A stretch of 64,000 bases of DNA from Nocardioides albidus (lineage in GTDB: Bacteria; Actinomycetota; Actinomycetes; Propionibacteriales; Nocardioidaceae), in NCBI RefSeq assembly GCF_006335005.1, contig NZ_VDMP01000026.1, positions 383,946-447,945 of the forward strand. The letters are read 5' to 3'. This document shows positions 1 through 64,000 of the stretch, piece by piece (positions within the stretch are counted from its first letter, which is position 1; the number at the start of each line of letters is the position of its first letter). A program made the position numbers and the translations under genes. The notes beneath the pieces are model-generated. The model saw only the letters and a program-made list of their open reading frames with translations. It was not told the origin of the DNA and did no database searches.

Positions 1-79
1 TTTGCTCGCCGGGCCCTGCTCTTCGGCGGTGTCCGCACCGGGGCGGGATTGTGTCGGGACGGGGTGGTTGAGTGGCGCT

Positions 80-3000
80 GTGGACTCCTCGACCGCCCCG
101 ATCACCTATCGCCTCGCGCCGGCGCCGCCGGTCGCGGCGGTGCCGGAGCTCGACGAGCACCAGCGCCGGGTCGTCGACCACGTCGGGGGGCCGCTGCTCG
201 TCCTGGCCGGGCCCGGGACGGGCAAGACCACCACGCTGGTCGAGGCCATCGTCGACCGGATCGAGCGGCGGGGGGCACGCCCCGACCAGATCCTCGCGCT
301 GACGTTCTCGCGCAAGGCGGCCGACCAGCTGCGGGACCGGGTCACGGCCCGGCTGGGCGGCACGACCGCCACCCAGCTCAGCTCGACCTTCCACTCCTTC
401 GCCTACGGCCTCGTCCGGCGCTACGCGCCGACCGGGCTCTACGACGCGCCCCTGCGCCTGCTCTCCGCGCCCGAGCAGGACGTCGTGCTGCGCGAGCTGC
501 TCGCCGACCACCCGGAGTCGGTCCGCTGGCCGGAGCGCTTCCGGCAGGCCATGGCCACCCGCGGGTTCGCCCGCGAGGTCCACGCGGTGCTGGGCCGGGC
601 CCGGGAGAAGGGGCTCGACGGCGAGGCGCTGCGTCGCCTCGGTGAGAGCGAGGGCATCGAGGAGTTCGTCGCGGCCGGGCTCTTCCTCGAGCAGTATCTC
701 GACTCCCTCGACTCCCTGGGCGCCACCGACTACGCCGACCTGATCCGCCGGGCGCGCATCGAGGCCGAGGACCACCGCGCCGAGCTGCGCGAGGAGTTCC
801 GCTACGTCTTCGTCGACGAATACCAGGACACCGACCCGGGTCAGGTCGCGCTCCTGCGGGCGATCGCGGGCGACGGCCGCGACCTCGTGGCGGTCGGCGA
901 CCCGCACCAGTCGATCTACGGCTTCCGGGGCGCCGAGGTGCGCGGGATCCTCGAGTTCCCGACCGAGTTCCCTCGCGTGGACGGGGCACCCGCCGACGTC
1001 GTGGCCCTGCGCACCGTCCGCCGCTTCGGGCCGGGGATCCTGGCTCCCGCCCAGCGGGTCGCCGGCCGGATCGGACTGCGCGGGACCATTCCCGCCGAGG
1101 CCCGCGAGCTGTTCCTCGCGCCGCGCGCCGAAGGCGCGACGTACGGCCCCGGTCGCGTCCAGGTGCGCACCTTCGACACCGAGCGCGCCGAGGCCGAGCA
1201 CCTCGCCGACCTGTTGCGCCGGGCCCACCTCGAGGACGGCGTGCCGTGGGACGAGATGGCCGTGCTGGTGCGGTCGGGGCGGGCCAGCATCGCCCCACTG
1301 CGCCGGGCGCTCGGCGCTGCCGGAGTGCCCGTCGAGGTCGCGCGCGACGAGGTGCCGCTCGTGCGCGACCCGGCGGTCCTGCCGCTGCTCGACGCCCTGC
1401 GCGCCGTCGTCAACCTCGACAACGACGACCCCGAGCAGGTGGAGTACGTCGATGCCGCCCGGGCGGAGTCGCTCCTGACCGGTCCGCTCGGCGGTCTCGA
1501 CGCCGGCGACGTGCGCCGCCTGGCGCGCCTGCTGCGCCAGCGCGAGAAGGATCTGTGCCAGCAGACCGGCGGCACGCCGCGCAGCTCGCGGGAGCTGGTC
1601 CGGCTCGCCGTGGTCGACTCGTCCTATCTCGACCCGATCGCCGCCCCCGAGGCGGAGCGGGCGCTCGCCCTCGCCCGGCTCCTGGCCCGCGCCCGCGCCG
1701 AGCTCGACGCCGGCGCCAGCGCCGAGGAGCTGCTCTGGACGCTCTGGTCCGGCACCTCGTGGCCCCAGCGACTGCGCCGCTCGGTCGAGACCGGCGGCGG
1801 AGCAGCGCGCCGCGCCCACCGCGACCTCGACTCGATCTGCGCGCTCTTCGACGTCGCCGTCCGCGCGGGCGAGCGACGCGAGCACCTCGCCGTCGCGCCC
1901 TTCCTCGAGGGCCTCGTCCAGCAGGAGATCCCCGCCGACACGCTCGCCGACCGCGGAGCGCGGGGAGCCGCCGTACGCCTGCTGACGGCCCACCGCAGCA
2001 AGGGCCTGGAGTGGCGGCTCGTCGTGGTCGCCCACGTCCAGGCCGAGGGCTGGCCCGATCTGCGCCGCCGCTCCACGCTCCTGCAGGCCGACCGGATCGG
2101 CCCGTCCGCAGCCGGCGGACTCGTGGGGTCGGTCGTGCCGCCGCTGACGACCCGTGAGCTGCTGATGGAGGAGCGCCGCCTCTTCTACGTCGCGTGCACC
2201 CGCGCGCGCGAGCGGCTGGTCGTGACCGCGGTCCGCTCCGGGGAGGACGAGGGCGAGCAGCCGTCCCGCTTCCTCGACGAGCTGGGGTCCGGCGTCGAGC
2301 ACGTCGTGGGACGACCGCCGCGCCCGCTGTCCCTGGACGGACTCGTGGCCGAGCTGCGACGCACCCTCGCCGACCCGGCGTCCGACCCCGCGCTGCGCGA
2401 CGCCGCCGCTCGCCGTCTGGCCCGGCTCTCCCACGAGCGGGTGGGCCGGCGCCCCGCCGTCCCGGCCGCCGATCCCGCGACCTGGTGGGGCACGCGGGCC
2501 GTGAGCCGGTCGGCGGAGCCGATCCGCGCCGAGGAGCGGCCGGTGCCGGTGTCGGCGAGCATGCTCGACTCACTGGCGACCTGCCCGACCCAGTGGTTCC
2601 TCCCCCGGGAGGCGGGCGGAGCCGGTCGCGCCCACCAGTCCGCCAACCTCGGCGAGCTGGTGCACGCGCTCGCCGAGCGGGTGGCCGCCGGCGACGCGCC
2701 CCCGGACCCGGACGCCCTGATGGCCCACGTCGACGAGGTGTGGGACCGGCTCGACTTCCGGACGCCGTGGTCGAAGCAGCGCGAGCACGACCGGGTGCGC
2801 GCGGCGCTCGAGAGGTTCGTGGACTGGCACGAGTCCAACCCCCGGACCCTCCTGGGCCTCGAGGAGCGGTTCTCCACGGTCGTGGACGTCGACGGGGAAC
2901 AGGTCCAGGTCACCGGCTATGCCGACCGGGTCGAGCTCGACACCGACGGACGGGTGGTCGTCGTCGACCTCAAGACCGGCCGCACCAAGCCGAGCGACAC

Positions 3001-3334
3001 CTCGGTCAAGACCCATGTCCAGCTCGCGCTCTACCAGTACGCCGTCGACCACGGCGCCCTCGACACCGACTCCGAGGAGCCGGCGCGGCGGGCGGGCGGA
3101 GCCGAGCTGGTCCAGCTCGGCCTCCTCGACGGCGGCGCGGACGCCACCGTCCAGCGGCAGCCGGTGCACGCCGAGGACGGGCCCGAGCGCGAGGAGCTGC
3201 GCGCTCGCCTGTCCCACGCGGCGCTGCTCATCCGGGAGGAGCACTTCCCGGCCGTCGCGGGCCAGCAGTGCCGGACCTGCACGTTCGTGTCCCTGTGTCC
3301 CGCGAAGAGCGCAGGAGCGGTGGTGGCCCAGTGA
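80..3334 (+). CDS. adnA: AdnA-like ATP-dependent helicase-nuclease subunit
   Basis: This is a UvrD/Rep-type superfamily 1 helicase with a C-terminal RecB-type nuclease, about 1084 residues. Walker A (GPGTGKT) is at residues 44-50. The DEYQDTD Walker B box and the TAHRSKGLEW motif follow. Near the C-terminus VVVVDLKTG supplies the nuclease D-x-K. One Cys upstream (LATCPTQW) and three in CRTCTFVSLC form the four-Cys iron-sulphur signature of AddB-type nuclease domains. The GTG at 80 was chosen because the family N-terminus begins shortly before the Q-motif; an ORF extension back to base 2 looks unrelated. The next gene starts inside its stop codon, so the two are co-translated. Order and lengths match mycobacterial AdnA-AdnB, which process double-strand breaks in place of RecBCD or AddAB. 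Confidence 0.88.
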   Translation: MDSSTAPITYRLAPAPPVAAVPELDEHQRRVVDHVGGPLLVLAGPGTGKTTTLVEAIVDRIERRGARPDQILALTFSRKAADQLRDRVTARLGGTTATQLSSTFHSFAYGLVRRYAPTGLYDAPLRLLSAPEQDVVLRELLADHPESVRWPERFRQAMATRGFAREVHAVLGRAREKGLDGEALRRLGESEGIEEFVAAGLFLEQYLDSLDSLGATDYADLIRRARIEAEDHRAELREEFRYVFVDEYQDTDPGQVALLRAIAGDGRDLVAVGDPHQSIYGFRGAEVRGILEFPTEFPRVDGAPADVVALRTVRRFGPGILAPAQRVAGRIGLRGTIPAEARELFLAPRAEGATYGPGRVQVRTFDTERAEAEHLADLLRRAHLEDGVPWDEMAVLVRSGRASIAPLRRALGAAGVPVEVARDEVPLVRDPAVLPLLDALRAVVNLDNDDPEQVEYVDAARAESLLTGPLGGLDAGDVRRLARLLRQREKDLCQQTGGTPRSSRELVRLAVVDSSYLDPIAAPEAERALALARLLARARAELDAGASAEELLWTLWSGTSWPQRLRRSVETGGGAARRAHRDLDSICALFDVAVRAGERREHLAVAPFLEGLVQQEIPADTLADRGARGAAVRLLTAHRSKGLEWRLVVVAHVQAEGWPDLRRRSTLLQADRIGPSAAGGLVGSVVPPLTTRELLMEERRLFYVACTRARERLVVTAVRSGEDEGEQPSRFLDELGSGVEHVVGRPPRPLSLDGLVAELRRTLADPASDPALRDAAARRLARLSHERVGRRPAVPAADPATWWGTRAVSRSAEPIRAEERPVPVSASMLDSLATCPTQWFLPREAGGAGRAHQSANLGELVHALAERVAAGDAPPDPDALMAHVDEVWDRLDFRTPWSKQREHDRVRAALERFVDWHESNPRTLLGLEERFSTVVDVDGEQVQVTGYADRVELDTDGRVVVVDLKTGRTKPSDTSVKTHVQLALYQYAVDHGALDTDSEEPARRAGGAELVQLGLLDGGADATVQRQPVHAEDGPEREELRARLSHAALLIREEHFPAVAGQQCRTCTFVSLCPAKSAGAVVAQ

Positions 3335-6300
3335 CTGCTCCCACGACAGCCTCCATCCCGATGGTCATCGAGACGCCCGCCGATCTCCAGCGGGCGATGC
3401 GGGCGAAGTTCCCGCCGAGCGAGGAGCAGTGGGCCGCCATCAGCGCCCCCCTGCGGCCCGCGGTCGTGATCGCGGGCGCCGGCTCAGGCAAGACGACGCT
3501 GATGGCCGCCCGTGTGGTCTACCTCGTGCTGACCGGCCAGGTCCGACCCGAGGAGGTCCTCGGCCTCACCTTCACCACGAAGGCAGCGGCCGAGCTGCGC
3601 CAGCGCATCCGTACCGCCCTCAGCGACGCCGGGGCGCTCGACCTGTCGGCGCCCCCGACCCCCGCGGACGGCGACGACGCCGAGGAGATCCTCGAGCCGA
3701 CGGTCGCCACCTACAACGCCTATGCGTCGAGCCTGCTGACCGACCACGGCCTGCGGATCGGCCACGAGCCCGACACCCGCGTGATCACCGACGCCGCCCG
3801 CTACCAGCTCGGCGCCCGCGTCGTCGACCGCTTCACCGGCACCATCGAGCACCTCACCGACCATCCCGAGACCGCGATCCAGAACCTGCTCGCCCTCGAC
3901 TCGGCGATGAGCGAGCACCTCGTCACCCCCGACCGGGTGCGTGAGCACGACGAGACCGCGCGCCGCGGGTTCGTCCGGGCGCGCGAGGAGGAGCTGGCCG
4001 GAAAGGCCCGCAAGACCTATCTCGACGTGATCGACAGGGCGCTGTCGGCGATCGACCGCCGGGCCGAGCTGCTCGAGCTCGTCGCGTCGTACCGTCGGCT
4101 GAAGGGTGACCTCGGCCTGATGGACTTCTCCGACCAGATCGAGCTGGGCGCGCGCCTGGCGGCCGAGCGGCCCGAGGTGGGTGCCGTGGAGCGGGGGCGG
4201 TTCAAGGTCGTCCTCCTCGACGAGTACCAGGACACCTCGGTGGCGCAGGCCATCATGCTCTCGCGGCTGTTCTCCGGTCCCGAGCCCGGTGCCGGGCTGG
4301 GCCACGCGGTCACGGCGGTGGGCGATCCCAACCAGGCCATCTACGGCTGGCGCGGCGCCTCGGTGGCCAACATCCTCAACTTCGCCGCGACCTTCCCAGC
4401 GCCCGACGGCACGCCAGCGACCTACGCCCTGACCGTCAACCGGCGCTCCGACCGGCGCATCCTCGACGTCGCCAGCCACCTCGCCGAGCCGTTGTACGAC
4501 GCGCTCGAGGCGCGCGGCTCCGGCGTGGCGCGGCTGCGGGCCCCGGAGGGTGCGGTCGACGGCGTCGTGGAGGCGCACACCTTCGAGACCCAGCGTCACG
4601 AGCTCGCCTGGCTGGCCGAGGCGGTGCGAGGCGCCCATGGCGGCGAGCCCGGTGGCTGGGCCTCGATCGGTGTGCTGACGCGTGACAACGCGCATGCCGA
4701 GCTGGTCTTCGACGCGTTGACGGCCGCCGGGATCCCCGTCGAGATCGTGGGCCTGTCCGGCCTCCTGCGACTGCCGGAGATCGCCGAGATCGTCGCCGTG
4801 CTGCGACTACTGCACGACGTGACCGACAACGCCGCGCTGTTGACCCTGCTCGCCGGCCCGCGATGGGCGATCGGCCCGCGGGACCTGCGTCTTCTCGGCC
4901 AGCGCGCCGGCGAGCTGGCCGGGCGGCGCGGGCGCTCCGGTGAGCAGGTCTCGGTCTCCGACCAGCTCGTCGCGATCGCCGACGGCATCGATCCCGCGGA
5001 GCTGCCGTGCCTCGACGACGCGCTCGCCGACCCGGGGGAGGGCCCCTACGCACCGGAGGCCCTGGCCAGGTTCGCCCTGCTGCGCGACGAGCTGCGGCAG
5101 CTGCGCTCCGCGGTGGGAGAGCCCCTGCTCGACCTCGTCCGTCGGATCATCGACGTGACCGGCGCCGACGTCGAGCTCGCCTCGGCCGTCAGTCCGGCGG
5201 CCGCGGCCCGCCGGGACAACCTCGATCTGTTCGTCAAGGCCGTCGCCGACTTCCAGGCGGTCGACGGCGATGTCACCCTGCCCGCGCTGCTCGCGTACCT
5301 CACGGCGGAGGACGACCAGGGCAACGGACTCGACATCGCCACGCCCACCGAGGCCGACTCGGTGAAGCTGTTGACGGTGCACCGCTCCAAGGGCCTCGAG
5401 TGGGACACCGTGTTCTGTGTGGGCGTGTGCGAGTCCCGGTTCCCCTCCGCGCAGGGACGGACGCTGTGGGTCTCCTCCCCGGCGGTGCTGCCCGCTCCGT
5501 TGCGGGGGGACGCCGCCGATCTTCCCCAGCTCGAGGGCTTCGACAAGGCGGCGCTCGACGACTACCGGCAGCGGGCCAAGGCGCACGAGGCCGACGAGGA
5601 GCTCCGGCTCGGGTACGTCGCGTTCACCCGCGCCGCCCACCGGCTCGCCGTGACCTCCTACCAATGGGGTCCGCGCAAGACGCCCTACGGCCCGTCGTCC
5701 TATCAGGAGACCGTCCGCGAGGCGCTCAGTGCGTGGGGCCTGGCCCCCGAGCCCTGGCTGGTCCGCCCCGAGAAGGGGGCAGCCAACCCCTACGACGCGG
5801 AGGATCCGTCCCGACCGTGGCCGGTCGACGCGATGGGGGAGGAGGCGCGGCTCCGGCTGGTCGCGGCGGCCCGGGTCGCCGAGGCCGACCCCGGGGCTCC
5901 TGATCCCGACCTCGACATCGTGACCGCCGCGCGCGTCGCCGAGTGGGACGCCGAGATCGAGCAGCTGCTCACCGAGGCGCGTCTCGCCGCGGGGGCGGGC
6001 AACCAGATCGAGGTGCCGCTTCCGTCGTCGCTCTCGGCCACCGCGCTCGGCCGGTTGCGCGACGACCCCCAGGCCTTCGCTCGCGACCTCGCCCGCCCCA
6101 TGCCGCGCCCGCCCGCTCCGGCGGCCAGGTTCGGCACCCGCTTCCACGCGTGGGTCGAAGCCCGATTCGGCCAGCAGGGGCTCTTCGACCCCGACGAGCT
6201 CTCCGGACGCGCCGACGCCGGTATCGACGACGAGGCCGACCTCAAGGAGCTCGTCGCGCGCTTCGAGGAGGGACCGTTCGGCACCCGCCCGCCGCACGCG

Positions 6301-6600
6301 GTCGAGGCGCCGTTCGCGCTCGTCCTCGGCGCCGGGACGGGACGCCGGCAGGTCGTGCGCGGCCGGATCGACGCCGTCTACGCCGAGCCCGACGGATCCT
6401 TCCTGGTCGTCGACTGGAAGACCAGCGCGCGCCAGGACGCCGACCCGCTCCAGCTCGCCGTCTATCGCCTGGCGTGGGCCGAGCTTCAGGGCATCGCCCC
6501 GGAGCGCGTGCGGGCGGGCTTCTTCTACGTGCGGTCCGGTGAGCTCGTGGTGCACGACGAGCTGCCCGGACGCGAGGAGGTGGAGCAGCTGCTGCAGTGA
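3331..6600 (+). CDS. adnB: AdnB-like ATP-dependent helicase-nuclease subunit
   Basis: Partner of the preceding gene, about 1089 residues. The GTG at 3331 overlaps the TGA of adnA (GTGA), which fixes the start and implies translational coupling; an ATG at 3361 is the alternative. The SF1 helicase core shows Walker A (AGAGSGKTTL), LLDEYQDTS and TVHRSKGLEWDTVF. The C-terminal RecB-like nuclease carries VVDWKTS. Unlike its partner it has no terminal Cys cluster. In mycobacteria AdnB is the main motor of the heterodimer (family knowledge). The long open frame upstream of 3331 is only a high-GC shadow of adnA. Confidence 0.88.
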   Translation: MTAPTTASIPMVIETPADLQRAMRAKFPPSEEQWAAISAPLRPAVVIAGAGSGKTTLMAARVVYLVLTGQVRPEEVLGLTFTTKAAAELRQRIRTALSDAGALDLSAPPTPADGDDAEEILEPTVATYNAYASSLLTDHGLRIGHEPDTRVITDAARYQLGARVVDRFTGTIEHLTDHPETAIQNLLALDSAMSEHLVTPDRVREHDETARRGFVRAREEELAGKARKTYLDVIDRALSAIDRRAELLELVASYRRLKGDLGLMDFSDQIELGARLAAERPEVGAVERGRFKVVLLDEYQDTSVAQAIMLSRLFSGPEPGAGLGHAVTAVGDPNQAIYGWRGASVANILNFAATFPAPDGTPATYALTVNRRSDRRILDVASHLAEPLYDALEARGSGVARLRAPEGAVDGVVEAHTFETQRHELAWLAEAVRGAHGGEPGGWASIGVLTRDNAHAELVFDALTAAGIPVEIVGLSGLLRLPEIAEIVAVLRLLHDVTDNAALLTLLAGPRWAIGPRDLRLLGQRAGELAGRRGRSGEQVSVSDQLVAIADGIDPAELPCLDDALADPGEGPYAPEALARFALLRDELRQLRSAVGEPLLDLVRRIIDVTGADVELASAVSPAAAARRDNLDLFVKAVADFQAVDGDVTLPALLAYLTAEDDQGNGLDIATPTEADSVKLLTVHRSKGLEWDTVFCVGVCESRFPSAQGRTLWVSSPAVLPAPLRGDAADLPQLEGFDKAALDDYRQRAKAHEADEELRLGYVAFTRAAHRLAVTSYQWGPRKTPYGPSSYQETVREALSAWGLAPEPWLVRPEKGAANPYDAEDPSRPWPVDAMGEEARLRLVAAARVAEADPGAPDPDLDIVTAARVAEWDAEIEQLLTEARLAAGAGNQIEVPLPSSLSATALGRLRDDPQAFARDLARPMPRPPAPAARFGTRFHAWVEARFGQQGLFDPDELSGRADAGIDDEADLKELVARFEEGPFGTRPPHAVEAPFALVLGAGTGRRQVVRGRIDAVYAEPDGSFLVVDWKTSARQDADPLQLAVYRLAWAELQGIAPERVRAGFFYVRSGELVVHDELPGREEVEQLLQ

Positions 6601-6601
6601 G

Positions 6602-7105
6602 TCAGGAGCGTGCGACCCTGATCTCGGGCGGCTGCGCGAGGCTGCGCCCGACCACGCAGTAGCGCTCGGTCGCGGCGGCGAGGCGCTCGAGGGCAGCGTC
6701 GTCGGCGTCGGTGTCGAGGAGGATCGTGACGACGACGTCCTGGACGCCGACCGGTGCTGCCCGGTCGAGGCCGAGGGTGCCGCGGGCGTCCCACCAGCCG
6801 TCGGCCCGCAGCCGCGCGGAGCGGATCTCGACGCCCATGGCGGTGGCGACCGCGCGCAGGGTCACGCCGGCGCACCCGAGCACCGCCTGGAGCAGCAGGT
6901 CGGCCGAGCACGCGTCGGTGCCGTCGCCGCCGGTGGCGGGGTGCAGTCCTGCGCGGACCGGTCCGGCGAAGCCGTCGATCGTGGCGGTGACCTCCGGATC
7001 GCGGTAGTCGCCGGTCGCGACCGTGCCGGATCGCGCTGCAGCGGGATCGGCCCGGTAGCGCTCCTTCAGCGGTGCCTGCGCGGCACGGAGGGTGCTGGCG
7101 TCCAT
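6602..7105 (-). CDS. OsmC-like peroxidase family protein
   Basis: A 167-residue OsmC/Ohr-fold protein running head-on into adnB, one base between the stops. The segment DACSADLLLQAVLGCAGVT carries the conserved helix of the family with its first Cys, and a second Cys lies in ERYCVV near the C-terminus. In family members the two form the peroxidatic and resolving pair that reduces organic hydroperoxides. The ATG at 7105 gives a full-length protein. The position among redox and repair genes (NudC and mycoredoxin follow) suits an oxidative-stress role. The exact substrate cannot be told from sequence. Confidence 0.8.
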   Translation of the reverse strand: MDASTLRAAQAPLKERYRADPAAARSGTVATGDYRDPEVTATIDGFAGPVRAGLHPATGGDGTDACSADLLLQAVLGCAGVTLRAVATAMGVEIRSARLRADGWWDARGTLGLDRAAPVGVQDVVVTILLDTDADDAALERLAAATERYCVVGRSLAQPPEIRVARS

Positions 7106-7136
7106 GGCTCAGCGTAGGCCCCTCTAGGCTCGGGTT

Positions 7137-8060
7137 GTGACCTTCCCGCACCTGTCCCTGGTCGCCGACCCGCACGACCGAATGGGGTTGCTCCGCACGG
7201 ACGAGACCTGGCTGGACGAGCGCTGGGCGGATCCGGCCGGACGGGTCCTCGTGATCGCGGGGACGCGGGTCCGGCCCGGCCCCGAGGGACTCGAGTGGGT
7301 CCCGACCGCGGACGCGCCGGACGGCGTACGACTGCTGCTCGGCGAGCGTTCCGGCACCACCTGGTGGGCCGTGATCGTGCCCGGCGAGCTCGCGAAGGCC
7401 GAGCCGGAGCGGTGGCTGCCCCTGCGTGGGCTGCTGCCCTTCCTCACCGGGGAGCGGACCGGCGAGCGGACCGGGGAGGCGCCGTTGGTGTTCCACGCGC
7501 TGGGCCTGGCCGAGTGGCACTGGGCCCATCGCTTCTGCCCGCGGTGCGGCGGCGCACTGACGTCGCGCGCCGCCGGGCACGAGCTGGTGTGCGTCGACTG
7601 CGGCAAGCCGCAGTTCCCCCGCTCGGACCCGGCGGTCATCATGCTCATCGCCGCCGGTGACCCCGGCTCTCCCGAGGAGCGCTGCCTGCTGGGGCGCAAC
7701 CACAGCTGGCCGCCGGGGCGGTTCTCGACCCTGGCCGGATTCTGCGAGCCGGGGGAGTCGCTCGAGGACGCCGTACGGCGCGAGGTGCTCGAGGAGACCG
7801 GTGTCGTGGTCGGCGAGGTGCGCTACTTCGGCAACCAGCCGTGGCCGCTGCCGTCGAGCCTGATGCTCGGCTTCCACGGACGGGCGGTGACCGAGGACAT
7901 CCGTCTCGAGGACCACGACGTCGAGGACGCGCGCTGGTTCACCCGTGCGGAGATGCGACGCCAGGCCGCCGACGGCACGCTCGTGCTCCCCGGCGGGGTC
8001 TCGATCAGCCGCTCGCTCGTGGAGGACTGGTACGGCGGACCGCTGCCCGGCAGTTGGTGA
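7137..8060 (+). CDS. nudC: NAD(+) diphosphatase, NudC-type Nudix hydrolase
   Basis: A 307-residue Nudix hydrolase with all NudC hallmarks. A zinc ribbon is formed by CPRCGG and CVDCGK in mid-protein. The Nudix box starts at GFCEPGESLEDA and ends REVLEETG. Just after it lies NQPWPLPSSLM, the SQPWPFPxS-type signature that separates NADH and NAD-RNA pyrophosphatases from other Nudix enzymes. It would cleave NAD(H) to NMN(H) and AMP and may also decap NAD-RNA. The start is the GTG at 7137. It stands divergently from the OsmC gene and converges on the mycoredoxin gene. The mycobacterial homologue occupies the same place beside uvrD2. Confidence 0.9.
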   Translation: MTFPHLSLVADPHDRMGLLRTDETWLDERWADPAGRVLVIAGTRVRPGPEGLEWVPTADAPDGVRLLLGERSGTTWWAVIVPGELAKAEPERWLPLRGLLPFLTGERTGERTGEAPLVFHALGLAEWHWAHRFCPRCGGALTSRAAGHELVCVDCGKPQFPRSDPAVIMLIAAGDPGSPEERCLLGRNHSWPPGRFSTLAGFCEPGESLEDAVRREVLEETGVVVGEVRYFGNQPWPLPSSLMLGFHGRAVTEDIRLEDHDVEDARWFTRAEMRRQAADGTLVLPGGVSISRSLVEDWYGGPLPGSW

Positions 8061-8063
8061 GGA

Positions 8064-8309
8064 TCAGGCGCTGAGCGCCTCGAGCTTGGCCTTCACCTGG
8101 GCGACGCTGGGGTTGGTCTGCGCCGTCCCGTCGGCGTACACGAGCGTCGGGACGGTCTGGTTGCCGTTGTTGGCCGACTCCACGACCGCGGCGGCCTCGG
8201 GCTGCTGCTCGATGTCGACGATCTCGTAGGCGATGCCCTCGCGGTCCAGCTGGCTCTTGAGGCGGTGGCAGTAGCCGCACCAGGGGGTCGTGTACATCGT
8301 GAAGCTCAT
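8064..8309 (-). CDS. mrx1: Mycoredoxin, glutaredoxin-like
   Basis: An 81-residue glutaredoxin-fold protein with the active site CGYC at residues 11-14 (TTPWCGYCHRLK) and the cis-proline segment TVPTLVY. Actinobacteria lacking glutathione use mycoredoxin with mycothiol to reduce S-mycothiolated proteins, and the homologue next to mycobacterial uvrD2 is Mrx1. The ATG at 8309 is preceded by GGAAAGAAG. A longer frame upstream of it has no family resemblance and was dropped. It ends four bases from nudC, convergently, and is divergent from uvrD2. Confidence 0.88.
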   Translation of the reverse strand: MSFTMYTTPWCGYCHRLKSQLDREGIAYEIVDIEQQPEAAAVVESANNGNQTVPTLVYADGTAQTNPSVAQVKAKLEALSA

Positions 8310-8490
8310 CGCGGGGCACTTCTTTCCGGTCGGTTCGGGCTGCGTCCACTCAACCACGGCGTCCGCGCGCTTGTTCCGCGGGACCGGTGAGCGCTGTGGC
8401 AGCGACCGACCGACCGGGGACTCGTGTCGGGGGCAGCGTCTAGGTTGGGATCCCCAGTCCGGACCAGCCCCCGAAGGAGCGCACGGCCCC

Positions 8491-10566
8491 ATGTCCGAGT
8501 CCATCGAACGTCTCCTCTCCGCGCTCGACCCCGAGCAGCGGCAGGTCGCGGAGACGCTGCGCGGACCGGTGCGGGTGCTGGCCGGTGCGGGGACGGGCAA
8601 GACGCGGGCGATCACCCACCGCATCGCGCACGGGGTGATGGCGGGGGTCTACGCACCGACCGAGGTGCTCGCGGTCACCTTCACCACCCGGGCGGCGGGC
8701 GAGCTGAGGCAGCGGCTGCGCCAGCTCGGTGCACCCGGCGTGCAGGCGCGGACCTTCCACAGCGCGGCCCTCCGCCAGCTGCGCTACTTCTGGCCCCACG
8801 TCCACGGCACCGAGCTGCCGACGCTGACCGAGTCGAAGATCCCGATGCTCGCGCTCGCCTGCCGCAACCTGGGCCTGCGGGCCGAGCAGGCGCTGCTGCG
8901 TGACCTCGCCTCGGAGATCGAGTGGGCCAAGGTGAGCAACGTCGGCGCCGACGACTACCCGCGCGTCGCGCCCGCCAAGGGCCGATCCGTGGCCGACCAG
9001 ACGCCGGAGACCATCGGGCGGGTGATCGCCGCCTACGAGCAGGTCAAGCGCGACCAGGGACGGATGGACATGGAGGACGTCCTGCTGCTGACCGCGGGCG
9101 TGCTCGCCTCCGACGAGCGGGTCGCGGCGCAGGTGCGCCGGCAGTACAAATGGTTCGTCGTCGACGAGTTCCAGGACGTCTCGCCGCTCCAGTCGGCCCT
9201 GCTCGACCTGTGGCTCGGCGGCCGTGACGAGCTGTGCGTCGTCGGCGACCCGGCGCAGACGATCTACAGCTTCGCCGGGGCCGACGCCGACTACCTGCGC
9301 ACCTTCCCTCAGCGCTATGCCGGCACGACCTCGATCGAGCTGGTGCGCAACTACCGTTCGACCCCGCAGGTCGTCGCGACCGCCAACGCCCTCCTCGCCG
9401 GCACCTCCAGCGCCGGCGTCGAGCTGCGCTCCCAGCAGAAGGCGGGCGCGGCGGTCCGCTTCGTCGGGGAGGCCGACGAGGTCGCCGAGGCGCGCGCCGT
9501 CGCCGACCGGATCGTGCGCCTCCAGCGCGCCGGCACGGCGTACGGCGAGATGGCGGTGCTGTTCCGCATCAACGCCCAGTCGGAGACCTTCGAGGACGCG
9601 CTCTCCGACCGCGGCATCCCCTACATCGTGCGTGGCGCCGCGCGCTTCTTCGAGCGGCGAGAGGTGCTCGAGGCGGTGACCCGGCTCCGCGGCGCCGCCC
9701 GCTCGGGGGAGGGCGGCGACGGCCCGTGGCTCGAGGTGGTCAAGGGAGTCCTCGGCGGCATGGGCTGGAGCGCGGAGCCGCCGACCTCGCGCGGCCAGGT
9801 CCGCGACCGGTGGGAGTCCTTCCAGGCGCTGGCCGACCAGGCCGAGGAGTTCGCGACCGAGCGCGGCGCCGACGCCTCGGTCGCGGCGTTCGTGGAGGAC
9901 CTCGATCGCCGCGCCGCCGAGCAGCACGCGCCGAGCGCCGACGGCGTCACGCTGGCGACCTTCCACGCCGCCAAGGGCCTGGAGTGGGACGCCGTCTTCT
10001 GCTGCGGCGTCCAGGACGGCACCGTGCCGATCGTCTACGCCGAGCAGGGCGGAGCACGGCCCGACGCCGTCGAGGAGGAGCGGCGCCTGCTCTACGTCGG
10101 GGTCACCCGGGCGCGGCGCGAGCTGATGGTCTCCTGGTCCGCCGCCCGCAACCCCGGCCAGGCGCCGCGGCGTCAGCCCTCGCGCTTCATCGTGCCGATG
10201 CTGCCCGCGAGCCAGCAGCCGCAGCAGCCTCGGGCGCGCACCAAGGTGGCCCGCTGTCGCGAGTGCCTCCAGCCGCTGTCGTCCGCGGCGGAGAAGAAGC
10301 GCGGACGCTGCTCCCACCACCCCGTGCGCTACGACGAGGCGCTGTTCGAGCGGCTCAGGGCCTGGCGCCTCGAGACCGCGCGGGAGGCGGGGGAGGACGG
10401 CAAGCCGCTGCCGGCGTACGTCGTGTTCACCGACGCCACCCTCGAGCTGATCGCCGAGCACAAGCCGACCTCGATCAAGGCGCTCGCGAAGGTCAACGGA
10501 GTCGGTCCCAACAAGATCGAGCGGTACGGCGAGGCCGTGCTCGCACTCGTCTCCGAAGGCTCCTGA
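8491..10566 (+). CDS. uvrD2: ATP-dependent DNA helicase UvrD2
   Basis: An SF1A helicase of 691 residues. Walker A is AGAGTGKT near residues 31-38; DEFQDVSP is motif II, and TFHAAKGLEWDAVF and VTRARRE are late motifs. After the motor come a Cys-rich linker (CRECLQPL with a third Cys in RGRC) and an HRDC domain (KALAKVNGVGPNKIERYG). That layout with the tetracysteine-type linker is distinctive for actinobacterial UvrD2. The ATG at 8491 follows GAAGGAG at ideal spacing. Likely role: repair and recombination, unwinding 3'-tailed duplexes. Downstream is the whiB7 leader. Confidence 0.92.
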   Translation: MSESIERLLSALDPEQRQVAETLRGPVRVLAGAGTGKTRAITHRIAHGVMAGVYAPTEVLAVTFTTRAAGELRQRLRQLGAPGVQARTFHSAALRQLRYFWPHVHGTELPTLTESKIPMLALACRNLGLRAEQALLRDLASEIEWAKVSNVGADDYPRVAPAKGRSVADQTPETIGRVIAAYEQVKRDQGRMDMEDVLLLTAGVLASDERVAAQVRRQYKWFVVDEFQDVSPLQSALLDLWLGGRDELCVVGDPAQTIYSFAGADADYLRTFPQRYAGTTSIELVRNYRSTPQVVATANALLAGTSSAGVELRSQQKAGAAVRFVGEADEVAEARAVADRIVRLQRAGTAYGEMAVLFRINAQSETFEDALSDRGIPYIVRGAARFFERREVLEAVTRLRGAARSGEGGDGPWLEVVKGVLGGMGWSAEPPTSRGQVRDRWESFQALADQAEEFATERGADASVAAFVEDLDRRAAEQHAPSADGVTLATFHAAKGLEWDAVFCCGVQDGTVPIVYAEQGGARPDAVEEERRLLYVGVTRARRELMVSWSAARNPGQAPRRQPSRFIVPMLPASQQPQQPRARTKVARCRECLQPLSSAAEKKRGRCSHHPVRYDEALFERLRAWRLETAREAGEDGKPLPAYVVFTDATLELIAEHKPTSIKALAKVNGVGPNKIERYGEAVLALVSEGS

Positions 10567-10609
10567 GAGCGTCGAGGACCGAGGGTTCGAAAAAAAGTCG
10601 CGAAAACTC

Positions 10610-10650
10610 CGATAAATGATTTGCGCGGCCTGTTGAGCGGCCATTACGGT
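10610..10650 (+). promoter_or_regulatory. Possible WhiB7-type promoter
   Basis: An AT-rich block (GATAAATGAT, 10611-10620), rare in this GC-rich DNA, directly abuts a -35-like TTGCGC (10621-10626). An 18-base spacer leads to TACGGT (10645-10650), which fits the actinobacterial TANNNT -10. WhiB7 family members bind AT-rich DNA just upstream of the -35, so autoregulation is plausible. The call is inference from layout, not from a motif score. Confidence 0.35.
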
Positions 10651-10724
10651 CATCAGGCAAGTTCCACTGCGCATCACAGCCCCGGCAGGGCTGGCGCCCG
10701 CACGCACCGAAGGAGGTGGCACCC

Positions 10725-11012
10725 ATGGAGAACATCACGATGCAGCCGGTCTTCCCGGCGATGACGTCGGCTTGGCAGCTCCCGCTGTCCGCGTCCTTCG
10801 GCCACGCCACCTCTGCCCCCGCGACCCTCGAGGTCCAGGGCTTTGCCACGCGTCCGGCCATGGGCACGACCGTGTTCGGCACGTGCGCCCTCGTGGCCAT
10901 CGACGCCGCAGAGCGGAAGTTCGCCATCGCCGGCGCCGTCGCCACCAAGGGACGCCTTGGCAGCAACGCCGCCTACGTCCCGGGTCCCCTCGCCTGGAGC
11001 CCACCGATCTGA
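10725..11012 (+). CDS. Small hypothetical protein in the whiB7 leader
   Basis: A 95-residue protein I do not recognise. The ATG at 10725 has a very strong ribosome site (AAGGAGGTG, 10710-10718) seven bases upstream, which argues it is really translated. The sequence is Ala, Thr and Gly rich, with a hydrophobic centre around VFGTCALVAIDAAERKF and no membrane segment or signal peptide. It lies between the AT-rich promoter candidate and whiB7, so it may be the long upstream ORF of the whiB7 transcript or a gene of its own. A hairpin follows it. Confidence 0.6.
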   Translation: MENITMQPVFPAMTSAWQLPLSASFGHATSAPATLEVQGFATRPAMGTTVFGTCALVAIDAAERKFAIAGAVATKGRLGSNAAYVPGPLAWSPPI

Positions 11013-11058
11013 CACCTCTCAGCTCGGCAGCCTCCAGGCCGCGGAACCCGAACAGACC

Positions 11059-11112
11059 GGGATCCGCGGCCTTCGTCATTCTCCGACCGAGAAGCGCGAA
11101 GCCCCGGATCCC
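11059..11112 (+). promoter_or_regulatory. Large hairpin in whiB7 leader, possible attenuator
   Basis: The arms 11059-11075 and 11097-11112 pair over about 15 positions (GGGATCCG at the left against CGGATCCC at the right, with one unpaired base). The loop is about 21 bases. There is no T-run after it, so it is either an attenuator of unusual form or a leader structure. WhiB7 genes of mycobacteria and streptomycetes are controlled by uORF-linked attenuation (family knowledge). Just after the hairpin, 11121-11144 encodes a possible 7-codon uORF (MTTRSGQ). Confidence 0.45.
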
Positions 11113-11163
11113 CACCGGAAATGACAACGCGATCAGGTCAGTGATTGAGGAGGTGAAAAGCAG

Positions 11164-11430
11164 ATGACGACCAGTGTTCTCGAGCCGACGCTGGACGAGC
11201 TGCTGCCGTGCCGGCTGAACGATGCGGAGCTGTGGTTCGCAGAGTCCCCGTCGGACGTCGAGGCCGCGAAGGCGCTGTGCCTGGACTGCCCTGTCCAGAG
11301 CATGTGCCTCTCGGGCGCCCTCGAGCGGCGTGAGCCGTGGGGTGTCTGGGGCGGCGAGCTGTTCCTGGCCGGCGTGGTGATCCCGCGCAAGCGGCCCCGG
11401 GGTCGCCCGCGCAAGAACGCGGCGGCCTAG
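11164..11430 (+). CDS. whiB7: WhiB7-type iron-sulphur transcription factor
   Basis: An 88-residue WhiB protein. Its four [4Fe-4S]-binding Cys are at C16, C39, C42 and C48 (CLDC...MC), followed by the turn EPWGVWGG. The C-terminal RPRGRPRK is an AT-hook, which marks WhiB7 rather than WhiB1-6. WhiB7 works with the primary sigma factor to switch on intrinsic antibiotic-resistance and redox genes. The start ATG follows GAGGAGGTG at 11147-11155. The site next to uvrD2 matches mycobacteria. Confidence 0.9.
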   Translation: MTTSVLEPTLDELLPCRLNDAELWFAESPSDVEAAKALCLDCPVQSMCLSGALERREPWGVWGGELFLAGVVIPRKRPRGRPRKNAAA

Positions 11431-11493
11431 ACCGGGCCGATCCACCCATCCATCGCAATTCCCCTTTCTGAAATCCACTCACAGGAGCCTGAG

Positions 11494-11661
11494 ATGAACC
11501 ACTTGATGAACGAAGACCTGGCGCGGGCCCACATGGCCATGCGCCTGGGAGAGGCGCAGCAGCTGCGCGCGGCCAGCAGGATGGCCCGCGCCCGCCGCTT
11601 GAGCCGCAAGGCCGAGCGTGCAGCGCAGCAGGCTCGTCTCGCCCTCGCTCGCGCACTCTGA
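11494..11661 (+). CDS. Small basic helical protein
   Basis: A 55-residue ORF starting with ATG behind CAGGAG. It is strongly basic and Ala/Arg/Leu rich with no Cys (segments such as MARARRLSRKAERAAQQ), so it should form one or two amphipathic helices. I do not recognise the family. It sits 63 bases after whiB7 on the same strand and before a strong hairpin, so it is probably the last gene of the whiB7 transcript. Other possibilities are a nucleic-acid-binding peptide or a non-functional ORF. Confidence 0.5.
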   Translation: MNHLMNEDLARAHMAMRLGEAQQLRAASRMARARRLSRKAERAAQQARLALARAL

Positions 11662-11739
11662 GCAGGTCCGCAGCACGCGGACCAGCGAGACCGGAATTCG
11701 CCGAGGCCACCTCGGAGAGCACCTGATCGCGGGTGAGCA

Positions 11740-11778
11740 GGAAGGGCCGGACCGACCGATCGTCGGGCCGGCCCTTCC
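11740..11778 (+). terminator. Hairpin terminator
   Basis: A perfect 11-base-pair stem, GGAAGGGCCGG (11740-11750) with CCGGCCCTTCC (11768-11778), and a 17-base loop. It lies after the small ORF following whiB7. It lacks a clean T-tail, which is common in high-GC actinobacteria. Confidence 0.65.
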
Positions 11779-11801
11779 GGCATTTCCCCTACCCTGGGAG
11801 C

Positions 11802-11972
11802 GTGAGCACGAGCGTGACCTGCGACTTCTGCGGTCGCCGGGCCGAGGGCGAGGAGCCCCCACTGACCTGGACCACGTCGGTCGAGCGCGGCCGGGTCCGT
11901 CGCTACTGCGACGAGTGCTCCCGCGCGCACCTGCGCTCGATGGAGGCCAAGCTCGACAGCGAGTGGTGGTGA
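11802..11972 (+). CDS. Small zinc-ribbon protein
   Basis: A 56-residue protein with two knuckles, CDFCGRRAEG and YCDEC, spaced as in treble-clef or zinc-ribbon folds. The GTG at 11802 was chosen because the Cys-containing fold starts at once after it and GGGAG lies just upstream; an in-frame ATG at 11733 would extend it with unrelated sequence across the terminator. Zinc binding is likely, with an unknown partner. Small proteins of this kind are common in actinobacteria with no assigned role. Confidence 0.65.
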   Translation: MSTSVTCDFCGRRAEGEEPPLTWTTSVERGRVRRYCDECSRAHLRSMEAKLDSEWW

Positions 11973-11988
11973 CCGCGCCCGATCGGCG

Positions 11989-12858
11989 TCACGGCAGGTC
12001 GAGGAAGCCGTCCCACGCGCAGCCGCAGTAGGGATGGCGGCCCCACCGGGTGAGGAGGGGCGCGGCGGTCGGTCCGAGGTCGACGGTGGTCGACCAGGTG
12101 CTCGGCTCGTCACCCTCCACGAAACGGGCCAGATCGCGCACCGCCCAGGCGAGGGCGAACTGGTCGAGGACCGGATCGCGCGGCGGTGGCTGCTCGGCGC
12201 TCTGCCGCGCCGCCTGGGCCAGCAGCAGCGGGAGCCGCTCGTCGTGCAGCGACTCGTGGGCGTCCACGCAGCGCAGGCAGGCGGTCCGACCCGGTGCGAC
12301 GAACGGCCCGATCCGCAGCGCAGCGGCGTCGCCGCTCACCAGCAGGTGGGGCACCGAGGCGCGCACCAGCGGGTCGAGCCGCTCGCGGGCGAGCGGACCC
12401 CCGGCGACGACGAGGCGGACGGCCGCGTCCTGGGCCGGCCCGGCCACGGTCAGCCCCGCGGCGGACAGCAGCGGCCCGAGCTGGCTCTCCATCCCGGGCG
12501 GGGCGTCGACGGCGACCAGCAGGTCGGCGCGCGCCGCGCGGCGTCGTACGGCGTCCGCGCCGGCCTGCGCCATCAGCGCGGCGAGATCGCCCGTGCCGGT
12601 CTCGGACGGGGCCGCGGCGTCCGGGGCTGGGAGCGCGAGGCCGGCGCCCACGAGACGGTCCAGCGCTCTCGCCGCTTCGGCGGGCAGCCCGGCTGCAGCA
12701 GCGCGGCCGGAGGAGCCGGCGAGGTCCTCGAGGAGGCGTCGCACCTCGGGGACGTCGGGCAGGCGAACCCGCGGACCGAGCAGGCCGATCTGGAGCACGC
12801 CCGGGGAGCGGGACAGGACCGGGGTGCCGGGACGCAGCAGGAGGGGCCGGGACGCCAT
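11989..12858 (-). CDS. E1-like (ThiF/cyclodehydratase-type) protein
   Basis: A 289-residue protein resembling the C-terminal half of E1-like or TOMM cyclodehydratase partner proteins. It has a Rossmann-like core and two Cys pairs, CLRC (in GRTACLRCVDAHES) and CGC (HPYCGCAW), that could hold structural zinc as in ThiF/MoeB proteins. I see no glycine-rich ATP loop, so adenylating activity is doubtful. No YcaO protein or precursor peptide lies nearby, which argues against a peptide cluster. Similar orphan genes are found near uvrD2 in other actinobacteria (my recollection, not checked). Its role is unknown. Confidence 0.6.
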   Translation of the reverse strand: MASRPLLLRPGTPVLSRSPGVLQIGLLGPRVRLPDVPEVRRLLEDLAGSSGRAAAAGLPAEAARALDRLVGAGLALPAPDAAAPSETGTGDLAALMAQAGADAVRRRAARADLLVAVDAPPGMESQLGPLLSAAGLTVAGPAQDAAVRLVVAGGPLARERLDPLVRASVPHLLVSGDAAALRIGPFVAPGRTACLRCVDAHESLHDERLPLLLAQAARQSAEQPPPRDPVLDQFALAWAVRDLARFVEGDEPSTWSTTVDLGPTAAPLLTRWGRHPYCGCAWDGFLDLP

Positions 12859-12936
12859 GGCGGCAGCGTCGCACGCGGCGCGTTCGGCTGCGGGCGGTCA
12901 TCCACAGGCGACCTCCCCAGCTGATCCGGGAACGCG

Positions 12937-12970
12937 CACGGGCGGCTCCACCGAAGTGGAGCCGCCCGTG
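12937..12970 (-). terminator. Strong hairpin terminator with UUCG loop
   Basis: A perfect 15-base-pair stem. Arms 12937-12951 and 12956-12970 enclose four bases that read TTCG on the minus strand, an extra-stable tetraloop. It stands just downstream of the DUF5679 gene, the likely user. Confidence 0.8.
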
Positions 12971-13004
12971 AAAAGTCGGCTGTGCGCCGTGCTGAGCTGG
13001 GTGC

Positions 13005-13163
13005 TCAGGCCTTGCCGAGGATGCGGTTGAGGTTCGTGCCGCAGACGGGGCAGACGGCCTTGGCCATCCGGGTCCCCTTCTCGTTGACCTTGACCTCGCC
13101 CTCGGCCTCGCGCTTCTCCTTGCACTTGACGCAGTAGAACTCGCCGCTCCAGGTCTCCGCCAT
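13005..13163 (-). CDS. DUF5679-type zinc-ribbon protein
   Basis: A 52-residue protein with two CxxC knuckles: YCVKCKEKR near the N-terminus and CPVCGTNLNR near the C-terminus, separated by a charged hairpin (EGEVKVNEKGTRMAKA). This is a one-ribbon zinc protein of the DUF5679 kind seen throughout actinobacteria. The ATG at 13163 has AAGGAGG immediately upstream, which rules out the longer frame. A strong hairpin terminates it. Its function is unknown. Confidence 0.8.
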   Translation of the reverse strand: MAETWSGEFYCVKCKEKREAEGEVKVNEKGTRMAKAVCPVCGTNLNRILGKA

Positions 13164-13301
13164 GACGGCCTCCTTGCTCATCTTGTTCGTTCGGTCGTCG
13201 CGACGGGGACATGGGGGGAAGCCCGTCGGGGCCCGGAGCCGAGCTCCGGACCTCCTTGACCCTACGGCACGCCCCCACGGAGTCGCAGTAGCGTGCCCCG
13301 C

Positions 13302-14123
13302 ATGTCTGCATCCGCTGTGAACCGGCCCACGCCGCCCTCCCTGACGCACCTGCGCCTCGAGCGGCCCGCCGAGGGCGTCGCGCTCCTCGTCCTGGACCAG
13401 CCGGAGCTGCGCAACGCGATGAGCGACGAGATGACCGAGTCCTGGGTGCGGGCGGTCGACCATCTCGCCGCCGACCCGTCGGTGCGGGTCGTGGTCGTGA
13501 CCGGCGAGGGCAAGGGCTTCTGCTCGGGCGGGAACCTGTCCTGGCTCGCGTCGGAGCCCGGGGCGAGCGTCGACGAGCTGCGCTCCCGGATGCTGCCGTT
13601 CTACCGCGCGTGGCTCTCGATCCGCCGCCTGGAGGTGCCGACCATCGCCGCCATCAACGGCGCGGCCGTCGGCGCGGGTCTCTGCGTCGCGCTGGCCTGC
13701 GACATCAGGTACGCCGCCCGCGGGGCGCGGATGGGCGTGCCGTTCACCAGGCTCGGGATCCACCCCGGCATGGCGGGCACCTACCTCCTGTCCGAGGTGG
13801 TCGGACCCGCCGCGGCCCGCGACCTGTTCCTCACCGGGCGCCTCGTCGACGCCGACGAGGCGCTCGGCCTCGGCCTCGTCTCCCGGGTCTGGGAGCCGGG
13901 GGAGTTCCGCGCCGGCGTCCTGAGCACGGCCGCGGAGGTCGCGGCCGCGGCGCCGGTCGCGACCCGGCTCACCAAGCGGGCGCTGCAGCGCGGGCACGCC
14001 AGCATCGAGAGCGCCCTGGAGTGGGAGGGACTGGCCCAGCCGGTGACGCTGGCGACCGAGGACCTGCTCGAGGGGATCCGGGCGGCTCAGGAGCGGCGGG
14101 CGCCGGTCTTCACCGGGCGCTGA
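13302..14123 (+). CDS. Enoyl-CoA hydratase/isomerase family protein
   Basis: A 273-residue crotonase-fold protein. The oxyanion-hole segments are visible: GKGFCSGGNLSWL in the first and AINGAAVGAGLCVALACDIRYA in the second. The segment FTRLGIHPGMAGTYLLSEVVG carries the Gly-rich helix and a Glu of the usual active-site region. It likely acts in fatty-acid or related CoA-thioester catabolism. The ATG at 13302 was chosen; an upstream GTG at 13293 adds three residues. It is divergent from the DUF5679 gene and monocistronic. The particular CoA substrate is not predictable. Confidence 0.85.
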   Translation: MSASAVNRPTPPSLTHLRLERPAEGVALLVLDQPELRNAMSDEMTESWVRAVDHLAADPSVRVVVVTGEGKGFCSGGNLSWLASEPGASVDELRSRMLPFYRAWLSIRRLEVPTIAAINGAAVGAGLCVALACDIRYAARGARMGVPFTRLGIHPGMAGTYLLSEVVGPAAARDLFLTGRLVDADEALGLGLVSRVWEPGEFRAGVLSTAAEVAAAAPVATRLTKRALQRGHASIESALEWEGLAQPVTLATEDLLEGIRAAQERRAPVFTGR

Positions 14124-14152
14124 CCGGTCCGGAACGAGAAGAGACCCCCGGT

Positions 14153-14199
14153 GCCGCGGCGCCTCGCTTGCCTTCCCCTTGCGAGCGAGGTGCTGCGGC
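14153..14199 (+). terminator. Imperfect hairpin after enoyl-CoA hydratase
   Basis: Arms 14153-14171 and 14181-14199 pair over 19 positions with three weak (G-U type) sites, around a 9-base loop. It begins 30 bases after the crotonase stop. It probably terminates that gene. Confidence 0.6.
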
Positions 14200-14269
14200 C
14201 CCGAGGGGCCTCGTCGGTGACGAACCTAGGCAGGTTCGCGGACGCGGTCAATCCGGACGGGGCGCGACC

Positions 14270-14302
14270 TGTGGACAAGGCTGTGGAGAAAGCTGTGGAC
14301 GA
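14270..14302 (+). repeat. Three TGTGGA repeats at 12-base pitch, DnaA-box-like
   Basis: TGTGGACAA begins at 14270, TGTGGAGAA at 14282 and TGTGGACGA at 14294, exactly 12 bases apart. The first is the exact complement of TTGTCCACA, a strong actinobacterial DnaA box. Further TGTGGA copies lie at 14346 and 14438 (TGTGGACAG). The 355-base gene-free stretch 14124-14478 holds these, the preceding hairpin and little else. DnaA binding is inference only. Confidence 0.5.
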
Positions 14303-14478
14303 GTCGCGTCTGCCGTGGACCGCCGGGGGAGAACCGGTGCTGTCCTGTGGAGGAGCGCCGCGGTGCGGAGGGGCCCGGCGGGCGCCGTACCGTCGGGTGA
14401 CCAGGGAGGATGGTGCCCACAGGCTCATCCACCGCCTGTGGACAGACAATTCCTGGTGGTGACGCGGAGGAGGGCAGT

Positions 14479-15549
14479 GTGGACCAGCGGGCGGACCAGC
14501 GGGTGGACGAGGAGGGGTACGACGGCACACCGGTGGCGGCGCTGCGCCGGATCGCGTTCCTGCTGGAGCGCGGCCGGGCGGACAGCTACAAGGTCAAGGC
14601 CTACCGTCGCGCCGCCTCCTCGATCCTGGCTCTCGACCCCGACGACGTCGCAGCGCGCGCGGCGGCCGGGACGCTGACCGAGCTGTCCGGCGTCGGGGCC
14701 AGCACCGCGCGGGTGATCGCCCAGGCCGCCGCCGGCCGGATGCCGGAGAAGCTGGCCGAGGTCGAGGCGGAGTACGGCGGCCCGCAGACGGCCGACGGGG
14801 CCGGCACCGCCCTGCGCGCCCGGCTGCGCGGCGACCTCCACTCCCACTCCGACTGGTCCGACGGCGGGTCGCCGATCGAGGAGATGGCGATGACCGCGAT
14901 CGAGCTGGGCCACGACTACCTCGTGCTGACCGACCACTCGCCGCGGCTCAAGGTCGCGCGCGGGCTCTCCGCCGAGCGGCTGGCCCGGCAGCTCGACGTG
15001 GTGGCCGCGGTGAACGAGCACCTCGCCGGCGCGGGCTTCCGCCTGCTGCGCGGCATCGAGGTCGACATCCTCGACGACGGCTCGCTCGACCAGACCGACG
15101 AGATGCTCGGCCGCCTCGACGTCCGCGTCGCCAGCGTCCACTCCAAGCTCGCGATGGACCCCGATCCGCTGACCCGGCGGATGATCGCCGCCGTGCGCAA
15201 CCCCTTCACGAACGTGCTCGGCCACTGCACCGGCCGACTGGTCACCGGCAGCCGCGGGGTGCGCAAGGAGTCGCGGTTCGACGCGCGCGCGGTCTTCGAG
15301 GCGTGCGCCGAGGAGGGGGTGGCGGTCGAGATCAACTCCCGCCCCGAGCGCCGCGACCCGCCGACCCGGCTCCTCGAGCTGGCCCGCGACATCGGCTGCC
15401 TGTTCTCCATCGACAGCGACGCCCACGCGCCGGGCCAGCTCGACTATCCGCTGCTCGGCTGCGAGCGCGCCGAGGCGGCCGGGATCGACGCCGACCGGAT
15501 CGTCAACACGTGGCCCGGGGAGCGGCTGCTGGAGTGGGCCACGCCGTAG
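14479..15549 (+). CDS. PHP-domain protein with Pol X-like helix-hairpin-helix
   Basis: A 356-residue protein. The N-terminus (LRRIAFLLERGRADSYKVKAY and TELSGVGASTARVI) resembles the helix-hairpin-helix 8-kDa region of family X DNA polymerases. The rest is a PHP phosphoesterase with metal-binding clusters: DLHSHSDWSDG, LTDHS, a His in LGHCTGR and SDAHAPGQLDY. The polymerase palm is absent. The GTG at 14479 follows GGAGGAGGG. Bacterial Pol X enzymes carry PHP as a 3'-5' exonuclease or AP-processing domain, so a DNA-repair nuclease is the best guess; a histidinol-phosphatase-like role is possible. Confidence 0.75.
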   Translation: MDQRADQRVDEEGYDGTPVAALRRIAFLLERGRADSYKVKAYRRAASSILALDPDDVAARAAAGTLTELSGVGASTARVIAQAAAGRMPEKLAEVEAEYGGPQTADGAGTALRARLRGDLHSHSDWSDGGSPIEEMAMTAIELGHDYLVLTDHSPRLKVARGLSAERLARQLDVVAAVNEHLAGAGFRLLRGIEVDILDDGSLDQTDEMLGRLDVRVASVHSKLAMDPDPLTRRMIAAVRNPFTNVLGHCTGRLVTGSRGVRKESRFDARAVFEACAEEGVAVEINSRPERRDPPTRLLELARDIGCLFSIDSDAHAPGQLDYPLLGCERAEAAGIDADRIVNTWPGERLLEWATP

Positions 15550-15558
15550 GGTCGGGAC

Positions 15559-16113
15559 ATGCCCACCCCGCGCGTGGAGGTACGACGGTCGGAGCGCCGC
15601 CGTCGTACGGTCACGGCCTACCGCGAGGGCGAGAAGATCGTGGTGCTCGTGCCGGACAACCTGTCGGTGACCGAGGAGCGGGCCTGGGTCTCGAAGATGG
15701 TGGCGCGCGTGCAGCGCAAGGAGCTGCGCGCCGCGCCCCGTCGGTGGGACGACGACGCCCTGGCCGTGCGGGCGCGGGAGCTGAGCGACGAGTACCTCGG
15801 TGGGCTCGCCGTGCCGGAGTCGATCCGGTGGGTCGGCAACCAGCGTTCGCGTTGGGGCTCGTGCACCCCGAAGGACCGCACGATCCGGCTCTCCGAGCGG
15901 CTGCAGCGGATGCCGGACTGGGTGATCGACTACGTGATCGTGCACGAGCTCGCCCACCTCATCGAGCCGCACCACGACGAGCGGTTCTGGGGATGGGTCG
16001 CCCACTACCCGGCGGCGGAGAAGGCCAAGGGCTACCTCGCCGGCTGGTCGGACGCCGCCCGGATCGACCGGCCGCCCTCCGAGCAGGTCATGCCCGGCGA
16101 GGACGTCGACTAG
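15559..16113 (+). CDS. YgjP-type (DUF45) zinc metallopeptidase
   Basis: A 184-residue protein of the YgjP/WLM gluzincin group. HELAH with a third His shortly after (VHELAHLIEPHHDERFW) is the zinc site, and RSRWGSCTP before it is the family signature. It starts ten bases after the PHP gene, so the two may be transcribed together. Family members are small cytoplasmic M48-like proteases with unknown substrates. A possible Nudix gene converges from the right. Confidence 0.82.
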   Translation: MPTPRVEVRRSERRRRTVTAYREGEKIVVLVPDNLSVTEERAWVSKMVARVQRKELRAAPRRWDDDALAVRARELSDEYLGGLAVPESIRWVGNQRSRWGSCTPKDRTIRLSERLQRMPDWVIDYVIVHELAHLIEPHHDERFWGWVAHYPAAEKAKGYLAGWSDAARIDRPPSEQVMPGEDVD

Positions 16114-16116
16114 AGG

Positions 16117-16659
16117 TCACAGGAGCGCGGCGCGGGCGCGCGCGATGAGCACGTGCATCGCGGGCTCGAGCTCGGGCAGGCCGTCGAGCGGCCACCAGCG
16201 CAGCGCGAGCGACTCGTCGCTGACCGCCTCCCGGGCGCCGGGACGGGCGCGGGCGGCGAACCGCACGTCGAGATGGCTGACCCCGCCCCGAGGGTCGCAG
16301 AAGGGCACGACGTGCACGTCCAGCTGGAGCGGCTCGGGGTGGAAGTCCAGCTCGGCCAGCCCGCTCTCCTCGTGCGCCTCGCGCAGCGCGACCGAGGCGA
16401 GGGTCGGGTCGCCGGGCTCCGCGTGGCCGCCGAAGTGGAACCAGCGGCCGGCCTTGCGGTGCAGGTTGAGCAGGACCCGGTCGCCGGTCGCGTCGAGGAC
16501 CAGGGTGCCCGCGGTGAGATGGTCGGGGTACGACGAGCGCCACATCCCGTCCGGTGTCGACTCGAGGTGGGCGACGTACCGCCGGCGCATCGCCTCCTCG
16601 GCGGTGTCGGGCGCGCGCCAGCCCGTCAGGACGCCCAGGGCGTCCGCGTGGAGGCTCAC
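16117..16659 (-). CDS. Nudix hydrolase
   Basis: A 180-residue Nudix protein. The box reads GGHAEPGDPTLASVALREAHEESG, matching the GX5EX7REUXEE pattern. The GTG start at 16659 overlaps the stop of the upstream metalloprotease-like gene (GTGA), so translation is coupled. The substrate is a nucleoside diphosphate linked to another moiety, not identifiable from sequence. It converges on the YgjP gene with three bases between the stops. Confidence 0.82.
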   Translation of the reverse strand: MSLHADALGVLTGWRAPDTAEEAMRRRYVAHLESTPDGMWRSSYPDHLTAGTLVLDATGDRVLLNLHRKAGRWFHFGGHAEPGDPTLASVALREAHEESGLAELDFHPEPLQLDVHVVPFCDPRGGVSHLDVRFAARARPGAREAVSDESLALRWWPLDGLPELEPAMHVLIARARAALL

Positions 16660-17984
16660 TCCTCCTCGCCACCGCCCTCGAGCAGCTTGCGCAGCTCGGC
16701 GTCGAACTCGTCCTCGCTCAGGGACTCGGGGGCCGTGGCCTCCGCGCGGAAGGACAGCGGGTCGTCGAGGTCCTCGGCGGTGGGCAGCAGGTCGGGGTGC
16801 ATCCACACCCCGTCGCGGGCCTCCTGGCCGGACCGGGAGCGCAGGCCGCCCCACAGTGTCGAGGCGTCGCGCAGCCGGCGGGGGCGCAGCTCGAGGCCGA
16901 CCAGCGCTGCGAAGGTCTGCTCGGCGGGACCTCCGGCCGCCCTCCGGCGCCGGACCGCCTCGCGCAGCTTCGCGGCGGCGGGCATCCGCTCCGTCGTGGC
17001 CTGGCCGACGACCTCGTCGACCCAGCCCTCGACCAGCGCGAGCGCGATCTCGAGCCGGGAGAGGGCCGCGGTCTGCGCCGGGGTCTGCGGCGGGTCGAAC
17101 ATGCCGCCCTCCAACAGTCCCTGCATCGCGTCGAGGTTGCTCGGGTCGATCGAGCGCAGCTGCTCCTGCACCCGGTCCTGGATCTGCTGGGCGTTGACCT
17201 CCAGCCCGCGAGCGTAGTCGGTCACCGCGCCGATCAGGTGCTCGCGCAGCCACGGCACGTGGGCGAACAGGCGCTGGTGGGCCGCCTCGCGCAGCGCGAG
17301 ATAGAGCACCACGTCGTCCTCGGTGACGTCGAGCCCCTCGGCGAACGCACGGACGTTGGACATCACCAGCGCCGCCTTGCCGGGCGCCCCGAGCGGGAGG
17401 CCGATGTCGGAGGCGGTGAGCACCTCGCCCGCCATCGCGCCGAGGCCCTGCCCGATCTGCATCGCCATCATCCCACCGACCGCCTGGCCGATGATCCCGA
17501 CGAGCGGGCCCGCCGCCGCCTTCATCTCCTCGGGCAGACCGCTGGACAGTCCGGTCACCGAGCGGGCCGCGACGGGCTCGACGAGCACCTGCCACACCGG
17601 CTGCGTCTCGACCAGCCACTGCGCGCGACTCCACGCGGCCGTCGTACCGACGCCGCTGGGGAAGCCGGTGGCGGTGTCGAGCCAGTGGTCGGCGAGGCCG
17701 ACGGCGTCGGCCACCCGGTCCTGGTCGCGCTGCGTGGGGGAGGGGTCCGGCTCCTGCGCGACGGCCTTGCGGGCGATGTCGTTGGCGGCGTTCCAGTTCA
17801 GCGGTCCGTCGTGCGGCTGCAGGAGCGATTGCAGCTGCTGGAAGAACTCCATGCCGCCGCCGGCGCCGCCCGGCAGACCGCTTCCGCCCAGCGCGCCACC
17901 GAGCGCGCCGAAGATCTGCTCGAAGGGCGTGCCCTTGAACGGGTTCGGCTGGTCGTCACCGGGGTTGCCCGGACTATCGGTCAT
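16656..17984 (-). CDS. DUF2342 zinc-dependent metalloprotease-like protein
   Basis: A 442-residue protein of the DUF2342 group (the Rv3195 kind), conserved next to uvrD2 in actinobacteria. LREAAHQRLFAHVPWL is the degenerate HExxH-like motif; the second His is replaced by Phe, so catalysis is unproven. The N-terminus is Gly-rich and disordered (FGALGGALGGSGLPGGAGGG). The C-terminus is acidic. Co-translated with the Nudix gene. It is divergent from moaE. It has also been linked by annotation to coenzyme F420 metabolism, without proof here. Confidence 0.75.
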   Translation of the reverse strand: MTDSPGNPGDDQPNPFKGTPFEQIFGALGGALGGSGLPGGAGGGMEFFQQLQSLLQPHDGPLNWNAANDIARKAVAQEPDPSPTQRDQDRVADAVGLADHWLDTATGFPSGVGTTAAWSRAQWLVETQPVWQVLVEPVAARSVTGLSSGLPEEMKAAAGPLVGIIGQAVGGMMAMQIGQGLGAMAGEVLTASDIGLPLGAPGKAALVMSNVRAFAEGLDVTEDDVVLYLALREAAHQRLFAHVPWLREHLIGAVTDYARGLEVNAQQIQDRVQEQLRSIDPSNLDAMQGLLEGGMFDPPQTPAQTAALSRLEIALALVEGWVDEVVGQATTERMPAAAKLREAVRRRRAAGGPAEQTFAALVGLELRPRRLRDASTLWGGLRSRSGQEARDGVWMHPDLLPTAEDLDDPLSFRAEATAPESLSEDEFDAELRKLLEGGGEEE

Positions 17985-18068
17985 GGGTCAAAACTACGCC
18001 CGATCCGCAACCGGCGGTGTCGGGGACAGCCCTGACCGGACCCCGGTCCCTTCCCTAGAGTGAGGACC

Positions 18069-18509
18069 ATGACCAGCCGCGTGACCCGTCCCGCCGTGCG
18101 CCTCGTCGCGATCTCCGACCAGCCGCTCTCGGTGGGCGAGGTGCTCGACAGCCTCGACGACGCCGCGTCGGGGGGCCTGGTGCTCTTCGTCGGCCGGGTC
18201 CGCGACCACGACCACGGCCAGGGCGTCACCGGGCTGTCCTACTCCGCGCACCCCTCCGCGCTCGAGCGGCTGCAGGACGTCTGCGCGCGGATCGCCGACG
18301 AGTACGACGTCACCGGTGTCGCCGCCGTGCACCGCGTCGGCGACCTCGACATCGGCGACCTCGCCGTCGTCGTCGCCACCACCGCCGGGCATCGCGGCTC
18401 GTCGTTCGAGGCGAGCCGGGCGCTCATCGACACCCTCAAGGCGGAGGTGCCGATCTGGAAGCACCAGCGCTTCACCGACGGCTCCGAGGAGTGGGTGGGG
18501 AGTCCGTAG
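18069..18509 (+). CDS. moaE: Molybdopterin synthase catalytic subunit
   Basis: A 146-residue MoaE. LVLFVGRVRDHDHGQGV is the conserved N-terminal strand and loop, HRVG (AAVHRVGDLDIGD) is the second signature, and KAEVPIWKHQ carries the catalytic Lys. It forms molybdopterin from precursor Z with MoaD, which is not in this window. The ATG at 18069 follows GAGGA; a GTG at 18060 is the alternative. Confidence 0.9.
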   Translation: MTSRVTRPAVRLVAISDQPLSVGEVLDSLDDAASGGLVLFVGRVRDHDHGQGVTGLSYSAHPSALERLQDVCARIADEYDVTGVAAVHRVGDLDIGDLAVVVATTAGHRGSSFEASRALIDTLKAEVPIWKHQRFTDGSEEWVGSP

Positions 18510-18554
18510 CGTGTCCTGTCGGGTCGGCCGCCGCGGCCGACCTACCCTCGAGGG

Positions 18555-18872
18555 GTGGAGATCCTGCTCTGGCTGCTGCCGGCCGCCGTGCTCACCCTCG
18601 CCTCGATGGCGTGGGTCGCGTGGTGGGGCCGGGAGGGGCGGGGCGAGGTGGACCGCGAGACGGCCGCACGGCGACTGGGCGAGGCGCTGACCCGCGAGCA
18701 GCGCTCGCGGCCCGGGTACGCCGCCCCCGGGCGGGCTCCCGAGCGGCGCACCGGCGTCGCGCTGCGGCCCTCCAAGGCCCGGCCCGTCGTGCTTCCCGGG
18801 GCCGACGAGACCGCCACCGACGCGGAGCAGGTCGGCGACCCCGACGTACCGGGCGACCGGCGCGCATCCTGA
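18555..18872 (+). CDS. Small single-pass membrane protein
   Basis: A 105-residue ORF starting with GTG at 18555. Residues 2-24 (EILLWLLPAAVLTLASMAWVAWW) form one membrane helix with the N-terminus outside and a Lys/Arg-rich, low-complexity tail in the cytoplasm. The tail ends in an acidic disordered stretch. I do not recognise a family. It lies between moaE and the Lon-like protease gene and is probably transcribed with them. Confidence 0.6.
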   Translation: MEILLWLLPAAVLTLASMAWVAWWGREGRGEVDRETAARRLGEALTREQRSRPGYAAPGRAPERRTGVALRPSKARPVVLPGADETATDAEQVGDPDVPGDRRAS

Positions 18873-18899
18873 TTGGACTCGTCTGACAAGGTAGGCGCC

Positions 18900-19937
18900 A
18901 TGAGCCAGCGCCTGATCGCCGCGTGCATCGCGGCTCCGTTGGTGCTGATCCTGGGCGGCATCGCGCTCGTCGTGCCGCTGCCCTACGCCTCCTACAGCCC
19001 GGGGCCGACGTACGACATCCTCGGCAAGGACGCCGACGAGGCCGAGGTCGTCCAGGTCGACGGGCACGAGGCCCACTACGACAAGGGCGAGATCCGGTTC
19101 ACGACGGTCGTCGCGTCGTCGTACGGCCAGAAGCTCTCGCTGGGCGAGGCGCTGGCGCGCTGGCTCGACCCCGACAAGGCGATCCTCCCGTACGACGTCG
19201 TCCACCCTCCCGAGATCAGCAAGGCGGACGAGAAGGCCGAGGGCGCGGTCCAGATGACGACCTCGCAGGACGTCGCCAAGGCGGTCGCCCTCACCGAGGT
19301 CGGCCTCGACGTCCCGACCGCCGTGCAGGTCGCGCTCGTCGACGACGAGGGTCCGGCCAAGGACAAGCTCCTCGTCCACGACGTCTTCAAGGAGGTCGAC
19401 GGGAAGCCGGTCACCGACGCCGACCAGATCGTCGCGGCCGTGCGCAAGCACGACGACGGCTCGCTCGTCGAGTTCCGGATCCTTCGGGACAAGCGGGAGC
19501 TGACCGTGCGCCTCAAGCCGGAGGAGATCGACGGCAAGCCGCGTGTCGGCGTCTCGCTCGGCCTGGGCTACGAGTTCCCGTTCACCATCAACCTGCGGGT
19601 CGACCCCAACGTCGGTGGTCCGAGCGCCGGGCTGATGTTCTCGCTGGCCATCTACGACACGCTCACCGAGGGCTCGCTGACCGGTGGCGCCACCATCGCC
19701 GGCACCGGCGAGCTGGGCCCCGACGGGAAGGTCGGGCCGATCGGGGGCATCGAGCAGAAGATCGCGGGGGCCGAGGCCGCTGGGGCCGAGCTGTTCTTCG
19801 TGCCCAAGGACAACTGCCCCGACGTCAAGGGCCTCGACCCGGACCTGCGCCTGGTGAAGGCGACCACGATGCACGAGGCTCGCCTCGCGCTGGAGAAGTG
19901 GGTCGGCGACCATGACGCCGCCCTGCCGAGCTGCTGA
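18900..19937 (+). CDS. Membrane-anchored PDZ/Lon-type S16 protease
   Basis: A 345-residue protein. An N-terminal membrane anchor (about residues 4-26) precedes a PDZ region and a C-terminal S16 domain. The Ser-Lys dyad is visible: S242 in PNVGGPSAGLMFSLA and K287 in IGGIEQKIAGAEAAG. There is no AAA ATPase, so this is the ATP-independent Lon-like class (mycobacterial Rv3194c type). It is thought to act at the outer face of the membrane. The ATG at 18900 has AAGG upstream. The order with PPA1309 and UPF0182 genes downstream is conserved. Confidence 0.88.
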   Translation: MSQRLIAACIAAPLVLILGGIALVVPLPYASYSPGPTYDILGKDADEAEVVQVDGHEAHYDKGEIRFTTVVASSYGQKLSLGEALARWLDPDKAILPYDVVHPPEISKADEKAEGAVQMTTSQDVAKAVALTEVGLDVPTAVQVALVDDEGPAKDKLLVHDVFKEVDGKPVTDADQIVAAVRKHDDGSLVEFRILRDKRELTVRLKPEEIDGKPRVGVSLGLGYEFPFTINLRVDPNVGGPSAGLMFSLAIYDTLTEGSLTGGATIAGTGELGPDGKVGPIGGIEQKIAGAEAAGAELFFVPKDNCPDVKGLDPDLRLVKATTMHEARLALEKWVGDHDAALPSC

Positions 19938-19949
19938 CGGAACGCAAGG

Positions 19950-20528
19950 ATGCCGATGGACTACGACCTGGACGTCGACCCGGCACTGGCCGCAGCCGTG
20001 CTGGAGATCGAGGGCCACCACGCCCGCGCGGGCTGGGACCAGCCGGCGCGGCTGTACGCCCTGGTGGACACCGGCCACCTGGTGACCCAGGAGCCCGCGC
20101 TGGCCGCGCAGCTCGGTCTGGACGCCCCGGCCGAGCAGGGCTCCCTGACGCCGGTCGAGCAGGACGACCTGCCGCCCGGCCAGGAGCTCGAGCAGGTGCT
20201 CCCCGGCATCCAGTGGCCCGACGTGGTCGTCGGCTGCGCGGCCGTGGTCGAGCGCCTCGTGCTCCCGCCCAAGGTCGACGGCCAGGTGCCGGAGGACCCC
20301 GCGGCCGCCGCGGAGTTCGCGCGCGAGCACCCCGAGGCCGAGGAGGTCCGCATCGTCGCCGGCGTGACCCGGCACGGTGCGAGCTACTGCGCGCTGCGGA
20401 TGCGCAGCCACGACGACGACAGTGCCGTCATGGGCGGCAACGACCTGGTGCCCGGGCTCATCGAGCTCCTGCGCGCCACCCTGCTGGACGACCTGCTCGA
20501 CGACGCGGAGGACGAGACCGATGAGTGA
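19950..20528 (+). CDS. PPA1309-family protein
   Basis: A 192-residue acidic cytoplasmic protein of the PPA1309 type, known only as a conserved neighbour of the Lon-like protease and UPF0182 genes in Propionibacteriales and relatives. It has no catalytic motif that I can read. It overlaps the UPF0182 gene by eight bases, so expression is linked. The start could be the ATG at 19950 or the one at 19956. The C-terminus is rich in Asp and Leu. Confidence 0.75.
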   Translation: MPMDYDLDVDPALAAAVLEIEGHHARAGWDQPARLYALVDTGHLVTQEPALAAQLGLDAPAEQGSLTPVEQDDLPPGQELEQVLPGIQWPDVVVGCAAVVERLVLPPKVDGQVPEDPAAAAEFAREHPEAEEVRIVAGVTRHGASYCALRMRSHDDDSAVMGGNDLVPGLIELLRATLLDDLLDDAEDETDE

Positions 20529-23457
20529 GCTGTTCGACGAGGAGCCCGAGCGTCCCGCGCCCGAGCGGCCCGGGCGTCGTACCCGAGCGCTGGTCATCAC
20601 CGGCGTGGTGCTGATCATCGGCTTCTTCCTGATCAGCGCCTTCGCGGGCATCTACACCGACCGGCTGTGGTACGCCGAGGTCGGCTTCGGCGAGGTCTTC
20701 AGCACGATGCTGTGGACCCGGGTCGGGCTGTTCCTCGCGTTCGGCGCGGTGATGGGCGGGATCGTCGCGCTCAACATGTATCTCGCGTTCCGGTTCCGCC
20801 CGATGTTCCTCATGGCCGGACCGGACGGCGTCGACCGCTACCGCGACGCCGTGACGCCCATCCGCGGCTGGCTGCTGGCCGGGGTCGGCGTCGTGGTCGG
20901 CCTGTTCGCCGGCACGTCCGCGATCGGGCACTGGCGCACCTTCCTGCTGTGGCGCAACGCCGAGGACTGGGGGAGCAAGGACGCCTATTTCAAGAAGGAC
21001 ATCGGCTTCTACGTCTTCGACCTGCCGTGGTGGAACTTCGTCATCGACTTCGTGATGGCGATCGCCGTCGTGTCGCTGATCGCCACCGCGATCGTCCACT
21101 ATCTGTACGGCGGCATCCGCCTCCAGGTCGCCCACGACCGCCTCTCCGGGGCGGCGCAGGTGCAGCTCTCGGTCCTGCTCGGTGCGTTCGTGCTGATGAA
21201 GTCGGTCGACTACTACCTCGACCGCTACGACCTGGTCACCGACGACCACCGGCTCTTCACCGGCATGAACAACGCCGGGGAGAACGCGATGCTGCCCGCA
21301 CGCAACATCCTCGTCGGGGTGGCGCTGATCTGCGCGGTGCTGTTCTTCCTCAACGTCTGGCGCCGGACCTGGCAGCTGCCGTCGGTGGGCCTCGCTCTGC
21401 TGGCACTGTCGGCGGTGCTGCTCGGCATGATCTGGCCGGCGATCGTGCAGAACTTCCAGGTGAAGCCGTCGGAGGCCGACAAGGAGAACTCCTACATCAA
21501 GGCCAACATCGACGCCACGCGCGAGGCCTACGGGCTCAGCGACGTCGAGAGCGAGCGGGACACCGGCACCCCGGGCGACGCCCCGACCGCGGACCAGGCG
21601 GCCGCCGTCCTCGGGCAGCTCGGCACGACCCCGGTGGTCGACCCGAAGCAGGTGCGCGACACCTTCCAGCAGCGCCAGCAGGTGCGGTCCTACTACTCGG
21701 TCGCCTCCGTCCTCGACGTCGACCGCTACACGATCGACGGCAAGGAGGTGCCTCTCGTCCTCGGCGTGCGCGAGCTCGACCAGTCCGGGATCAACTCCGC
21801 CGACCAGAACTGGTCCAACCTGCACACGGTCTACACCCACGGCGAGGGCCTGATCGCGGCGTACGCGAACCGGATCTCCGACAGCGAGGTCAACGGCCGC
21901 ATCGTCTGGGCCGAGGGCATCAGCGGCGAGGGCACCAGCGGCGCCAGCGACCTGACCAAGAGCGAGGAGTTCGAGCAGCGGATCTACTTCGGCGAGCAGA
22001 GCCCGTCGTACTCCGTGGTGGGCAAGTCCAGCGGCAAGGCCAACGACGTGGAGCTCGGCCTCGCCGACACCGACAGCGACGAGGGCGACCAGCGCACGAC
22101 GTACGACGGCAAGGGCGGTGTGTCGATCGGCAGCACCTTCAACCAGCTGATGTACGCGATCAAGTTCGGTGAGCCGAACTTCCTGCTCTCGGGCCGCGTG
22201 AACGGCAACTCCAAGGTGCTCTACAACCGCACGCCCACCGAGCGGGTGGAGAAGGTCGCGCCGTGGCTGACCGTCGACGCCGACCCCTATCCGGCAGTGG
22301 TCGACGGCAAGATCGTGTGGATCATTGACGGCTACACCACCACCGACCGCTACCCGAACTCCCAGCGCGAGTCGTTCGACGCGATGATCGACGACTCGCT
22401 GCAGCAGGACACCGGCCTGCAGACCATCCCGACCGACGAGATCAACTACATGCGCTCGGCGGTCAAGGCGACGGTGGACGCGTACGACGGCACGGTGACG
22501 CTCTACCAGTGGGACGAGGGCGACCCGATCCTGAAGACCTGGATGAAGGCGTTCCCGGGCACCGTGACGCCGAGCAGCGAGATCCCCGCGGAGCTCAAGA
22601 GTCACCTGCGCTATCCCGAGGACCTGTTCAAGGTGCAGCGCTACCAGCTGGCGAAGTACCACGTCACCGACGCTGGCGAGTTCTACAACGCCAACAACCG
22701 GTGGGAGGTGCCCGAGGACCCGAACGCCGCGCGCCCGGTCTTCCAGCCGCCGTACCGGCTGTTCTCGACCGGCGTGGACGGCACCAACGACTGGTCCCTG
22801 ACCTCGGTCTTCGTGCCTCGCGGCAAGGGCACCCTGGCGTCGTACCTCCAGGTCAACTCGGACGCGAACTCGCCGAACTTCGGCAAGCTGCGGCTGCTGG
22901 AGATGACCGACGCCAACACGCCGGGACCGGGCCAGGTCGCCAACCAGATGCAGCAGGAGAAGGCCGTCCTCGACGCGCTGCGCGACTACCGCGTGCAGGG
23001 CGCGACCCCGCCGCGGTTCGGCAACCTGCTGACGCTGCCGGTGTCGGGCGGGCTGATCTACATCCAGCCGGTGTACGCCGTGCGCACGTCGGGTGCCTCC
23101 ACCTTCCCGATCCTGCAGTTCGTGATCGTCAAGTACGGCGAGAGGGTGGGCATCGCCCAGGACCTGCCGACCGCGCTGGGCGACGCGCTCGAGGTCGACC
23201 TCGGCGACGGTGCGACGCCCGAGACGCCGGGCGAGCCGGAGACCCCCGGCGAGCCGGAGGAGCCGGCGGGGACGCTCGACGAGCAGATCGCCGAGGCGCT
23301 GCGCGATGCGGACGCGGCCTTCGACGCGGCGAACGCCGCCCAGAAGAAGAACGACACGGTGGAGTGGGCCCGCCAGCTCGACCTCGCCCGGGAGGCCGTC
23401 GAGAAGGCGATCGAGCTCGCCGACGAGCGCGACAAGAAGCAGGACAAGCAGGAATAG
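20521..23457 (+). CDS. UPF0182 family membrane protein
   Basis: A 978-residue protein of the UPF0182 family. The N-terminal third holds about seven membrane helices (for example residues 23-42, 65-90 and 112-135). The rest is a large soluble domain, probably outside, with a run of GETPGEPETPGEPEEP-type repeats and a charged helical tail at the C-terminus. The ATG at 20521 overlaps the end of the PPA1309 gene. Mycobacterial relatives are essential or near-essential membrane proteins of unknown function. It is the last of a conserved run with the Lon-like protease. Confidence 0.85.
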   Translation: MSELFDEEPERPAPERPGRRTRALVITGVVLIIGFFLISAFAGIYTDRLWYAEVGFGEVFSTMLWTRVGLFLAFGAVMGGIVALNMYLAFRFRPMFLMAGPDGVDRYRDAVTPIRGWLLAGVGVVVGLFAGTSAIGHWRTFLLWRNAEDWGSKDAYFKKDIGFYVFDLPWWNFVIDFVMAIAVVSLIATAIVHYLYGGIRLQVAHDRLSGAAQVQLSVLLGAFVLMKSVDYYLDRYDLVTDDHRLFTGMNNAGENAMLPARNILVGVALICAVLFFLNVWRRTWQLPSVGLALLALSAVLLGMIWPAIVQNFQVKPSEADKENSYIKANIDATREAYGLSDVESERDTGTPGDAPTADQAAAVLGQLGTTPVVDPKQVRDTFQQRQQVRSYYSVASVLDVDRYTIDGKEVPLVLGVRELDQSGINSADQNWSNLHTVYTHGEGLIAAYANRISDSEVNGRIVWAEGISGEGTSGASDLTKSEEFEQRIYFGEQSPSYSVVGKSSGKANDVELGLADTDSDEGDQRTTYDGKGGVSIGSTFNQLMYAIKFGEPNFLLSGRVNGNSKVLYNRTPTERVEKVAPWLTVDADPYPAVVDGKIVWIIDGYTTTDRYPNSQRESFDAMIDDSLQQDTGLQTIPTDEINYMRSAVKATVDAYDGTVTLYQWDEGDPILKTWMKAFPGTVTPSSEIPAELKSHLRYPEDLFKVQRYQLAKYHVTDAGEFYNANNRWEVPEDPNAARPVFQPPYRLFSTGVDGTNDWSLTSVFVPRGKGTLASYLQVNSDANSPNFGKLRLLEMTDANTPGPGQVANQMQQEKAVLDALRDYRVQGATPPRFGNLLTLPVSGGLIYIQPVYAVRTSGASTFPILQFVIVKYGERVGIAQDLPTALGDALEVDLGDGATPETPGEPETPGEPEEPAGTLDEQIAEALRDADAAFDAANAAQKKNDTVEWARQLDLAREAVEKAIELADERDKKQDKQE

Positions 23458-23481
23458 CGCCGACTGCGGGATCATCGCCGC

Positions 23482-24099
23482 ATGCTGCTCACCCTCGACC
23501 TCGTCGGCATCTTCGTCTTCGCGGTCTCCGGCGGCCTGGTGGCGGTGCGCAACCAGCTCGACATCTTCGGGGTGGTGTCACTGGCGATGGCGACCGGCCT
23601 GGGCGGCGGCGTCATCCGCGACGTCGTGATCGGCGCGGTGCCGCCGCCCGCGATCGCCGACTGGCGCTACCTGCTCGTCCCCGTCATCGGGGGACTGGTC
23701 ACCTTCTGGCTGCACCCCGCTGTGGGCCGGCTCGAGCGCGAGATCAACGTCTTCGACGCCTTCGGCCTCGGCCTGTTCTGCGTCGCCGGCGCCCTCAAGG
23801 CCCAGGAGTACGGCCTCGGTCCCGCGCCCTCCGCCGCCCTCGGCATGGTGACCGGTGTCGGCGGCGGCATCATCCGCGACCTCCTCGCCGGCCGGATCCC
23901 CGTGATCTTCCGCCACGGCGAGCTCTACGCCATCCCCGCCCTCGCCGGAGCAGCGATCGCCGCCACCGGCGCCGAGCTCGGCCTGGCCCCCGGCGTCATC
24001 CTCGCCCCGGCAGCCCTCGTCACGATCGGCTGGCGCCTGCTCGCCGTACGCCGTGGCTGGCGGGTCCCCGCCGCGCGGCAAGAACCCCCTGCCCGCTGA
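23482..24099 (+). CDS. TRIC/UPF0126-type cation channel protein
   Basis: A 205-residue, seven-helix membrane protein made of two repeats. Each repeat has the Gly-rich motif: GLGGGVIRDVVIG in the first and GVGGGIIRDLLAG in the second, which is the UPF0126/YicG signature shared with trimeric intracellular cation channels. It would form a potassium-type pore in the plasma membrane. It starts 24 bases after the UPF0182 gene. The tail (about 20 residues) is basic and disordered. Confidence 0.85.
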   Translation: MLLTLDLVGIFVFAVSGGLVAVRNQLDIFGVVSLAMATGLGGGVIRDVVIGAVPPPAIADWRYLLVPVIGGLVTFWLHPAVGRLEREINVFDAFGLGLFCVAGALKAQEYGLGPAPSAALGMVTGVGGGIIRDLLAGRIPVIFRHGELYAIPALAGAAIAATGAELGLAPGVILAPAALVTIGWRLLAVRRGWRVPAARQEPPAR

Positions 24100-24157
24100 G
24101 TCGGACGGCCCCGATTTGGAGGCCTTTGGAGGCGTGCCCTAATGTTGTTCTCACCGA

Positions 24158-24234
24158 CGCGGGGTGGAGCAGCTCGGTAGCTCGCTGGGCTCATAACCCA
24201 GAGGTCGCAGGTTCAAATCCTGCCCCCGCTACCA
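24158..24234 (+). tRNA. Initiator tRNA-fMet (CAU), likely integration site
   Basis: A 77-base cloverleaf that ends in an encoded CCA. The acceptor arm CGCGGGG pairs with CCCCGC apart from the first base pair (C1 against T72), the unpaired end typical of initiators. The anticodon stem GGGCTCATAACCC has the three G-C pairs of initiator tRNA, anticodon CAT. The T-arm is GCAGGTTCAAATCCTGC. An excisionase-like gene and a tyrosine integrase lie directly downstream, so the 3' end probably served as attB. No second copy of its 3' end was seen within the window. Confidence 0.9.
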
Positions 24235-24237
24235 GAT

Positions 24238-24279
24238 CAGGCCCGGGATTCAGCGTGAATCCCGGGCCTGAAAGTTTTT
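24238..24279 (+). terminator. tRNA terminator
   Basis: A perfect 13-base-pair stem: CAGGCCCGGGATT (24238-24250) with its complement at 24258-24270 and a 7-base loop. AAAG and a T5 run follow, making a classic intrinsic terminator. The stretch 24280-24414 after it holds no gene and may contain the attachment junction and the xis promoter. Confidence 0.85.
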
Positions 24280-24414
24280 GAGAATTGATCTATCCACCAC
24301 AAACCCTCCACTTTGGGGTGTCGGACGGCGTGACCGCTGGCCAGTCGTCCGGACGTGTCGTAGCCGTTCCGAACATCACCGGAGCGCCCGGTCGGATGGC
24401 CCTACCTAGTGGGC

Positions 24415-24642
24415 ATGAAGACCGAGACCAATCCGCTGGGCGGGCTCGACCCGCTCGTGTCGATCACCGAGCTCGCCGAGTACCTCGGCGTCCCGGTCAA
24501 GACGATCTACGAGTGGCGACAGTCGGGCCGCGGCCCTGCCTGCATCCACATTGGTCGCCACCTCAAGTTCGCGCTGTCGGATGTCCAGGCGTGGCTGGAC
24601 GAGCAACGCGAGCTGCCCAAGCGCCGGGTTGCCGAGGAGTGA
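24415..24642 (+). CDS. Excisionase-like helix-turn-helix protein
   Basis: A 75-residue DNA-binding protein of the AlpA/MerR-like excisionase group. The segment SITELAEYLGVPVKTIYEWRQ is a winged helix-turn-helix, followed by the wing GRHLKFALSDVQAWLDEQ. It sits seven bases before the integrase gene, the usual xis-int order of actinobacterial elements. The ATG at 24415 was preferred over a GTG two codons upstream. It probably controls the direction of recombination. Confidence 0.8.
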   Translation: MKTETNPLGGLDPLVSITELAEYLGVPVKTIYEWRQSGRGPACIHIGRHLKFALSDVQAWLDEQRELPKRRVAEE

Positions 24643-24648
24643 TCCGGC

Positions 24649-25845
24649 ATGGCTAGGCCCCGCACTCCGATCGGGACATTCGGCGAGCTCGAGTTCACGA
24701 CGCTTCCCAACGGCACGGTGCGAGCGAGGACGCGCTTCAGGGATCATGACGGGCGGCTGCGACGGGTCGAAGCCAGCGGCGACACTCGCAAGAGCGCCGA
24801 ACACCGCCTCAAGGAGAAGCTCGCGCTCCGCGGCGGCTATTCGGCCGGGTTCGGCGAGCTGACGCCCGACAGCACATTTAGCCACCTGGTCGACGTATGG
24901 CTAGAGGACCTCGACCTCCAGGGCAAGCTCGCGGAGAGCACGAGGGCGCTGTACGAGCGAAACATGCGCCAGCTCGTCATGCCGGCGTTCGAGAACTACC
25001 TCTTGCGCGAAATCAGCGTGCGCAAGGTGGACCAGTTCATCAAGCGCCTGGCGTCGGCCAAGAGCTACAGCACCGCCAAGCAGGCACGCACAGTCCTCAG
25101 CCTCGCGCTCGGCCTGGCCGTCCGCTATGACGCACTCCGAGAGAACCCCGTCCGCGACACAGCCCGCCTCCACAAGCCGCCCTCGGAGACGATGGCCCTG
25201 ACACTGGAGCAGGTTGAGGCGATCCGCGCGGCGGTACGCAGTTGGCGCCGCGCACCAGGGACGCCGGGTCCGCCGCCTGACGGTCAGTTGGAGCAGATCA
25301 TCGAGGTCATGCTCGGGACCTCCGCGCGGATCGGCGAGGTGCTCGCGATCCGAAAGTGCGATGTCGACGTCACGGTAACCCCGGCGACAGTCCGCATCTG
25401 CGGCACGATCGTGTCCCCCGCGGGGAAGCCGACCTATCGGCAGTCCCATCCGAAAACGGCCAAGTCGACTCGGGTGGTGTCGGTGCCGACCTTCGCTGCG
25501 GAGGTGATCCGTCAGCGGCTGGCTGTGGTCAGTCACGAGCCGGCCGAGAATCTGCTCTTCCACACCCGGAACGGGACTCCGTTGACGACCAACAACATCC
25601 GGCGCAGGCTGCGATCCGTGCTGTCGGATGCCGGGATCGAAGGGGTGACTCCCCATGCCTTCCGCCGCACCGTGGCGACGGTCCTCGACCGGGCCAGCGG
25701 CCCGGACCTGGCTGCCGAGCTGCTCGGACACACCTCCTCGAAGATCACCAAGGAGCACTACATCGAGCCCGACGAGGCCGTTGATCCTGTGACGGCCGAG
25801 ATCCTCGAGGCGCTGGCTCCGAAACGGGCGAAGGAGACGTCGTGA
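24649..25845 (+). CDS. Tyrosine integrase of the element
   Basis: A 398-residue site-specific tyrosine recombinase. N-terminal residues 75-165 form the SAM-like core-binding domain. The catalytic set is complete: R227 (SARIGE), H336 and R339 (HAFRR), H361 (LGHTSSK) and Y371 (EHY). It follows xis and sits at the tRNA-fMet 3' end, which it presumably uses as attB. The N-terminal 60 residues form an AP2-like arm-binding domain. The stop codon overlaps the start of the toxin gene. Confidence 0.9.
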   Translation: MARPRTPIGTFGELEFTTLPNGTVRARTRFRDHDGRLRRVEASGDTRKSAEHRLKEKLALRGGYSAGFGELTPDSTFSHLVDVWLEDLDLQGKLAESTRALYERNMRQLVMPAFENYLLREISVRKVDQFIKRLASAKSYSTAKQARTVLSLALGLAVRYDALRENPVRDTARLHKPPSETMALTLEQVEAIRAAVRSWRRAPGTPGPPPDGQLEQIIEVMLGTSARIGEVLAIRKCDVDVTVTPATVRICGTIVSPAGKPTYRQSHPKTAKSTRVVSVPTFAAEVIRQRLAVVSHEPAENLLFHTRNGTPLTTNNIRRRLRSVLSDAGIEGVTPHAFRRTVATVLDRASGPDLAAELLGHTSSKITKEHYIEPDEAVDPVTAEILEALAPKRAKETS

Positions 25846-26288
25846 ACGAGGAGGAGCCCGATCGTCATACCCTTTCCCACGTAGAGGGGAAAGGGTATAC
25901 TGCTGGAGTCTGGGAGGTCGACGTCGAGCTGATCGAGGGCTGGCTCGACGAGGCGGATCCAGACACCTTCGACCAAGTGATCGCTGCGATCCGTCTGCTC
26001 GCAGATCACGGCCCGGGACTTGGTCGACCACTGGTGGACTCGATCGTCGGGTCTCGACACAAGAACATGAAGGAGCTGCGACCCGGGTCCGCAGGTCGCA
26101 GTGAGGTGAGGATCCTGTTCGCGTTCGATCCGAAGCGCAGAGGGATCATGCTCCTTGCCGGCGACAAGCACGGGGCGTGGCAGAAGTGGTATCGCACGAA
26201 CATCCCGATCGCTGACGATCGGTACGACGAGCACCTGAAGAAGCTCAAGGAACAGAAGGGCGGGGAACGAGATGGCAAAGACGCTTGA
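25842..26288 (+). CDS. HigB/RelE-type toxin
   Basis: A RelE-superfamily toxin of the HigB type. The core reads VWEVDVELIEGWLDEAD, then GRPLVDSIVGSRHKNMKELRPGS and RILFAFDPKRRGIMLLAGDK, matching ribosome-dependent mRNA interferases. The GTG at 25842 is the only in-frame start, yet family members usually begin at the WEVDVE segment near codon 23. No ATG, GTG or TTG exists there in frame. So either the first 22 residues are a real extension or translation starts unusually. A 32-base palindrome lies within this stretch. It overlaps the antitoxin gene by 17 bases, with the toxin first as in HigBA. Confidence 0.75.
   Translation: MNEEEPDRHTLSHVEGKGYTAGVWEVDVELIEGWLDEADPDTFDQVIAAIRLLADHGPGLGRPLVDSIVGSRHKNMKELRPGSAGRSEVRILFAFDPKRRGIMLLAGDKHGAWQKWYRTNIPIADDRYDEHLKKLKEQKGGERDGKDA
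25867..25901 (+). promoter_or_regulatory. Perfect 12-bp palindrome with -10, likely HigBA operator
   Basis: The arms ATACCCTTTCCC (25867-25878) and GGGAAAGGGTAT (25887-25898) are exact complements around an 8-base spacer. The end of the right arm overlaps TATACT (25896-25901), a perfect -10. This is the layout of a self-repressing toxin-antitoxin operator, here inside the annotated 5' end of the toxin gene. Confidence 0.7.
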
Positions 26289-26577
26289 GGAGTACATGGC
26301 CAAGCGCCCCGGCCGTCCCGACGTCCAGGCGCGCCACATGGAGCGCATGCTCGCCGAGGTGCGCGCCTACCGCCTCCGTGAGCTGCGCGAGATGATGGCC
26401 ATGACCCAGACCGACGTCGCGGAGACGCTGGAGATCAGCCAGAAGCGGGTCTCCGAGATCGAGCGCGGAGACGTCGAGCGGACCAAGGTCGACACCCTTC
26501 GTCGCTACGCCGATGCGCTCGGCGGGACGCTGCGGGTGGAGGTCCAGGTCGGCGACGAGACGTATCAAATCGCCTGA
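26272..26577 (+). CDS. HigA-type XRE antitoxin
   Basis: A 101-residue antitoxin. The helix-turn-helix is at residues 38-70 (LREMMAMTQTDVAETLEISQKRVSEIERGD). N-terminal basic helices precede it and a short beta-rich tail (TLRVEVQVGDETYQIA) follows. It should bind the preceding toxin and repress the promoter at 25867-25901. The ATG at 26272 lies inside the end of the toxin gene. The pair probably stabilises the element. Confidence 0.85.
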   Translation: MAKTLEEYMAKRPGRPDVQARHMERMLAEVRAYRLRELREMMAMTQTDVAETLEISQKRVSEIERGDVERTKVDTLRRYADALGGTLRVEVQVGDETYQIA

Positions 26578-26672
26578 GCGGGTCGACTTCTGCGGATCCT
26601 CGCTTGCGTCGCGCCGCAGGGCCTTGTTGCGTCGGTGTCCCCAAGGCGCGCGACTGCTGGCCTCGAGCAGCC

Positions 26673-27974
26673 TCAGATTCCTAGTTCGGGCGGACGATGT
26701 GCCGGACGGTGGATAAGGGCGGCGTGGAGGTCCGCCCGGCTCGTACCCGCGGACGAGATGGTGGGCTCGTCCGGTGGTCTCAGGTGCTTGCGTGCTGTCC
26801 GGATGACCTCAAGGTCAGTTGCTTGCGCGACGGGCACAAAGCGCTCACGGACCGGGTGAACCAGACGTCCGTCTCCGCTCACCAGCCGTGGGACGGTCAC
26901 GCGCTGGACGAAGGCTCCGCGCTCCACACCGGCTTCGAGGATGTCGGCGATGCGCGTGTCGACTCTTCGGAACAAGGACTGGAAGCCGCCGAGCATCCTC
27001 GGCTCGATCACCGTCTCCGGACGCAGGGCCTTCAGTCGGCCGACGGCGTTCGCCGCCTCGCCCGCCGCGGCCGTGCCGTTGCCAAGCCGCCCTCCGATGT
27101 TGCGGAGCTCGCGCTGGATGCGCGAGTAGGTCTCTGCACGTGCGCCCCATTGCCCAGCGAGGTCGGGATCGATCCGTTGGGCGTATGGCACCAGGCCGGC
27201 ACTGAGCAGGCGCTGCGAGTCGACGACCAGGCGCAGATTCATCGCATCGGGGAAGGACGCCAGCCTCACGAGCAGGTTGTGCTCGGCTTGGAGGACACCG
27301 AGCACGCCCGGCTTCGCTGGTCCTCCGATGGGCTTCGTCCGCGGCCGCCAGCCGGTCTGGTCGACGCTGTAATCGGGCTGCCCGAGGCTCACGTCCAATG
27401 CCGTGGCGAGCGCAGCCCACCCGAGACGGTCGCAGCCGGCGATGGGCTCCCATCCGGGTGTGTTGCGATACCGGCGGTCGAGTACGACGAGGGCCTGGCT
27501 GATGGCCGCGACGTCGCCTGCGATCGTTCGCGACTGCGCCGCGGTGAGGTGGATCGCCTGGTCGGGCGCCGTGTCGTGCTCGGCGAGCGCTGCAGCGCGT
27601 GCCGCGAGACGCCAATGTTCGACGACGCCGTTTGAGCTGGGGGTCGTGAGGTCCTGGCTCGACGCCGGCCGCGTCGCCGCCCGATCGCGAGCCCCCTCCA
27701 AGCCTCGAGCGAGTTCGGCCACTGCGGCGCCGTGATCGCTCGCCGCGCGGAACGGGTCGGCCGGCTTCTGCGGAACGTTGGGGAACGTGAGCGGCCGAGC
27801 CACGCCGATGGCCTGCGCGCACCAGACGAGAACGGACTGTCGGTATCGCAGGATCTGTTGTCCCGCCGCGGCGCGCTCCGCCGGTGAATCTGCGGCGAGG
27901 CGACGCATGATCCGGTGCTGGCGAAGGAGTGCAGCCAGCTCCGCGCGCATCTGGGCGCCGTTCTCGCCGTACAT
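26673..27974 (-). CDS. Hypothetical protein of the element
   Basis: A 433-residue protein I do not recognise. It is mostly alpha-helical and rich in Ala, Arg and Leu, with no membrane segment and no clear nucleotide-binding motif. The ATG at 27974 shares its A with the TGA of the preceding gene (TGATG), so the two are co-translated. It lies at the end of the leftward run with the DUF4913 and SSB genes. Proteins of this size and composition occur in actinobacterial conjugative elements near SSB, and a role in DNA transfer is only guessed. It converges with the HigA gene. Confidence 0.55.
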   Translation of the reverse strand: MYGENGAQMRAELAALLRQHRIMRRLAADSPAERAAAGQQILRYRQSVLVWCAQAIGVARPLTFPNVPQKPADPFRAASDHGAAVAELARGLEGARDRAATRPASSQDLTTPSSNGVVEHWRLAARAAALAEHDTAPDQAIHLTAAQSRTIAGDVAAISQALVVLDRRYRNTPGWEPIAGCDRLGWAALATALDVSLGQPDYSVDQTGWRPRTKPIGGPAKPGVLGVLQAEHNLLVRLASFPDAMNLRLVVDSQRLLSAGLVPYAQRIDPDLAGQWGARAETYSRIQRELRNIGGRLGNGTAAAGEAANAVGRLKALRPETVIEPRMLGGFQSLFRRVDTRIADILEAGVERGAFVQRVTVPRLVSGDGRLVHPVRERFVPVAQATDLEVIRTARKHLRPPDEPTISSAGTSRADLHAALIHRPAHRPPELGI

Positions 27975-28273
27975 CAGCCGATGTCCAGGTCGTGTGCGTC
28001 GACGAGCATCGCCAGAATCAGCTCGACCGACAAGGCGTCGACGCCGTAGTCCTCGAGTTCCTGAATGGCGCTGCGCGCGCACGCGAGAAGGATGGCGCGG
28101 TCGTCAGTGAGGTCCTCGGTGTCCAGTGCCGGGCACTCGTCGCCGTGCACCCGGTCGAGTTCGAGGAGGACGCGCTCGTATGCGGAGGAGGCGTCGAGTT
28201 TCAGCGCCTGGTCGGCGAGGGCCGCGATGTAGGACCTCGCTTGAGCGAGTGTTTGTGCGTGGGGGAGAAGCAT
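27974..28273 (-). CDS. Small helical hypothetical protein
   Basis: A 99-residue acidic, all-helical protein (segments such as LAQARSYIAALADQALKLD and LSVELILAMLVDAHDLD). No family was recognised. The ATG at 28273 is preceded by a strong GGAGGG. It overlaps the 433-residue hypothetical by one base, so the two probably form a unit. It may be a partner or chaperone of that protein. Confidence 0.6.
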   Translation of the reverse strand: MLLPHAQTLAQARSYIAALADQALKLDASSAYERVLLELDRVHGDECPALDTEDLTDDRAILLACARSAIQELEDYGVDALSVELILAMLVDAHDLDIG

Positions 28274-28392
28274 CGTCCCTCCTTCAGGTGGTCGGATATC
28301 GACCCTGTGCCGGCAGTCGTCGTCCGGGGGTTCGCCGTTCGGTCTTCTGTGGACGAGCCCGCGCTCGGGCTGGCCATGGCGCGCTCCTGGAG

Positions 28393-28929
28393 TCAGCCGA
28401 TGAGCTGCTGGTCGACCATCGCCGCGATCCGGCGCCGGCGGAGCACGTCCTCGCGCACGAACTGCGCGAAGTCCTCGTCCCGGTTCGGGATCTCGATCTC
28501 GGTGCCTGTCTGGGGCGCTGACTCGCCGGGCCACGTCGTCTGCCGGGTGGGTCGGTCGCGATCGAGCCGCGTACCGCAGATCGAGACCCAGTCCCGCAGG
28601 CGGTAACGAGCGTCCGAGAAGTCGCGCATCCATGCGATGGGAGCCGACGGTGATGCTGACTCGTGGTAGCAGCTCAGCCAGTGACAGTGCAGCGCCGAGA
28701 GTTCCCAGACAAGCTCGTCGTGGCGGTGCCAGTACGGCGGCACGATGTTGGGCGGGAGGCCGAACGTGACCTTGAGCCACTTCACCCAGTGGTCGAGGTC
28801 CCGCCACTCGATCTCGGCCTGCTCGGCGTCGAGGAGGTTCCAATTGATCGGGGCCGGTGGGCGCTCGAGCAGGTCGCTCACGCTGCGCCACGCATCAACG
28901 TCGTCGGGCTCGTCCGGAAACGGACTCAT
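28393..28929 (-). CDS. DUF4913-type protein
   Basis: A 178-residue protein resembling the DUF4913 family, found in actinobacterial plasmids and conjugative elements. The core reads HWVKWLKVTFGLPPN, then PPYWHRHDELVWELSALHCHWLSCY, with several conserved Trp and His residues. The tail has the basic helix DVLRRRRIAAMVDQQ. Its function is unknown, but its place next to SSB suggests DNA transfer or replication. Start: ATG at 28929, with a GTG one codon upstream. A 119-base spacer separates it from the next gene. Confidence 0.65.
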   Translation of the reverse strand: MSPFPDEPDDVDAWRSVSDLLERPPAPINWNLLDAEQAEIEWRDLDHWVKWLKVTFGLPPNIVPPYWHRHDELVWELSALHCHWLSCYHESASPSAPIAWMRDFSDARYRLRDWVSICGTRLDRDRPTRQTTWPGESAPQTGTEIEIPNRDEDFAQFVREDVLRRRRIAAMVDQQLIG

Positions 28930-28942
28930 CACAACGCCTCGG

Positions 28943-29356
28943 TCAGAGGCCGACGGCGGGCGGCTGCGGCACAGCGGTCAGGGGCGGGTCGGCGGCGTGA
29001 CGTCCGCGCTGAACGACGTAGTCGGTCTTGTTGGCGTTGTGGCCGATCTTGCGGGCAACGAACTCCTCCCTGACGACGCTGCCCTCGCGGCCGTCCACGT
29101 CGTACTCGTGGACGTAGCCACTGGCCACGAAAGAGTCACCCTTGCGGAAACGGGCGTACGTCTCGCGGGCGGTGCTCTCGAAGGCCACCATGTCGTGGAA
29201 GGTCGGGTCGAGCTTCGTGAAGCTGCCGTCGACCTCCTTGCGCCACTGCTCGATGCCGACACGCAGACGGCAGCACTCGGCGCCCTGCTTGGTGAAGTGG
29301 AGCTCCGGCGCGGAGGCGACGAAGCCGACTAGGCTCATCTGAGTGGGAATGGACAT
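28943..29356 (-). CDS. Single-stranded DNA-binding protein
   Basis: A 137-residue OB-fold SSB. The N-terminus has the typical LVGFVASAPELHFTKQGAECCRLRVGI strand, and TFHDMVAFESTARETYARFRKGDSFVASGYV matches the central SSB segment. It lacks the long Gly-rich linker and the acidic C-terminal tip of chromosomal SSBs, so it is a plasmid-type SSB. Start at 29356, two codons in, with AGGAG five bases upstream. It probably covers single-stranded DNA during transfer. Confidence 0.8.
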   Translation of the reverse strand: MSIPTQMSLVGFVASAPELHFTKQGAECCRLRVGIEQWRKEVDGSFTKLDPTFHDMVAFESTARETYARFRKGDSFVASGYVHEYDVDGREGSVVREEFVARKIGHNANKTDYVVQRGRHAADPPLTAVPQPPAVGL

Positions 29357-29473
29357 CATGACTCCTGGGATCTGGCGGCGCCTCGATGAACACCGCGCTC
29401 AGGAGTGAGGTGCACTGGCTACGCCACCAGCCGGAAGTCCGAGCTACTCGAGCCGGAAGCGTGCACAGCCCTG

Positions 29474-31450
29474 TCAGCCGGCCTCAGTGCCTTGGTCGAT
29501 CTCTTCTTCGAATACCTCATCGGGGAGATACGGCGCGTACCTCTCGCGCATCAGACTGAGCCCTGTGTCGCGATCAGACTCGTACTGAAGTGACTGTTCA
29601 ACAAACTTGATTCGATGGCGCGCGGACGACAGAACCTCGGCCCAGGTATGGACCCAGATGCTGTACTTCTCGCCCTGATGAGCGCACCCGAACGGGCGAC
29701 CGATCTGTCGACGCATCTCGTCGACGTCCTTGCGGGTGTCGTTGCCGATCAACCAGAAGTCCCATGTCACGTTGGGTTGGTTGAACCGCTCGTCGTTCAC
29801 GATTGCACTGGCGTAGCTCCGCAGTTGGTCCACGTCAGCCGCCTCAAGACGGTGGTTCGGGCGCTTAAGCTCCACGACCAGGTGGGTCATGCGGTCCTCG
29901 TTGGATGGCATGGAGCGACCAAGCACCAGATCTGGAATCGCCTCCTTGCCGTCGTCGCGGACGATCTTCGAGCTCGCCAACTCCACGTCTTGGCCGAGCT
30001 TCTGCAGAAACTTCTTAAGCACGGCGTTGAGCGGCTTGTCGTCGCCAGTGATCGACCACTGCTCGCCGAACAGCCACGTCTCGTTCGCGAGGATGCGGTG
30101 CAACTGCCGGCGTTCCAGCATCCGCCGGCGGGTCTGACGATCGAACAGCAACGCATCAAGCCCGTTCAGGAAGTCGACGCGCCCTCCGATCTCCTTACCC
30201 ACCTGGATCAGGTGGGTCAGCGACGTGCGTTCCAAGATCTCCTTTAATTCGTCCAGTCGCTGCCCCGGGAGCTTCACCACCTCGTGGAGTATTGGCAGCA
30301 AGGATTCCGGATCGTTTTCCAACGCCTCGCGCATCAGGCGCAATGCCAGCGCCTTGACGCGACGCGACTTGGTCTCCTCGATGGTGCGCGCCGTGGTCAT
30401 CGCCACGACATTGAAGATCTCGCGAGTTGCGCTCTCGACGGCATTTTGCGGTTCGCCGTCCTCAAACGGGTAGACCCCTTCAGCCTTCCACCCCCGGACC
30501 GTGTCAGCCTCCCGCTTGCGTGCTGAGTCGGCGAGAGCCGCTCGGAGCGCTGCCTTGGCTGTCGTGATCACCTGCCCAGGCAGCGAGTCGAGGTCGTCCA
30601 GAAGGAGCATGGGGGCGTCGTGACTGAATCCATCCCACCGCAAGTAGGCGGTGAACTCCGACCCGGGACTCCGAATGCCGGGCGGAATGTCGTCGATAAT
30701 CGAGCCGTCTGCAGTGCACAGGTAGAGCCGACGGTCGACGTTCGACAGATTCCACTCGATGAGAGTGAGGCTCGCAGTCCCATCGACGCCGTCTGGCAGT
30801 TCGAGCTCGATCTCCCGCTGCGTCTCGATAACGGAGACCGGGGTAAGAGCCTCGTCTAGGAACTCGATGTTGAAGTCTTCGTAGCGCTCCAGATGGAGCG
30901 CGAACTCTCCCAGGAGCTGGTTTCGTAGGTCGTCAGTCCGGTCAAAAGCGCTCTGCGCGGCAGCGGTGACCATGCCGACAACGACTCGCGTGCCTGACGT
31001 CGTCGATTCGCAGGCGCCCTCGCTGATCTCCATGTGCTGAAGGTCGTCGGCATTGCCACGTACCGTGACGGTCGACGGCGCCCCTCCCTCTACCTGGGGT
31101 GCCGTCGAGACCCATTGCACGGAGCGTCCCAGGCCGAAAGCGGCGTACCTGCCCCGGCCGAGTTTTCCGTGCACTGGCCGCTTCCCCTCAGTGAGTGCGC
31201 CCGGCTTGCGCTTCCAACTGTCGCCAACAGTCTCGAAGGCCAACTGCGCACGCTGGAGATTCATCCCGTGCCCGTCGTCCTCGACTTGGATCTGGTCGAT
31301 GGCCCCGAGGGCGTTGGTTGTCACGCGAACGCGCACCAATGTGGCGTCCTCGTCGAAGGCGTTCCAGATCAGCTCGCACAGCCCTGCGCCGGGCCGTTTG
31401 ACATAGCTCTCGAGGATGGACTTGCCCGCGTGCACGGTGATCCTCGTCAT
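29474..31450 (-). CDS. GHKL ATPase fused to PD-(D/E)XK nuclease
   Basis: A 658-residue two-part protein. The N-terminus has a Bergerat ATPase: E26, N30 and D33 (ELIWNAFDEDA), the DDGHG box at 58-62 and the Gly-rich GKLGRGRY near 95-102. The ATPase is followed by a sensor-like middle region. The C-terminus holds a PD-(D/E)XK nuclease: NETWLFGEQW at 456-465, D507 (IPDLVLG), E527-L-K529 (VVELKRP) and QLRSY at 542-546. It belongs to no family I can name with confidence. It lies in the element between the coupling-protein gene and SSB, in the same orientation, 115 bases downstream. Predicted role: ATP-gated DNA cleavage, possibly defence. A clear ribosome site is missing; the ATG at 31450 is preferred because the fold begins there. 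Confidence 0.75.
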   Translation of the reverse strand: MTRITVHAGKSILESYVKRPGAGLCELIWNAFDEDATLVRVRVTTNALGAIDQIQVEDDGHGMNLQRAQLAFETVGDSWKRKPGALTEGKRPVHGKLGRGRYAAFGLGRSVQWVSTAPQVEGGAPSTVTVRGNADDLQHMEISEGACESTTSGTRVVVGMVTAAAQSAFDRTDDLRNQLLGEFALHLERYEDFNIEFLDEALTPVSVIETQREIELELPDGVDGTASLTLIEWNLSNVDRRLYLCTADGSIIDDIPPGIRSPGSEFTAYLRWDGFSHDAPMLLLDDLDSLPGQVITTAKAALRAALADSARKREADTVRGWKAEGVYPFEDGEPQNAVESATREIFNVVAMTTARTIEETKSRRVKALALRLMREALENDPESLLPILHEVVKLPGQRLDELKEILERTSLTHLIQVGKEIGGRVDFLNGLDALLFDRQTRRRMLERRQLHRILANETWLFGEQWSITGDDKPLNAVLKKFLQKLGQDVELASSKIVRDDGKEAIPDLVLGRSMPSNEDRMTHLVVELKRPNHRLEAADVDQLRSYASAIVNDERFNQPNVTWDFWLIGNDTRKDVDEMRRQIGRPFGCAHQGEKYSIWVHTWAEVLSSARHRIKFVEQSLQYESDRDTGLSLMRERYAPYLPDEVFEEEIDQGTEAG

Positions 31451-31565
31451 GTCGTCATGCTGCCACAGAGGTCCGACACGTCCGGGGGCTCGGAGTGGCG
31501 TGCACGAGACTCCAGGAGGGCGCCCGGGCGGCCTGGTGCGATTCGGTGTCGAAAACGGTGCTGGC

Positions 31566-33281
31566 TCATCGATTCGTCCAAGATCGAAGGCCAGCCACGA
31601 TGGGCGGCACCGAGCGAAGCAGCACGAGGCCGGTGCCGAAGGGAAGCGTTCGGATCCGCTCTGGCGGCATTACCGCGACGCGGCGAGTCGACCGCTGAAG
31701 GGAGCGCTGGCCGTAGTCGCCGATGCTCACGGTGTCGGTGCGCTCGTCGCGCTCGCCGATGAGAACCGAGAGTTCCTGCAGGTCCTTCGAGGCCGATGCG
31801 CCGCCGAGGATGACCTTGACGATGCTCGCGTCCCAGATCGTGCTGGCCGCATGGTCGCCCCACTTGTTGCGCGCCTGAGCCAGCGACTGGAGGACGGGCA
31901 TTGTCGTGATCCCGGTCCCGCCGCCCTCGGCCATCAGGACCGGGAGGGAGGGGAGCGGCGCGAGGTTGCCGATCTCGTCGAGCGCCATGAGGACGGGAGG
32001 GTCCAGGCGTGAGCCTGGTGACGCCGCAGCGAGGTGACGGGCGACCTCGGTGAGGTCTTCCATGAACGCGGCGACGAGCGGCCACGAGGCACCTGCGCCG
32101 GCTCCGGTGGCCAGCAGGTAGAGAGTGCCGCATTTGGTAAGGAAGTCGCGCGGGTCGAACGCCTCGCCCGGCTCCGGGCTGACGGCCTCCAGCACGGCAG
32201 GATCGGCGAGGCAGGAGAGAGCTTGGGCGACGGCCATCCAGATGGAGTCACGGGTGCGCGGATCTGAGCTGATCATGCCCTCGAGCGAGTCCGACCATCC
32301 CGCAGCTGCTTGCGGGTGGCTGGCGAGGATGCCGACGGCGTCAGCTGCGGCAGATGCGGACAGAGACCATTCGAAGAGTGCGCGAGTCGGTAGTTGCTCG
32401 AGGGCGGCTGCATGGAGGAGCGCTTGGAGCGCGGAGCGGGCCTTGCCTTCCCAGAAGCCGCCGGACTCTGTGCCGCCGGAGGAGAGTCCGGTCGACGACG
32501 CCAGCCCTGAAGCGCGGATCATCGCAGTTAGGGGCTGTTCGCAGCCGCGGATCGGCGACCATCGAACGCCGCAACCGTCGACGGCTGGCACTCCCTCGGT
32601 GAGGTGCTGAGGGTCGAACACGGCGACCGGCCCGTGTTCCTTGCGGGCTGTGATCGTGGAGGCGATGTTGTCCGGCCGTGTGGAGGTGGTGACGACGGTC
32701 CCGGGCGCGTCGAGGATGGCATTGATGACGAGGTGGAGTCCCTTGCCGGAACGTGGCGGACCGATCACGAGGATCGAGTCCTCGACCGATGCCCAGATCT
32801 CGCGGCCACAGCTGCGTCCGATCAGGTAGCCGACGTCGCTCGCGCGGGGGTGGCGGATCGAGGGCCGAAGGGTGGCGGCACGTCGTACGAGGGCCTTCTT
32901 CGATGCGGTCGTGTCGATGTCCCGGGCGGTTGCGGTGCCCTTGATGCGGTGGGGATCTCGAGCAGCCCGGTGCCGCAGACGAGCGACCAATCTCCACACG
33001 CACCAGGCGATTGTCGCGAGGACGCCGAGCAGCAGCACAACGACGCTCCAATACGCGATCGCTGACAACCCGGGCGCCTCGAATGCTTGTGCTGGCCGGC
33101 GAGGCTCGGTCAGGACCCGCAGTCCGCTCGCGATCCCGCCTTCGGGCGCGGCCGCACCCGTTGCGACCGCAGCGGCCGTGGCTGCGGCGCGGAGCACCAG
33201 CGCCAGAGTGAGCGCCGCGACTATCCCGATGAGTGCCAGGTTCACGAGCTCGTCGTTCCCACCGCGTGCTGCGGGGTTCAT
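31566..33281 (-). CDS. VirD4/TraG-type conjugative coupling ATPase
   Basis: A 571-residue type IV coupling protein. Two N-terminal membrane helices (about 13-40 and 72-100) are followed by an AAA+ motor: Walker A GPPRSGKG at 174-181, Walker B VLMALDEIGN with D435-E436 and a TraG-like TGITTMPVLQSLAQARNKWG segment. It would bring the DNA-relaxase complex to the transfer channel. It overlaps the 154-residue gene by four bases and follows ArdC in one run. It is shorter than proteobacterial TraG but matches actinobacterial conjugative element versions. Confidence 0.85.
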   Translation of the reverse strand: MNPAARGGNDELVNLALIGIVAALTLALVLRAAATAAAVATGAAAPEGGIASGLRVLTEPRRPAQAFEAPGLSAIAYWSVVVLLLGVLATIAWCVWRLVARLRHRAARDPHRIKGTATARDIDTTASKKALVRRAATLRPSIRHPRASDVGYLIGRSCGREIWASVEDSILVIGPPRSGKGLHLVINAILDAPGTVVTTSTRPDNIASTITARKEHGPVAVFDPQHLTEGVPAVDGCGVRWSPIRGCEQPLTAMIRASGLASSTGLSSGGTESGGFWEGKARSALQALLHAAALEQLPTRALFEWSLSASAAADAVGILASHPQAAAGWSDSLEGMISSDPRTRDSIWMAVAQALSCLADPAVLEAVSPEPGEAFDPRDFLTKCGTLYLLATGAGAGASWPLVAAFMEDLTEVARHLAAASPGSRLDPPVLMALDEIGNLAPLPSLPVLMAEGGGTGITTMPVLQSLAQARNKWGDHAASTIWDASIVKVILGGASASKDLQELSVLIGERDERTDTVSIGDYGQRSLQRSTRRVAVMPPERIRTLPFGTGLVLLRSVPPIVAGLRSWTNR

Positions 33282-33742
33282 GCGGGCGCCTCGAATGGGG
33301 TGACTGTCCGTGACCTCGTCCCGAGCAGTACGAGCCCACCGCGGGTTGCGGCGATCAGCGCGGGCGGGAGGTTCAGTGACGCGTTGCCTTCCGCGTCGGC
33401 GTTCTGGCGTACGACGACGTAGGCCAGGGCGACTTCCTCGCCGGGCTGGAATCCGGCACCAGCGAGCGCCGGAGGTCGCGAGCTGGGAGACGGTTCCGCG
33501 GCGGCTGCAGCCGAGGACTCTCGAGGAGTCGCGACGTCAGTGAACGTCGAGCCGTCGGCCTCGCGTACCTCGACGCGTACAGGGGCGCCGAGGTCTGAGG
33601 TGATCTCGTCGATGACAGCGCGAAGGTCGCCGCGTGTCCTGGTCTGTTCGGAATAGTGCGGGACACCGTCGACGTCGACCGCGAGTACGCCGTCGGCGTC
33701 GATGGCGACGTGAACGGTGCTGAGGACGACGGGGATCTTCAT
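33278..33742 (-). CDS. Hypothetical protein coupled to coupling protein
   Basis: A 154-residue protein I do not recognise. An N-terminal alpha/beta part (KIPVVLSTVHVAIDADGVLAVDVDG) is joined by a Ser/Ala/Pro linker to a second part. It overlaps its neighbours by four bases on both sides: the stop of ardC-like and the start of the coupling protein. The fixed position suggests an accessory subunit of the transfer machine. No membrane segment. Confidence 0.6.
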   Translation of the reverse strand: MKIPVVLSTVHVAIDADGVLAVDVDGVPHYSEQTRTRGDLRAVIDEITSDLGAPVRVEVREADGSTFTDVATPRESSAAAAAEPSPSSRPPALAGAGFQPGEEVALAYVVVRQNADAEGNASLNLPPALIAATRGGLVLLGTRSRTVTPFEAPA

Positions 33743-34818
33743 AGCCCGAGCACCGCCCCATCACGGCGTTCTGTGGTGGTGACTGCAGCTGTCCCCGTGC
33801 GGTGGCTGAGGGCTTCGCGGTCGAGCCCCGGCGGGTTGCCGTCGCCGACCTGCTGGGTGTCTACCTTGTCGAGGATGCCGAGCGCGGTTGTGCGGACGCG
33901 TTCGGCGGTTGACTGGACGACCTCGACAGGGTTCTTGCCGGGGACGCTCGCTGCCCAGGTCGACACGTACGGCACCGTGTAGGAGGAGGTGTCGAGCCCG
34001 TGGGCGGCGCCGACCATGAGCGCGACGGATTCGGCCTCCACCTCGGCGATCCCACGGTGCAAGGTCGCGTCGGCGGCGGACTCGGTCGACGGGGCGGTCT
34101 CCGGTGGCGCGTGGAGGAGAACATGGCCGAGTTCGTGGGCGAGCGTCTTCACCTGGGCCGCATCGTCCATGTCCATGCGGACCGAGACCGCGCGGGAGAG
34201 GAAGTCGGTCAGGCCGTTGGCGCCGCCGATCGCCGCAGCCGAGGAGACGAGTCGGAGCTCGAAGCCGGCGGCCGTGATCTGGTCGGCGAGCCCGTCCCAC
34301 AGCCCGTCCGGCGCTTGACCTTGAAGTAGGGAGGGGCGGGGGAGTTCGGGCACCGGGTCGCCGGTGGTCTGGGAGATGTCCCAGACGTAGGTCGGCTTGA
34401 CCCCGATCATCCGGGTGCGGGCGTACTCACCGGACATCGGCTTCTCGTTGCGCGCCAAGCGTCGCCAGGAGTTCGGGTCGTCGGGCGTGAACGAGGCGAA
34501 CCGACCTGTGACGGGGGCGAGGATGCCGTAGCCGCGCTGGCCTTTCGCGACGCTGCGGCCGAGCGAGAGCCACTGGTGGAAGCCGGCGACGTACGTCGGC
34601 GTCGGCTCGGGCACTCTGCCCTCCTCGTACGCCGCGAAGTGCTGCGCCGCGATCAGCATCGAGTTCCCGAAGCTGCGCCCGCGGAACTGCGCGGCGAAGG
34701 TCAGGGCGCGCTTCCAATCCTCGCCGGTCATCAGCGCAGCAACGGACTCGGACAATTGCTCCTGGAGCGCCTCGAGCTTCGCTTCGCGGGCTGCTCGACC
34801 GCGTACCTGAGTGGTCAT
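33739..34818 (-). CDS. ArdC-like antirestriction/metallopeptidase protein
   Basis: A 359-residue protein with an ArdC-type N-terminal ssDNA-binding domain (LTFAAQFRGRSFGNSMLIAAQ, then FHQWLSLGRSVAKGQRGYGILAP). The C-terminus carries an ImmA/IrrE-like zinc motif H228-E229-x-x-H232 (AHELGHVLLH) and a distal Glu in AEVEAESVALMV. ArdC proteins protect incoming single-stranded DNA from restriction. It starts the leftward run of coupling protein and hypothetical. The ATG at 34818 is 176 bases from the divergent recombinase trio. The C-terminal 40 residues look disordered. Confidence 0.8.
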   Translation of the reverse strand: MTTQVRGRAAREAKLEALQEQLSESVAALMTGEDWKRALTFAAQFRGRSFGNSMLIAAQHFAAYEEGRVPEPTPTYVAGFHQWLSLGRSVAKGQRGYGILAPVTGRFASFTPDDPNSWRRLARNEKPMSGEYARTRMIGVKPTYVWDISQTTGDPVPELPRPSLLQGQAPDGLWDGLADQITAAGFELRLVSSAAAIGGANGLTDFLSRAVSVRMDMDDAAQVKTLAHELGHVLLHAPPETAPSTESAADATLHRGIAEVEAESVALMVGAAHGLDTSSYTVPYVSTWAASVPGKNPVEVVQSTAERVRTTALGILDKVDTQQVGDGNPPGLDREALSHRTGTAAVTTTERRDGAVLGL

Positions 34819-34994
34819 GACGCTGCAATCTCTAGGAACTCAGGTTCGATCGGACCCAGATGAGTCCCGATCTGCGTCTGTGCAGGTGGCGTCGGTTCGA
34901 CCGCTGGCCGGACCTGAATTGACACTTGGTCACTCTGGCTGACGGTTTTGCTGTAGCATCGATGCATGATCGCCTCGCTTGAAGTCGGTGACTG

Positions 34995-36080
34995 ATGGGC
35001 TTGGTGGCGCTGCCGGGTGGCAGCGCTGCTGATCCGGCACTGATAGGTGCGCAGGCGGTGCTGGACTTCGAGCAGGAGGTCGTCGACCAGTACGCGCTGG
35101 CGATGTCGGCAGCAGGTCTGACTGACCGCCACATCGGCGGGACCCGGGCGATCGTCATTGAGTTCGCGCGCTCGCTGTCCACCCCGCTGTGGGAGGCCAC
35201 CTGCGCGGACGCGGACGCCTTCTTGGCCCAGCAGCGACGGATGGGGCTCAGCGTGTCGACCCGGGCGGGCAAGGCAGGGGCGCTGTCGGGGTTCTATGAG
35301 TTCGTGATCGCCCGCTACGAGGGCACGATTCGACGCGCGACTGGCGTATTGGTTGAGCAGCCGATCGATGAGTTCAATCGCCAGTCCGGGGCATCGCTGG
35401 GCAAGATCCGGGTGCCGCCATCGGATGACGAGGTCGACTCGCTGTTCACTGCCTGGCGCGGATCGGTCCCGCAGGCACGCAAGTATCGGCCGGCGGCCCG
35501 CGACTACTTCGCCGCCTCGCTGTGGCGCCGGCTCGGGCTGCGGATCAACGAGACCGTCATGCTCGACATCCGCGACTGGCGCCCCGATCTGGGCGAGTTC
35601 GGCAAGCTCCACGTTCGCCACGGCAAGGGCTCCGGCGGCCGCGGACCCAAGCCCCGGCTGGTGCCGGCCATCAACGGCGCGAACCAGTTGATCGACTGGT
35701 GGCTGGGAGAGGTCCGCCCGCAGTACGGCGAGGATTGGGCTGACCCGGATGCGCCGATGCTGCCGTCCGAGCGGTTCGACCGCGAGCTGGACCGCTGTGG
35801 CCGCGTCGGCGCGAACGCGCTGCGCCGCGCCCTGGGGATCCAGGTCGATCAGTGGCTTCCGGCGTGGTCGGGGCGGATGACGCCACACGTGCTGCGGCAC
35901 TACTGCGCATCGTCTCTGTACGCGGCCGGCATGGACATCAAGGCCCTCCAAGAGCTCCTTGGCCACCAGTGGCTGGCCACCACCTCGGGCTACCTTCACG
36001 TCCGCAGCGACCACATCGAACGTGCGTGGAACAACGCGAGCGACCGTGTTGAAGCCCGCCTTGGCATTCGTACCGACTGA
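34995..36080 (+). CDS. Tyrosine recombinase of the cargo trio (catalytic)
   Basis: A 361-residue tyrosine recombinase, first of three rightward genes. The full set of catalytic residues is present: R183 (RLGLRINE), H298 and R301 (HVLRHYC), H324 (LLGHQW) and Y333 (TSGYLHV). An N-terminal SAM-like core-binding domain covers about 20-120. It is only distantly similar to the element integrase at 24649. Start ATG at 34995. The HTH gene starts 31 bases after its stop. The trio sits where the conjugation region is split, next to the copper cargo, so it is the probable vehicle. Confidence 0.85.
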   Translation: MGLVALPGGSAADPALIGAQAVLDFEQEVVDQYALAMSAAGLTDRHIGGTRAIVIEFARSLSTPLWEATCADADAFLAQQRRMGLSVSTRAGKAGALSGFYEFVIARYEGTIRRATGVLVEQPIDEFNRQSGASLGKIRVPPSDDEVDSLFTAWRGSVPQARKYRPAARDYFAASLWRRLGLRINETVMLDIRDWRPDLGEFGKLHVRHGKGSGGRGPKPRLVPAINGANQLIDWWLGEVRPQYGEDWADPDAPMLPSERFDRELDRCGRVGANALRRALGIQVDQWLPAWSGRMTPHVLRHYCASSLYAAGMDIKALQELLGHQWLATTSGYLHVRSDHIERAWNNASDRVEARLGIRTD

Positions 36081-36111
36081 CCCGATCGACGAACCGAAGG
36101 AGAGGATCCAG

Positions 36112-36471
36112 ATGCAGTGGAGCCTGCGGCTGCGAGCCGCCGAGAGAGGGATCTGGAAGTCCGCGGAGCTGCGCCGGATGCTGGCTGAGGCCGGGCTTGA
36201 GATCAGCGCCGGGAAGATGTCGTCGTGGTGGGCTGGCGCCCCGCCGACAATGCGGCTCGAAGAGCTCGACGTGCTGTGCGCCGTGCTCGAGTGCAGCCCG
36301 AACGACCTGATGACACCGGAGCCGGACAAGGTCGCCGCCCGCCGTCCCCGCAACACGGACGCAGCCAACGGCAACGGCGGCAACGGGAACGGCGATCCGA
36401 ACGACAGCGCCGGTATGCCCCCGGCGGTCACCCCGCGGCTCGGCAAGCCGCGGTCGACCCCGCCGCTGTAA
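36112..36471 (+). CDS. XRE-type DNA-binding protein of the trio
   Basis: A 119-residue protein with an N-terminal Cro/C1-type helix-turn-helix (WSLRLRAAERGIWKSAELRRMLAEAGLEISAGKMSS and DVLCAVLECSPNDLM). The tail is Gly/Asn/Pro rich and disordered. The ATG at 36112 follows AAGGAGAGG. It lies between two recombinase genes and is likely a regulator or recombination partner. No Cys or metal motifs. Confidence 0.75.
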   Translation: MQWSLRLRAAERGIWKSAELRRMLAEAGLEISAGKMSSWWAGAPPTMRLEELDVLCAVLECSPNDLMTPEPDKVAARRPRNTDAANGNGGNGNGDPNDSAGMPPAVTPRLGKPRSTPPL

Positions 36472-36509
36472 CCCTCGCCCACATCGGCCACGGCGACGAG
36501 GAGCATTGC

Positions 36510-38303
36510 ATGCCAGCGCCCGGCCCGAACGCGCCCCTGCGGGTGCCGCCCAAGTGCAACGCCTGCCAGGACAACCGGGTTGCCTGGACCAACCCCCGAG
36601 TCGACCTCTGCTATCGCTGCCTGCCCGGTGGCCCGTTCGCATCGCCACCGTGCGACCACTGCGGCTCCCGAGCCGACTACTTCAGTCAGGGATTGTGCAG
36701 TCGATGTCATCCCCGCAGCCCCGAGCACATCGGGTCCTGCAAAGGCTGCCTGGCCTGGGGCGTCTACCCCCGCCACAACTGGACCTGCTGGTCGTGCCGC
36801 TGGTGGCAGACCCACTACCCGAAGGGCACCTGCGGCTTCTGCGGCCGCACCAGCCACGTCAGCGACAGGCGGGCATGTCGCCTCTGCCTTGAGAATGCCC
36901 GACTCGAGCAGGTGCCCGGGCGCGCCCCGGACCTCGCCGGCACGAACAAGAACAGCCAGCAGTTGTTCTTCGCCAACATGGTCTTCAAACGTCGGGTGAC
37001 GCCGCTGCCGGACTACGTCAGCTGGGATGCCCGTTGGTCGAAGAAGAACAAGAACCAGCTGAGCTACCACCCCGGCACCAGCTTCGACGAGCACGCGCGC
37101 GAACAGTTGACCCTGTTCGATATGGACCCCGACCCCGAGGTCCTGCGCCAACGAATCCTGCTCGAAGACAGTGAGCTGACGCGCTACTGTGCGGCCATCG
37201 TTGCCGATCACGCCCGGCGCTACGGCTGGAGCGTGAGGCAACGCAATGCGGTGATTCAGACCTTGCGGATGCTGCAGACCGTCCGGCCGACGCCCACTGC
37301 GAAGGTCCGCGCTAGCGACGTCGTCGCCGTTCGCCGCTACGACGGCACCATCACCTCCACCCTCGACGTCCTCGCGGAAGCCGAGTTGCTCATCGAAGAC
37401 GTTCCGACACGGGTGGAGCGGTACTTCAACGCCAAGTTCATCGAATCCGGAGGCCTCCCCGACGCGATGCGGGAGCACCTCCAGTTGTGGCTTCAGGTCA
37501 TGCTCGGTGGATCCCGACAAGCACCTCGCCAACTGCCCCGCGAACCCGAGACCGTCGAGATCCACATCCAAGGGCTGGCACCCGTGGTCCAGCGGTGGGT
37601 CGAAGCCGGCCGCCGGTCGTTCGCAGAGATCACCAAGGACGACATCCTGGCCGCCCTCGCGACCCTGCCTACCGGCACCAGCCACCGCCACTTCGCGGAG
37701 AACGGGCTGAAGTCGTTGTTCAAGATCCTCAAGGGCCGCCGACTCGTCTTCGCCAACCCCATGCGGGGCATCGATCTGACCCGCGTCCACACCAACATTC
37801 CGATGCCGTTGGACCCCGCGCTGATCCGGGCCGAGCTGGACTCGCCGAACCCGGCCGTCGCGCTCGCAGTGGCCCTGGTGGCCTTCCACGGCCTGACCGG
37901 CAAGCAGGTGCGCGAGCTCGGGTTGACCGACATCGTCGACGGCCGGCTCCACCTCGACGGCCGCGACATCCCGCTTGCAGCACCCGTTCGGACCCGGCTG
38001 AGCGCCTGGCTCGACTACCGCAACCGAACCTGGCCCAGCACCGCGAACCCACATCTGCTCATCAACCGAAGAACCGCGCCGCGGCTCGTGCCGGGCGGCC
38101 ACTCCTTTCCCTGGAAGGACAGCCGCATTCGTCCGCGGGCCCTGCGCGAGGACCGCATCCTGCACGAGATCCACGCCACCGGCGGCGACGTACGCCGCAT
38201 CTACGACCTGTTCGGACTCAGCGTCGAAGGCGCCACCCGCTACCTGGCGACCGTCGATCACTCCGATCTCGGCGACCCCACCGGACTGGCCAACCGGTCG
38301 TGA
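36510..38303 (+). CDS. Degenerate tyrosine recombinase with eight CxxC pairs
   Basis: A 597-residue protein. The N-terminus has eight CxxC pairs at 16-19, 34-37, 48-51, 63-66, 77-80, 93-96, 108-111 and 123-126, enough for four zinc ribbons. The rest resembles a tyrosine recombinase core, but the first catalytic Arg is replaced (GLTGKQVREL, Gln at the Arg place) and the HxxR box reads RALR, so the His is missing. A Tyr remains at 578. It is likely a non-cleaving partner of the first recombinase. Start ATG at 36510 with GAGGAGC before it; the frame extends upstream without a better start. Similar trios occur in other actinobacterial mobile DNA (recollection). Confidence 0.7.
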   Translation: MPAPGPNAPLRVPPKCNACQDNRVAWTNPRVDLCYRCLPGGPFASPPCDHCGSRADYFSQGLCSRCHPRSPEHIGSCKGCLAWGVYPRHNWTCWSCRWWQTHYPKGTCGFCGRTSHVSDRRACRLCLENARLEQVPGRAPDLAGTNKNSQQLFFANMVFKRRVTPLPDYVSWDARWSKKNKNQLSYHPGTSFDEHAREQLTLFDMDPDPEVLRQRILLEDSELTRYCAAIVADHARRYGWSVRQRNAVIQTLRMLQTVRPTPTAKVRASDVVAVRRYDGTITSTLDVLAEAELLIEDVPTRVERYFNAKFIESGGLPDAMREHLQLWLQVMLGGSRQAPRQLPREPETVEIHIQGLAPVVQRWVEAGRRSFAEITKDDILAALATLPTGTSHRHFAENGLKSLFKILKGRRLVFANPMRGIDLTRVHTNIPMPLDPALIRAELDSPNPAVALAVALVAFHGLTGKQVRELGLTDIVDGRLHLDGRDIPLAAPVRTRLSAWLDYRNRTWPSTANPHLLINRRTAPRLVPGGHSFPWKDSRIRPRALREDRILHEIHATGGDVRRIYDLFGLSVEGATRYLATVDHSDLGDPTGLANRS

Positions 38304-38453
38304 GCACAGGCCTAGGGAACATCCGCCCTCCGGGCACAGCCGTTTGAAAGCCATCACGACCCGATAGGCAACGGCGGCCGCCACGGATCGGACACTTTCG
38401 GGGAACTCGTTTTGAGTCACGGCCTGAGCGTGGCGTCCTCGCGTCCCCGCATC

Positions 38454-38486
38454 CGTCCCCCCGCGCTTGCGGTAGGCGGGGGGACG
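38454..38486. repeat. GC-rich inverted repeat, possible element end or terminator
   Basis: CGTCCCCCCGC (38454-38464) pairs perfectly with GCGGGGGGACG (38476-38486) across an 11-base loop. A further direct copy, CGTCCCCCC, is at 38522-38530. The gene-free stretch 38304-38730 (427 bases) holds these repeats, between the recombinase trio and the copper block. They may end the trio transcript or be recombinase sites. Confidence 0.5.
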
Positions 38487-38730
38487 CAGTGCGTGTCAAC
38501 GCATTCGTGCAGGTCAGGAGGCGTCCCCCCGAAAGTTCGAGAAGACTCGGGCCCATCCCTGGTGAGCCCCGGCTCTTGTCGAGATGCAGCGCCCCTGCGA
38601 CAACTCGCTGTCATGTTCAAAATCCATTGAAAGAGTCGACTTAGGGGTCCGGGCCGACGGGGCTTTCAGGGCCGCGCGGGTCCAGCGGCGTCGGCCACCG
38701 GCTGTCGGCTGCGCGGGCTGGGATCCTGCT

Positions 38731-39267
38731 TCAGGGGGTGGTCTCTGGCGTGAGTCCGGCGAGCAGGTTGAACGCTCCGGTGAGCACGTTGAGCGCTACC
38801 ACCCCGACGACGTCGGCTATCTCCCGGTCGCTGTAGCCATGGTCGCGCAACTCTTGGACCTGGGCGTCCGTGATGCCCGTGGGCTCCCGGTACACCCTCA
38901 TGGCCACCGCGATCATGGCCGCTACCCGGGGATCCGCGGACGTGCTGCGCCGGGCCGCCTCGATCTCCTCCTCGGTGACACCGAGCGATCGGGCGGCGCT
39001 CTCGTGCGCCTCCAGGCACAGTTCGCAGCCTTGGTGGACCTGCAGTGCGATCGAGACGAGCTCGCTGATGCGCCGGTCGAGCTTGGCGCGCTTCATCGCC
39101 CGGCTCAGCTGCAGGTAGCCACCCAGGACCGCGGGCGAGTGGGCCATGGTGCGGACCATCGCACCGACCTGGCCGTGCCGCTCGACCAGGTCGCCGAGGA
39201 GGTCGCGCGAGGCACCGACCGCGCTCTCCGGAGTCAGCGCCGCCAACCGAGCCGTGGGCGCGCTCAT
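38731..39267 (-). CDS. AhpD-like carboxymuconolactone decarboxylase family protein
   Basis: A 178-residue CMD/AhpD-fold protein. C81 and C84 ([10 protein letters not shown]) with H88 form the AhpD active site with CxxC. Such proteins are alkylhydroperoxidases or disulphide relays. Its ATG at 39267 overlaps the stop of copA (ATGA), so it is co-expressed with the copper pump and may deal with oxidant stress from copper. It is the last gene of the leftward copper run. Confidence 0.82.
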
Positions 39268-41594
39268 GACACGGTCCCCGGTGCTTCGGTCGCGGCGGCG
39301 GAGTGGGCCTTGAACCCGCGCAGGCGCAGGCTGTTGGAGACCACGAACACCGAGGAGAACGCCATGGCGGCGCCGGCGAGCATCGGGTTGAGCAGGCCGG
39401 CGGCGGCCAGTGGCAGGGCGGCGACGTTGTAGGCGAAGGCCCAGAACAGGTTGCCCTTGATCGTGCCGAGAGTGCGGCGCGAGAGCCGGATCGCGTCGAC
39501 CGCCACCCGCAGGTCGCCGCGGACGAGGGTGAGGTCGCTGGCCTCGATCGCCACGTCGGTGCCGGTGCCCATCGCCAGGCCGAGGTCGGCCTGGGCCAGC
39601 GCGGCTGCGTCGTTGACGCCGTCGCCGACCATGGCGACGACATTCCCCTCGGCCTGGAGCCGCTTGACGACGTCGACCTTGTCTGCGGGGAGTACGTCGG
39701 CGATGACGTCGGCCTCGTCGATACCGACCTCCGCGGCGACCTGCCGGGCGACGACCGCGTTGTCGCCGGTGAGCAGCACGGGCCGCAGTCCGAGCTCGCG
39801 CAGCTCGCGAATCGCGGCTGCCGATGTCGGCTTGATCGCGTCCGCGACCACCACGACGCCGCGTGCCTTGCCGTCCCACCCGACTGCGACGGCGGTGCCG
39901 CCCGTGGACTGGGCCTCCTCCAGCGCCTGCTGCAGCGCGGGCGTCAGGTGCTGGGACCACTCGGCCAGCAGTTGGGGACGGCCGACGAGCACGGCGTGGC
40001 TGGCTGCCCCGTCGGCGAGGACTCCCTGGATGCCGAGGCCTTCGATGTTGGCGAAGTCCTCGACCTCGGGGAGGGGACTCTGCTGGTCCCGGGCGGCGTC
40101 GGCGATTGCCCGGGCGATGGGGTGCTCGGAGGCGTTCTCGAGGGCACCGGCGTAGCGCAGGACCACGGTTGCGTCCTCGCCGTCGGCGGCGATGACGTCG
40201 CGCAGGGTCATCTTGCCGGTGGTGACGGTGCCGGTCTTGTCCAGGACGACGGTGTCGACGCTGCGGGTCGACTCCAGGACCTCGGGGCCTTTGATCAGGA
40301 TGCCGAGCTGGGCGCCGCGGCCGGTGCCGACCATGAGGGCGGTCGGCGTGGCCAGCCCGAGGGCGCAGGGGCAGGCGATGATCAGGACCGCGACCGCGGC
40401 GGTGAAGGCGGCGGCGAGGCCGTTGCCGGTGCCGAGCCAGAAGCCGAGGGTGCCGGCGGCGAGGAGGATGACGATCGGGACGAAGATGCCCGAGATCCGG
40501 TCGGCCAGGCGCTGGACCTGGGCCTTGCCGTTCTGGGCGTCCTCGACCAGGCGCGCCATCTGCGCCAGCTGGGTGTCGCCGCCGACTCTCGTCGCGCGCA
40601 CGACGAGGCGCCCGCCGGCGTTGACGGTGGCGCCGACGACGGCGTCACCCTCGCCGACCTCGACCGGCACGGACTCGCCGGTCAGCATCGAGGCGTCCAC
40701 GGCCGACGTACCGCGCTCGATGACGCCGTCGGTGGCGATCTTCTCGCCGGGGCGTACGACGAACCGGTTGCCGACCGCGAGCTGGTCGACCGGGATCTTG
40801 GTCTCGGTGACGCCGTCGGGTCCGAGGACGGCGACCTCCTTCGCGCCGAGCTCGAGCAGAGCACGGAGAGCTGCGCCGGCGCGGCGCTTGGAGCGCTGCT
40901 CGAAGTAGCGACCGGCGAGGATGAAGGTGGTGACGCCGGCCGCGGCTTCGAGGTAGATGTTGCCGCTGCCGTCGCTGCGCTGGATCGTGAGCTCGAACGG
41001 GTGGGTCATGCCGGGGATGCCGGCCGTGCCCCAGAACAAGGCGTAGAGCGACCAGCCCAGTGCGGCCAGGGTGCCGAGCGAGATCAGCGTGTCCATGGTC
41101 GAGGTGCCGTGGCGAAGGTTGGTCCAGGCCGCCTTGTGGAAGGGCCAGGCGCCCCAGGCCACGACGGGTGCGGCGAGTGTCAGGGAGAGCCACTGCCAGT
41201 TGGTGAACTGCAGGGCGGGGATCATCGCCATCGCGATCACCGGGACGGTGAGGACCGCCGAGATCAGGAGCCGCTGCCGCAGAGTGCGGAGCGGGTCGGC
41301 TTCCTCTGCCGCGCCGTTGTTGCCGTCTGTGCCGGCGTTGTCGGTCTTCGGCGGTCGGGGCAGGGAGGCGCCGTACCCGGCCTGCTCGACGGCCGCGACC
41401 AGGGCCTCGGGCGCCACGTCGGGATCGAAGGTGACCTTTGCCTTCTCCGTGGCGTAGTTGACCGTGGCGCTGACGCCGTCGAGCTTGTTGAGCTTGCGCT
41501 CGATCCGGTTGGCGCAGGAGGCGCAGGTCATCCCGGTGATCGCCAGCTCGATCGAACCGGCGGCTGGGGTGCCTGACTGACTCTGCGTTGTCAT
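39264..41594 (-). CDS. copA: Copper-exporting P1B-type ATPase
   Basis: A 776-residue P1B ATPase. An N-terminal HMA domain has GMTCASC (C24, C27). TGES lies at 305-308, the ion channel CPC at 408-410, DKTGT at 452-456 and SEHP at 489-492, followed by GDGVND. The CPC plus CsoR context points to Cu(I) export. About eight membrane helices. The ATG at 41594 has CCAGGAG. It lies in a tight leftward run with the periplasmic-side and HMA chaperone genes. Ag(I) may also be exported. Confidence 0.92.
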
Positions 41595-41620
41595 CGTTGT
41601 CTCCTGGTGGAATTGGCCGG

Positions 41621-42622
41621 TCAGTGACCGGAGTGGTCGCCGTGCTCGGCGGGTGTGCTGTCGTCGGTCGAATCGGAGCCGGACTCGGTGTCCATGACCC
41701 CGCGGGCGGTGACGGTGAACGCCGCGGTGCGGACCACGCCGTCGTGCTGGAAGTCCAGGTAGAGGTGGTAGGTCCCGGCGCTGGGAACGGCGGCGTAGAA
41801 GACCACCTCGGGTCCGGGCTTCGTGGTGCCGTCGCCGGGCTCCCCGTCGGGGTGGACGTGTAGATAAGCAAGGTCTCCGCCGCGGAGCGCGACGAGGTGG
41901 CCGTAGGCGCCGAGGTAGGGCTGGAGGTCGGTGACCGGCTCGCCTGCCTTGGTGACGTTCAGGGTGAGCTTCGCGTCCTTGCCGGCGGTGAGGTCGCCGT
42001 CGAGGGTGACCTGGTAGTCGCCGACGGTCGCGGTGCGGTTCTCCTGGGGCGGCGCGGCGGGCCGGTAGTTGCCGTCGACGGCCAGGTCGGTACCCAGGGT
42101 GAGCGCGTCGGCGCCGGTGGCCTTGAAGTCGGCGAAGAGTCGCCACGTGCCGGGGGTGAGGTCGAGGTCGATCGACCAGACCCCGCTGTCCTCGTCGAGG
42201 ACGGGGTGGACGTGCTGGAAGCCGGCGAAGTCACGGCGCACCGCGATCAGGTGCAGGTCCTTCTCGTGCTCGACGTCGTAGGCGGTGACCGGGGCGCCGT
42301 CGGGGCCGGTAATGGTGAACGCCACGGGTCGGTCCTGCCCGGCCTGGCTGCGGGGTTCGGCCAGGGTCAGGGTGTAGCCGTTCTGGGAGACCATGAGTCC
42401 TCCTGGGACCTCTTGTACTGGGGATGAGGCCTGCGACTCGTCGCCGTGGCCGCCGGCGTGCTCGCCTTCTTCTGCCGCGCGTTGGTCGCCGTCGTGGGCG
42501 GTGTCGTGGGCCGCGGCCGGCTCGTCATCGACCGGACCGACGACTCGGCCGACGACGAGCGCGAGGCCGAAGATCGCGGCGATCGCGGCCAGGAACCCGA
42601 TGAGCTTGACCGGGGTGCTCAT
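41621..42622 (-). CDS. His-rich membrane-anchored protein, copper-associated
   Basis: A 333-residue protein with one N-terminal membrane helix (about 5-28) and a large outside part. A His-rich linker ([25 protein letters not shown]) and a His/Asp C-terminal tail (HGDHSGH) are likely metal-binding. The middle has two repeated beta domains, each with a His in [18 protein letters not shown] or [18 protein letters not shown]. No enzyme motif seen. It overlaps the small HMA gene by four bases (ATGA). Probable extracytoplasmic copper buffer. Confidence 0.7.
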
Positions 42623-42825
42623 GCGAGGTGGTAGCCGGCTTCCTCGACGGCGGCCTTAACGGCGGCGTCATCGAGGGGCTCGGTGCTGGTGATGGTGACG
42701 GCTCCGGTGGGCAGGTCGACCGCGACGTCCTCGACGCCGGGGATCTCCTGGACCTCTTCGGTGACCGAGGCGACGCAGTGGCCGCAGGTCATGCCGGTGA
42801 CGGTGTAGGTGCTGGTCTGGCTCAT
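42619..42825 (-). CDS. copZ: CopZ-like HMA copper chaperone
   Basis: A 68-residue heavy-metal-associated domain with GMTCGHC (residues 11-17), the Cu(I) site. Start ATG at 42825 with GGAAGGAAA. It would carry copper to CopA and to CsoR. Its stop overlaps the start of the His-rich protein. The tail ends GYHLA. Confidence 0.88.
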   Translation of the reverse strand: MSQTSTYTVTGMTCGHCVASVTEEVQEIPGVEDVAVDLPTGAVTITSTEPLDDAAVKAAVEEAGYHLA

Positions 42826-42867
42826 GGCTGTTTCCTTCCGGGTTTCAGGTGGTGGATCGAGGGGTGT

Positions 42868-43218
42868 TCAGGAGCGGACGAGCCGCGCGATGGCGTCGGA
42901 GGCTTCCTTGAGCTTGATCTGCGCGTCCTCGCCGCCGGCAGCGACCGCGTTCACGACGCAGTGCGCCATGTGCTCGTCGAGGAGCCCCAGGGCGACGGCC
43001 TCGAGGGCCTTCGTCATCGCCGAGATCTGGGTGAGGATGTCGATGCAGTACTGCTCCTCCTCGACCATCCGCTGCAGGCCGCGGGCCTGGCCCTCGATGC
43101 GCCGCAGCCGCTTCAGGTAGGCGTCCTTGTTGTTGTTGGCGATGTAGCTGTGCTGGTGCGCCTCGTGTGTCTCTGCCATCGGGCTGTCCTTCGCGGTGAG
43201 CGTGTGGGTCATTCCCAT
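42868..43218 (-). CDS. csoR: CsoR-type copper-sensing repressor
   Basis: A 116-residue CsoR/RcnR family repressor. The metal triad is C58, H83 and C87, matching the spacing of mycobacterial CsoR (25 and 4 residues). YLKRLRRIEGQARGLQRM is the signature DNA-contacting helix. Extra His residues precede it (AETHEAHQHSY). Two operators lie just upstream. The ATG at 43218 was taken; one at 43179 gives a 103-residue version. Copper loading should release it from the operators. Confidence 0.9.
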   Translation of the reverse strand: MGMTHTLTAKDSPMAETHEAHQHSYIANNNKDAYLKRLRRIEGQARGLQRMVEEEQYCIDILTQISAMTKALEAVALGLLDEHMAHCVVNAVAAGGEDAQIKLKEASDAIARLVRS

Positions 43219-43236
43219 GGTACCCCCCTCCGGTAT
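43219..43236. promoter_or_regulatory. CsoR operator 1
   Basis: TACCCCCCTCCGGTA (43221-43235) fits the G/C-tract CsoR box with TACC and GGTA flanks. It overlaps the csoR start. Together with box 2 it stands between csoR and the MFS gene, so it controls both. Confidence 0.7.
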
Positions 43237-43267
43237 TTCGTGGTAGCGTCCGCTCTTGTTGGAATAC

Positions 43268-43288
43268 ATTACCCCCCTACGGTATTCC
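43268..43288. promoter_or_regulatory. CsoR operator 2
   Basis: TACCCCCCTACGGTA (43270-43284) differs from operator 1 by one base and is about 49 bases away. The flanks ATACATTA and TTCC extend the symmetry. It lies before the MFS gene. Confidence 0.75.
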
Positions 43289-43341
43289 ACACAACCACGA
43301 AGTCCCGCCACCGAGCCGGGCACCCGTCGAAGGAGAATCAG

Positions 43342-44787
43342 ATGTCAGCCACAACCTCGCCAGCGGCAAACCGCCGCTGGCTCGGGCTCGCGGTCATCGC
43401 CGCCGCCCAGTTCATGGTCATCATGGACACCTCGATCATCGGGGTCGCCCTGCCGAAGATGCAGGCCGAGCTCGGCTTCACCCAGGAGAACCTGTCCTGG
43501 GTCTTCAACGCCTACGTCGTCGCCCTCGGCGGGCTGCTGCTGCTCGGCGGCAAGCTCTCCGACGTCCTCGGCGCCCGTCGCGTCTTCTCGACCGGATGGG
43601 TCGTCCTGCTGGGCGGCTCCCTGGTCGCAGGCCTTGCCGGTAACGTCGAGGTCGAGCTGCTCGGCCGCGCCATCCAGGGCGCCGGATCGGCACTGATCGC
43701 GCCGGCCGCCCTCACGCTGCTCTTCATGCTGTTCGGGGCGAACCCGAAGGAGCTGCCGAAGGCCCTCGCCCTGTACGGCGCCGCCGCACCTGCCGGCGGA
43801 ACTGCCGGGGTTTTCCTCGGCGGCGTGATCACCGAGTACCTCTCCTGGCCGTGGGTGTTCTTCATCAACATCCCGATCGCCGTGGCCATCCTCGCCCTCG
43901 TCCCCAGCGTGATGCCGGCCGGTGGCGCCGCCTCGGGCCGTCGCGTCGACCTTCTCGGCGCCCTCACCGTCACCGCCGGCCTCGGCGCCGCGGTGTACGC
44001 CGTGGTCCAGGCGCCCGAGGTGGGCTGGGACTCCGGCCAGACCTGGGGCGTCCTCGCCGTCGCCGCGGTCCTGCTCGCCGGATTCGTCATCGGCCAGGCC
44101 AAGGGACGCGACCCTCTCGTGCGGCTCGGCATCTTCCGTGCCCCCAACCTCGCCGCCGCCAACCTCGCCCAGCTTCTGCTGGGCGCGGCCTGGATCCCGA
44201 TGTGGTTCTTCCTGAACCTCTACCTGCAGCAGGTCCTCGGCTACACCGCGTTCCCCAGCGGCGCGGCCCTGCTCCCGATGACCCTGCTGATCATGATCGG
44301 GATGATCGCCCTCGCACCGCGGGTGCTGGCCGCCATCGGCCCCAAGGCCGCGACCGTGACCGGCCTCGTCCTGCTCGCTGCCGGGCTGTCGTGGCTCGCA
44401 CTCATCGACCCCGACGGCTCGTACGCGGTCGACGTACTCCCGGCCTCCCTCGTGGCCGCACTGGGCATGTCACTGGCATTCATCCCCACCCTGGGCACCG
44501 CGATCGGCGCCGCCCGGCCCGAGGAGGGGGGCCTGGCCTCCGGCATCGTCAACACCAGCTACCAGATCGGCTCCGCGCTCGGCCTGGCCGTGATGACCGC
44601 CATCGCCGCAGCCAACGGCGCCGACCAGCTCGGCGACAAGGCCGCCCTTACCGACGGCTTCTCCGCCGCCTTCATCGGCGCCGCCATCGTCGCGGGCGTC
44701 GGCGCCCTGGCCACCCTCGCTCTCTTCCGCAGCGCCACGGGGGGACAGGCAGGAGCCGAGGACCAGGCCCAGCAGCTCGCCGCCTGA
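43342..44787 (+). CDS. DHA2-family MFS multidrug exporter
   Basis: A 481-residue MFS transporter of the EmrB/QacA (14-helix) kind. The first loop has the MDTSIIGVALPKMQAEL motif, and the loop GGLLLLGGKLSDVLGARRVF follows. Proton-driven efflux is expected. The ATG at 43342 follows AAGGAG. It is divergent from csoR with operators between, so copper may induce it. Its substrate is unknown; it could export a copper chelate or an unrelated drug. Confidence 0.85.
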   Translation: MSATTSPAANRRWLGLAVIAAAQFMVIMDTSIIGVALPKMQAELGFTQENLSWVFNAYVVALGGLLLLGGKLSDVLGARRVFSTGWVVLLGGSLVAGLAGNVEVELLGRAIQGAGSALIAPAALTLLFMLFGANPKELPKALALYGAAAPAGGTAGVFLGGVITEYLSWPWVFFINIPIAVAILALVPSVMPAGGAASGRRVDLLGALTVTAGLGAAVYAVVQAPEVGWDSGQTWGVLAVAAVLLAGFVIGQAKGRDPLVRLGIFRAPNLAAANLAQLLLGAAWIPMWFFLNLYLQQVLGYTAFPSGAALLPMTLLIMIGMIALAPRVLAAIGPKAATVTGLVLLAAGLSWLALIDPDGSYAVDVLPASLVAALGMSLAFIPTLGTAIGAARPEEGGLASGIVNTSYQIGSALGLAVMTAIAAANGADQLGDKAALTDGFSAAFIGAAIVAGVGALATLALFRSATGGQAGAEDQAQQLAA

Positions 44788-44873
44788 CGGCACCACCTCC
44801 GGCTCCGCCCGCGGCGCCGGACCACACCGAGCCGACCCTCGGCTCACCACACCACCGAAAGGAACGTCCTCCC

Positions 44874-45077
44874 ATGAGCGACATCAACGAGTACACCGTC
44901 CAGGGCATGACCTGCTCCAGCTGCGCGACCAAGGTCAGTGCCGCCGTCACCCAGGTTCCCGGCGTCGTCGCCACCGACGTCGACCTCGCTACCGGGACGT
45001 TGAAGGTCACCGGCCCGGACGTCGAGGACACCGCGGTCCGCACCGCGATCACCGACGCCGGCTACCAGGTCAGCTGA
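44874..45077 (+). CDS. Second HMA copper-chaperone-like protein
   Basis: A 67-residue HMA domain with GMTCSSC (residues 11-17). It begins 86 bases after the MFS gene on the same strand, with GAAAGGA upstream. It is about as similar to the first HMA as expected for paralogues, but its metal loop differs (SS for GH). It may be a second cytosolic copper carrier. Confidence 0.85.
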   Translation: MSDINEYTVQGMTCSSCATKVSAAVTQVPGVVATDVDLATGTLKVTGPDVEDTAVRTAITDAGYQVS

Positions 45078-45102
45078 CCAGCTGACCGGCTGGCCCTCCG
45101 GC

Positions 45103-45141
45103 CGACAGCGTCGCCACCGAAACCCGGTGGCGACGCTGTCG
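45103..45141 (+). terminator. Strong hairpin terminator
   Basis: A perfect 17-base-pair stem, arms 45103-45119 and 45125-45141, with a 5-base loop (AAACC). It closes the MFS/HMA transcript. Confidence 0.85.
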
Positions 45142-45191
45142 CACTTCCGAGGAAGATCACTGCGCGGCTTGCGTTCGCCTCCTCGGCCGTA

Positions 45192-45207
45192 TACGGTGGG
45201 GGGGTAT
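45192..45207. promoter_or_regulatory. CsoR operator 3
   Basis: TACGGTGGGGGGGTA (45192-45206) is the inverse of the CsoR box, TACC...CCGTA with seven C in a row. It sits 23 bases before the DUF4396 gene, which is probably copper-induced through it. Confidence 0.65.
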
Positions 45208-45229
45208 CCACCACGAGAGGCACACCGCG

Positions 45230-45829
45230 ATGAACTCCCGCAACGCCATGGCCGCCAGCGCCACCCTGCATTGCCTCACCGGCTGCGCGATCGGCGAGAT
45301 CCTCGGCCTGATGATCGGAACAGCCCTTGGCCTGAGCACCGGCGCCACAATCGCGCTCGCCGTCGGACTGGCCTTCCTGTTCGGCTACGCCCTGTCCACG
45401 CTGCCACTGATCAAGGCCGGCCTCGGCTTCGGCGCCGCGCTCAGCGTCGTCTTCGCCGCCGACACTCTGTCGATCGCCGTCATGGAGCTCGTCGACAACG
45501 TCGTCATGGCCCTCATTCCCGGAGCGATGGACTCCGGCCTGGTCAACCCGATCTTCTGGATCGGCATGATGATCGCACTCTCCGTGGCCTTCCTTGCCGC
45601 CTTCCCGGTCAACCGGTACCTCATCGACAAGGGGAAGGGCCACGCCCTCACCCACCAGTACCACCACGGCACTGAGCACGAGAACCACGCGAGCGCCGGT
45701 TCGCACGCAGATCACACCAGTCACACCTCCCCTGGGTCGCAAGCAGGCCATGGAGCCCACGCGCCGGCCGATCCGCACACTGGCGACCACTCGCCGGGCA
45801 CCTCGGACGACCACACCCATCACCACTGA
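45230..45829 (+). CDS. DUF4396 membrane protein with His-rich tail
   Basis: A 199-residue DUF4396-type membrane protein. About five helices cover residues 8-145 (for example GEILGLMIGTALGLSTGATIALAVGLAFLFGYAL). The last 45 residues are packed with His (TSHTSPGSQAGHGAHAPADPHTGDHSPGTSDDHTHHH in outline) and probably bind copper. A CsoR operator precedes it. It may be a metal importer, exporter or sensor. ATG at 45230. Confidence 0.8.
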   Translation: MNSRNAMAASATLHCLTGCAIGEILGLMIGTALGLSTGATIALAVGLAFLFGYALSTLPLIKAGLGFGAALSVVFAADTLSIAVMELVDNVVMALIPGAMDSGLVNPIFWIGMMIALSVAFLAAFPVNRYLIDKGKGHALTHQYHHGTEHENHASAGSHADHTSHTSPGSQAGHGAHAPADPHTGDHSPGTSDDHTHHH

Positions 45830-45843
45830 TCTGGAGCACGTCC

Positions 45844-45984
45844 ATGAACACGAACACCCTCGCCGCCGCCGTGATCGGATTCCTCCTCGGCGGACTCACC
45901 GTCTCGATCGCCGCCGAGCTCGAGAACGACGACAACCCTGCCCCCAGCCACGGATCCGGCATCCATCAGTCCCTCCGGGACTGA
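45844..45984 (+). CDS. Small single-pass membrane protein
   Basis: A 46-residue ORF. ATG at 45844 with CTGGAG before it. Residues 5-24 (TLAAAVIGFLLGGLTVSIAA) form one membrane helix, followed by an acidic, His-containing tail. It starts 15 bases after DUF4396 and is probably its partner. No family recognised. Confidence 0.6.
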   Translation: MNTNTLAAAVIGFLLGGLTVSIAAELENDDNPAPSHGSGIHQSLRD

Positions 45985-46203
45985 CCACAAACCCATGACG
46001 ACAGTTCTCAGGGCAACAGCGCAGAGCCCGACTGCTCGAGCCATCGCAACCTGCCTGCTTCGCTGCACCGTCGCAGCGATCACCAGGACGGGCGAATCCC
46101 CTGCGGTCGCCACCAGCACTTCACCTACCTGCTCGTACCAGCGCCGCGGATAGATCAAGAACTTCTCCCGGCCGTCTCCTCCCGGGCCGGGTTCTAGCAG
46201 CCT

Positions 46204-46599
46204 CTATTCGGACTGGAGCGACCGCAAGCACAGCTCGACCAGGCGCGTTGTCGCCGCCTCGTCTGGTGCCTTCGCTGCCGCACTGAGTGCGTGGAGGCAG
46301 TAGGCGGCGAGCTCGCCCGCCGCGATGTCGGTGCGCACCTGGCCGGCGGCTGAAACCTCGTCGAGCAGGTGTGTGAACAGCTCGTGGATGCGTTCTTCAG
46401 CGTCGACGACGTCGGCGCTCTTATGCAGCAGCGCTGACAAGTCGCGGGATCCGTGCCTGGCGCGGTAGTGGCAGATCCGGGCGTAATGGGAGAGCACGGC
46501 GTGGAGACGCTCGTCAGCCGTGCCCGAGCCGCCGGCGAACTTGGGTGACCCCCTGCCCGTCATCAGGCGACGACGCCAACAATGAGGCGGTAGCGGCAT
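46204..46599 (-). pseudogene. TetR regulator remnant (C-terminal half)
   Basis: About 130 codons that resemble only the ligand domain of a TetR regulator of the SbtR-like kind (DERLHAVLSHYARICHYRARHGSRDLSALLHKSADVVD...). The N-terminal helix-turn-helix is absent. The sequence before the homology (MPLPPHCWRRRLMTGRG) is unrelated and overlaps the region of the DUF6153 gene start on the other strand. This looks like a truncated gene, cut during an insertion or recombination. Start codon uncertain. Confidence 0.65.
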
Positions 46600-46616
46600 T
46601 GCCTAGTATCGAGTTC

Positions 46617-47087
46617 GTGAAGGACCTCCGAAGCATCGCCGGGAGCTCCCGGGCGCGCTACGCGCTCGTGGTTGCCGCACTGGCGCTCTTCGGGCTGCTC
46701 TCCATGCACGGGTGGGGCACCCATGCGGGCATGCACGCCGAATCTCGCCACTCGCCGGCCCACGTCGCGCTGCTGCACGGCGACGATCATGTGTCTGTGC
46801 TCGCGACCTCTCACTCGGGCCAGGTTCCGGGCGACGCTGCCGCGATGGACGCCGACGCGGTCACTTGCGACGACGGCTGTGACGGTTCCGGGTCGGGCGG
46901 CGGCATGGGCATGATCGGGCTGTGCATGGCGGTCCTCGGCGGACTCGTCCTGGGCCTTGCGCTGCTGCTCCTCCGTCGCTGCATCCCGCTGATGCGAACA
47001 ATGCTGCCGGCCCTCCAACATCCGATCCTGCTGAGCCGCGAGCGCGACCCACCCGACCTTCTCCGCCTCTGCGTGATCCGCTGCTGA
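46617..47087 (+). CDS. DUF6153-type exported or membrane protein
   Basis: A 156-residue protein beginning GTG at 46617. A first membrane helix (ALVVAALALFGLLSMHGWGTH) precedes a His-rich outside loop (HAGMHAESRHSPAHVALLHGDDH), and a second helix comes near the end (MIGLCMAVLGGLVLGLALLLL). This is the DUF6153 layout that accompanies copper genes. Metal binding in the loop is plausible. It converges with the TetR remnant. Confidence 0.7.
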   Translation: MKDLRSIAGSSRARYALVVAALALFGLLSMHGWGTHAGMHAESRHSPAHVALLHGDDHVSVLATSHSGQVPGDAAAMDADAVTCDDGCDGSGSGGGMGMIGLCMAVLGGLVLGLALLLLRRCIPLMRTMLPALQHPILLSRERDPPDLLRLCVIRC

Positions 47088-47100
47088 CAGTCGCCGACGA

Positions 47101-47122
47101 CGAGACACCCCGTGGTGTCTCG
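47101..47122 (+). terminator. Short hairpin
   Basis: CGAGACACC (47101-47109) pairs with GGTGTCTCG (47114-47122) around CCGT, nine perfect pairs. It sits between the DUF6153 and DUF305 genes. Probable terminator of the former. Confidence 0.6.
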
Positions 47123-47170
47123 CGTACGCCCCTGTCCGCAACCAGATCACCAGTCCAAGGAGAACCTCCC

Positions 47171-47773
47171 ATGCGCAAGACCCTGACTGCCGCCTTACTC
47201 GCGGCCTCACTGCTGACCCTCGCCGCCTGTGGCAACGACGGCGGGCACGATGGCCACAACGGTTCCAACATCCCCGTGAGCGAGGAGTTCAACCAAGCCG
47301 ACGTCGACTTTGCAACCGACATGATCCAGCATCATGCCCAGGCACTGTCGATGGTCGACCTCACCGACGGCCGCGACCTCTCGCCCGAACTGGCCGCCCT
47401 CGCCGAGCAGATCCGGATGGCCCAAGGCCCCGAGATCGAGACCATGGTCGACTGGCTCAACGAGTGGGACCAGCCGGTCCCCGAGACGATGCGCGACCAT
47501 GCCAACGCTCACGGCGACGGCGAGATGGAGATGGACTCCGACATGCCCGGCATGATGAGCCAGGAGCAGATGGACGACCTCGAAGCCGCGTCCGGCACTG
47601 AGTTCGAGCAGATGTTCCTCACCATGATGATCGAGCACCACGAGGGCGCGATCGAGATGGCCAAGACCGAGCAGGCAGACGGCGAACATCCCGACGCCAT
47701 CGCCCTGGCCGAAGAGATCGAAAAATCGCAGACTGCCGAGATCACCACGATGAACGAGCTCCTCGGCTCCTGA
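47171..47773 (+). CDS. DUF305 lipoprotein
   Basis: A 200-residue DUF305 protein. The signal peptide ends with the lipobox LAAC at about residue 20. The core has the paired His motif twice: MIQHHAQALSM and MIEHHEGAIEM, with Met-rich segments between (EMEMDSDMPGMM), a copper-loving composition. Outer-face metal binding is likely. The ATG at 47171 follows AAGGAGAA. Followed by a strong hairpin. Confidence 0.88.
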   Translation: MRKTLTAALLAASLLTLAACGNDGGHDGHNGSNIPVSEEFNQADVDFATDMIQHHAQALSMVDLTDGRDLSPELAALAEQIRMAQGPEIETMVDWLNEWDQPVPETMRDHANAHGDGEMEMDSDMPGMMSQEQMDDLEAASGTEFEQMFLTMMIEHHEGAIEMAKTEQADGEHPDAIALAEEIEKSQTAEITTMNELLGS

Positions 47774-47793
47774 CCCCTTCACGACCCGTTGGG

Positions 47794-47821
47794 TTGCGGG
47801 CAGACCCCGGTCTGCCCGCAA
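47794..47821 (+). terminator. Hairpin terminator after DUF305
   Basis: TTGCGGGCAGACC (47794-47806) and GGTCTGCCCGCAA (47809-47821) make a perfect 13-bp stem with almost no loop (CC). It separates DUF305 from the next gene. Confidence 0.75.
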
Positions 47822-47852
47822 CGGATCTGGAGCCAAGGAAGCGTGAAAACCA

Positions 47853-48689
47853 GTGCGACGAAACCTCCCCATCAGTCTGCTGGCCACTGCTCTACTTCTC
47901 GCTGGTTGTAGAGCCGAGGAGCCGGACAGTCCGGTCCCCTCGACCAGCGACGACCGCTCCGTCGGTCACATCCACGGTCTGGGAGTTGACCCAGCGGACG
48001 GCACCCTCTACGTGGCCACCCACCACGGCCTATTCCACGTCGACCGATCCGGCGAACCGCGTCGCGTCGCCGACCGCTGGCAGGACACCATGGCCTTCAC
48101 CGTCGCGGGGCCCGGCCGCTTCCTCGCCAGCGGACACCCCGATCTCCGCGAGGACCTGCCGCCTCACCTCGGGCTGATCGAATCCACCGACGCCGGCGAA
48201 ACCTGGCGACCGCTCGCACTGCAAGGTGAAGCGGACTTCCACATCCTCGAGAAGGTCGGCGACGACCTCTACGCCTACGACGCCACCAGCGGCCGCCTCC
48301 TCGTCACACAGGACCAGAAGTCGTTCACAGAGGTGGCGCAACTTCCCCTGCTCAGCATCAGCGCGGATCCCGAGGATTCGAACGGCCTGCTCGGCACAAT
48401 GAACCAGGGCCAGCTCATAGAGATCGACGCGACCACGGGTGCCACGGCAGAACGCCCCGGGCCGCCCCTCGTCCTCATCGAAACCACGTCCGAAGGTGAC
48501 GTTGTCGGCATCGACCCGGCGGGAACCATCCACGTCAGTGACGACTCCGGCGAGACGTGGACGCGACACGGCTCGATCGGTGGCCAACCAGCGGCGTTCA
48601 GCATCACCGGCACGGAGTGGTACGCCGCGACCCAGGACCAGGTCATCCGCTCCGTCGACGACGGCGACACCTGGACGAAGGTCCTATAG
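47853..48689 (+). CDS. Lipoprotein with beta-propeller (BNR-like) repeats
   Basis: A 278-residue lipoprotein. The lipobox is LAGC at residue 18. Sialidase-type repeats are visible: STDAGETWRP, SDDSGETWTRHG and SVDDGDTWTKV. This is the layout called F510_1955-family glycosylhydrolase in annotation, though no catalytic residues are evident. It often travels with DUF305 and copper genes (recollection). GTG at 47853. Role unknown. Confidence 0.75.
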   Translation: MRRNLPISLLATALLLAGCRAEEPDSPVPSTSDDRSVGHIHGLGVDPADGTLYVATHHGLFHVDRSGEPRRVADRWQDTMAFTVAGPGRFLASGHPDLREDLPPHLGLIESTDAGETWRPLALQGEADFHILEKVGDDLYAYDATSGRLLVTQDQKSFTEVAQLPLLSISADPEDSNGLLGTMNQGQLIEIDATTGATAERPGPPLVLIETTSEGDVVGIDPAGTIHVSDDSGETWTRHGSIGGQPAAFSITGTEWYAATQDQVIRSVDDGDTWTKVL

Positions 48690-48697
48690 GCGGATCC

Positions 48698-49567
48698 ATG
48701 TCCAAACACCGACTCGACTCGCGTGCCGCTGCGCGCCACGCAGCGCCTCGCGGGAGCCGCCGACTTGCCCACCGAGCCCCTCATCCGACAAGGGTCTTCG
48801 GGCTCGTCGCGCTGATGACAGCAACCCTGATCGGCGTACCCACCGCATTCATCGTCGATCTCGACACTCCCGGATCGAGCTCCGCGCCGACCGCGGAGAG
48901 ATCGCCGCAGACCACCCAGGCGCTTCCAACGCCGTCGCCCACTGCAGCGGCTGAGGCGCCCCCCTCGCTGACTCCTCGCAATGGATCACCACGCCACGCA
49001 AAAGGCGCCGTCCCCGTACCCGACCCCATCCCCGAGTCAGGCCCCGGCACCTTTCGGGTCGCACCCGCAGATCCCCAGGAAGCCGGGACCGCCACCACCT
49101 ACCGCGTGGAAGTCGAAGACGGCCTGCCCTTCGCGCCCACCGAGGTAGCAACCTTCGTGGAGGAGACGCTCTCCGACACGCGCGGCTGGAGTAGTACCGG
49201 CGAACACCGATTGGTGCGCGTCGACCACGAAGCGGACCTCAGGGTCATCCTTGCAAGTCCCGAGACAGCCGACGAACTCTGCGCGCCACTGGAAACCGAG
49301 GGCAGACTCTCCTGCCGCAACGGAGCCAACGTCGTCATCAACGCGTGGCGCTGGCGCCACGGCGCCGAGAGCTACAACAACGCGCTCACCGCCTACCGGC
49401 GCTATGTCGTCAACCACGAAACCGGCCACGCACTGGGCTATCCACACGCTGACTGCCCAGAAGCCAACGAGCCTGCGCCCGTCATGCTCCAACAGACGAT
49501 CGGGCTCGACGGCTGCCAGCCGAACCCCTGGCCAAGCCGTGTGGACCTGCGCCCGCCATCCCACTGA
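48698..49567 (+). CDS. DUF3152 metzincin-like exported protein
   Basis: A 289-residue protein. One N-terminal membrane helix (33-53) is followed by a Ser/Pro linker and a C-terminal DUF3152 domain. That domain shows HETGHALGYPH at 240-250, the HExxHxxGxxH zinc site of metzincins. Two Cys pairs may be disulphides. It starts nine bases after the beta-propeller lipoprotein and is probably co-expressed. Probable surface metallopeptidase. The 250 bases that follow contain nothing I can name. Confidence 0.8.
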   Translation: MSKHRLDSRAAARHAAPRGSRRLAHRAPHPTRVFGLVALMTATLIGVPTAFIVDLDTPGSSSAPTAERSPQTTQALPTPSPTAAAEAPPSLTPRNGSPRHAKGAVPVPDPIPESGPGTFRVAPADPQEAGTATTYRVEVEDGLPFAPTEVATFVEETLSDTRGWSSTGEHRLVRVDHEADLRVILASPETADELCAPLETEGRLSCRNGANVVINAWRWRHGAESYNNALTAYRRYVVNHETGHALGYPHADCPEANEPAPVMLQQTIGLDGCQPNPWPSRVDLRPPSH

Positions 49568-49817
49568 CCGCCGCCCCAAAGCCTGTGTGCCATGGGGCGA
49601 ATTGGCACCTTCGCGGACCTCGCAACCTCCAGACCGGACGGGCTTCATTCGGGGCGACGGCCAACCGCCACTGCATCTCGACAGGAGGCGACCAGTTGAG
49701 GCATCGTCCGGGGCATCGCAGGTGAGCGTGGGTTCCGTGAACGTGAGCGTCCGCAACGGCTGACACGCCGACGGATGCTCAGGTTCCGCGCAGAAGCGTC
49801 AATATTCGCGCGAACTT

Positions 49818-51308
49818 CTAAAGGGCTCCTGTCATGCGTCCGGTGGTGTCGAAGAGTTCGAGCTCGGCGGGATGCATCTGGTGCTGGACGACGAAGGAGC
49901 GGTTCTTGATCCGCCACAATCCCTGGCCGGTGCCGAGCGTGGGGATCAGTGACTGCTCGGTGCCAGTGAGCCCCAGTGCCGCCGACGTTGCACCGAGCTG
50001 GTCGGCTTCCTGGCGGTAGACGATGCGGGTCTCGGCGTTCGCTAGGAGCGACGAGGCGAGCGCGCGCATGGCGGAGCCGGAGTCGCCGACGTTGTCGAGG
50101 TCGGTGAGCTTGTGGAAGATCAGCATGTTCGCGATCCCGTAGTGCCGCGCGAGGCGCCAGTGAGCGTCCATCCGGCGCAGCAGGGCGGGGTGAGACATGA
50201 GGCGCCAGGCCTCGTCGTACACGACCCAGCGCTGGCCGCCGTTCGGATCGAGCAACGCGGATTCCATCCACGCCGATGCGCAGGTCATCAACACCGAGAT
50301 GAGGGTGGCGTTCTCGGTGACGCGGGATAGGTCGAGGGAGATCATCGGGAGGCTCGGGTCGAACGCCACCGTGGAGGGGCCGTCGAAGAGCCCGGCGAGG
50401 TCGCCCGCGACGAGGCGCCGGAGTGCGTGACCGACGAGTCGTCCGTCTTCCGTGAGTCGTCCATCGGGGTCGTCGGTCGGATCGGGTGTGAGCAGTCGGT
50501 CGACGACCATCGGGAGGACGGGTATGTCGGCGCCGCGCACGGTGCGGTCGATGGCGATGTCGACGGCCGTGTGCTCGAGTGGGGTGAGCCGGCGTTCGAG
50601 CACGGTTTCCGCCAGGGCGCCGACGAGGTCGCGGCGACGGGATGCGACCTGGCTGGCCCACTGGGCGTCGTCGTATCCGGACGGACGGTGGCCTTCGTCG
50701 AGCGGGTTCAGGCGGTTGGCCATGCCATGGCCGAGCGCGATGGCCCGTCCGCCGACGGCTTCTGCGACGGCGGTGTGCTCGCCCTTGGGGTCGCCGGGGA
50801 CGTAGACGTGGCGGCCGAACGGGATCGCCCTTGTGTAGAGGCTCTTGGCGAGGCAGGACTTGCCGGAGCCGACGATCCCGGCGAGGACGAGGTTCGGTGC
50901 GGTGATGAGGCCGCGCGCGTAGAGGATCCAGGGGTCGTAGACGAATGAACTACCGGAGTAGAGGTCTTGGCCGACGAACACTCCTTCGCTGCCGAGTCCG
51001 CCTTCGGCGAGGAAGGGGTACCCGCCCGCCAGGGTCGCCGAGGTGTCCTGGTGGCGTGGCACGCGGAATCGTCCGGGAGTCCGCAGTGCGGCGGGGCCGG
51101 ATTCGCCGGCGCGGGGGAGCGTCACGGTCGCACGCTTCTCCGCTGACAGTTCTTCGGCCTTGCGCTTGGCGTCGGCGCGCCGGGCTTCGCGGTCGGCGGA
51201 CAGGAGCTCTCGCGCCGCGGCCTTGCGGAGCCTGCGGTCGTGCCGCCGTTCTCGTCTCGGTGAGACGAGAACGGCGGAGTGGAGGCGCCCGTCCCGCCAC
51301 CCGGTCAC
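49818..51308 (-). CDS. VirB4-type conjugation ATPase (C-terminal half)
   Basis: A 496-residue ATPase of the type IV secretion VirB4/TraC kind. Walker A is AGIVGSGKS at 143-151, and the Walker B segment is QRWVVYDEAWRLM. It lacks the N-terminal half of VirB4; the SCO6880 gene upstream probably supplies that. The GTG at 51308 overlaps the stop of the 135-residue gene (GTGA), which settles the start over longer frames. It energises transfer. Confidence 0.82.
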   Translation of the reverse strand: MTGWRDGRLHSAVLVSPRRERRHDRRLRKAAARELLSADREARRADAKRKAEELSAEKRATVTLPRAGESGPAALRTPGRFRVPRHQDTSATLAGGYPFLAEGGLGSEGVFVGQDLYSGSSFVYDPWILYARGLITAPNLVLAGIVGSGKSCLAKSLYTRAIPFGRHVYVPGDPKGEHTAVAEAVGGRAIALGHGMANRLNPLDEGHRPSGYDDAQWASQVASRRRDLVGALAETVLERRLTPLEHTAVDIAIDRTVRGADIPVLPMVVDRLLTPDPTDDPDGRLTEDGRLVGHALRRLVAGDLAGLFDGPSTVAFDPSLPMISLDLSRVTENATLISVLMTCASAWMESALLDPNGGQRWVVYDEAWRLMSHPALLRRMDAHWRLARHYGIANMLIFHKLTDLDNVGDSGSAMRALASSLLANAETRIVYRQEADQLGATSAALGLTGTEQSLIPTLGTGQGLWRIKNRSFVVQHQMHPAELELFDTTGRMTGAL

Positions 51309-51712
51309 AGCGACATCCCCGGCTGGTGTGTGGAGCGCTGAACTGAAGCGAATGCGGCGTAGTCGCGGATGTCGTAGGCGATCGTCGCCTCGATCTCGTG
51401 CGCCCGATCCACGCATTCGGCGACCTGGTGGATCATCTCGGCGGCGCGATGCAGCTCCCAGGACTCCCTGTACGACGCGGCGCGCCCGGCGTTGGCATCG
51501 CCGTTCATCCAGGCCTGCTTGCGAGTCGGCCCGTCGTGGAACTCGCCGAGTTGGTGCAGCGACTGGCTCAGGGATGCGAGGGCGGAACTGATGGAACCCA
51601 GAACCGCGTAGATCGCGGTCGGATCGTCGATCGTTCGCGTCGCGTGAGCAAGGCCGCGGACTGCTTCCCGGAGTTCGTCGGCGTCGGCGACCGGGTCGTT
51701 GAAGGTAGGCAT
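51305..51712 (-). CDS. Hypothetical protein coupled to virB4
   Basis: A 135-residue helical protein I do not recognise (ADADELREAVRGLAHATRT and IHQVAECVDRAHEIEATIAYDI). The ATG at 51712 follows GAGGAG. It overlaps the VirB4-type gene by four bases. No membrane segment. Probable accessory transfer protein. Confidence 0.65.
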   Translation of the reverse strand: MPTFNDPVADADELREAVRGLAHATRTIDDPTAIYAVLGSISSALASLSQSLHQLGEFHDGPTRKQAWMNGDANAGRAASYRESWELHRAAEMIHQVAECVDRAHEIEATIAYDIRDYAAFASVQRSTHQPGMSL

Positions 51713-51804
51713 CGGTGGCTCCTCTGATCGATGATCTTTCGTCGATCAGGTGCGCACGTCCTGCCGTGCCGTGCTGACCCTCATCGGTCAGCCGGGGACG
51801 CCTG

Positions 51805-52857
51805 CTACTCGCGGAATCTCTCGACCATCAGCGGGGCACCCGGCTGACCGCCGAACATCGCCATGAAATTGGCGAACGCGGACGGGTCGCGAAGGCCGGG
51901 GTTGGCCTCGAGCATCTGATGAATGCGGCGGGCACCCTCTTCGGGGCTGAGTTCCTCCATGCGCCGCTGAGCCGCCAGTGTCGATTGGTCCGCGTCCTGG
52001 ATGTGTGCGTTCGACAGGCGGCGCCATAGTTCCTGTTGGATCGCGCCCGCTTGAAGCCAGGCTCGCACGTGTGCTTGCCACTCGGCGTTGCTCATTCTGA
52101 TCTGCTCGTCTCGCGAGAGTTGCCGAGAAGCGTCGGGCGCGCTTGTGTACACGCCCACTGACGTGCTTGGACCAGACGTCACATGGCCCGTCCACGCTCT
52201 GCCGTCCCAGTAGCGAAGTTGCGCTGGATTCGATGGGTCTGGGTACCAATCAGCGGGAGTTGTCGGCGTACCCGGTACGGGTGCGACGTGGTGGGTCCAG
52301 GCCGCTCCGTCCCAGTAGCGAAGTTGCGCCGAATTGGAAGGATCCGGATACCAATCCGCGGCGATCGCCGTGGCTCCAGCTCGCTGCGCGTAATCGTTGG
52401 TCCAGCCGTATCCGTTCCAGTACCTCAGGCGCGTTGGATCACCGGTGACGTCGTACCAGCCTGGCGGTGCGGTCGTGGGCTGGGCGACTGCCTGCCGTCC
52501 AGCGTCACGCTGCCGCTTGCGGTTCTTTGCAAGCGCGACGCCGGCCGCGCCAGCCGCGATACCGGCTACGGCGACGAGCGCCAACGGAACAAGCTGGGAG
52601 ATGTCCGGCTCGGGTTCTGTGGTCGTCCACGCGTCAACCTTCGACGGCGAGCGGGGACTCGGGCTCCGGCGTGACCTCGGCTCTGGATCCTTGGCCTTCT
52701 TCTGGAGCAAGATCTCCGCTTGCCCCGCCAGGTTTCCGTCTGAGTCGCGCGCGAGCGCACGGTGTGCGCCAGTGGTCTTGCGTGACTTGTCGAGTTTCGT
52801 GCCCTTCGGAACTCGGACCTTGGCGTCGTATTCCTCGTAATCCTTGCCCCACGCCAT
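51805..52857 (-). CDS. Membrane protein with three DUF2510 repeats
   Basis: A 350-residue protein. A basic N-terminal part precedes one membrane helix (about 88-110). Three DUF2510 motifs follow (APPGWYDVTGDPTRLRYWNGYGWT at 131-153 in outline, then 167-188 and 202-222) with the pattern WYPDPSN and RYWDGAAWT. The C-terminal helical domain is unrecognised. ATG at 52857 preferred over a longer frame. It lies with two relatives in the T4SS run and may shape the envelope side of the channel. Confidence 0.7.
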   Translation of the reverse strand: MAWGKDYEEYDAKVRVPKGTKLDKSRKTTGAHRALARDSDGNLAGQAEILLQKKAKDPEPRSRRSPSPRSPSKVDAWTTTEPEPDISQLVPLALVAVAGIAAGAAGVALAKNRKRQRDAGRQAVAQPTTAPPGWYDVTGDPTRLRYWNGYGWTNDYAQRAGATAIAADWYPDPSNSAQLRYWDGAAWTHHVAPVPGTPTTPADWYPDPSNPAQLRYWDGRAWTGHVTSGPSTSVGVYTSAPDASRQLSRDEQIRMSNAEWQAHVRAWLQAGAIQQELWRRLSNAHIQDADQSTLAAQRRMEELSPEEGARRIHQMLEANPGLRDPSAFANFMAMFGGQPGAPLMVERFRE

Positions 52858-52870
52858 CAAGTCCCCCGCT

Positions 52871-53287
52871 TCATCGCCGACCCATACTGCGGGCAAGATT
52901 CACCTGGCGCACCTGTGCCGGAAGCGTGAACAGGTCGATCCACCAGCCGATGGTGCACCACGCGAATGTCAGGAGGTAACCCACGCCACGGCCGACCTTG
53001 CTGAGGTAGAAGTGGTGGACGCCGAAGATGCCGAGGAATAACCACAGCAGGTACGCAATCGCGAGTGACTTGGCCGGTGCCGCCATGTACCCGTAAGGCT
53101 GCACTCCCAGTTGCACTGGTGTCTGCAGGGGCGGCTGGTGCGCTCTTGCGAACCGCGCGCTAGCGCCCGTGCCCGGCACCGGCGGCGGCATCGCGGGTGG
53201 CGGCGTTCCGCCCGCGCCAGGCGCCGGCCCTGCGCCACCAGGCGGCGGCATGTCTGAAGGGACTCCCCAGTTCGCGCTGTTTGACAT
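52871..53287 (-). CDS. TM2-domain protein
   Basis: A 138-residue protein. The N-terminus is Pro/Gly/Ala rich. The C-terminal half is a TM2 domain with two membrane helices (AIAYLLWLFLGIFGVHHFYL and GVGYLLTFAWCTIGWWIDL, with the GVHHFYL turn). The ATG at 53287 shares a base with the stop of the preceding gene (TGATG). Part of the leftward transfer run. Role unknown. Confidence 0.78.
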   Translation of the reverse strand: MSNSANWGVPSDMPPPGGAGPAPGAGGTPPPAMPPPVPGTGASARFARAHQPPLQTPVQLGVQPYGYMAAPAKSLAIAYLLWLFLGIFGVHHFYLSKVGRGVGYLLTFAWCTIGWWIDLFTLPAQVRQVNLARSMGRR

Positions 53288-54192
53288 CACAAGCCGCCGA
53301 GAAGGGTGGCCTTCGCTGCCGCGAACTCGTCGTCCGAGAGAATCCCGTCCTTATGCAGCGCAGCCAACTCCCGGAGTCGGTCTCCGATCGTCGGTGCGGC
53401 GGCCGTCGGTGCGGCGGCAGATTCTGCTGGCGGCGCCTGGGCCGCCGGAACGTGGTGTGGCACATCTGCGACGGGCCCGGGCTCGGAGGATGAGATGCCG
53501 AGGATCGCGTTTCCTGCCTCTTGCAGCGCGATGCCGACCTCGTTGTGTCCCTTGTTGCTGGTCTTCAGGCCGACGCTGTTCGTGCTCTGGTTGTCGAGCG
53601 TGTGGATCCGCTGGTCGGTGGCGATTGTGAGAAATGACTTTCGCGCGGCATTGGAAGCGAGGTGTCCGATCCCGGCGGCTGCCATGCCAGGGGCGCTGGC
53701 CTTCATGAGCCCCTTGCCTCCCTTCAGCAGCTTCGCCACGGCTGGCCCCACCGCGCCCTCCAGAGCGGACGGTCCACCGGATGACTCATCGCTTGGTCCC
53801 GTGTACTTGATCGAGCGCAGACGCTCGTAGGGTGTCTTCTTGTCGATCGGACAGGGGCCATTTCCGTTGACGCGCTCAGGCCACGAGGCGACACGGACGA
53901 ATCCGCCTTCGTAGATCTCGACGGTCGAGGTTCCGAACACGCCGCTTGTCACCAAGGAGCCGGCGGCCTGAGCGTTCTCAGCGTGCCGCCGTGCTGCCTC
54001 CTCCTTGGACGCCTTCTTCTCGGCTGCCTTGGCCTTCACTGCAGACCCGAGCTTCGAGAAGGCGCCAGGCTTCTTGTCGGCTGCATCGCCGACGCTCAGT
54101 GCTCGAACCTGCTCGGTCCACGCCGCACCGTCCCAGAACCGCTCGTTCCCGTGTCCGTCCGGGTACCAGCCCTCGGGCGCCTGCTCGCTCAT
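53287..54192 (-). CDS. DUF2510 and SHOCT domain protein
   Basis: A 301-residue protein. An N-terminal DUF2510 motif (APEGWYPDGHGNERFWDGAAWTEQV) precedes a coiled, Lys/Ala-rich helix, a globular middle and a C-terminal SHOCT motif (RELAALHKDGILSDDEFAAAKATLLGGL). The ATG at 54192 was chosen so that the DUF2510 motif begins the protein. SHOCT motifs often mediate oligomer formation. It is coupled to the TM2 gene. Confidence 0.78.
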   Translation of the reverse strand: MSEQAPEGWYPDGHGNERFWDGAAWTEQVRALSVGDAADKKPGAFSKLGSAVKAKAAEKKASKEEAARRHAENAQAAGSLVTSGVFGTSTVEIYEGGFVRVASWPERVNGNGPCPIDKKTPYERLRSIKYTGPSDESSGGPSALEGAVGPAVAKLLKGGKGLMKASAPGMAAAGIGHLASNAARKSFLTIATDQRIHTLDNQSTNSVGLKTSNKGHNEVGIALQEAGNAILGISSSEPGPVADVPHHVPAAQAPPAESAAAPTAAAPTIGDRLRELAALHKDGILSDDEFAAAKATLLGGL

Positions 54193-54365
54193 GCTCGATA
54201 TCCTTCCAAATCCTCGCCGGCGCGACTGCAAATTCGTCGGACGAGGTCTCTCGGCCGTCTTCCGGGACGGTAGCCCTCCCGTCCGACGGAACCCCTGCTA
54301 CGGCCCGCGTATGCAAACGGGGCGCCGCGTCGGAATGCTCGGTGGGACTGCAGGCCAGAACATGA

Positions 54366-54401
54366 AGATCCCGCAGGAGTCTCGGGTCTCCTGCGGGATC
54401 T
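54366..54401 (-). terminator. Strong hairpin terminator
   Basis: Arms AGATCCCGCAGGAG (54366-54379) and its complement (54388-54401) form a perfect 14-bp stem with an 8-base loop. It follows the SCO6880 gene by 135 bases on the minus strand. The 343-base stretch 54193-54535 holds this hairpin and no gene. The DUF2510 genes after it therefore need their own promoter. Confidence 0.75.
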
Positions 54402-54535
54402 GAGGTCAGCATGACCGAAGATATGTGCGTCTGTCCCAGCTTTCGCAGAATCTGTGGCATGTGGTGCGGCTGGTGCTGCTCCTGGAGCCTGACCTCTAAG
54501 TCGCTGAGCCGCCGTGCGCCATGGCGGCGGGCGAC

Positions 54536-55984
54536 TCATACTGGGCGGGCCAGCGGCAGAGCGGCTGACGCGAAGCCCTGAGCCTGCTGCCCCCACAGAC
54601 GCCGCGTCTCGCAGGACGCCTGGATCGCGGCCTGTTCGATCGCCGCGACGGCGCGCTCGAGTTCGTCGGGATCGCTCGCGCTGACGGCGACGAACCCGGT
54701 CGCCCGCAGCACACCGTGCCCGGCCGTCAAGTCGGCCTCTTGCTGAAGGACGTCCTGGTACTCGGCGGTTTGCTGGGCGTCCTCGATCTGCCCGATCTTC
54801 TGTCGCTGGGCGGCGTCGGAGATGTACTCGGTCTTCTTCTTGCGGATGTCGCGGGCAGCGCGGTCGGTACGCATCGGGGTGTAGAGCAGCGTGAAGGTCC
54901 GCCGGATCCCCGAGGACAGCAACAAGGGCGCGAGGAACCCGGGGTACACGAGGGACCGCGGCCACTCGCTGATCCAGAGCACGCAGTGGTGCGCGGAGTC
55001 GCTGCGCACGGAGCCCCACGATTCGGTGACCGCGACGGGGCCCGCGGTGGCGAGGTCCCGTCCGATGTCGCCCTGGCGCTCAAGTGCGCCCGCGACGGCC
55101 GGGTCGTACGCGGACCGCAGAATCAGCGCCAGGTCGCCTGGCGTCAGCCATTCGCCGGGGGAGAGGTCGGCGGACCGTAGGGCGGCCGACATGGTCGACA
55201 TCTCCTGCCGGAGTACGGCGGCCGCACCGCGCATACCTCCGCCGGCAGCCCGGATCGCTCGCCCGGCCACCTTCATGTCCAACGAGATGGAAACGGTCGA
55301 CGCATGGCGCTCGCCAGCCGGGCCCGCACGGTCGACCAGCTCGCCGTACGTCGTCGACGCCCACGAGCCTGAGCGGTTGCCGTGCTGCTCCCACCAGTCC
55401 GCCAGGCCCTTGCCGGAGTCAGGCAGCGTCCGCTCCATGACCTGGACGGAGGAGATTCGCCCGGAGCGGCATGCCGTCGCGAGGACCCGGCCCCACGAGA
55501 CGACACGGCGTTCCTGCTCAGCCGGGTCGAGCAGGATGAACGCGGGGTGGGAGACACCGACGATCGCGGTCAGGGTCGCTGCGTGCGGGTCGTGAATCAT
55601 GACGGTGTCGGTCTCAGGGGCGACCCACTGCCGCAGGCGCGCCGCGTCGCCGGGCAACGCCAGTGTCCCGGCTGGCCGCGGCTTCACGACTCGACGGCGG
55701 TATAGCAGTTGCCCACCCGCTGATCGCCAGAGCCAGCGCGCGCCGATCGGTGCCCACTCGATGAGCTTGCGCCCTCCGACGCCGACGAATGCCAGCGTGA
55801 CGAAGAGCAGGATGATCGGGAAGGTCATCACCACGGCGCCGACGTACAGGCCGATGATCAACGTGCCCGACGCGAGGCTGGCCATCACGAGTTGGGGGCC
55901 GGAGAGGCCGAGCAGGACGCCGCGTCGGGTCAGGCGCGAGAACTTGATCGGGGTCAGCTCCGGCTCGTTGGTCGTCGTGGCCAC
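54536..55984 (-). CDS. SCO6880-type T4SS protein (VirB3/VirB4-N-like)
   Basis: A 482-residue protein. Two N-terminal membrane helices (about 27-74) resemble VirB3/PrgI. The rest matches the SCO6880 family of actinobacterial conjugative elements and resembles the N-terminal half of VirB4 (segments such as LLLSSGIRRTFTLLYTPMRTDRAARDIRKKK). It lacks an ATPase motif. It would assemble with the VirB4-type ATPase. Start ATG at 55984, six bases after the VirB6-like stop. Confidence 0.8.
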   Translation of the reverse strand: MATTTNEPELTPIKFSRLTRRGVLLGLSGPQLVMASLASGTLIIGLYVGAVVMTFPIILLFVTLAFVGVGGRKLIEWAPIGARWLWRSAGGQLLYRRRVVKPRPAGTLALPGDAARLRQWVAPETDTVMIHDPHAATLTAIVGVSHPAFILLDPAEQERRVVSWGRVLATACRSGRISSVQVMERTLPDSGKGLADWWEQHGNRSGSWASTTYGELVDRAGPAGERHASTVSISLDMKVAGRAIRAAGGGMRGAAAVLRQEMSTMSAALRSADLSPGEWLTPGDLALILRSAYDPAVAGALERQGDIGRDLATAGPVAVTESWGSVRSDSAHHCVLWISEWPRSLVYPGFLAPLLLSSGIRRTFTLLYTPMRTDRAARDIRKKKTEYISDAAQRQKIGQIEDAQQTAEYQDVLQQEADLTAGHGVLRATGFVAVSASDPDELERAVAAIEQAAIQASCETRRLWGQQAQGFASAALPLARPV

Positions 55985-55990
55985 GGTCGA

Positions 55991-57280
55991 TCACTTCTTC
56001 CCGGCGGTGTCGACCAGCGTCGAGTCCGCGACTGGGGGCGGGACGGTCGAAGGAGCGGACTCATGTGCCTGTGCCTGGCCAGTCGCGTGGGCGGCGACGA
56101 AGTTGCCGAGCCGAGGACCGGCCGCTGCCGCCTCCTTCGCGACGACGACTCCAGCGGCAACGGCACCGCCCGCCGCCGCAGCACCTCCGGAAGCACCACC
56201 TGCTGCGGCGCCTCCGCCGCCGGTTCCACCTGACGGCCCGCCCGTGGATGGACCCGTGGCCGCAGGCGAGGCGCCGTACGTCGTACCGCCGCCACCATCT
56301 GCGCCGCCCCCGCCCAGGACCTTCGCCGGCTCGCTGCCGGTGCGGCGAGACAGCGGGATCGGCATCGGGCGGTTGAGTGACGACTTGGCCTCCTGCTCGG
56401 CCGACATCGCGTGGTACATGTCGAAGCCCATGAAGGCGATCGCCTTGTAGGTCAGGTACGGCGCGAACCCGGCCATCAGCATCAGTACGACGCCCGCCAT
56501 CGGCTGGCTGACGGACTCGAGGTCGGCGTCGATCGGCGCCGAGACCTGGGCGGTGGCGAGTAGGAAGATCACTACGAGGACGACCTTCGACAGGATCATC
56601 GCGATCACGAAGGTCGCCCAGCGGCTCAGCCACGTCCGTGTGTGGTCCCAGCTGGCGCCCGCGAGCGCGATCGGTGCGAAGACGATCGCGATCAGAAGCA
56701 GGGCCTTGCGGATCAGCAGGCTGATCCACACCACCATCGCGCCGATGATGGCGAGGCTGGCGAGGAAGATCGTGAGGATCGCGCCGGCGCCGGGGGCGCT
56801 GAGGTTGATGGCGCCGAGTCCTGCGGCGAGTACGGCGACCTTGTCGCCCATCTCGTTCATGTTGGTGCCCGCTGCGTTGACGATGCCGATGCAGAGCTGG
56901 TCGGTGATCTCGAGCGCGGTTGCGAGCAGGGCGAGCGCGACGAAGGATCCGAGGATCGACTTGGCCAGCCCGAGGGCGGCTCTGGAGAGTGCGGCTGGTT
57001 CGCGGCGGATCATGCCGCCGATGACCTGGAGCATGAAGAAGCCGAGCATCACGAAGACGCCGACGCCGAACATGATGTTGTAGACCTTCGTGTACTCGCC
57101 GCTAGTCACGTCGACGTACGTCGTGGTGTCGATGACTTTCCAGACCGAGGTGAACATCCACTCGGCCGCGCCGCCCATGCCCTGAGCGAGCCAGTCGAAC
57201 GGCGCTGTGATGACCGCGCCCGCCGCGTCGCCGGCGGCGTTGCAGACTTCGTGGATCACCGGTACGTCGCAGACACCCAT
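55991..57280 (-). CDS. VirB6/TrbL-type channel protein
   Basis: A 429-residue integral membrane protein with about six helices (for example 70-90, 105-127, 160-185, 188-210, 222-246, 262-280). The last 110 residues are a Gly/Ala-rich low-complexity tail followed by a hydrophobic-basic segment. This is the VirB6/TrbL layout of the transfer channel. A Cys pair at the N-terminus (VCDV, EVCN) may cross-link. It sits between DUF6112 and SCO6880 genes. Confidence 0.78.
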   Translation of the reverse strand: MGVCDVPVIHEVCNAAGDAAGAVITAPFDWLAQGMGGAAEWMFTSVWKVIDTTTYVDVTSGEYTKVYNIMFGVGVFVMLGFFMLQVIGGMIRREPAALSRAALGLAKSILGSFVALALLATALEITDQLCIGIVNAAGTNMNEMGDKVAVLAAGLGAINLSAPGAGAILTIFLASLAIIGAMVVWISLLIRKALLLIAIVFAPIALAGASWDHTRTWLSRWATFVIAMILSKVVLVVIFLLATAQVSAPIDADLESVSQPMAGVVLMLMAGFAPYLTYKAIAFMGFDMYHAMSAEQEAKSSLNRPMPIPLSRRTGSEPAKVLGGGGADGGGGTTYGASPAATGPSTGGPSGGTGGGGAAAGGASGGAAAAGGAVAAGVVVAKEAAAAGPRLGNFVAAHATGQAQAHESAPSTVPPPVADSTLVDTAGKK

Positions 57281-57290
57281 GATCGATTCC

Positions 57291-57596
57291 TCAGACCTGC
57301 TGGCCGACGTTCCAGAAGAAGTTCACGAGAGTCACTGAGGCGCCGCAGACGATGGCGGCGCCGAGGGCGACGAGTACGCCGAGCTTGCCCCGACCGGCCA
57401 GGTGAGGGTTCGACGAGTTGGCACCCAGCGCCCACACGATCGCCGAGATGATCAGCGCCAGTACGGCGAGTACAAGCCCGACCGTCATCGACGCTCCGAC
57501 GATTTTCTTGAGCTGGCCGATCCCGGGCAGTCCGTTGGAGTTCGGATCGATCGAGATGTCGAGGGGGAGCAGGAGTGCTGCTGTGAGTAGGTCCAT
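57291..57596 (-). CDS. DUF6112 / VirB2-like small membrane protein
   Basis: A 101-residue protein of the DUF6112 kind. PNSNGLPGIGQLKKIVG is its N-terminal signature. Two membrane helices (about 35-56 and 72-92) enclose a basic loop (SSNPHLAGRGKLG). This is the layout of VirB2/TrbC pilin-like subunits. It lies just upstream of virB6. Confidence 0.78.
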   Translation of the reverse strand: MDLLTAALLLPLDISIDPNSNGLPGIGQLKKIVGASMTVGLVLAVLALIISAIVWALGANSSNPHLAGRGKLGVLVALGAAIVCGASVTLVNFFWNVGQQV

Positions 57597-57630
57597 CGGA
57601 GGGACTCCTGACGTCGTACGGGCGGACGTC

Positions 57631-57921
57631 CTAGAGGTGCGGGCCGATGTCCAGCAGCCAGTTGGCCCACGTGAGTGCGGCCCCCGTGAGCGCCGCTCCG
57701 CCGATCGCGACGAGGCAGCCGAGCTTCGCCTTCTGAGCTGTGTGCCAACTTCCTGAGCTGGAAGCGATCGCCCAGGTCGTCGCCGAGACGATGAGCATGA
57801 GTACGGCGACGATCAGGCCGTAGGTCAACAGGGCACCGACGACGGAGCCAAGATCGCCAGCACCCCGGACGGCTCCAAAATCGGGGCCAACGTCGGCTCT
57901 GATCTGGCTTCTCGCGTGCAT
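57631..57921 (-). CDS. Second DUF6112 / VirB2-like membrane protein
   Basis: A 96-residue paralogue of the neighbouring DUF6112 gene (LGSVVGALLTYGLIVAVLMLIVSATTWAI, then KLGCLVAIGGAALTGAALTWANWLL). Two membrane helices. Its start is uncertain: ATG at 57921 or GTG at 57945. The 5' end nearly meets the divergent GIY-YIG gene. Two pilin-like copies in tandem are usual in actinobacterial elements. Confidence 0.72.
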   Translation of the reverse strand: MHARSQIRADVGPDFGAVRGAGDLGSVVGALLTYGLIVAVLMLIVSATTWAIASSSGSWHTAQKAKLGCLVAIGGAALTGAALTWANWLLDIGPHL

Positions 57922-57988
57922 GCCATCAGGTGCACGGTCATTCACAACGAACGAATTGGACGTCGGTCCCTCGGCGTACGCTCCGCTC

Positions 57989-58816
57989 ATGCAGCCGATT
58001 CCGCTTGCAGCGCTCATTCCCGCGGACCTCGACCCGGCGGCGTGCAAGCTGCACTGCGCGGTGTTCAACGGCAAGAACTACCCCATCGATGTTCTTGTCA
58101 ACGACCCTGACGAGTGGCAGCGCTGGAACGCGTGGCGCGGCGACAAGAACGACTTCAATCGGCAGTTCATCTTCTCTCTTGCGCAGGATCGCCATGACCT
58201 GACGCTGTGGCTCTTCGGGGGGATCTGGGAGGTCATGGCCCGGCGTCCGGAGCCGAGGACGTACTCCTACGACGTCATCCCGCGCGACGACCTGATGGGT
58301 TCTTTCGTCCGCCGTCTCTACGTCAGGTTGCACCTGGCCGGGCGTCAGCGCCGTCGGACCATGGAGTCTTGCCTCGATGAGATGACCGTGTCGTCCATCC
58401 TCGAAGAAGCCTTCGCAGGCGACCCTTTCCCAGGTCACGATCGCATCAACCACGCGCTCGCCGACCTCCAAGTCATCGTCAGCCAGCAGCGACCTGATTG
58501 GCGGATCGCCCTCGAGCACATGAAGGGTGTCTATGTCATCCACGACCAGACGACAGGCGCTCGGTACGTCGGATCGGCCTACGGCGATACGGGGATCTGG
58601 CACCGCTGGAGCACCTACGCCGCGACTCTCCACGGGAACAACGTGGGTCTCAAGGAGCTCTTGGACGAAAAGGGTGCGGACTACTTCGCTGCCAACATGA
58701 AGTTCGCCCTCCTCGAGTTCTGGTCGATGCGTACCGACGACGATCACGTCTTGGAGCGCGAGTCGTATTGGAAGGAAGTCCTTCACGCTCGCTCGCTTGG
58801 CCACAACAAGAACTGA
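57989..58816 (+). CDS. GIY-YIG nuclease family protein
   Basis: A 275-residue protein. The C-terminal 95 residues hold a GIY-YIG fold: G180-V-Y (KGVYVIHDQTTGARYVGSAYGD) with Y193-V-G, R206 and a later Glu (ESYWKEVL). The N-terminal 170 residues are unrecognised. It reads against the transfer run, as does the next gene. It may be a homing-like or defence nuclease riding in the element. Start ATG at 57989. Confidence 0.75.
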   Translation: MQPIPLAALIPADLDPAACKLHCAVFNGKNYPIDVLVNDPDEWQRWNAWRGDKNDFNRQFIFSLAQDRHDLTLWLFGGIWEVMARRPEPRTYSYDVIPRDDLMGSFVRRLYVRLHLAGRQRRRTMESCLDEMTVSSILEEAFAGDPFPGHDRINHALADLQVIVSQQRPDWRIALEHMKGVYVIHDQTTGARYVGSAYGDTGIWHRWSTYAATLHGNNVGLKELLDEKGADYFAANMKFALLEFWSMRTDDDHVLERESYWKEVLHARSLGHNKN

Positions 58817-58853
58817 TGTCGTTCCGTCGTGGGTCCGCCGTACGGTCAGGCGC

Positions 58854-59297
58854 ATGAACCCTGACAAGCTGCGGTGCGCGGAGGCCGCTCTCCGCACGGT
58901 CCCGGGCGAGTACCTCGCCGTCACGCCAGAGATCGTTGTTGCCGTCGACAACGGTCACTCCTTCCACCGTGGCATGCACGTCGGCTGGGCCTGGGCCGAC
59001 GCTGGCCGGGGCTGGTTCCTCGACTTCCTCTCCGAGCACCGCATGGCCGGGATGAGCGCCCAGCGGTTCCACGCAGATGGGACCTCAGAGCACCTGGAGA
59101 CCCCAGCCTCCATGCATCAGGTGACGGGGGACGCGGCGAAGGATGCCGAGATCGAGCGGCGCTTCTACGAGCGAAACCGCGCCGCGTATGAGTGGCTGCG
59201 TGCGCGCGGCCTCCTGCCGCCGGAGGGCGCGAATCTCGGCTCGCAGGACATCAACGAGTTCCTGCTCAAAGGCGGTGCCGACGAGCCCAGCTCGTAA
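58854..59297 (+). CDS. Hypothetical protein
   Basis: A 147-residue protein I do not recognise. It has a compact alpha/beta N-terminus (LAVTPEIVVAVDNGHSFHRGMHVGWAWADAGRG) and a helical C-terminus with RFYERNRAAYEWLR. It follows the GIY-YIG gene by 37 bases and ends one base before the NlpC/P60 stop. Possible partner of the nuclease. Confidence 0.6.
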   Translation: MNPDKLRCAEAALRTVPGEYLAVTPEIVVAVDNGHSFHRGMHVGWAWADAGRGWFLDFLSEHRMAGMSAQRFHADGTSEHLETPASMHQVTGDAAKDAEIERRFYERNRAAYEWLRARGLLPPEGANLGSQDINEFLLKGGADEPSS

Positions 59298-60416
59298 TCA
59301 ACCCAGGCGGCGCACGGTCATGACCGCGCCTGAGAACTCGCCGATCGTCCCGTAGCGAACGACGTCACCGGTCCGTGGCGCGTGGAGGATCCGGTCACCG
59401 CCAACGTAGATCGCGACGTGATGCGGGCCGCCTGCGCCGGGGTAGCTGAAGAAGATGAGGTCGCCTGGTCGCTTGAGCGCCCAGGGAATGCCGGTGCCGG
59501 CGTGGATCTGGTCGCCGGAGTAGTGGGGGAGACGGATGCGTCCGCCGGACGCTTGGTACGCGGCGTACAGCACGAGGCCGGAGCAGTCGAAGCCGCCGCC
59601 GGTCGGCCCCTCGAAGTTGCCACCGCCCCAGACGTAGGGCTTGCCGAGCTGCGATGCGGCGGCCTTGATGAAGTCACCCGCGAACCCCGGGGGAAGGTTC
59701 ATCGGCACCTCGCCCGCCGACTGGGCACAGGCGAACTCGCTCGAGAGCGATACGCCGCTCAGGGTCGCCAGAACCTTCTCCGCGATCGGCTGGTTAACGG
59801 CGTACCGGTCGGGATAGGCCGAGACCTGCACCGCCTGGGCTGCTGCACCGGGATCCATCGATGCCCATCCGTCGATGTCGAGCAGGCCCCGCGGCGAGCC
59901 GTGGTTCGGGCCGCTGGGTCCGCCGTAGAAGGCACGGGATGACCAGACGGGGTCCATCAGGTTCTCGACGCTGCCCCATCCGGCGGCGGGCCGTTGCTGG
60001 AAGAGGCCCACGGAGTCGTGGTCGCTGCCGTCACCGTCGTTCGGGATGTCGCCGGAGTCGGGGTAGGCGCCGGTGTTCGACAGGACCCGAAGCGACGACT
60101 CGGTCAGCGCAGTCATGACCGCGATCATCTGGCCGCGGGCCGGGATGTTCTCGCTCTGGCCGGTGGCGATGATCGCCGCGGCCCGGGTGAGCTGCTGTTG
60201 GTTGAGGGTGACGGTCTCACCGTTGGTGTTCGTCGCGCTGAGGCTGTCCGGCACCGGGCCGCTGACGCCGAGGCTCTCGGTCGCCTGACCATCCCACATG
60301 CAGCTGCCCGATCCGGCCGCCGCGGGGCTGATCAGCGTTGCGACGCCGAGGACGGCTGCGCCGGGGGCGAGGAGTACGGCGGCCGCCGCGCCAACCGCGA
60401 GCAGCTTGATGCCCAC
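59298..60416 (-). CDS. NlpC/P60 peptidoglycan hydrolase of the T4SS
   Basis: A 372-residue secreted or membrane-bound enzyme. An N-terminal membrane helix (about 4-33) precedes a lysozyme-like part (IAVMTALTESSLRVL, then DSVGLFQQRPAAGWGSVENLM). The C-terminal NlpC/P60 domain shows C278 (FDCSGL), H332-H333 (PHHVAIYVG) and H345. It would open the cell wall for the conjugation channel. The GTG at 60416 follows GGTGACG and lies next to the VirB8-like gene stop. Confidence 0.85.
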   Translation of the reverse strand: MGIKLLAVGAAAAVLLAPGAAVLGVATLISPAAAGSGSCMWDGQATESLGVSGPVPDSLSATNTNGETVTLNQQQLTRAAAIIATGQSENIPARGQMIAVMTALTESSLRVLSNTGAYPDSGDIPNDGDGSDHDSVGLFQQRPAAGWGSVENLMDPVWSSRAFYGGPSGPNHGSPRGLLDIDGWASMDPGAAAQAVQVSAYPDRYAVNQPIAEKVLATLSGVSLSSEFACAQSAGEVPMNLPPGFAGDFIKAAASQLGKPYVWGGGNFEGPTGGGFDCSGLVLYAAYQASGGRIRLPHYSGDQIHAGTGIPWALKRPGDLIFFSYPGAGGPHHVAIYVGGDRILHAPRTGDVVRYGTIGEFSGAVMTVRRLG

Positions 60417-60423
60417 GGCGTCG

Positions 60424-61089
60424 TCACCTGAGTGGGTTGTCGACCTGCGAGAGCCGCAGGACCTGACAACGATCGAACGAGGGCTCGCACGCGACGAAGA
60501 CGGTGAACGCGACTGGGTGCGACGACTCGGCGCTCTCGCCGTTCCACACGCCGCTCCGGTGCCGCGTGCCGGTGATAGTGACGGCCGTCGTGCCCGGTCG
60601 GAGGTGCCCGTGGGCTTGCTGGACCGCAGCGGTCCAGGACTCGGGGACGTACGCGTCATCAATCTCGAGCGTCTGCCGTACCTCCATTGCCCCGAGGTCG
60701 AGCCATTGGTCGACCGTCGGGAGGTACGTGGCCACGTCGGCGATCAGTCCGGGCGTCTCCTCACCAGAAGGGTCGGCGTCGGCTAGGACGGCGGCGGTGT
60801 AGTCGGTGGGCAGGAAGCCGAGGCTGGTGTCCCAGTCGAACAGTGACGACGCGACGGCGCGTGAGTACGCGATCGGATCGTTCGTGTGGGGGAGCGCGCG
60901 ATCTTCAAGCGTGACCACCGGAGCCGCTTCTTCCGGGACCGCTCCGAACTCCCCGGGCGTTGGAGGAGCCGGGGTGGACTCGGCGGACTGGGGTCCACGG
61001 ACGAGGCCGTAGACGCCGACGGCGAGGGTCGCGAGGGTGAGGACGCAGCCGAGGATGACGGCGATCTGGCGCCAGGTGAGGTTGCGCAT
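60424..61089 (-). CDS. VirB8/TcpC-like membrane-anchored protein
   Basis: A 221-residue protein with one N-terminal membrane helix (about 9-31), a Pro-rich linker and an outside domain of mixed alpha/beta (DWDTSLGFLPTDYTAAVLADAD). This matches the place and layout of VirB8/TcpC proteins in Gram-positive transfer systems. No catalytic motif. Its stop is seven bases from the NlpC/P60 start. Confidence 0.65.
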   Translation of the reverse strand: MRNLTWRQIAVILGCVLTLATLAVGVYGLVRGPQSAESTPAPPTPGEFGAVPEEAAPVVTLEDRALPHTNDPIAYSRAVASSLFDWDTSLGFLPTDYTAAVLADADPSGEETPGLIADVATYLPTVDQWLDLGAMEVRQTLEIDDAYVPESWTAAVQQAHGHLRPGTTAVTITGTRHRSGVWNGESAESSHPVAFTVFVACEPSFDRCQVLRLSQVDNPLR

Positions 61090-61133
61090 CGAGGCTCCGA
61101 GGTCGAGTGGCGGACACTCGGGAGGTACGCCGA

Positions 61134-62111
61134 TCAGGCCGACGCGGCCGCCGAACGTGCCTCACGGAGCTGGTCGCGCAGTTCGATCGTCTCGGCGACG
61201 ACGCGCTCGAAGCGCGCCCAGTCGTCATCCTTGAGGGCTGCCGCGAGCTCCGCGACGTCGTACAGCGTGGTCCACCCTTCGAGTTCGGACCACATCAGTA
61301 CGAACGAGCGCGGGCTGTGGTGCTTCGGTGCGCGCTTGGCCTTGCTCCTCAGAGCGCGGAGGCGCTGGGCGTTCTCCTCCTCCTGGACGCGCTTGAGGGC
61401 TTCGGCGGCGAGGCGGGCGACTTCGTCCTGCTCCTCCTGGGACGGGGGAGTCGGCTGGGTAGCCAGTTCGACGGCGGCCTTGACCCGCTTGTACGCAGGT
61501 GACACCGGGGCACCGCCGTCGATCTCCGTCAGCATGTTCGCTGCGAACTCGCGGACGGACTCACCCAGCGTTTCGTCCTTGGAGACCGACTCGATCCAGT
61601 TGGTCTGCTCGAGGCGCTGCGATGCGTCCCTGCCCGTCAGCCGCTGCGCTGCGCGAGTTCGGGCGTCACCGCCCGGCTCCGGGGAATCCCCGGAGCCGGA
61701 GGCTCCGCCATCGCGACCTCCACCGCCGAACTGCGTGGCGGCCATTCGACGCTGGGCATCCTCCTGCTCGAGCATCTTGATCTCGGCGTACAGCCGCGCC
61801 GTCTCCACCGGGGAGAGCGGCTTGCGCTGCTCGTTCTCGTCCTGTTGAGCGAGCAGGTGCGAGAGCTGATCGGAGATGCCTGAGCGGACCCACACGTTCA
61901 AGGTGCGCCGACCGAGCCGACGCAACGCTTCGAGCCGGCGCCAGCCGCAGATCAGGACACCGTCAGGGGTGATGGTGACAGGCTGGAGCAGGCCGACCTC
62001 CTCGATCGACTTCATCAGCGCATTCAGGTCGCCCGGGTCCTTACGATGGCGTACGCCGACGGTGATCGAATCGATCTGTCGCTCGAGCTCGATGTGTCCC
62101 TTGTCAGACAT
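61134..62111 (-). CDS. ParB/Spo0J-like protein
   Basis: A 325-residue protein with an N-terminal ParB domain (RHRKDPGDLNALMKSIEEVGLLQPVTITPDGVLICGWRRLEALR, shortened here). LSPVETARLYAEIKML matches the helix-turn-helix region. The C-terminus is a long charged helix. It likely binds DNA of the element for partition or regulation. ATG at 62111; its 5' end overlaps the preceding gene by eight bases. Confidence 0.75.
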   Translation of the reverse strand: MSDKGHIELERQIDSITVGVRHRKDPGDLNALMKSIEEVGLLQPVTITPDGVLICGWRRLEALRRLGRRTLNVWVRSGISDQLSHLLAQQDENEQRKPLSPVETARLYAEIKMLEQEDAQRRMAATQFGGGGRDGGASGSGDSPEPGGDARTRAAQRLTGRDASQRLEQTNWIESVSKDETLGESVREFAANMLTEIDGGAPVSPAYKRVKAAVELATQPTPPSQEEQDEVARLAAEALKRVQEEENAQRLRALRSKAKRAPKHHSPRSFVLMWSELEGWTTLYDVAELAAALKDDDWARFERVVAETIELRDQLREARSAAASA

Positions 62112-62952
62112 CGATCCTCCTGGCGACCTTCGGGGCGGAGTCGCGGATCTCCACGACGAGCCCGTCGTCGGCGAGTAGGTCGACGACCTTCCAGTCGCAG
62201 ACCAGCACGGCGAGTACGCCGACGCCGGCTCGGGTCGCCGCGGCGGCCTTGTCCGGGTTGCCGAGCACGATCCGCAGCACGGTGGCCCACGAGTCGCGGT
62301 CCAGGTCGAGGGCCACGCGGCCTGCCAGGTCACGTCGAAGGTATGCGTGGGCGACGTGGCGGTCGCCGGCCTCCATGAGCCGTGTGGCGATGTAGTCGAG
62401 CGTGCAGGTTGCGCTGCTGCTCGGCCAGCCGAGGGCGACGAACATGCTGATCACGAGGTTGAGTGCATCGAATGCTGTCGTCGGCGTAGCCTCCCCGGGC
62501 TTCAACCGCGGCGCCGACGGCGCCGGGTCCACCGGCGAGGGACCCCTGCTCTCAGTGAGAAGTTCGAGCAAGCCTGTTTCGTCTTCGCCGAAGCGGCGCG
62601 CGTCGTGGTGGCGCATGACCTCCCGCCTACGTGCCTGGGCCGTCGAGCAGAGCAGCCCGGCCGCGCGCTCCTCTGCGATCAGGCTGACTTGGACGGCGCG
62701 GGTGATAACGGCCCACGGGTCGTCGGCGCACCGCACCGCGCGCGTGCGCATGGCCTCGAAGGCGGCATAGGCCGAGTCCTCCGGCTCGCAGTTGTGAGTG
62801 CGCGCGAGGGCTCGGTACTTGCGGATCGTGAACTCCATCAGCCGCTCCGCCTCGGGGTCCTGCCGCCAGGCCCAGTAGCCGACGCTCTCTCGGTCGTGGA
62901 GGCGCTGAAGGAGTGCGCGGAGTCCTTCAGGGGTGGTGAACGAGGCGCTCAC
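62104..62952 (-). CDS. Hypothetical protein next to ParB
   Basis: A 282-residue alpha-helical protein. The N-terminal half contains IRKYRALARTHNCEPEDSAYAAFEAMRTRAV and VQVSLIAEERAAGLLCS, which resemble sigma-factor-like helices. The match is weak and I do not assign it. It overlaps the ParB gene by eight bases and the next gene by four. Genes in this place are common in actinobacterial elements. Confidence 0.6.
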   Translation of the reverse strand: MSASFTTPEGLRALLQRLHDRESVGYWAWRQDPEAERLMEFTIRKYRALARTHNCEPEDSAYAAFEAMRTRAVRCADDPWAVITRAVQVSLIAEERAAGLLCSTAQARRREVMRHHDARRFGEDETGLLELLTESRGPSPVDPAPSAPRLKPGEATPTTAFDALNLVISMFVALGWPSSSATCTLDYIATRLMEAGDRHVAHAYLRRDLAGRVALDLDRDSWATVLRIVLGNPDKAAAATRAGVGVLAVLVCDWKVVDLLADDGLVVEIRDSAPKVARRIDV

Positions 62953-63293
62953 AATCCCAGTCCTTCCTGGCTCACGGCGGGCGCCGCCGATCGGTCTGGT
63001 CCGGTGTGGCGGAGCGTTCGGGTCGTCGTGGTCGGCGTACGGCGCGCTCGTCGTACAAGCTCCGTCTGGAGATCGATCCCGCGGCCGACCATTGGGCCGA
63101 GGTAGGAGCCGAGCTCAGTGGGGCGTACCCAGGCGATCCGCTTCTGCGTCTGCTGGCGTGCCGGCTCTTCAGGCCCGAGTGACGGATCACGGTGCCGTGC
63201 AAGCTCGCTGGCGGTGGGCTCGACCACCTCGGCAGGGCTCGGACGCTCGGGCGGCCGATAGCTGTGGCGGCGGTACTCGGCGTGCGTGTTCAC
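62949..63293 (-). CDS. Small hypothetical protein
   Basis: A 114-residue protein, Arg/Pro rich and mostly disordered, with no recognisable domain. It overlaps its neighbours by four bases each side (ATGA). Part of the primase-ParB leftward run. Confidence 0.55.
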   Translation of the reverse strand: MNTHAEYRRHSYRPPERPSPAEVVEPTASELARHRDPSLGPEEPARQQTQKRIAWVRPTELGSYLGPMVGRGIDLQTELVRRARRTPTTTTRTLRHTGPDRSAAPAVSQEGLGL

Positions 63294-64000
63294 AGGTGGA
63301 TCCCTTCACTCGCTGGGGTAGGGCCCGGGCGGCTCCCCGGGCCCAGCCGGGTGGCGATGCGGAACGCGGAGTTGACCGTGGTCTCGATCTCGCGGTCCGA
63401 GAGCCCGGCGTACTGTGCTGCCGGCCCTAGCCAGCCCATGACATCCGCGTGGCTCAGCCCGTTCTCGACCATCCGGCACGACGCCCAGAAGAGCGCGTGG
63501 TTGCGGCCGCCCTCCGGCGTGAGCGCCACCGTTCGCGCGAGGGCGTCGGGTCGGCACCCCTTGGCGGACATGCCGGGCTGCGGGAGAGTCCGCACTGGTC
63601 GGGGTGGCTCCAGGAACCGGCGGAGCTCGACCGCATCGACTGGCTTTGCCGGGTGCGTGGCGACCGCGATGACGTCGTACGACCGCTGGGCGCCCTCGAC
63701 TGGGACGCGCGACGGGGGAGCGATGACGTAGCCGCCGTCGCCGCGGAAGTCGATGTGTGCGGCGGGGGCCTGCCAGCTGCGCTGCTCCTGGCCGCGGACG
63801 TTCGGGTAGTAGGCGTGGAGCCCGCCCGAAGGTGTGCGCACCAGCCACGCCCAGTCGTTTCCGAACCCCTGGTTCCTCGCTCGTTCGAAGGCGTCGAATC
63901 CGCTCGCGTCGGCGTGCACGTCGACATCGACGACGAGGACGCCGGTTGGCGCGCCTGTGGGCAGTCCGATGTTCGCGTCAGGGGTGCGTTGCCACCATGC
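63290..64000 (-). CDS. Primase-polymerase (Prim-Pol) domain protein, partial
   Basis: The 3' part of a protein that continues beyond base 64000. The frame shows ...GVLVVDVDVHADASGFDAFE, the DxD metal-binding motif of bifunctional primase-polymerases, followed by TPSGGLHAYY and HIDFRGDGGYVIAPPS, the typical prim-pol core. It would replicate or prime the element DNA. The C-terminal third carries primase-C-like helices (GRNHALFWASCRMVENG). The N-terminus and start lie outside the window. Confidence 0.82.
   Translation of the reverse strand, partial: AWWQRTPDANIGLPTGAPTGVLVVDVDVHADASGFDAFERARNQGFGNDWAWLVRTPSGGLHAYYPNVRGQEQRSWQAPAAHIDFRGDGGYVIAPPSRVPVEGAQRSYDVIAVATHPAKPVDAVELRRFLEPPRPVRTLPQPGMSAKGCRPDALARTVALTPEGGRNHALFWASCRMVENGLSHADVMGWLGPAAQYAGLSDREIETTVNSAFRIATRLGPGSRPGPTPASEGIHL

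What the first reader, a model, noticed from the sequence alone, without database searches (positions are those of the whole stretch)
29474..31450. GHKL ATPase fused to a PD-(D/E)XK nuclease: possible single-gene defence factor
All three Bergerat motifs are intact (E26/N30/D33, DDGHG, Gly-rich loop) and the nuclease has D507, E527-L-K529 and a QLRSY helix. Hsp90/MutL-like ATPases linked to nucleases occur in several defence systems. This one lies in a conjugative element beside antirestriction and SSB genes, where a host- or rival-targeting nuclease makes sense. The assignment to any known system is not possible by eye.
Basis: partly seen in the sequence, partly recalled or inferred. Interest (0 to 1): 0.7.

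Follow-up and report, generated by a model that had tools for sequence, protein, structure and literature searches.

The report
ATP-gated anti-phage nuclease on mobile element
The gene encodes an ATP-powered switch joined to a DNA-cutting enzyme, most likely a one-gene antivirus defence of a kind already shown in the cholera bacterium, here carried in a swap-in slot of a mobile DNA element that also carries other defence systems.

Summary
The gene is intact and lies on the minus strand (31450..29474, 658 aa): GHKL ATPase, S5-like transducer, helical linker, C-terminal PD-(D/E)XK nuclease. Its ATPase and nuclease residues are invariant in the 38-sequence alignment wherever a row has them (463 is E or D). 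The architecture is known: paraMORC3 (Iyer 2008) and VcSduA, a single-gene GHKL-Shedu anti-phage system that needs both activities (Adams 2025). Profile comparison puts our nuclease nearer the Shedu nuclease than two other PD-(D/E)XK families, but Pfam's Shedu model does not detect it (0 of 19), so I do not file it as Shedu.

New is the setting. The gene is cargo in a tRNA-Met-integrated conjugative element. In sister elements the same interval is empty in 7 of 24 regions; others hold QatABCD, AbiL or a PADLOC candidate. The element also carries a Type I restriction system and Azaca, 53-75 kb away. In Nocardioides zeae a close relative lies just downstream of a methylase/specificity module whose homologue is also on this element.

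Verdict: new member of a known kind, most likely ATP-gated direct defence. Activity, trigger and partner are untested.

The parts
29474..31450 (-). GHKL ATPase - PD-(D/E)XK nuclease gene (658 aa), the cargo gene
   Evidence: ORF; intact relative to full-length homologues; single copy in the genome
30971..31450 (-). GHKL (Bergerat) ATPase domain, about residues 1-160
   Evidence: Pfam HATPase_c_3 24-121; structural match to TRAP1/Hsp90/MORC
30596..30853 (-). S5-like transducer domain, about residues 200-285
   Evidence: model; the Hsp90/MORC alignments span about residues 7-320
30131..30583 (-). helical linker, about residues 290-440
   Evidence: secondary structure of the model, (parts at pLDDT 60-66)
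29585..30115 (-). PD-(D/E)XK nuclease domain, about residues 446-622 (E446, E463, D507, E527-x-K529, Q542, Y546)
   Evidence: conservation; profile match to SduA_C proteins; secondary structure
31566..33281 (-). conjugative coupling protein (T4CP), left flank of the cargo slot
   Evidence: TraG-D_C E 1.3e-27; TrwB match E 1.5e-5
28943..29359 (-). SSB-like gene, right flank of the cargo slot
   Evidence: marginal: 15 of 15 PDB matches up to E 10 are SSBs, best E 0.029; found downstream of T4CP in 22 of 24 regions, ours included
33739..34818 (-). ArdC-like antirestriction gene of the backbone
   Evidence: ArdcN 29.8 bits (cut-off 22.6); found in 18 of 24 regions
24158..24234 (+). tRNA-Met; its 3' end (24197-24232) is the left attachment repeat of the element
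   Evidence: tRNA; 35- and 36-bp direct repeats 84 and 91 kb to the right
24649..25845 (+). tyrosine integrase of the element (name by eye)
   Evidence: position beside the tRNA; similar genes at the same end of several sister regions

Best explanation
A single-gene DNA-targeting defence enzyme of the paraMORC3/VcSduA type. Inferred mechanism: two subunits dimerise when the GHKL domains bind ATP. The S5 and helical middle parts form a clamp or cavity that takes up DNA or a phage nucleoprotein. The ATP cycle then positions or releases the C-terminal Shedu-like nuclease, which cuts invader DNA (phage or competing element). It is carried as cargo by a conjugative element, inserted between the coupling-protein and SSB genes, and protects element and host together. 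SHOWN here: domain make-up, strictly conserved ATPase and nuclease residues, profile similarity of the nuclease to the Shedu nuclease, cargo position in a variable slot, other defence systems on the same element. INFERRED from VcSduA and other GHKL proteins: dimeric clamp, ATP gating, direct DNA cutting. UNKNOWN: trigger, self/non-self rule, targets.
For: Fold and motifs. Nuclease half: hhalign against nine SduA_C proteins 97.3% and 96.3%, against 81.0% for eight HSDR_N_2 proteins, 19.3% for fourteen Mrr_cat proteins and at most 0.5% in 20 column shuffles. The target aligns pairwise to L084, a GHKL protein that carries SduA_C, in both halves (E 8e-10 and 8e-6). Tested relative: VcSduA is a GHKL + DUF4263 single-gene anti-phage protein; E27A and K557A each abolish defence, and infected cultures were protected at all tested MOIs (passages of PMC12137116). 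Cargo slot: of 24 regions aligned on the coupling protein, 7 have T4CP and SSB 128-160 bp apart, ours holds this gene alone, and others hold QatABCD (L119), the AbiL pair (L118) or candidate PDC-M45A (L116). Gene GC is 62.1% against 66.7-69.6% for the element stretches measured and 73.0% for the first 23 kb of chromosome. Same element: Type I R-M and Azaca ZacA/B/C.
Against: Pfam SduA_C does not hit the target or any of 19 family members at E <= 1; PADLOC SduA hits only 2 of 19, best E 0.0075; HSDR_N_2 scores better by direct HMM (13 of 19, best 5.6e-5), and 81% against it by hhalign is not negligible. I did not have the VcSduA sequence; its E-to-K spacing (530, from E27 and K557) lies outside the 500-518 of our clade (36 rows with both residues), though L084 (528) and the divergent members L010/L011 (539, 560) are near it. 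Several relatives lie beside methylases (L004, L005, L007, L089), so a partner may be needed. The slot is not defence-only: of 20 cargo ORFs given to PADLOC 9 had a hit at E <= 1e-5; L130/L131 look like metal resistance and L123/L125 like insertion sequences (by eye). Enrichment was not tested. No activity data exist for this gene.
Confidence: 0.72

Rival explanations
1. It is the restriction subunit of a modification-dependent system: it cuts DNA lacking (or bearing) methylation placed by a separate methylase, possibly the unlinked methylase/specificity module at extended window coordinates 92461-95896 of the same element.
For: The module's three genes are homologous (55, 43, 42% identity) to three genes just upstream (one ORF between) of the GHKL homologue in Nocardioides zeae (L005). 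L004 and L089 have a Type IIG/ISP methylase immediately upstream of the gene, and L007 has one about 4 kb away. The related HgiDII-like branch lies beside a C5 methylase in 4 of 4 loci looked at (L084 by eye; three chosen from 44 plasmid records). Iyer 2008 allowed that some paraMORC3 may function with R-M systems at unlinked locations.
Against: In this element module and gene lie about 61 kb apart, and the module is followed by another large protein (PDC-S53). The genome has no C5 methylase. VcSduA acts on its own in E. coli. Nine annotated homologue loci show no DNA methylase beside the gene, though the plasmid gene tables are incomplete; the neighbours of the viral-contig homologues were not annotated.
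Confidence: 0.2
2. It is a transfer or maintenance function of the conjugative element (processing, repair or circularisation of transferred DNA), not defence.
For: It sits in the same orientation between coupling protein and SSB; a homologue in Alisedimentitalea lies directly after virB11, one gene before a coupling-type gene; in Streptomyces plasmids it lies next to or one gene from a helicase gene in 3 of 7 annotated loci.
Against: It is in none of the other 23 sister regions, and homologues occur in phage records and in R-M neighbourhoods.
Confidence: 0.05
3. It is a MutL- or Hsp90-like housekeeping protein (repair or chaperone) with an added nuclease.
For: MutL and Hsp90 models match the N-terminal ATPase.
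Against: Scores are far below cut-offs (MutL 25 of 180 bits, HSP90 19.9 of 455); patchy distribution (12 of 96 genomes with any match, our own included; three others match across most of the protein and G019 weakly); mobile contexts.
Confidence: 0.02

Closest known systems
VcSduA (Vibrio cholerae VSP-II WASA; assigned to Shedu type I-D; PMC12137116)
   Same: Single gene; N-terminal GHKL ATPase, middle domain, C-terminal PD-(D/E)XK nuclease; equivalents of both essential residues (E27 ~ E26, K557 ~ K529); on a mobile island.
   Different: Motif spacing 503 here against 530; Pfam SduA_C does not detect ours; sequence of VcSduA was not available for a direct alignment.
paraMORC3 family (Iyer, Abhiman, Aravind 2008; PMC2292703)
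   Same: GHKL + S5 + C-terminal RE-fold domain with an E-D-ExK motif; subset described as standalone genes without conserved neighbours.
   Different: The 2008 paper describes the family as prevalent in proteobacteria and bacteroidetes; this member and its closest relatives found here are actinobacterial. No paraMORC3 sequence of that paper was aligned here.
BbrUII/HgiDII-type restriction enzymes (NCBIfam NF050001) and L084-like proteins
   Same: Homologous GHKL half; L084 carries an SduA_C nuclease and aligns with the target in both halves.
   Different: Target scores 53.6 of the required 550 bits, over residues 22-197 only; L084 scores 264 bits over its full length (also under 550); that branch has an adjacent C5 methylase in the four loci looked at, this gene does not.
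Shedu SduA nucleases (Pfam PF14082, formerly DUF4263)
   Same: Nuclease half matches by profile comparison with E446, D507, ExK and Q542 in register.
   Different: Not detected by the Pfam model; the SduA proteins used in A4 lack a recognisable GHKL half (by eye).

Membership tests
paraMORC3 | N-terminal GHKL domain with conserved ATP-binding motifs | tested here: met
   Pfam; motif columns
paraMORC3 | S5 domain C-terminal to GHKL | tested here: met
   model; MORC and Hsp90 chains align over about residues 7-320, Z 17-19.6, rmsd 4.2-7.1 A (a few rows with rmsd 2.5-2.9 cover the ATPase only)
paraMORC3 | additional C-terminal RE-fold domain with E-D-ExK motif | tested here: met
   E446, D507, E527, K529 in 38 of 38, acid at 463 in 38 of 38; profile match to PD-(D/E)XK proteins; fold of this part not searched
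Shedu (SduA) | SduA_C (PF14082, DUF4263) domain by the Pfam model | tested here: not met
   no hit in the target at E <= 10; 0 of 19 members at E <= 1
Shedu (SduA) | nuclease core homologous to SduA_C by profile-profile comparison | tested here: met
   hhalign 97.3% and 96.3%, best of three families compared (HSDR_N_2 81.0%, Mrr_cat 19.3%)
Shedu type I-D (VcSduA) | GHKL ATPase fused to the nuclease, equivalents of both essential residues | tested here: met
   E26 and K529 against E27 and K557 of the paper
Shedu type I-D (VcSduA) | direct sequence orthology to VcSduA | not tested
   VcSduA sequence not obtained; spacing differs, 503 against 530
Shedu type I-D (VcSduA) | anti-phage activity dependent on ATPase and nuclease | not testable with these tools
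   needs phage plating
BbrUII/HgiDII Type II restriction enzyme (NF050001) | model score over the curated cut-off (550 bits) | tested here: not met
   53.6 bits, residues 22-197 only
BbrUII/HgiDII Type II restriction enzyme (NF050001) | cognate C5 methylase (defining by recall, and by the four loci) | tested here: not met
   no DNA_methylase (PF00145) match in the held genome (96% complete); control rang in 10 of 14 genomes
MutL | MutL equivalog score (TIGR00585, cut-off 180) | tested here: not met
   25 bits, residues 17-73

The most novel reading that the evidence does not exclude
The gene is an exchangeable effector of an element-borne epigenetic defence: a methylase/specificity/third-gene module marks self DNA, and either the GHKL nuclease (as beside it in N. 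zeae) or a helicase-like protein (PDC-S53, as beside it here) does the killing. On this element the module would serve a GHKL nuclease stored 61 kb away in a swap-in slot between two conjugation genes.
Probability: 0.1. Interest if true: 0.65.

Novelty: new member of a known kind. Interest (0 to 1): 0.42.

Why it matters
It extends the GHKL-nuclease defence architecture, whose anti-phage action has to my knowledge been tested in one Vibrio protein, to an actinobacterial clade that the Pfam Shedu model misses, so surveys built on that model would undercount it. It also points to a cargo slot inside the conjugation genes of an actinobacterial element family where known and unknown genes, some of them defence systems, are swapped. 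Reading that slot in more genomes is a direct way to find further systems: the unassigned cargo of L117, L120, L121, L122 and L129 are candidates.

Tried and rejected
Filing it as Shedu by Pfam: rejected. Filing it as an HgiDII-type restriction enzyme: rejected. MutL/Hsp90 housekeeping: rejected (contexts). First structure with 8 sequences: nuclease region unreliable, pLDDT under 50 for 408-518; replaced by the 38-sequence model. Fold searches: the rows shown are GHKL, Hsp90, MORC, topoisomerase or RIIA-type matches and unnamed viral proteins; they say nothing for or against the nuclease half. A profile of the nuclease alone found no PDB sequence at E <= 10. A search for SduA_C in 58 near relatives found none, nor did its 14 controls; 296 genomes of the phylum gave 12 with matches, nine of which made A4 (L074 and L083 left out because I recognised no matching ORF, L084 kept apart). 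The control profiles were eight HSDR_N_2 and fourteen Mrr_cat proteins picked by strand of the match; a single L084 nuclease half scored 71.9% against ours and 97.0% against the SduA_C set. A viral-contig search with L084 found nothing. Placing VcSduA by E-to-K spacing is weak, since the spacing varies in divergent members. PADLOC single hits are not proof: in a control of 10 window genes 2 had hits at E <= 1e-5, a UvrD-like gene (named by eye) to GajB (3e-73) and a small gene to NsnC (2e-7). So only the multi-gene systems are taken as evidence and PDC-M45A stays a candidate. Of 71 cargo ORFs, 20 went to PADLOC (9 with hits, 11 without) and 10 to Pfam (5 with hits). L136 hits (PDC-S02, REase_II) are not counted for the slot because no SSB was found in the roughly 47 kb fetched beyond its T4CP. 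Of 91 places, 24 regions were fetched; four at 47-50% identity and the weaker ones were left out, except G073 (51%) and the broken G023 copy. No promoter analysis, tree or dN/dS was done.

Full report
Observation. It is the only copy in its genome. Pfam finds HATPase_c_3 at residues 24-121, E 6.6e-13, and nothing above cut-off in the C-terminal half. The named motif residues are all there. In a 38-member alignment the ATPase residues checked are invariant in every row that has them, and E446, D507, E527, K529, Q542 and Y546 are invariant in 38 of 38. The model built from that alignment has mean pLDDT 82 and shows GHKL (about 1-160), S5-like (200-285), a helical linker (290-440) and a nuclease-like region (about 446-622). 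TRAP1/Hsp90 and MORC structures align over about residues 7-320 at Z up to 19.6, rmsd 4.2-7.1 A.

Family. Close relatives (54-58% identity over the full length) are in Mycolicibacterium, Mycolicibacter, Mycobacterium, Nocardia and Nocardioides zeae, and one at about 35% is in an Ilumatobacteraceae MAG. More distant full-length relatives (about 28-35%) are in plasmids of Streptomyces, rhizobia, Phaeobacter, Paracoccus and others (47 plasmid records, 34 with at least 80% coverage), two Pasteurella phage records and viral contigs. Among 96 genomes drawn as relatives, 12 had any match including our own; besides ours, G035, G013 and G040 matched across most of the protein (27-32%) and G019 weakly (22% over 24-546). 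The genus is taken as Nocardioides from genome sizes of the relatives and from L005 only; this is inference.

Nuclease half. Pfam's SduA_C (Shedu) model does not detect the target or any of 19 members at E <= 1. HSDR_N_2 is matched weakly in 13 of 19 (best 5.6e-5), and PADLOC SduA in 2 of 19 (best 0.0075). I therefore gathered actinobacterial SduA_C proteins (12 of 296 genomes), aligned nine of them (A4) and compared profiles. Our C-terminal half matches them at 97.3% and, with a separately built alignment, at 96.3%. The same half scores 81.0% against eight HSDR_N_2 proteins and 19.3% against fourteen Mrr_cat proteins, and 20 column shuffles reach at most 0.5%. E446, D507, ExK and Q542 fall in register. 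One protein in the SduA_C set, L084, is itself a GHKL fusion; the target aligns to it in both halves (E 8e-10 and 8e-6). The nuclease half is thus most likely a diverged Shedu-type core, but the curated membership test fails.

Literature. Iyer and colleagues described paraMORC3 as GHKL + S5 + a C-terminal domain with E-D-ExK, partly as standalone genes (abstract and section 5 read). [quoted passage not shown] Of PMC8011034 I saw passages. Two searches for further work on GHKL with Shedu, and on paraMORC, returned 2 and 7 papers; of the others I saw only listings. The Shedu papers by Gu and by Loeff were seen only as entries in a reference list; one was not held. That HgiDII and BbrUII are tested restriction enzymes is recalled.

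Setting. The gene lies in an element integrated at tRNA-Met. The last 35-36 bases of the tRNA recur at extended window coordinates 108076 and 115369, giving an element of about 84 kb if the first is its end. It lies between a coupling-protein gene (TraG-D_C E 1.3e-27; TrwB) and an SSB-like gene (all 15 PDB matches up to E 10 are SSBs, best E 0.029), with an ArdC-like gene further upstream. Its GC is 62.1% against 66.7-69.6% for the element stretches measured and 73.0% for the first 23 kb of chromosome.

Cargo slot. I searched 96 relatives with the coupling protein (91 places) and fetched 24 regions: 22 at 63% identity or more (our own included), one at 51% and one broken copy. The backbone recurs: ArdC in 18 of 24 upstream of T4CP, SSB downstream in 22 of 24. 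T4CP and SSB matches lie 128-160 bp apart in 7 of 24 (L126-L128, L132-L135). One has 456 bp without a called gene (L124). Thirteen hold 1.7-46 kb between them (L115-L123, L125, L129-L131; for L119, L130 and L131 the SSB was found only after fetching further). Three are not classifiable (L136 no SSB found; L137 no SSB match; L138 decayed). Of the 13, ours holds the GHKL gene alone. L119 holds QatA, B, C, D (E 1e-94, 5e-11, 8e-101, 1e-51); L118 the AbiLi/AbiLii pair (1e-90, 6e-27); L116 candidate PDC-M45A (6e-91) with a NERD-domain protein. L117 has a Schlafen AlbA_2 protein and L122 an Hsp70-family protein. L130/L131 look like metal resistance and L123/L125 like insertion sequences (by eye). 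The rest are unassigned. Of 20 cargo ORFs given to PADLOC 9 had hits (8 of 10, 1 of 10); a control of 10 window genes had 2, neither of them a multi-gene system. A CACCT block upstream of SSB is shared by 18 of 18 aligned right flanks; in the empty sites T4CP seems to read on into a short tail that ours lacks (by eye). None of the other 23 regions has this gene in the slot. In G013 a divergent relative (L010, about 30%) lies 43 kb from that genome's coupling gene, perhaps on the same element; this was not checked. Enrichment was not tested.

The same element, further right, carries a Type I R-M system (84502-90442; PADLOC E 1.6e-183 for M and 0 for R; the S gene named by position), an AAA protein, a methylase/specificity module (92461-95896), PDC-S53 (95994-98687, E 0) and Azaca ZacC-ZacB-ZacA (100426-106600, E 0, 3e-165, 2.7e-131). 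So it is a defence-rich element.

Homologue neighbourhoods. L004 has an HKD/SNF2-type helicase and a Type IIG methylase directly upstream; L005 a methylase/specificity/third-gene module just upstream (one ORF between); L007 a Type IIG-like methylase about 4 kb away; L089 a Type ISP R-M gene overlapping by 4 bases. I sent chosen neighbours of L004, L005, L007, L008 and L089 only; L008's one gave no hit, nor did L004:10747-11487, L005:10023-12338 and L007:10690-12147. Others have no defence neighbour by annotation (L085, L086, L088, L090-L094, L185; plasmid gene tables are incomplete), L087 lies inside a type IV secretion cluster, and two plasmid records are not annotated. The L005 module is homologous to the one on our element (55, 43, 42%).

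Mechanism. I commit to an ATP-gated, probably dimeric clamp with a Shedu-like nuclease that acts alone against invading DNA, with a methylase-partnered variant as the main rival. Homology, invariant residues and setting support it; gating, dimer and target are inferred from VcSduA and other GHKL proteins.

Noticed in passing
window 29360-31565 and loci L115-L138: The interval between coupling-protein and SSB genes is a cargo slot in a family of Nocardioides-related conjugative elements: empty in 7 of 24 regions, filled with different genes in 13, among them QatABCD, AbiL and unknown cargo.
   Followed up: partly
extended window coordinates 84502-106600 (L186, L187): Distal defence island of the same element: Type I R-M, AAA ATPase, methylase/specificity module, PDC-S53 and a complete Azaca system.
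   Followed up: partly
G013:C1:4252068-4254002 (L010, L021): A divergent GHKL-nuclease relative (about 30%) lies 43 kb from the coupling gene of a sister element (G013:C1:4207444-4209144) and may be cargo of that element too.
   Followed up: no
window 34995-38303 (+ strand): Three overlapping ORFs (361, 170, 692 aa), the first and third resembling tyrosine recombinases by eye, perhaps a three-recombinase insertion; similar sets in L132 and, at 63-93% identity, in L138 beside a decayed element.
   Followed up: no
window 25842-26577: Small gene pair beside the integrase resembling a RelE-type toxin and HTH antitoxin by eye; the first matches PADLOC NsnC weakly (2.2e-7).
   Followed up: no
L084:40-3187: An actinobacterial GHKL-SduA_C fusion beside a gene that looks like a C5 methylase (by eye); L180-L182 show the same pairing by annotation, an R-M version of the GHKL-Shedu design.
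   Followed up: partly
L086, L088, L094: In Streptomyces linear plasmids a homologue lies next to, or one gene from, a large convergent helicase gene, in L086 and L094 close to the end of the record.
   Followed up: no
L136:6220-15589: Third coupling-protein copy of genome G044 is followed by SNF2, sacsin-type HATPase and restriction-like genes (PDC-S02), with no SSB found nearby.
   Followed up: no
extended window coordinate 115369: A second tRNA-derived repeat 7.3 kb beyond the first suggests a tandem or neighbouring small element holding an integrase-like gene (by eye) at 108221.
   Followed up: no
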